Source of the DNA: Lachnospiraceae bacterium UBA3845
GTDB taxonomy: Bacteria; Bacillota; Clostridia; Lachnospirales; Lachnospiraceae
Assembly (NCBI GenBank): GCA_002392705.1
Contig: DGHP01000155.1
Span: 15,350 to 25,916 of the forward strand
Reading direction: 5' to 3'
DNA length: 10,567 nucleotides
In this document: piece after piece, positions 1 to 10,567 of the stretch
Layout of the letters: every line of letters starts with the position of its first letter
Position numbering within the stretch: position 1 is the first letter of the stretch
The notes under the pieces: model-generated
What the model saw: the letters and a program-made list of their open reading frames with translations, nothing else
The model's database searches: none
Told to the model about the DNA's origin: nothing
Translations under genes and position numbers: made by a program

Positions 1-663
1 GAATTCTGGATGATCGAGCCGGAGATTTCCTTCGCCGATCTTCAGGATGACATGAAGCTGGCAGAGGACATGCTCAAGTATATTTTCCGCTATGTCCTTG
101 AGAATGCGCCGGAAGAGATGCAGTTCTTCAACCAGTTTGTTGACAAGGGGCTTCTGGACAGGCTGAACCATGTCATGAACAGCGATTTCGGCCGTGTAAC
201 CTACACGGAAGCCATCAGCCTTCTGGAAAAGAACAACGACAAGTTTGACTATAAGGTTTACTGGGGCTGCGACCTTCAGACCGAGCATGAGCGTTATCTG
301 ACCGAGCAGATCTTTAAGCGCCCTGTTTTCGTCACGGACTATCCGCGCGAGATCAAGGCATTCTATATGAAACTGAACGAGGATGGGAAGACCGTGGCGG
401 CCATGGACTGCCTGGTTCCCGGAATCGGCGAGATCATCGGCGGCTCCCAGCGTGAGGAGAATTTCGACATCCTGAAGGCCCGGATCGACGAGCTCGGCAT
501 GGATGAAAATGAATATAAGTATTATCTGGATATCCGAAGATACGGCACGACCAGACACGCGGGCTTCGGCCTTGGCTTCGAGCGCCTTGTCATGTACCTG
601 ACCGGCGTCGGCAACATCCGCGACGTGCTTCCGTATCCGAGAACAGTCGGAAATCTGCAGTAA
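1..663 (+). CDS. asnS: Asparaginyl-tRNA synthetase, C-terminal part (5' end cut by window)
   Basis: Class II aminoacyl-tRNA synthetase that charges tRNA-Asn with asparagine in the cytosol. The reading frame is open from base 1 ([11 protein letters not shown]...), so the N-terminal anticodon-binding OB-fold and the first class II motifs lie upstream of the window. What remains is most of the catalytic domain. The GGSQRE block (about nt 440-457) is typical of AsnRS and related AspRS-type enzymes. The C-terminal [15 protein letters not shown] is class II motif 3, with its ATP-binding arginine. The ending [11 protein letters not shown] is the usual AsnRS end, so the 3' end is complete. About 220 residues are visible of a family normally around 460. 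The next gene begins 60 bases later with no clear terminator between, so co-transcription with the sortase is possible. AspRS is less likely because of the GGSQRE and PYPRT context. Confidence 0.95.
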
Positions 664-723
664 AAAACATACTGTTTACGGTAAGGTCATAGAAGCAGAA
701 AATGCCAGAAAAGAGGTGATCGC

Positions 724-1788
724 ATGTCCCGGAACAGAGATGAAGACCGCCGGGAGGAATCCGGCGCCCGGCAGAAGAAAAAAGGATCTGCTGTCGGAAA
801 CTTTTTCATAACGGTCGTTCTGGTGGCGGCGATCGGCGTTTTTGCTTATTCCGGCTATAAGCTGCTGGGCTATTATATGGCCTACAAGGCCGGATCGGAT
901 GAGTACAGCGGGCTCAATGACGAGTTCGTACAGATGGACCGGGACGGTTCTGTTTCAGGCGGCGGGGAAAGCTCCGCTGCAGGGACGGCGGGCAGTTCCG
1001 GTATCTCCGGAACACCGGGATCCGGAGTTGAGAGTGAAGCGGACGGGCAGAGCGAGTCGGAGGGGATGTCCTCTTCCGGATCCCGGAAGGCCTTCACGAT
1101 CCCCTTCCTGAGCAGCATCGAAGAACTGGAGATGCCTGAAAAGCTGCAGCAGCTGCTGGAACAGGCGGAGAAGCAGGAGACAGTTGAGAACGGCGTTCCG
1201 GTCAGCCTCCCGAAGCTGAAGAATCCGATCAATTTCGTGAGCCTTCACGAGGTAAACCCGGAGGTGGTGGGATGGATCCGGATCGGGGCCATCGACGCGT
1301 CCTACCCGGTTGCCCAGGCCGCGGACAATGATTTCTACCTGCACCGTACCTTCCGCAAGGAGGACAATTTCGCGGGCTGTATCTTCCTGAACTGTGATAA
1401 TAATAAGGATCTGTCCGACCAGAATTCCATCATATACGGGCATAATATGAAGAACCTGTCCATGTTCGGAAGACTGAAGGAATTCGCGAACCAGGAAACT
1501 TATGAGAAGGACCATTATTTCTGGGTCTTCACGCCGGAGTTCATCTATCAGTATGAGATTTTCTCCTGCTCCCTGGTCAACAAGGCGGGGAACCCCTATG
1601 TGGTTCATTTCTCCATTCCGGATTACCAGAATTTTATCGACCAGTGCAAGGCCGCCAGTGAGATTGACTGCGGGGACGTGAAGGTGACGACGAGGGACCG
1701 GATTATGACGCTTTCGACCTGCACAGGCGACAGCGAGACGAGACGGATCCTGCAGGGGGTTCTGAAACAGGTCTATATCTCCGTATGA
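724..1788 (+). CDS. Class B sortase with N-terminal membrane anchor and long Ser/Gly linker
   Basis: Membrane-anchored cysteine transpeptidase expected to cleave a sorting signal in secreted proteins and join them to the peptidoglycan cross-bridge. In order: a short charged cytoplasmic N-terminus (1-20), one transmembrane helix (about 25-44), a Ser/Gly/Glu low-complexity linker (about 73-120), an amphipathic Glu/Gln-rich stretch (131-152), and the sortase barrel (about 170-354). The catalytic residues are His240 in YGHNM, Cys333 in TLSTC, and an arginine shortly after, most likely Arg341 of the RR pair. TLSTC followed by SETRR, together with the helical barrel insert, matches class B rather than class A or D. 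The start is supported by AGAGGTGATCGC directly before ATG. At 354 residues it is longer than typical SrtB (about 240), mainly because of the linker. No substrate with an LPxTG- or NPQTN-type signal is encoded here, so its target is unknown. Confidence 0.9.
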   Translation: MSRNRDEDRREESGARQKKKGSAVGNFFITVVLVAAIGVFAYSGYKLLGYYMAYKAGSDEYSGLNDEFVQMDRDGSVSGGGESSAAGTAGSSGISGTPGSGVESEADGQSESEGMSSSGSRKAFTIPFLSSIEELEMPEKLQQLLEQAEKQETVENGVPVSLPKLKNPINFVSLHEVNPEVVGWIRIGAIDASYPVAQAADNDFYLHRTFRKEDNFAGCIFLNCDNNKDLSDQNSIIYGHNMKNLSMFGRLKEFANQETYEKDHYFWVFTPEFIYQYEIFSCSLVNKAGNPYVVHFSIPDYQNFIDQCKAASEIDCGDVKVTTRDRIMTLSTCTGDSETRRILQGVLKQVYISV

Positions 1789-1808
1789 GGAAGATGCCTT
1801 CCGGAATT

Positions 1809-1911
1809 ATCACTTAAAAGAGACGTAACAGAAAAAACCTGAAAAGAGACATAACAGAAAAAGAGACGCAACAGAATCATCACTTAAAAGAGACGTAACA
1901 GAAAAAGAGAC
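1809..1911 (+). repeat. Direct repeats with AGAGACRYAACAG core after the sortase gene
   Basis: A 28-nt block beginning ATCACTTAAAAGAGACG occurs twice without mismatch (1809-1836 and 1879-1906). Inside and between these copies the core AGAGAC plus a TAACAGAA-like tail occurs at 1819, 1845, 1862, 1889 and, in degraded form, 1905. Spacings are about 26, 17, 27 and 16. There is no reading frame and no dyad within the core. This could be slippage duplication or an array of protein-binding sites. I cannot tell which. Confidence 0.75.
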
Positions 1912-1916
1912 AGAGA

Positions 1917-1951
1917 ACAGCCCGCAGGCACGCCATGTGCCCGCGGGCTGT
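1917..1951 (+). terminator. Very stable hairpin after the sortase; terminator-like but with a poor U tract
   Basis: ACAGCCCGC-A-GGCAC pairs with GTGCC-C-GCGGGCTGT around the loop GCCAT, giving a 14-bp stem with one A-C mismatch. The following bases are GTTATAATC, not a run of T. It may end sortase transcription inefficiently, protect the 3' end, or be a roadblock or leader structure. The element type is less certain than the stem. Confidence 0.6.
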
Positions 1952-1959
1952 GTTATAAT
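1951..1959 (+). promoter_or_regulatory. Candidate extended -10 promoter for sir2
   Basis: TGTTATAAT is a perfect extended -10 element (TGN-TATAAT). No recognisable -35 lies 17 bp upstream, where the base is inside the hairpin arm. Transcription would start near 1966, giving a leader of about 120 nt before the sir2 ATG. Chance occurrence is possible. Confidence 0.4.
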
Positions 1960-2088
1960 CAGGCTGATTACAGCATCAGGCACGGGCAATCCGCACGCAT
2001 ACTGCCTGCGGCCGGATCACGGTACCGCCGCAGGGCGTAAGGCCAAAGCCTGATGAACATGGAAGAGTTTTCCGGAAGGGGGATCGTT

Positions 2089-2817
2089 ATGGATACTGCG
2101 AAGATTCAGAAACTGCAGGAGATTATTGACGGGAGCGACAATATCGTCTTTTTCGGCGGCGCGGGCGTCTCGACGGAGAGCGGCATTCCGGATTTCCGGA
2201 GCCAGGACGGGCTGTATCATATGAAATATGACTATCCGCCGGAGACGATCATCAGCCATACCTTTTTCATGCGGAAACCGGAGGAATTCTACCGTTTTTA
2301 TAAGGATAAGATGCTGGCCCTGGACGCGGAGCCGAACGCCGCCCACAGAAAGCTTGCCGAGCTGGAACAGGCGGGCAAGCTGAAGGCTGTCGTCACACAG
2401 AATATCGACGGCCTGCACCAGAAGGCGGGCAGTAAAAAGGTTCTGGAGCTGCACGGCTCGGTTCTGCGCAATTACTGCACCCGCTGCGGGGAATTCTATG
2501 ACGCCTTTTATGTGAAGGAGGCGGACGGGATTCCAAAATGCAGCAGATGCGGCGGAACCATTAAACCGGATGTCGTTCTCTATGAGGAGGGCCTGGATTC
2601 GGATATTATGAACGAGTCACTGCGCTGCATAGCGGGCGCGGACGTGCTGATCATCGGCGGAACCAGCCTGGTGGTTTACCCGGCTGCGGGACTGATCGAT
2701 TATTTCCAGGGATCCCATCTGGTTCTGATCAACAAGTCGGCGACCGGAAGGGATACGAGGGCGGACCTGGTCATCACGGATCCGATCGGTGAGGTCTTCT
2801 CGCAGATCCGGGTTTGA
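2089..2817 (+). CDS. Sir2-family NAD-dependent protein deacylase (sirtuin)
   Basis: Removes acyl groups from lysines using NAD+, releasing nicotinamide and O-acyl-ADP-ribose; cytosolic. The 242-residue protein has all sirtuin signatures. GAGVSTESGIPDFRS (24-38) binds NAD. TQNIDGLHQKAG (103-114) lies in the active site. The catalytic His122 is in LHGS. Two CxxC pairs (Cys130/133 and Cys151/154) form the structural zinc site. GTSLVVYPAA (191-200) completes the Rossmann fold. GVSTESGIPDFRS plus GLYHMKYDYPPE resembles bacterial class U enzymes such as Thermotoga Sir2. I chose the start at 2089 because GGAAGGGGGATCGTT precedes it. The in-frame ATGs at 2053 and 2059 have no good ribosome site and would add a 10-12 residue extension absent from the family. 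No partner acetyltransferase is nearby, so the substrate is unknown. The last codons are part of a tandem repeat. Confidence 0.93.
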   Translation: MDTAKIQKLQEIIDGSDNIVFFGGAGVSTESGIPDFRSQDGLYHMKYDYPPETIISHTFFMRKPEEFYRFYKDKMLALDAEPNAAHRKLAELEQAGKLKAVVTQNIDGLHQKAGSKKVLELHGSVLRNYCTRCGEFYDAFYVKEADGIPKCSRCGGTIKPDVVLYEEGLDSDIMNESLRCIAGADVLIIGGTSLVVYPAAGLIDYFQGSHLVLINKSATGRDTRADLVITDPIGEVFSQIRV

Positions 2818-2914
2818 AGGAGAGGTCTTCCCGCAGATCCGGGTCTGAAGGAGAGGTCTTCCCGCAGATCCGGGTCTGAAGAAGAGGTCTTCCCGCGGAT
2901 CCTGATCTGAGAAC
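2791..2914 (+). repeat. 31-nt tandem repeat, four copies, starting inside the sir2 3' end
   Basis: GAGGTCTTC begins at 2791, 2822, 2853 and 2884, an exact 31-nt period. The first copy is the coding end of sir2 (EVFSQIRV-stop). Copies 2 and 3 are nearly identical, and copy 4 has drifted (GCGGATCCTGATCTGA). Each copy carries CAGATCCGGGTCTG or a variant, which can fold into a 7-bp dyad. Each also repeats the TGA. Because 31 is not a multiple of three, the copies alternate frame and are not coding. Confidence 0.9.
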
Positions 2915-2965
2915 GGAATGCCTTTTTCTTTGTTGCTCATTCTGTATGTGACAGTCGGAAATGCT

Positions 2966-2995
2966 GAAAAAAGAGCTGTTTTCGGCAGTTTTTTC
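2966..2995 (+). terminator. Likely intrinsic terminator, possibly bidirectional, downstream of sir2
   Basis: GAAAAAAGAGCTG pairs with CGGCAGTTTTTTC around a TTTT loop. The six A-T pairs at the base give a T run on either strand, and a two-base internal mismatch separates them from the GCTG/CGGC top. It sits just upstream of the rpsF promoter and would insulate sir2 from the ribosomal operon. The GC part is short, so strength is uncertain. Confidence 0.55.
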
Positions 2996-2997
2996 CC

Positions 2998-3026
2998 TTG
3001 CTTTTCCTTTTGCCTTACGGTATAAT
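2998..3026 (+). promoter_or_regulatory. Promoter of the rpsF-ssb-rpsR operon
   Basis: TTGCTT (2998-3003) is followed by exactly 17 bp and TATAAT (3021-3026). The -10 is perfect and the -35 matches TTG only. Start would be near 3033, leaving a leader of about 74 nt. The same TTGC-type -35 with 17-bp spacing is seen for the aldolase promoter. Confidence 0.65.
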
Positions 3027-3059
3027 CGCTCATTGTGATGTATCATTTTCATCCTTGCT

Positions 3060-3075
3060 CATCCGTCTGCGGGTG
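3060..3075 (+). promoter_or_regulatory. Leader hairpin before rpsF; possible S6:S18 autoregulatory site
   Basis: CATCCG (3060-3065) pairs with CGGGTG (3070-3075), with one T-G wobble, around a TCTG loop, in the short leader of the rpsF operon. Many bacteria carry an S6:S18-binding leader with a conserved CCG element in this position. Here CCG is present but appears paired rather than bulged. The match to that family is therefore only suggestive. Confidence 0.3.
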
Positions 3076-3106
3076 GGCCAGAGACCATAAGGAGGTGCAG
3101 AATAGC

Positions 3107-3394
3107 ATGAATAAGTATGAACTGTGCGTTGTTGTCAGCGCAAAACTCGAAGACGACGACAGGGCTGCTGTGCTCGGCAGAGTAAAAGAACAGATCGAGC
3201 GTTTCGGCGGCCAGATTGCCGATGTCGAAGAATGGGGCAAGAAGAAACTTGCTTACGAGATCGAGAAGCAGCATGAAGGCTTCTATTATTTCATTCACTT
3301 CGAGGCTGAGCCGACATGCCCGTCAGAGGTTGAGGGACGTGTACGTATTATGGATCATGTGCTCAGATATTTATGCGTTAGACAGGATGCATGA
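3107..3394 (+). CDS. rpsF: 30S ribosomal protein bS6
   Basis: Small-subunit ribosomal protein of 95 residues that pairs with bS18 on the platform of the 30S subunit. MNKYELCVVVSAKLEDDDRAAVL is the usual bS6 opening strand. GGQIADVEEWGKKKLAYEIEKQHEGFYYFIHFEAEP is the signature core, ending with the strand and helix RIMDHVLRYLCVR. Length is normal for Clostridia. The start is fixed by a near-perfect AAGGAGGTG nine bases upstream. An in-frame ATG at 3035 would add 24 residues with no family counterpart and lies almost at the predicted transcript start. It is first in an operon with ssb (22-base gap) and rpsR, the widespread bacterial order, and is probably co-regulated through the leader. Confidence 0.97.
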   Translation: MNKYELCVVVSAKLEDDDRAAVLGRVKEQIERFGGQIADVEEWGKKKLAYEIEKQHEGFYYFIHFEAEPTCPSEVEGRVRIMDHVLRYLCVRQDA

Positions 3395-3416
3395 ATAAAG
3401 AGTGAGGTAAGATTAT

Positions 3417-3914
3417 ATGAATAAAGTCATCTTGATGGGTCGTCTGACAAAAGATCCCGATGTAAGATATTCCGCAGGAGACCAGTCACAGGCTTACGCA
3501 AGATATACGCTTGCGGTAGACCGCAGAATGCGCCGCGACAACAACGATCCGAACGCTCAGACAGCGGATTTCATCAGCTGCGTTGCTTTCGGAAGGAGCG
3601 CCCAGTTTGCTGAGCAGTACCTTCGCAAGGGAGTGAAGATCGCTGTGACCGGCCGGATCCAGACCGGAAGATATACCAACAAGGACGGTCAGACAGTGTT
3701 CACGACAGACGTCGTGGTTGAGGACCAGGAGTTTGCGGAGAGCAAGGCAGTCTCAGACAGGACTGCGGGACAGGCGTCCTATTCCGGCGCTTCCTACGGG
3801 AACGGCTACAGCAGTCCGGCACCCATGCCGCAGAGCGCTCCTGCACCGGCCGCAGCAGATGACGGATTCATCAACATTCCGGACGGAATCGATGAGGAGC
3901 TGCCTTTTAAATAA
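3417..3914 (+). CDS. ssb: Single-stranded DNA-binding protein
   Basis: Coats single-stranded DNA during replication and repair and recruits partner proteins through its C-terminal tip. The 165-residue protein has an N-terminal OB fold (about 1-108) opening MNKVILMGRLTKDPDVRY, with ISCVAFGRSAQFAEQYLRKG and VTGRIQTGRYTNKDGQTVFTTDV as typical blocks. A Gly/Ser/Pro/Ala-rich disordered linker (about 118-148) follows, then the acidic tail GIDEELPFK. Family members usually end in a free phenylalanine (DDDLPF), so the extra terminal lysine is unusual. The ribosome site is GTGAGGT nine bases before ATG. It lies between rpsF and rpsR, as in most Firmicutes. Its position in a ribosomal operon and its length suggest the essential chromosomal copy rather than a plasmid or competence paralogue. 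Confidence 0.96.
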   Translation: MNKVILMGRLTKDPDVRYSAGDQSQAYARYTLAVDRRMRRDNNDPNAQTADFISCVAFGRSAQFAEQYLRKGVKIAVTGRIQTGRYTNKDGQTVFTTDVVVEDQEFAESKAVSDRTAGQASYSGASYGNGYSSPAPMPQSAPAPAAADDGFINIPDGIDEELPFK

Positions 3915-3965
3915 TACTGAGGCCGGGCAGCCTGAGATTCCTTTCTTTCGTAAGGAGGTTTTATT

Positions 3966-4220
3966 ATGCCGTTTGCAAATAAGAGCGATGCTCCCAGACG
4001 CAGACCTGTACACAGAAGGAAAAAAGTCTGCGTGTTCTGTGGAAAAGAGAACAACGAGATCGATTACAAGGATACAGCGAAGCTGAAGAAGTATGTTTCT
4101 GAGAGAGGCAAGATCCTTCCCAGAAGAATCACCGGCAACTGCGCAAAGCATCAGAGAGCTCTGACAGTAGCAGTCAAGAGAGCACGTCAGGTCGCACTTA
4201 TGCCCTACGTGCAGGACTGA
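3966..4220 (+). CDS. rpsR: 30S ribosomal protein bS18, zinc-binding (C+) form
   Basis: Small-subunit protein of 84 residues that forms a heterodimer with bS6 on the 30S platform. The core motif [19 protein letters not shown] is diagnostic, followed by [24 protein letters not shown]. Cys22, Cys25, Cys59 and His62 form a CxxC...CxxH set, indicating a zinc-bound C+ version. Zinc-limited alternative copies lack these residues. The basic N-terminus ([10 protein letters not shown]) contacts rRNA. An ideal AAGGAGG seven to eight bases before ATG fixes the start. It is the last gene of the operon and is followed 22 bases later by a strong intrinsic terminator. Length and composition are normal. Confidence 0.97.
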
Positions 4221-4242
4221 TCTGATTCATCAGAATGATCCG

Positions 4243-4283
4243 GAGGCTGTTATACCGAAAGGTATGACAGCCTCTTTTTCTTT
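4243..4283 (+). terminator. Intrinsic terminator of the rpsF-ssb-rpsR operon
   Basis: GAGGCTGTTATACC pairs with GGTATGACAGCCTC (14 bp, one T-G wobble) around a GAAA tetraloop, followed by TTTTTCTTT. This is a textbook factor-independent terminator. Confidence 0.93.
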
Positions 4284-4284
4284 A

Positions 4285-4313
4285 TTGCGTAAGGCAGCAA
4301 AACCGAGTATAAT
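4285..4313 (+). promoter_or_regulatory. Promoter of the aldolase gene
   Basis: TTGCGT (4285-4290), a 17-bp spacer and a perfect TATAAT (4308-4313) begin one base after the T run of the preceding terminator. Start would be near 4320, giving a 70-nt leader. It makes fba an independent, probably strongly expressed unit. Confidence 0.65.
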
Positions 4314-4389
4314 GCCTGTAGCGACGGGCAGCGGTTACAGGTCCGTCAGACTTTTGGTCATCCATAATAAGAAAGGAAGGAACAAAGAT

Positions 4390-5346
4390 ATGTCATTAGT
4401 TACCACTACCGAGATGTTTAAAAAGGCATACGATGGCGGCTATGCAATCGGCGCTTTCAACATTAATAATATGGAGATCGTTCAGGGAATCACTGAAGCA
4501 GCTCATGAGCTGAATTCCCCCATCGTCCTTCAGGCTTCCCAGGGCGCAAGAAAGTATGCCAATTCCATCTATCTGGTAAAGCTTGTTGAGGCTGCTCTTG
4601 ACCTTTATCCGGATCTTCCGATCGCTCTTCATCTGGATCACGGCGCTGACTTCGAGGTCTGCAAGGACTGCGTAGACAACGGATTCACCTCTGTCATGAT
4701 CGACTGCTCCAGCAAGCCGTTTGAAGAGAACATCGCCATCACCAGCAAGGTTGTTGAGTATGCGCATGCGCACGGCGTAGTAGTTGAGGCCGAGCTCGGA
4801 ACTCTGGCCGGCATCGAGGATGCTGTCAATGTTTCCGCTGAGGATTCCTCCTACACGAATCCGGATGACGTCGAAGAGTTCGTCTCCAGAACCGGTGTTG
4901 ATTCCCTTGCGATCGCGATCGGAACCAGCCATGGCGCTTTCAAGTTCAAACCGGGCACAAAGCCGCAGCTTCGTTTCGACATCCTCGATGAGGTTGTCAG
5001 AAGACTGCCGGGCTTCCCGATCGTTCTTCACGGATCTTCTTCTGTTCCGCAGGAATATGTTAAGATCATCAACGAGAACGGCGGCGCTCTGAAGGATGCG
5101 ATCGGCGTTCCGGAAGATCAGCTTCGTGAAGCTGCACGCAGCGCAGTCTGCAAGATCAACATCGACTCCGACCTTCGTCTTGGCATGACCGCCGGCGTCC
5201 GTCAGGTATTCGAACAGCAGAAGGATGTATTCGATCCTCGTTCCTATCTGAAAGTCGGCCGTCAGTATGTGAAGGATATCGTTGCTCATAAGATCAAAGA
5301 CGTTCTTGGATCCGATGGAAAGGCAGCAGATCTGACAGTCAGATAA
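4390..5346 (+). CDS. fba: Class II fructose-1,6-bisphosphate aldolase
   Basis: Zinc-dependent glycolytic and gluconeogenic enzyme that reversibly splits fructose-1,6-bisphosphate into glyceraldehyde-3-phosphate and dihydroxyacetone phosphate; cytosolic. The 318-residue TIM barrel shows LHLDHGADFEVCKDCVDNGF (about 80-99). There Asp83 is the likely catalytic acid and His84 a zinc ligand. EAELGTLAG (133-141) carries the conserved glutamate, and GTSHGAFK (178-185) provides zinc ligand His181. VLHGSSSVPQE (212-222) provides His214 and a phosphate loop, and KINIDSDLR (255-263) binds substrate. The start at 4390 follows GAAAGGAAGG with nine bases between. An in-frame ATG at 4264 lies inside the upstream terminator and promoter, so it is rejected. 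Codon use is strongly biased (CTT, CGT, AAG), fitting high expression. It is monocistronic, with a promoter and a terminator of its own. The C-terminal extension after KVGRQYVKDIVAHKI is normal for the longer clostridial form. Confidence 0.96.
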   Translation: MSLVTTTEMFKKAYDGGYAIGAFNINNMEIVQGITEAAHELNSPIVLQASQGARKYANSIYLVKLVEAALDLYPDLPIALHLDHGADFEVCKDCVDNGFTSVMIDCSSKPFEENIAITSKVVEYAHAHGVVVEAELGTLAGIEDAVNVSAEDSSYTNPDDVEEFVSRTGVDSLAIAIGTSHGAFKFKPGTKPQLRFDILDEVVRRLPGFPIVLHGSSSVPQEYVKIINENGGALKDAIGVPEDQLREAARSAVCKINIDSDLRLGMTAGVRQVFEQQKDVFDPRSYLKVGRQYVKDIVAHKIKDVLGSDGKAADLTVR

Positions 5347-5380
5347 TTACGCTGACAGGACAGAATTGTTTTTGGGAACA

Positions 5381-5415
5381 CAGCGGCCATGGGCAGTTTT
5401 GCCCATGGCTGTTTT
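5381..5415 (+). terminator. Intrinsic terminator of fba
   Basis: CGGCCATGGGCA pairs with TGCCCATGGCTG (12 bp, one G-T wobble) around GTTT, followed by TTTT. The T run is short but the stem is strong, and the position 35 bases after the stop fits. Confidence 0.8.
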
Positions 5416-5650
5416 CAGGCAGTCCGGAGCCTGCGTCTGTATGTCCGGACAGATTTGTTATCAGGAAGTCCGGAGCGCAGCCGGAGCGGAGCGCAGACCC
5501 ACGAGCGCACAGATGAAGTCCGGCAGCGAAAGATGCCGTACGCCCGGGCACAATTTTGCCAGGGCGGAATGGATATGCAGGGATAAAGGGAAGATTCAGC
5601 TGCGCGGTCTGCCGCATGGCAGTGCAGCGGCACGGAATGGAGAATGAGTT
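5416..5650 (+). promoter_or_regulatory. Leader region of the hydratase gene with dyads and TCCGGA repeats; promoter not identified
   Basis: No gene is convincing in these 235 bases. GTCCGGA (5422-5428) and TCCGGAC (5444-5450) form a perfect 7-bp inverted repeat around 15 bases. AGTCCGGAGC occurs at 5421 and again near 5467, and AGTCCGG again near 5518. CGCCC-G-GGCA and TGCC-A-GGGCG form a second hairpin near 5542-5566, and CTGCC/GGCAG a small one near 5614-5627. I see no convincing -35/-10 pair. The hydratase promoter must be here, unless it is read through from fba. An operator or a structured leader is possible. Confidence 0.35.
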
Positions 5651-7957
5651 ATGAAATTATATGACGGCGGTGTATATCTGGTAAACGGGAATCAGATCAT
5701 TCCGGACGGACCGGACGCATCCGCGATCGCGGAACGGGAGACAGGCCTTTCGCTCTCCAGGCAGGAAGCCAGGAAGCAGACGATGGCCTGGGGGATTCTT
5801 CATGCCCACAATCGTTCGGCGGACGAGGAAAAACTGCAGATTTGCTTTGACAAGCTGACCAGCCACGACATCACATATGTAGGCATCATTCAGACGGCGC
5901 GCGCTTCCGGGCTTGAGAAATTCCCCATCCCCTATGTGCTGACCAACTGCCATAATTCCCTGTGCGCGGTAGGAGGCACGATCAACGAGGATGACCACAT
6001 GTTCGGCCTGTCCGCCGCGAAGAAGTACGGCGGAATTTATGTTCCGCCTCACCAGGCGGTCATCCATCAGTTTGCCCGCGAGATGCTGGCGGAGTGCGGA
6101 GGCATGATCCTGGGATCCGATTCGCACACCCGCTACGGCGCCCTCGGCACCATGGCTGTGGGAGAAGGCGGCGGAGAACTGGTCAAGCAGCTTCTCAGAC
6201 AGACCTATGACATCGACATGCCCGGCGTGATCGGCATCTTCCTGACCGGTGAGCCTGCGAAGGGTGTAGGCCCCCAGGACGTCGCCCTGGCGATTATCGG
6301 AGAGGTTTTCAGCAGAGGCTTTGTCAAGAATAAAGTCATGGAATTCGTAGGCCCCGGCATCTCGGCCCTGAGCGCGGATTTCCGCATCGGCGTGGACGTG
6401 ATGACGACGGAGACGACCTGCCTGACTTCCATCTGGAGAACCGATGAGAAGATCCGGGAATTCTATGAGATCCACGGAAGAGAAGAGGCTTACAGAGAGC
6501 TGAATCCGGGAAGGACCGCCTATTACGACGGAATGATTGAGATCGATCTGAGCTCCATCCGTCCCATGATCGCCATGCCTTTCCACCCGAGCAATGTCTA
6601 TGCCATCGAAGATGTGCAGAAGAACCTTGCGGACGTGCTCAGCGAGGTGGAGAAGAGAGCAGAGGTTTCCTTCGGCGGCCGGATCGAATACAGCCTGCAG
6701 AATAAGGTCCGTGACGGAAGGCTCTATGTGGACCAGGGTATTATCGCCGGCTGCGCGGGCGGCGGATTTGAAAATATCTGTGATGCCGCCGATATCCTGA
6801 AGGGACATTATATCGGGGATGACGCGTTTACCCTGAGCGTCTATCCTGCCTCCATGCCGGTCTATATGGAACTGGTGAAAAACGGGAAATTCGCGGACCT
6901 GATCGAGTCGGGCGCAGTGATCAAGACCGCCTTCTGCGGTCCCTGCTTCGGCGCGGGCGATACGCCTGCCAACAACGCTTTCTCGATCCGGCACTCGACC
7001 AGGAACTTCCCCAACCGTGAGGGATCCAAGGTCCAGAACGGACAGATCGCGTCGGTTGCCCTGATGGACGCCCGCTCGATCGCCGCCACGGCTGCAAATA
7101 AGGGCTTCCTGACTGCCGCCGACCAGCTGGAATTCAGCCTTACGCAGCCGCGCTATTTCTTTGACAGCAGGATATACGAAAACAGGGTATTTGATTCGAA
7201 GGGACAGGCGGATCCCTCCGCAGAGCTGGTATTCGGCCCGAATATCAAGGACTGGCCGGCCATGAGCGCCCTTCCGGAGAATCTGCTGCTGAAGCTGGTG
7301 TCGGAGATCCACGATCCCGTGACGACCACGGATGAACTGATTCCCTCCGGCGAGACGAGTTCCTTCCGCTCCAATCCTCTGGGCCTTGCCGAATATACCC
7401 TCTCACGCAGGGATCCGGCCTATGTCGGCCGCGCGAAGGAGGTGCAGAAGGCACAGAAGGCAATCGAGGCCGGGAAAGATCCGGTCAGCGCGCTGGAAGA
7501 GCTCGCTCCGGTTCTTGCCCTTATTGACGAGAAGCTTCCGGGCTGGCTGGAGAAGAAAAATGATCCCGCCCTCTTCGGCGTAGGCTCAACGATCTTCGCT
7601 GTAAAACCGGGAGACGGGTCCGCCAGGGAACAGGCCGCCTCCTGCCAGAAGGTGCTGGGAGGCTGGTCCAACATCGCCTTCCAGTACGCGACGAAGCGCT
7701 ACCGCTCCAACCTCATCAACTGGGGCATGCTGCCTCTTCTGATCGAGGAAGGAGACCTGCCCTTCACCAATGGCGACTGGATCCTGCTTCCTGATATCCG
7801 CGCCGCCGTGCAGGAGAAGCGGGAGAAGATCATGGGCTTCGCGGTCAGGGAAAATGAGCTTAAGCAGTTCTGGATGAGCCTGGGCGAGCTGACCGATCAC
7901 GAGCGCCGGATCATTCTGGACGGCTGCCTGATCAATTTCAACCGGGCAAAGAACTGA
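5651..7957 (+). CDS. Aconitase-superfamily hydratase, YbhJ-like
   Basis: A 768-residue [4Fe-4S] hydro-lyase of the aconitase superfamily, resembling E. coli YbhJ, whose substrate is not established. The catalytic core shows [21 protein letters not shown] (from about 154), with Asp157 and His159 of the DSH motif. Cluster ligands are Cys368 (AGCAGGG) and the CGPC pair Cys429/Cys432, in the same order as in aconitase. [13 protein letters not shown] carries two arginines (451, 456) in the position of aconitase substrate-binding arginines. The swivel domain has [10 protein letters not shown], where aconitase has GSSREHAA. The catalytic Ser657 and Arg659 are kept, but the second serine is Ala658, hinting at an altered substrate. 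The start has GGAG eight bases upstream. It is alone in its transcription unit, with no citrate synthase or isocitrate dehydrogenase nearby. That argues against a plain TCA role but does not exclude it. Confidence 0.88.
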
Positions 7958-7963
7958 ACTCTG

Positions 7964-8028
7964 ACGGGCAGCTGCCTGATCTGCACCGGCGTTTATAAGC
8001 GCCGCGGGGATCCGCAGCTGCCTGTTTT
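7964..8028 (+). terminator. Nested-hairpin terminator of the hydratase gene
   Basis: ACGGGCAGCTGC (7964-7975) pairs with GCAGCTGCCTGT (8014-8025). Inside, GATC (7978-7981) pairs with GATC (8009-8012), and CGGCG (7987-7991) with CGCCG (8000-8004). A TTTT run (8025-8028) follows. The stacked arms give a long interrupted stem. The outer arms are themselves near-palindromic (GGCAGCTGCC), so smaller local hairpins compete. Confidence 0.7.
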
Positions 8029-8174
8029 GTATCGGCATTCAAAAGTGCCGTGGGGATCCGGAAAAATGGTATGCGCAGAATTTGTTTAAATGTATATATT
8101 GAATAAAATGTTCACACAATATATTAATTTATCGGGAAGCTTTAAGAAAAAATAAAAAATATCGAAAAATAGTG

Positions 8175-8203
8175 TTGACAAATAGAACCGGCACTGCTAT
8201 TAT
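8175..8203 (+). promoter_or_regulatory. Very strong consensus promoter with upstream A/T tracts (UP-like)
   Basis: TTGACA (8175-8180), exactly 17 bp, and TATTAT (8198-8203), with TGC just before the -10 (extended -10). The preceding bases include AAAAAATAAAAAATATCGAA, which resembles the UP elements of rRNA promoters. An 8-bp inverted repeat (ATATATTG at 8094-8101, CAATATAT at 8117-8124) lies further upstream. This is the best promoter in the window. Start is predicted near 8210. Confidence 0.88.
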
Positions 8204-8226
8204 ACAGGCATCAGAAAACACAGACG

Positions 8227-8284
8227 TTTCAAAACAGACTTTCACAGATAGTTCCGTAACGGAGTTGAAAGAATCGTTTTGAAA
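8227..8284 (+). other. Bipartite hairpin at the 5' end of the long transcript
   Basis: TTTCAAAAC (8227-8235) pairs with GTTTTGAAA (8276-8284). Then CTTTCA (8239-8244) pairs with TGAAAG (8266-8271), and TCCG (8254-8256 region) with CGGA (8260-8263) around TAA. The arms line up in register with small internal loops, giving about 19 pairs in one 58-nt element that begins roughly 17 nt after the predicted start. Such alignment of three stems is unlikely by chance in unstructured sequence. Confidence 0.65.
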
Positions 8285-8296
8285 GTGTTTTCAAAA
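8277..8296 (+). promoter_or_regulatory. Perfect 8-bp hairpin / cre-like operator downstream of the strong promoter
   Basis: TTTTGAAA-GTGT-TTTCAAAA is a perfect dyad. Its core TGAAAGTGTTTTCA (8280-8293) matches the CcpA cre consensus TGWAANCGNTNWCA at all but one position (T for the central C). It sits about 70 bases after the predicted start, where cre sites can block elongation. The left arm is shared with the preceding 5' hairpin, so in RNA only one of the two can form. Operator and RNA switch are alternative readings. Confidence 0.45.
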
Positions 8297-8382
8297 AATA
8301 ACGGCGACAGACAATAGGGTATACGCAGTTTCAAAGCAGCCGGCCGTCTGATTCATGTCCTGCGCGGACTGGTGAAGTACCA

Positions 8383-8496
8383 TTCAGATCCTGTAGAATT
8401 ATTTCAGATCAGAAAGATTCCTTCAGATCCTGAAGAATCATTTCAGACCGGAAAGATTTGATCAGATTCTGGAGACTGTACTCAGAGAGAAAGGCG
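8383..8496 (+). repeat. 39-nt tandem repeat, two good copies and one degenerate
   Basis: TTCAGATCCTGWAGAATYATT begins at 8383 and 8422, and a weaker copy (ATCAGATTCTGGAGA) begins at 8461, an exact 39-nt period. Each full copy also ends TTTCAGAYCRGAAAGATT. Copy 2 contains CTTCAG-ATC-CTGAAG, a perfect 6-bp hairpin, and copy 1 a similar imperfect one. One frame stays open through both copies (...SDPVELFQIRKIP...) but ends in a TGA at copy 2 and has no ATG. I therefore prefer an RNA repeat. Confidence 0.75.
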
Positions 8497-8619
8497 TCCA
8501 GGAAAGTGCAGATAGACTTATGACAGATCTGCAGCTTTAAATCATGAAAATACCGCAGCGTCCGGTGAACTGAATTCTCCGCATATCGTCTGAAGCTTAG
8601 AGAAAGGAGTCTTGGTCCG

Positions 8620-8715
8620 ATGGACAGGTTAGAAGCACCATTCGAAAACGTTCAATATAACAGTGGCAAGGTGGAAGGTCCCTGCGGAAGAGACTTCTAT
8701 CATCGCTCATTCTGA
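8620..8715 (+). CDS. Possible 31-residue small protein within the long transcript
   Basis: ATG at 8620 is preceded by AGAAAGGAG (GGAG ends 11 bases before), the only convincing Shine-Dalgarno site in the 1.1-kb region. The ORF encodes 31 residues beginning MDRLEAPFENVQYNSGK and ending CGRDFYHRSF, then TGA. It has no transmembrane segment or signal peptide and a single cysteine, and I recognise no family. It may be a real small protein, a leader peptide tuning the RNA, or chance. A longer overlapping frame starting GTG at about 8663 lacks a ribosome site and is not preferred. Confidence 0.4.
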   Translation: MDRLEAPFENVQYNSGKVEGPCGRDFYHRSF

Positions 8716-8850
8716 AAGAATTCGACAGATAAGTTCGAGAATCGGAGAGAAGAGGCAGATAAGCGACAGAAGCGCCCGACACCTGGTTATATTGAGCAGG
8801 TTCATTGCCACAGAATCAGAATATGAATGCATTTGTAACAGTTAAAAACA

Positions 8851-8919
8851 TTTTCATTGATGACATACAGTTGTTCATTGAAGAATTTCGTTGATGACGA
8901 ATACATTTGTTCATGAAAG
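8851..8919 (+). repeat. Imperfect 34-36-nt duplication (TTGATGAC ... ATACA ... TTGTTCAT)
   Basis: TTGATGAC occurs at 8857 and 8891, ATACA at 8865 and 8901, and TTGTTCAT at 8871 and 8907, so two imperfect units lie side by side. A weaker relative, ATGCATTTGTAAC, sits at 8827. This is the second repeat block of the long transcript. Confidence 0.55.
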
Positions 8920-9278
8920 AGTGAGGATTTCAGAATCCGTATCTGACGAGAAAGGATACGAAGAGCGATTTCCAATTCATATAAGAATAGTTATCTGAAA
9001 CACTTAAAATTATTATAAAGTTTGACATAGAAGGGTCCCGGCAAGACCCGGCAGCGCAGAAGAAGAACCGGTAAAGAAGAAGCTTGATCGAAGAAGGATG
9101 AAGAAACCGGAAAAGCGCTGGATATGTTCCGTCAGAAGAAGAAACAGCAGGCTGGCGGATGCCGGTAATTTTAAGAATGATGTTTTTAAAGAAAACATCT
9201 TAAGATACAGACGCAGGGCAAAAGATCTCCGATTGTTTGATTAAAATATAATAACAACTGAATAAAAACGAAATATTA

Positions 9279-9312
9279 CAGGCCGGTGAAGCAAATCACC
9301 GGCCTGTTTTTT
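9279..9312 (+). terminator. Strong intrinsic terminator of the long transcript
   Basis: CAGGCCGGTG pairs perfectly with CACCGGCCTG (10 bp) around AAGCAAAT, then six T (9307-9312). On the minus strand the stem is followed by GTAATATTTCGTTTTTATTC, so it may also serve as a weaker terminator for the converging pdxY transcript. Confidence 0.93.
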
Positions 9313-9334
9313 CAATGTAACACGGCTGCCCGTA

Positions 9335-9352
9335 TTCTGCCAGGAGGCAGAA
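9335..9352 (-). terminator. Hairpin downstream of pdxY, possible weak terminator
   Basis: TTCTGCC-AGGA-GGCAGAA is a perfect 7-bp stem with a four-base loop, about 170 bases beyond the pdxY stop. On the minus strand no T run follows it, so a terminator role is doubtful. Confidence 0.3.
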
Positions 9353-9477
9353 GCAGGATCCGTGCGTTTCCGGCTTCTCCACGCCCTGGGATCAGCCGCG
9401 CCGTTACCCGGCAGAAGCAGGATCCGTGCGTTTCCGGTTTCTTCACGCCCCCGGGGATCAGCCGCGCCATGCCACCC
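9346..9477. repeat. Tandem duplication of about 64 bp after pdxY
   Basis: Copies at 9346-9409 and 9410-9477 share an identical first 28 bases (starting GGCAGAAGCAGGATCCGTGC). They also share GATCAGCCGCGCC, with a few substitutions and a 4-base length difference. They lie between converging transcription units. The GGCAGAAGCAGG start recurs in inverted form upstream of pdxY at 10407-10418. No gene is seen between 9313 and 9519. Confidence 0.85.
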
Positions 9478-9519
9478 GTCAGGGGTGCTGAATCCTGCGG
9501 ACATTTGCGGGAGGGAGCT

Positions 9520-10359
9520 TTACAGATTCCGCACTCTGTCCACCAGCAGGGGAAGGGTGTGTTCAAAGTCCACGCCGTAACGGTCTTCCCGGCCGAAGGT
9601 CCGGTAAGTGTAATCGACGGTTTCTTTCGTATAATCGCAGGCGAGGCGGAAGGCCTCTGCCACAGAAAGCCCGCGCATGATCGCTCCCACGACGGTGGAG
9701 GCGAAGATATCGCCGGTGCCGTGGTAGCTGGTCGGGACATGGTCTGTATAATACTCAAAGATGTCGCCTGTTTTTCCGTTCAGGCCCATGACGCCGATTT
9801 TTCCCGGTGTGAAGGAGACGCCTGTCAGGACGGCGTATTCCGGACCGAGGGCGGAGAGTGCATGGAGCATGTCCATGATATAGGCGCGGTCATACTCTGT
9901 TTTGTAGGGGAGGCCGGTCATGAAGCTTGCTTCCGTCAGATTGGGAAGAATGATGTCGGCTTTGGCGCAGAGCTTTGTATTCTCTTTCGCGTAAGCTTCA
10001 TCAAAAGCCGGATATAATTTTCCGTTGTCCGCCATGACCGGGTCAACTACGACAACGGTATCCTCCGAGCGGAAGCGTTCGAAGAAGTCGGATACGAGAC
10101 TGATCTGCTCGAAGGAACCCAGGTAGCCTGTATAGATGGCGTCAAAATGGAACTTTTCCTTCTCCCAGTGCTCCGCGATCGGCAGGAACTGATCGGTCAG
10201 ATCCTTGCAGGTGAAGTTTTTGAACATGGTATGGGTGGACAGAACCGCTGTCGGAAGAATCGCGGTTTCCACGCCCATGGCGGAAATGATGGGCAGCGCC
10301 ACGGTCAGCGAGCATTTTCCGATGCAGGAGATATCCTGGATTGTTGCAATTCGTTTCAT
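9520..10359 (-). CDS. pdxY: Pyridoxal/pyridoxamine kinase
   Basis: Salvage kinase of the ribokinase superfamily that phosphorylates pyridoxal or pyridoxamine with ATP, feeding pyridoxal 5'-phosphate; cytosolic. The 279-residue protein opens MKRIATIQDISCIGKCSLT, typical of PdxY/PdxK. ILPTAVLSTHT (34-44) lies in the substrate pocket. VVDPVMADNGKLYP (104-117) is the metal and nucleotide loop, and PNLTEA (139-144) follows. HGTGDIFAS (213-221) carries the anion-hole GTGD, with Asp217 the likely catalytic base. Length fits the family (about 280-290). The start was chosen at 10359 because GGAGG lies six bases upstream. The ATG at 10422 would add 21 residues with no family match and no good ribosome site. 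ThiD-like hydroxymethylpyrimidine kinase is a related possibility, but the opening and spacing favour PdxY. It converges with the long RNA and appears monocistronic. Confidence 0.92.
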   Translation of the reverse strand: MKRIATIQDISCIGKCSLTVALPIISAMGVETAILPTAVLSTHTMFKNFTCKDLTDQFLPIAEHWEKEKFHFDAIYTGYLGSFEQISLVSDFFERFRSEDTVVVVDPVMADNGKLYPAFDEAYAKENTKLCAKADIILPNLTEASFMTGLPYKTEYDRAYIMDMLHALSALGPEYAVLTGVSFTPGKIGVMGLNGKTGDIFEYYTDHVPTSYHGTGDIFASTVVGAIMRGLSVAEAFRLACDYTKETVDYTYRTFGREDRYGVDFEHTLPLLVDRVRNL

Positions 10360-10406
10360 GATGAACCTCCATTCCCTCCGCGGACAGGCTGTATCTGAAA
10401 TACGCG

Positions 10407-10444
10407 CCTGCTTCTGCCGCATGGTACGCTGAGGCGGAAGCAGG
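10407..10444. repeat. 12-bp inverted repeat in the pdxY 5' region
   Basis: CCTGCTTCTGCC (10407-10418) pairs with GGCGGAAGCAGG (10433-10444) around a 14-base loop, with one T-G wobble on the plus strand. On the minus strand, which would be the pdxY leader, that pair is an A-C mismatch. The stem is therefore slightly better as plus-strand RNA. No T run follows on either side. It lies about 50 bases before the pdxY ATG. Confidence 0.6.
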
Positions 10445-10481
10445 AAGCAGACCGGCCGTGAAGTTTAGTATTGCTTTTCTC

Positions 10482-10509
10482 AGTATATAGAAATGTGATA
10501 TTATGAAAA
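10482..10509 (-). promoter_or_regulatory. Candidate pdxY promoter
   Basis: Read on the minus strand, TTTTCA (10509-10504), 16 bp and TATACT (10487-10482) match the consensus at 4/6 and 5/6. The start would be near 10475, giving a leader of about 115 nt that contains the 12-bp inverted repeat. The match is moderate only. Confidence 0.35.
10496..10504 (+). promoter_or_regulatory. Candidate divergent extended -10 promoter pointing out of the window
   Basis: TGATATTAT matches an extended -10 (TGN-TATNAT), but the -35 at 17 bp is poor. A perfect dyad, TCAGGC-T-GCCTGA (10537-10549), lies about 27 bases past the predicted start, where a repressor site could be. GGAGGG at 10555-10560 may be the ribosome site of a gene that starts beyond the window end. 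Confidence 0.3.
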
Positions 10510-10567
10510 GTATCAGAAATGGAAAATTTGATAAGGTCAGGCTGCCTGATGTGCGGAGGGCCGTGAA

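Follow-up and report, generated by a model that had tools for sequence, protein, structure and literature searches.

The window, i.e. the whole 10,567-nt stretch of DNA that was analysed, belongs to an assembly of 2.6 Mb (84% complete) for which the host habitat is given as rumen/pig gut. Within it, an aconitase-family gene (5651-7957, + strand) and a pdxY-type kinase gene (9520-10422, - strand) flank a region that, from the comparisons described below, almost certainly holds a real and conserved gene for a structured RNA. Pfam assigns the kinase to the phosphomethylpyrimidine kinases; the pdxY label was taken from the preliminary description of this DNA. The features of the region are as follows.

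8175..8203, + strand: sigma-70-type promoter TTGACA-17-TATTAT with TG before the -10 element (promoter scan and family comparison)
8211..8313, + strand: hairpin domain at the 5' end of the predicted transcript, in which 8214-8292 is predicted to fold into a single long imperfect stem
8383..8499, + strand: three 39-nt direct repeats, in an extra 5' domain (repeat scan)
8603..8609, + strand: Shine-Dalgarno sequence AAAGGAG, conserved in the family
8620..8715, + strand: mini-ORF MDRLEAPFENVQYNSGKVEGPCGRDFYHRSF plus stop, 31 codons, with start and frame conserved
8651..8661, + strand: helix a, 5' strand, in mini-ORF codons (covariation)
8680..8686, + strand: helix b, 5' strand, in mini-ORF codons (complementarity against controls)
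8740..8747, + strand: helix c, 5' strand (pair changes, shuffles)
8786..8796, + strand: helix a, 3' strand (covariation)
8938..8960, + strand: hairpin h, its loop TGACGAGAAAG conserved (in Porcincola the stem has three versions, the arms of which change in step)
9179..9199, + strand: 3' hairpin GATGTTTT/AAAACATC (arms co-vary between Porcincola groups, judged by eye)
9212..9218, + strand: helix b, 3' strand CGCAGGG (complementarity against controls)
9227..9234, + strand: helix c, 3' strand CTCCGATT (pair changes, shuffles)
9278..9312, + strand: intrinsic terminator, a perfect 12-bp stem (9278-9289/9296-9307) followed by T5

The preliminary description had proposed a near-consensus promoter with a TG element, and this was borne out: the site at 8175-8203 matches the consensus at 11 of 12 bases and is the best of 12 promoter-like sites. 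The pattern TTGACA-(16-18)-TATTAT is present a single time, whereas 200 shuffled sequences averaged 0.01 (three of them contained one). A TTGACA promoter was present in all 15 genus members, and in the family as a whole a promoter matching at least 10 of 12 bases lay within 350 nt 5' of the mini-ORF in 76/83 members, compared with 12/83 on the opposite strand; three of the 86 members were dropped from this count, the remainder having enough upstream DNA. The terminator scan alone was weak, giving 12 sites in the window where 9.7 were expected, and the stem at 9278-9289/9296-9307 was the longest perfect one among them. The proposed hairpin and T6 tract are there, with a stem that is actually 12 bp long and a T5 tract that becomes T6 if the last T of the stem is counted. 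We infer that the RNA is transcribed.

Two further claims, that no ORF exceeds about 60 codons and that the composition is shifted towards A and purines, also held. The longest ORFs between promoter and terminator have 61 codons (- strand) and 60 codons (+ strand), which is in itself a weak sign as 22.5% of 200 mononucleotide shuffles equalled it; A makes up 35% and purines 58% of the RNA compared with 24% and 53% of the remainder of the window. The minimum free energy of the predicted transcript was 7 sd under the mean of 15 dinucleotide shuffles, and the predicted transcripts of three relatives gave fold z values of -2.6 to -3.8 (40 shuffles each). For the 5' hairpin domain z was -3.5 in the window and -4.7 in a homologue of 86% identity (locus L002, genome G010). 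Two blocks of repeats had been reported. One exists, the three 39-nt copies, for which no counterpart was found in the corresponding stretch of the G010 homologue; otherwise the RNA contains only one 13-nt pair.

Homologues were sought by several routes. Searched at the DNA level, 145 relatives yielded a single full-length homologue, that in G010, and conserved islands in seven further genus members; a second query brought the number of genus genomes with the RNA to 15 of 19. Early DNA matches in other genera, at query positions 82-159, resembled A-rich noise; the RNA adjoins such a match at three loci (L018, L012 and L007), and other loci showed none. A strict-pattern search of 299 family genomes gave two matches, only in the genus of the source genome, but covariance models showed a wider range. 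The first of these models, R1, was built from 12 genus sequences and found the RNA in additional genera; the second, R2, was built from 30 sequences and used with a cut-off of E ≤ 0.01. The search for syntenic relatives that the preliminary description had suggested was thus rewarded, the RNA being found, and confirmed by covariance model, in 15 of 19 Porcincola genomes, the source genome and Porcincola intestinalis among them. Four gave no match, including G009, which is 98% complete.

With R2 the RNA was detected in 85/387 sampled Lachnospiraceae genomes and 74/334 genera. A class-wide sample gave 4/341 genomes, one of them outside the Lachnospiraceae and weak (E 0.005), and an order-wide sample gave 3/146, all within the Lachnospiraceae. 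The RNA is usually single-copy; two matches were seen in G154 and in G185, those of the latter at contig ends. The set of 86 members used below excludes 13 weak or contig-end rows of the family search, G003, which is nearly identical to G005 at the RNA, and G573, the locus of which was unmatched at the cut-off of the set. From estimated start to terminator the RNA measures 549-598 nt in nine of 11 genus members and about 1.1 kb in the source genome and G010, where there are an extra 5' domain and longer spacers; across the 43 members in which promoter, helix c and terminator were all located the estimated length is 310-1098 nt.

The core of the structure consists of three long-range helices, which were first spotted by eye and tested afterwards. 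Their strands follow one another in the order a-b-c-a'-b'-c', so that each helix crosses both others. In 12 genus sequences all 132 cells of helix a were paired, with double changes at two pairs, although when only the five distinct versions were kept 14 of 1000 shuffles paired equally well. In 30 family sequences 96.3% of cells were paired and double changes occurred at 5 of 11 pairs; none of 500 shuffles equalled these sequences in the share of paired cells, the number of double-change cells or the covariation score, and all slid versions of the helix were far lower. The covarying pairs for which the preliminary description had recommended a test are thus present across relatives, and the failure of the stems to be conserved, which it had named as a ground for abandoning its reading, did not arise.

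The partners of helices b and c were located through a complementarity search and their evidence lies in the controls and not in the raw pairing. Helix b is invariant within Porcincola and variable across the family. Immediately 5' of c', a member's own strand met at least 6 of its 7 Watson-Crick partners in 44/44 cases, compared with 58% for the strands of other members and 19% for shuffled ones; for 7/7 partners the values were 57%, 15% and 2%. The outer pair of helix c takes four standard pair types among five distinct Porcincola versions, and among 44 members its three outer positions form pairs in 41, 36 and 27, whereas of 2000 shuffles 6, 0 and 43 did as well; members being related, such counts are not independent. 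The helix-c motif is missing in 28/86 members, and of the 58 that have it, to which the search for terminators was confined, 14 yielded no c' with terminator. The three crossing helices could be alternative or intermolecular rather than simultaneous.

Local elements were also recognised. Hairpin h has the stems CGTATC/GATACG, CGTTCC/GGAACG and CGTCCC/GGG-ACG within Porcincola (judged by eye), and taken alone its fold is hardly more stable than those of shuffles (z -1.2). The sequence GACGAGAAA was found near 51/86 members, 5' of the start codon in 34 and 3' of it in 18, a single member being counted on both sides. In Porcincola this loop (8944-8954) stands 3' of the core, while in many other genera it stands 5' of the Shine-Dalgarno sequence (L065, L069, L070 and L072 are among the loci that have it 5' of the start codon), as if the module had moved. 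A second loop motif resembling TGTGTRAAGAA follows a' in 44/86 members, at a distance of 24-40 nt in 43.

The claim that this is none of the standard RNA families was upheld by Rfam 15. A cmscan of the window and 24 loci gave seven matches, all below their gathering scores and two of them in the window; the best by E-value were to microRNA models (0.0017 and 0.008). A match to Trp_leader at 1912-2033 on the - strand of the window (24.9 bits against a gathering score of 41) is probably due to chance. 6S RNA and tmRNA were considered as identities and rejected: a separate 6S RNA and a separate tmRNA scored above cut-off in 6/6 genomes searched, and no tmRNA match fell in the window. Collections of phages and plasmids gave no match with one member as query, and the open-licence literature contained no description of this RNA among the matches listed. 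Judged by Rfam 15 and that literature, the family is apparently undescribed.

The large RNAs ROOL, GOLLD and OLE, and the raiA motif, belong to the Rfam library. Like the first three, the present RNA is hundreds of nucleotides long, with a complex, covarying and pseudoknotted structure and a role that is unknown or partly known; unlike them, it has no Rfam match above cut-off in the window and 24 loci. According to PMC12286853 ROOL can reach the abundance of 16S rRNA, all three RNAs form oligomers, and ROOL occurs in phages and prophages, in contrast to the lack of matches to the present RNA, for one query, in the phage and plasmid collections. The present RNA keeps a start codon and a frame within its core; the passages of PMC12286853 that were consulted mention nothing of the kind for ROOL, GOLLD or OLE. 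From Lactobacillus salivarius comes a description of a long and abundant RNA that measures 520 nt (PMC5643018). The raiA motif RNA (ModT) is, according to PMC11706538, a structured RNA conserved in Bacillota; both RNAs are structured, but the present one falls below every Rfam cut-off. What marks a large structured RNA, a long independent unit with covarying helices, appears to be present here, in the form of predicted promoters and terminators and of covariation.

The statement that the transcript has almost no coding capacity proved right in that there is no long ORF, but it overlooked the Shine-Dalgarno-led ORF at 8620-8715, which is conserved in relatives. A G-rich Shine-Dalgarno sequence precedes it in 85/86 members (AGGAGG in 58), and in the 86-member alignment (A7) the start column contains TTG in 42, ATG in 38, GTG in 5 and AAG in 1, i.e. 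NTG in 85/86. Model R2 includes the Shine-Dalgarno sequence and start, so the members found with it are biased towards having them; R1 includes neither, and the first 18 members from outside the genus (L063-L080), which were found with R1, have NTG in 18/18. The distance from the start to the Gln-Tyr codons (QY) in helix a is 24, 27, 30, 33 or 36 nt in 80/85 and 23 or 26 nt in the other five. On a tree (a single FastTree topology from a short alignment), 14 of 19 inferred changes in this length were multiples of three (p 0.0004 against 1/3), as against 3/17 in the segment from Q to b and 22/65 in that from b to a' (Fisher p 0.001 and 0.003). Over the stretch that begins at the start codon and ends seven codons beyond Q, 76/86 members have frame 0 open, compared with 28 for frame 1 and 12 for frame 2. 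As far as can be judged from these sequences, the mini-ORF is probably translated.

The peptide presents a different picture. Among the 76 ORF-bearing members Q and Y are each shared by 74, G by 71 and A by 56. The protein-like conservation that the common QY..G had led us to expect found no support in the codon positions, at which 98, 88 and 98 changes were counted (positions 1, 2 and 3) in 34 non-overlapping pairs and 17, 16 and 17 inside the genus. Synonymous changes accounted for 34/190 codon differences in frame 0, 31/171 in frame 1 and 19/180 in frame 2. By both measures no protein-level selection on the mini-ORF peptide was detected. The Q-Y codons coincide with helix a, and six mini-ORF peptides had no NCBIfam match at E ≤ 1. 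An ORF open through QY is lacking in 10/86 members, and in nine of these the start codon is kept (eight with ORFs of 2-4 codons and one that reads on out of frame); the RNA is still present, and to judge by these members translation through helix a is not universal.

The end of the ORF also varies, some members stopping right after QYxxGxA and others continuing through helix b. Very short ORFs of 15-18 codons occur in 17/86 members, many ending straight after QYESGxA; the short-ORF loci L077, L066 and L138 also lack the helix-c motif and may form a distinct subtype. In G154, with its two RNA copies (L067, C12; L125, C7), one mini-ORF is ATG GGA TAG and the other is open but out of frame with respect to the QY codons.

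Taken together, most members examined carry a predicted promoter of their own, a terminator after helix c, crossing helices and a Shine-Dalgarno-led, frame-conserved mini-ORF. The preliminary description had suggested a long structured or dual-function RNA; the structured half stands, while for the dual-function half the frame is conserved but the peptide is without sign of protein-level selection. RNAIII, SgrS and SR1 are dual-function RNAs, with coding and regulatory roles, and tmRNA is a pseudoknotted RNA with an internal short ORF. The present RNA resembles the last in its pseudoknots and internal ORF and differs from it in having a Shine-Dalgarno-led start. With RNAIII, SgrS, SR1 and VcdRP, the last of which encodes 29 residues (PMC8672173), it shares an RNA gene that also bears a short ORF, apparently translatable and conserved in its start and spacing; what sets it apart is that two long-range helices each draw one of their strands from the ORF, and that conservation is seen in the frame and not in the residues.

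The explanation that we consider probable, if by no means certain, is an independent structured RNA that folds in a manner tied to translation of the mini-ORF it carries. Since mini-ORF codons make up the 5' strands of both a and b, a ribosome translating the ORF has to unwind these strands, and the simplest reading of a frame conserved without its peptide is that translation times the closing of the core. A translation-gated fold of this kind is plausible but falls a little short of probable. In such a fold, a ribosome elongating or terminating on the mini-ORF would keep the 5' strands of a and b open; were initiation or elongation to slow, a, b and c would close and the 3' domain would be locked. 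In short-ORF members a ribosome at the early stop would occupy the space between a and b, a placement that rests on the size of the ribosome footprint. In this way the RNA would signal translation, or respond to it, and would work in trans either as a folded RNA or as an RNP. The closed RNA could act as an RNP, as a trans regulator or, like ROOL, GOLLD and OLE (PMC12286853), as an oligomer, and if it is oligomeric the crossing helices could be partly intermolecular. More tentatively, the family may represent a new class of large bacterial RNA that has the ribosome as a component of its folding mechanism; in such a class the mini-ORF would be kept for being translated and not for its product, its codons would double as strands of the interlocking helices, and translation status would set whether the RNA closes into a pseudoknotted or an oligomeric form.

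If instead the peptide of 15-36 residues were the product, the remainder of the RNA would be a structured 3' UTR controlling translation or stability, and the molecule a small-protein mRNA. The conserved Shine-Dalgarno sequence, start codon and frame would fit, as would the shared Q, Y, G and A. This is nevertheless unlikely: there is no excess of changes at the third position, synonymous changes are not commoner than in frame 1, the shared Q-Y codons overlap helix a, the RNA persists in the nine members that keep the start without an ORF through QY, and the six peptides searched have no NCBIfam relatives.

We consider it equally improbable that the RNA is purely non-coding, with the Shine-Dalgarno-like sequence and NTG serving to bind the ribosome or a protein and the open frame being incidental. 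Their retention in members with ORFs of 2-4 codons, and the equal variation at the three codon positions, would be as expected on that reading, but the preference for multiples of three between start and QY, which is not shared by the two segments downstream, the excess of open frames 0 over frames 1 and 2, and the alternation of the start codon between ATG, TTG and GTG all speak against it.

To our knowledge few classes of bacterial RNA of this size and complexity are known. A family present in 85/387 sampled genomes of the Lachnospiraceae, a major gut family, and without an Rfam match above cut-off would add one. A conserved frame without a conserved peptide also raises the question of whether translation itself can be the conserved function of an ORF in a structured RNA; the contrast between frame and peptide makes this question testable, and Porcincola intestinalis, which has a named strain, is among the carriers.

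Transcription attenuators that code for a peptide combine a mini-ORF, competing helices and a terminator. All of these have likely counterparts here, and 27/80 downstream proteins belong to one TPR-like family (named from sequence), so the RNA was also considered as a cis-acting leader that would regulate the next gene through a leader peptide and an attenuator. This reading is very improbable. The present RNA differs from attenuators in having no fixed downstream gene: the genes that follow vary by clade and lie on either strand, and in the window, where the neighbour is on the opposite strand, there is no same-strand gene directly 3' to be regulated. Moreover, at TPR loci with a mapped terminator (n=20) a promoter-like site followed the terminator in 20/20, compared with 3/20 on the opposite strand and 48/400 shuffles; with a stricter cut-off the numbers were 5, 0 and 9. 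These sites imply that the RNA is not simply the leader of the TPR genes.

A decayed protein gene, to which the long ORF-poor stretch and some purine-rich, lysine-codon-like patches might point, is all but excluded by the syntenic stretches of 15 genomes in the genus, including four stretches that are incomplete, where the intact long ORF that the preliminary description had named as grounds for rejecting an RNA is absent (the longest sense-strand ORFs have 30-64 codons), and by the covariation of the stems.

On the 5' side the neighbourhood is more constant. An aconitase gene precedes the RNA in 13/14 genus members examined, whereas the 3' genes vary (pdxY-type, or trkA-type, a label assigned from reading the protein sequence). 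Over all loci, 18/57 upstream proteins are aconitases, 13 of them in Porcincola and five at loci of other genera (L063, L073, L076, L077 and L078). Aconitases can bind RNA, and a link between the aconitase gene and the RNA is conceivable.
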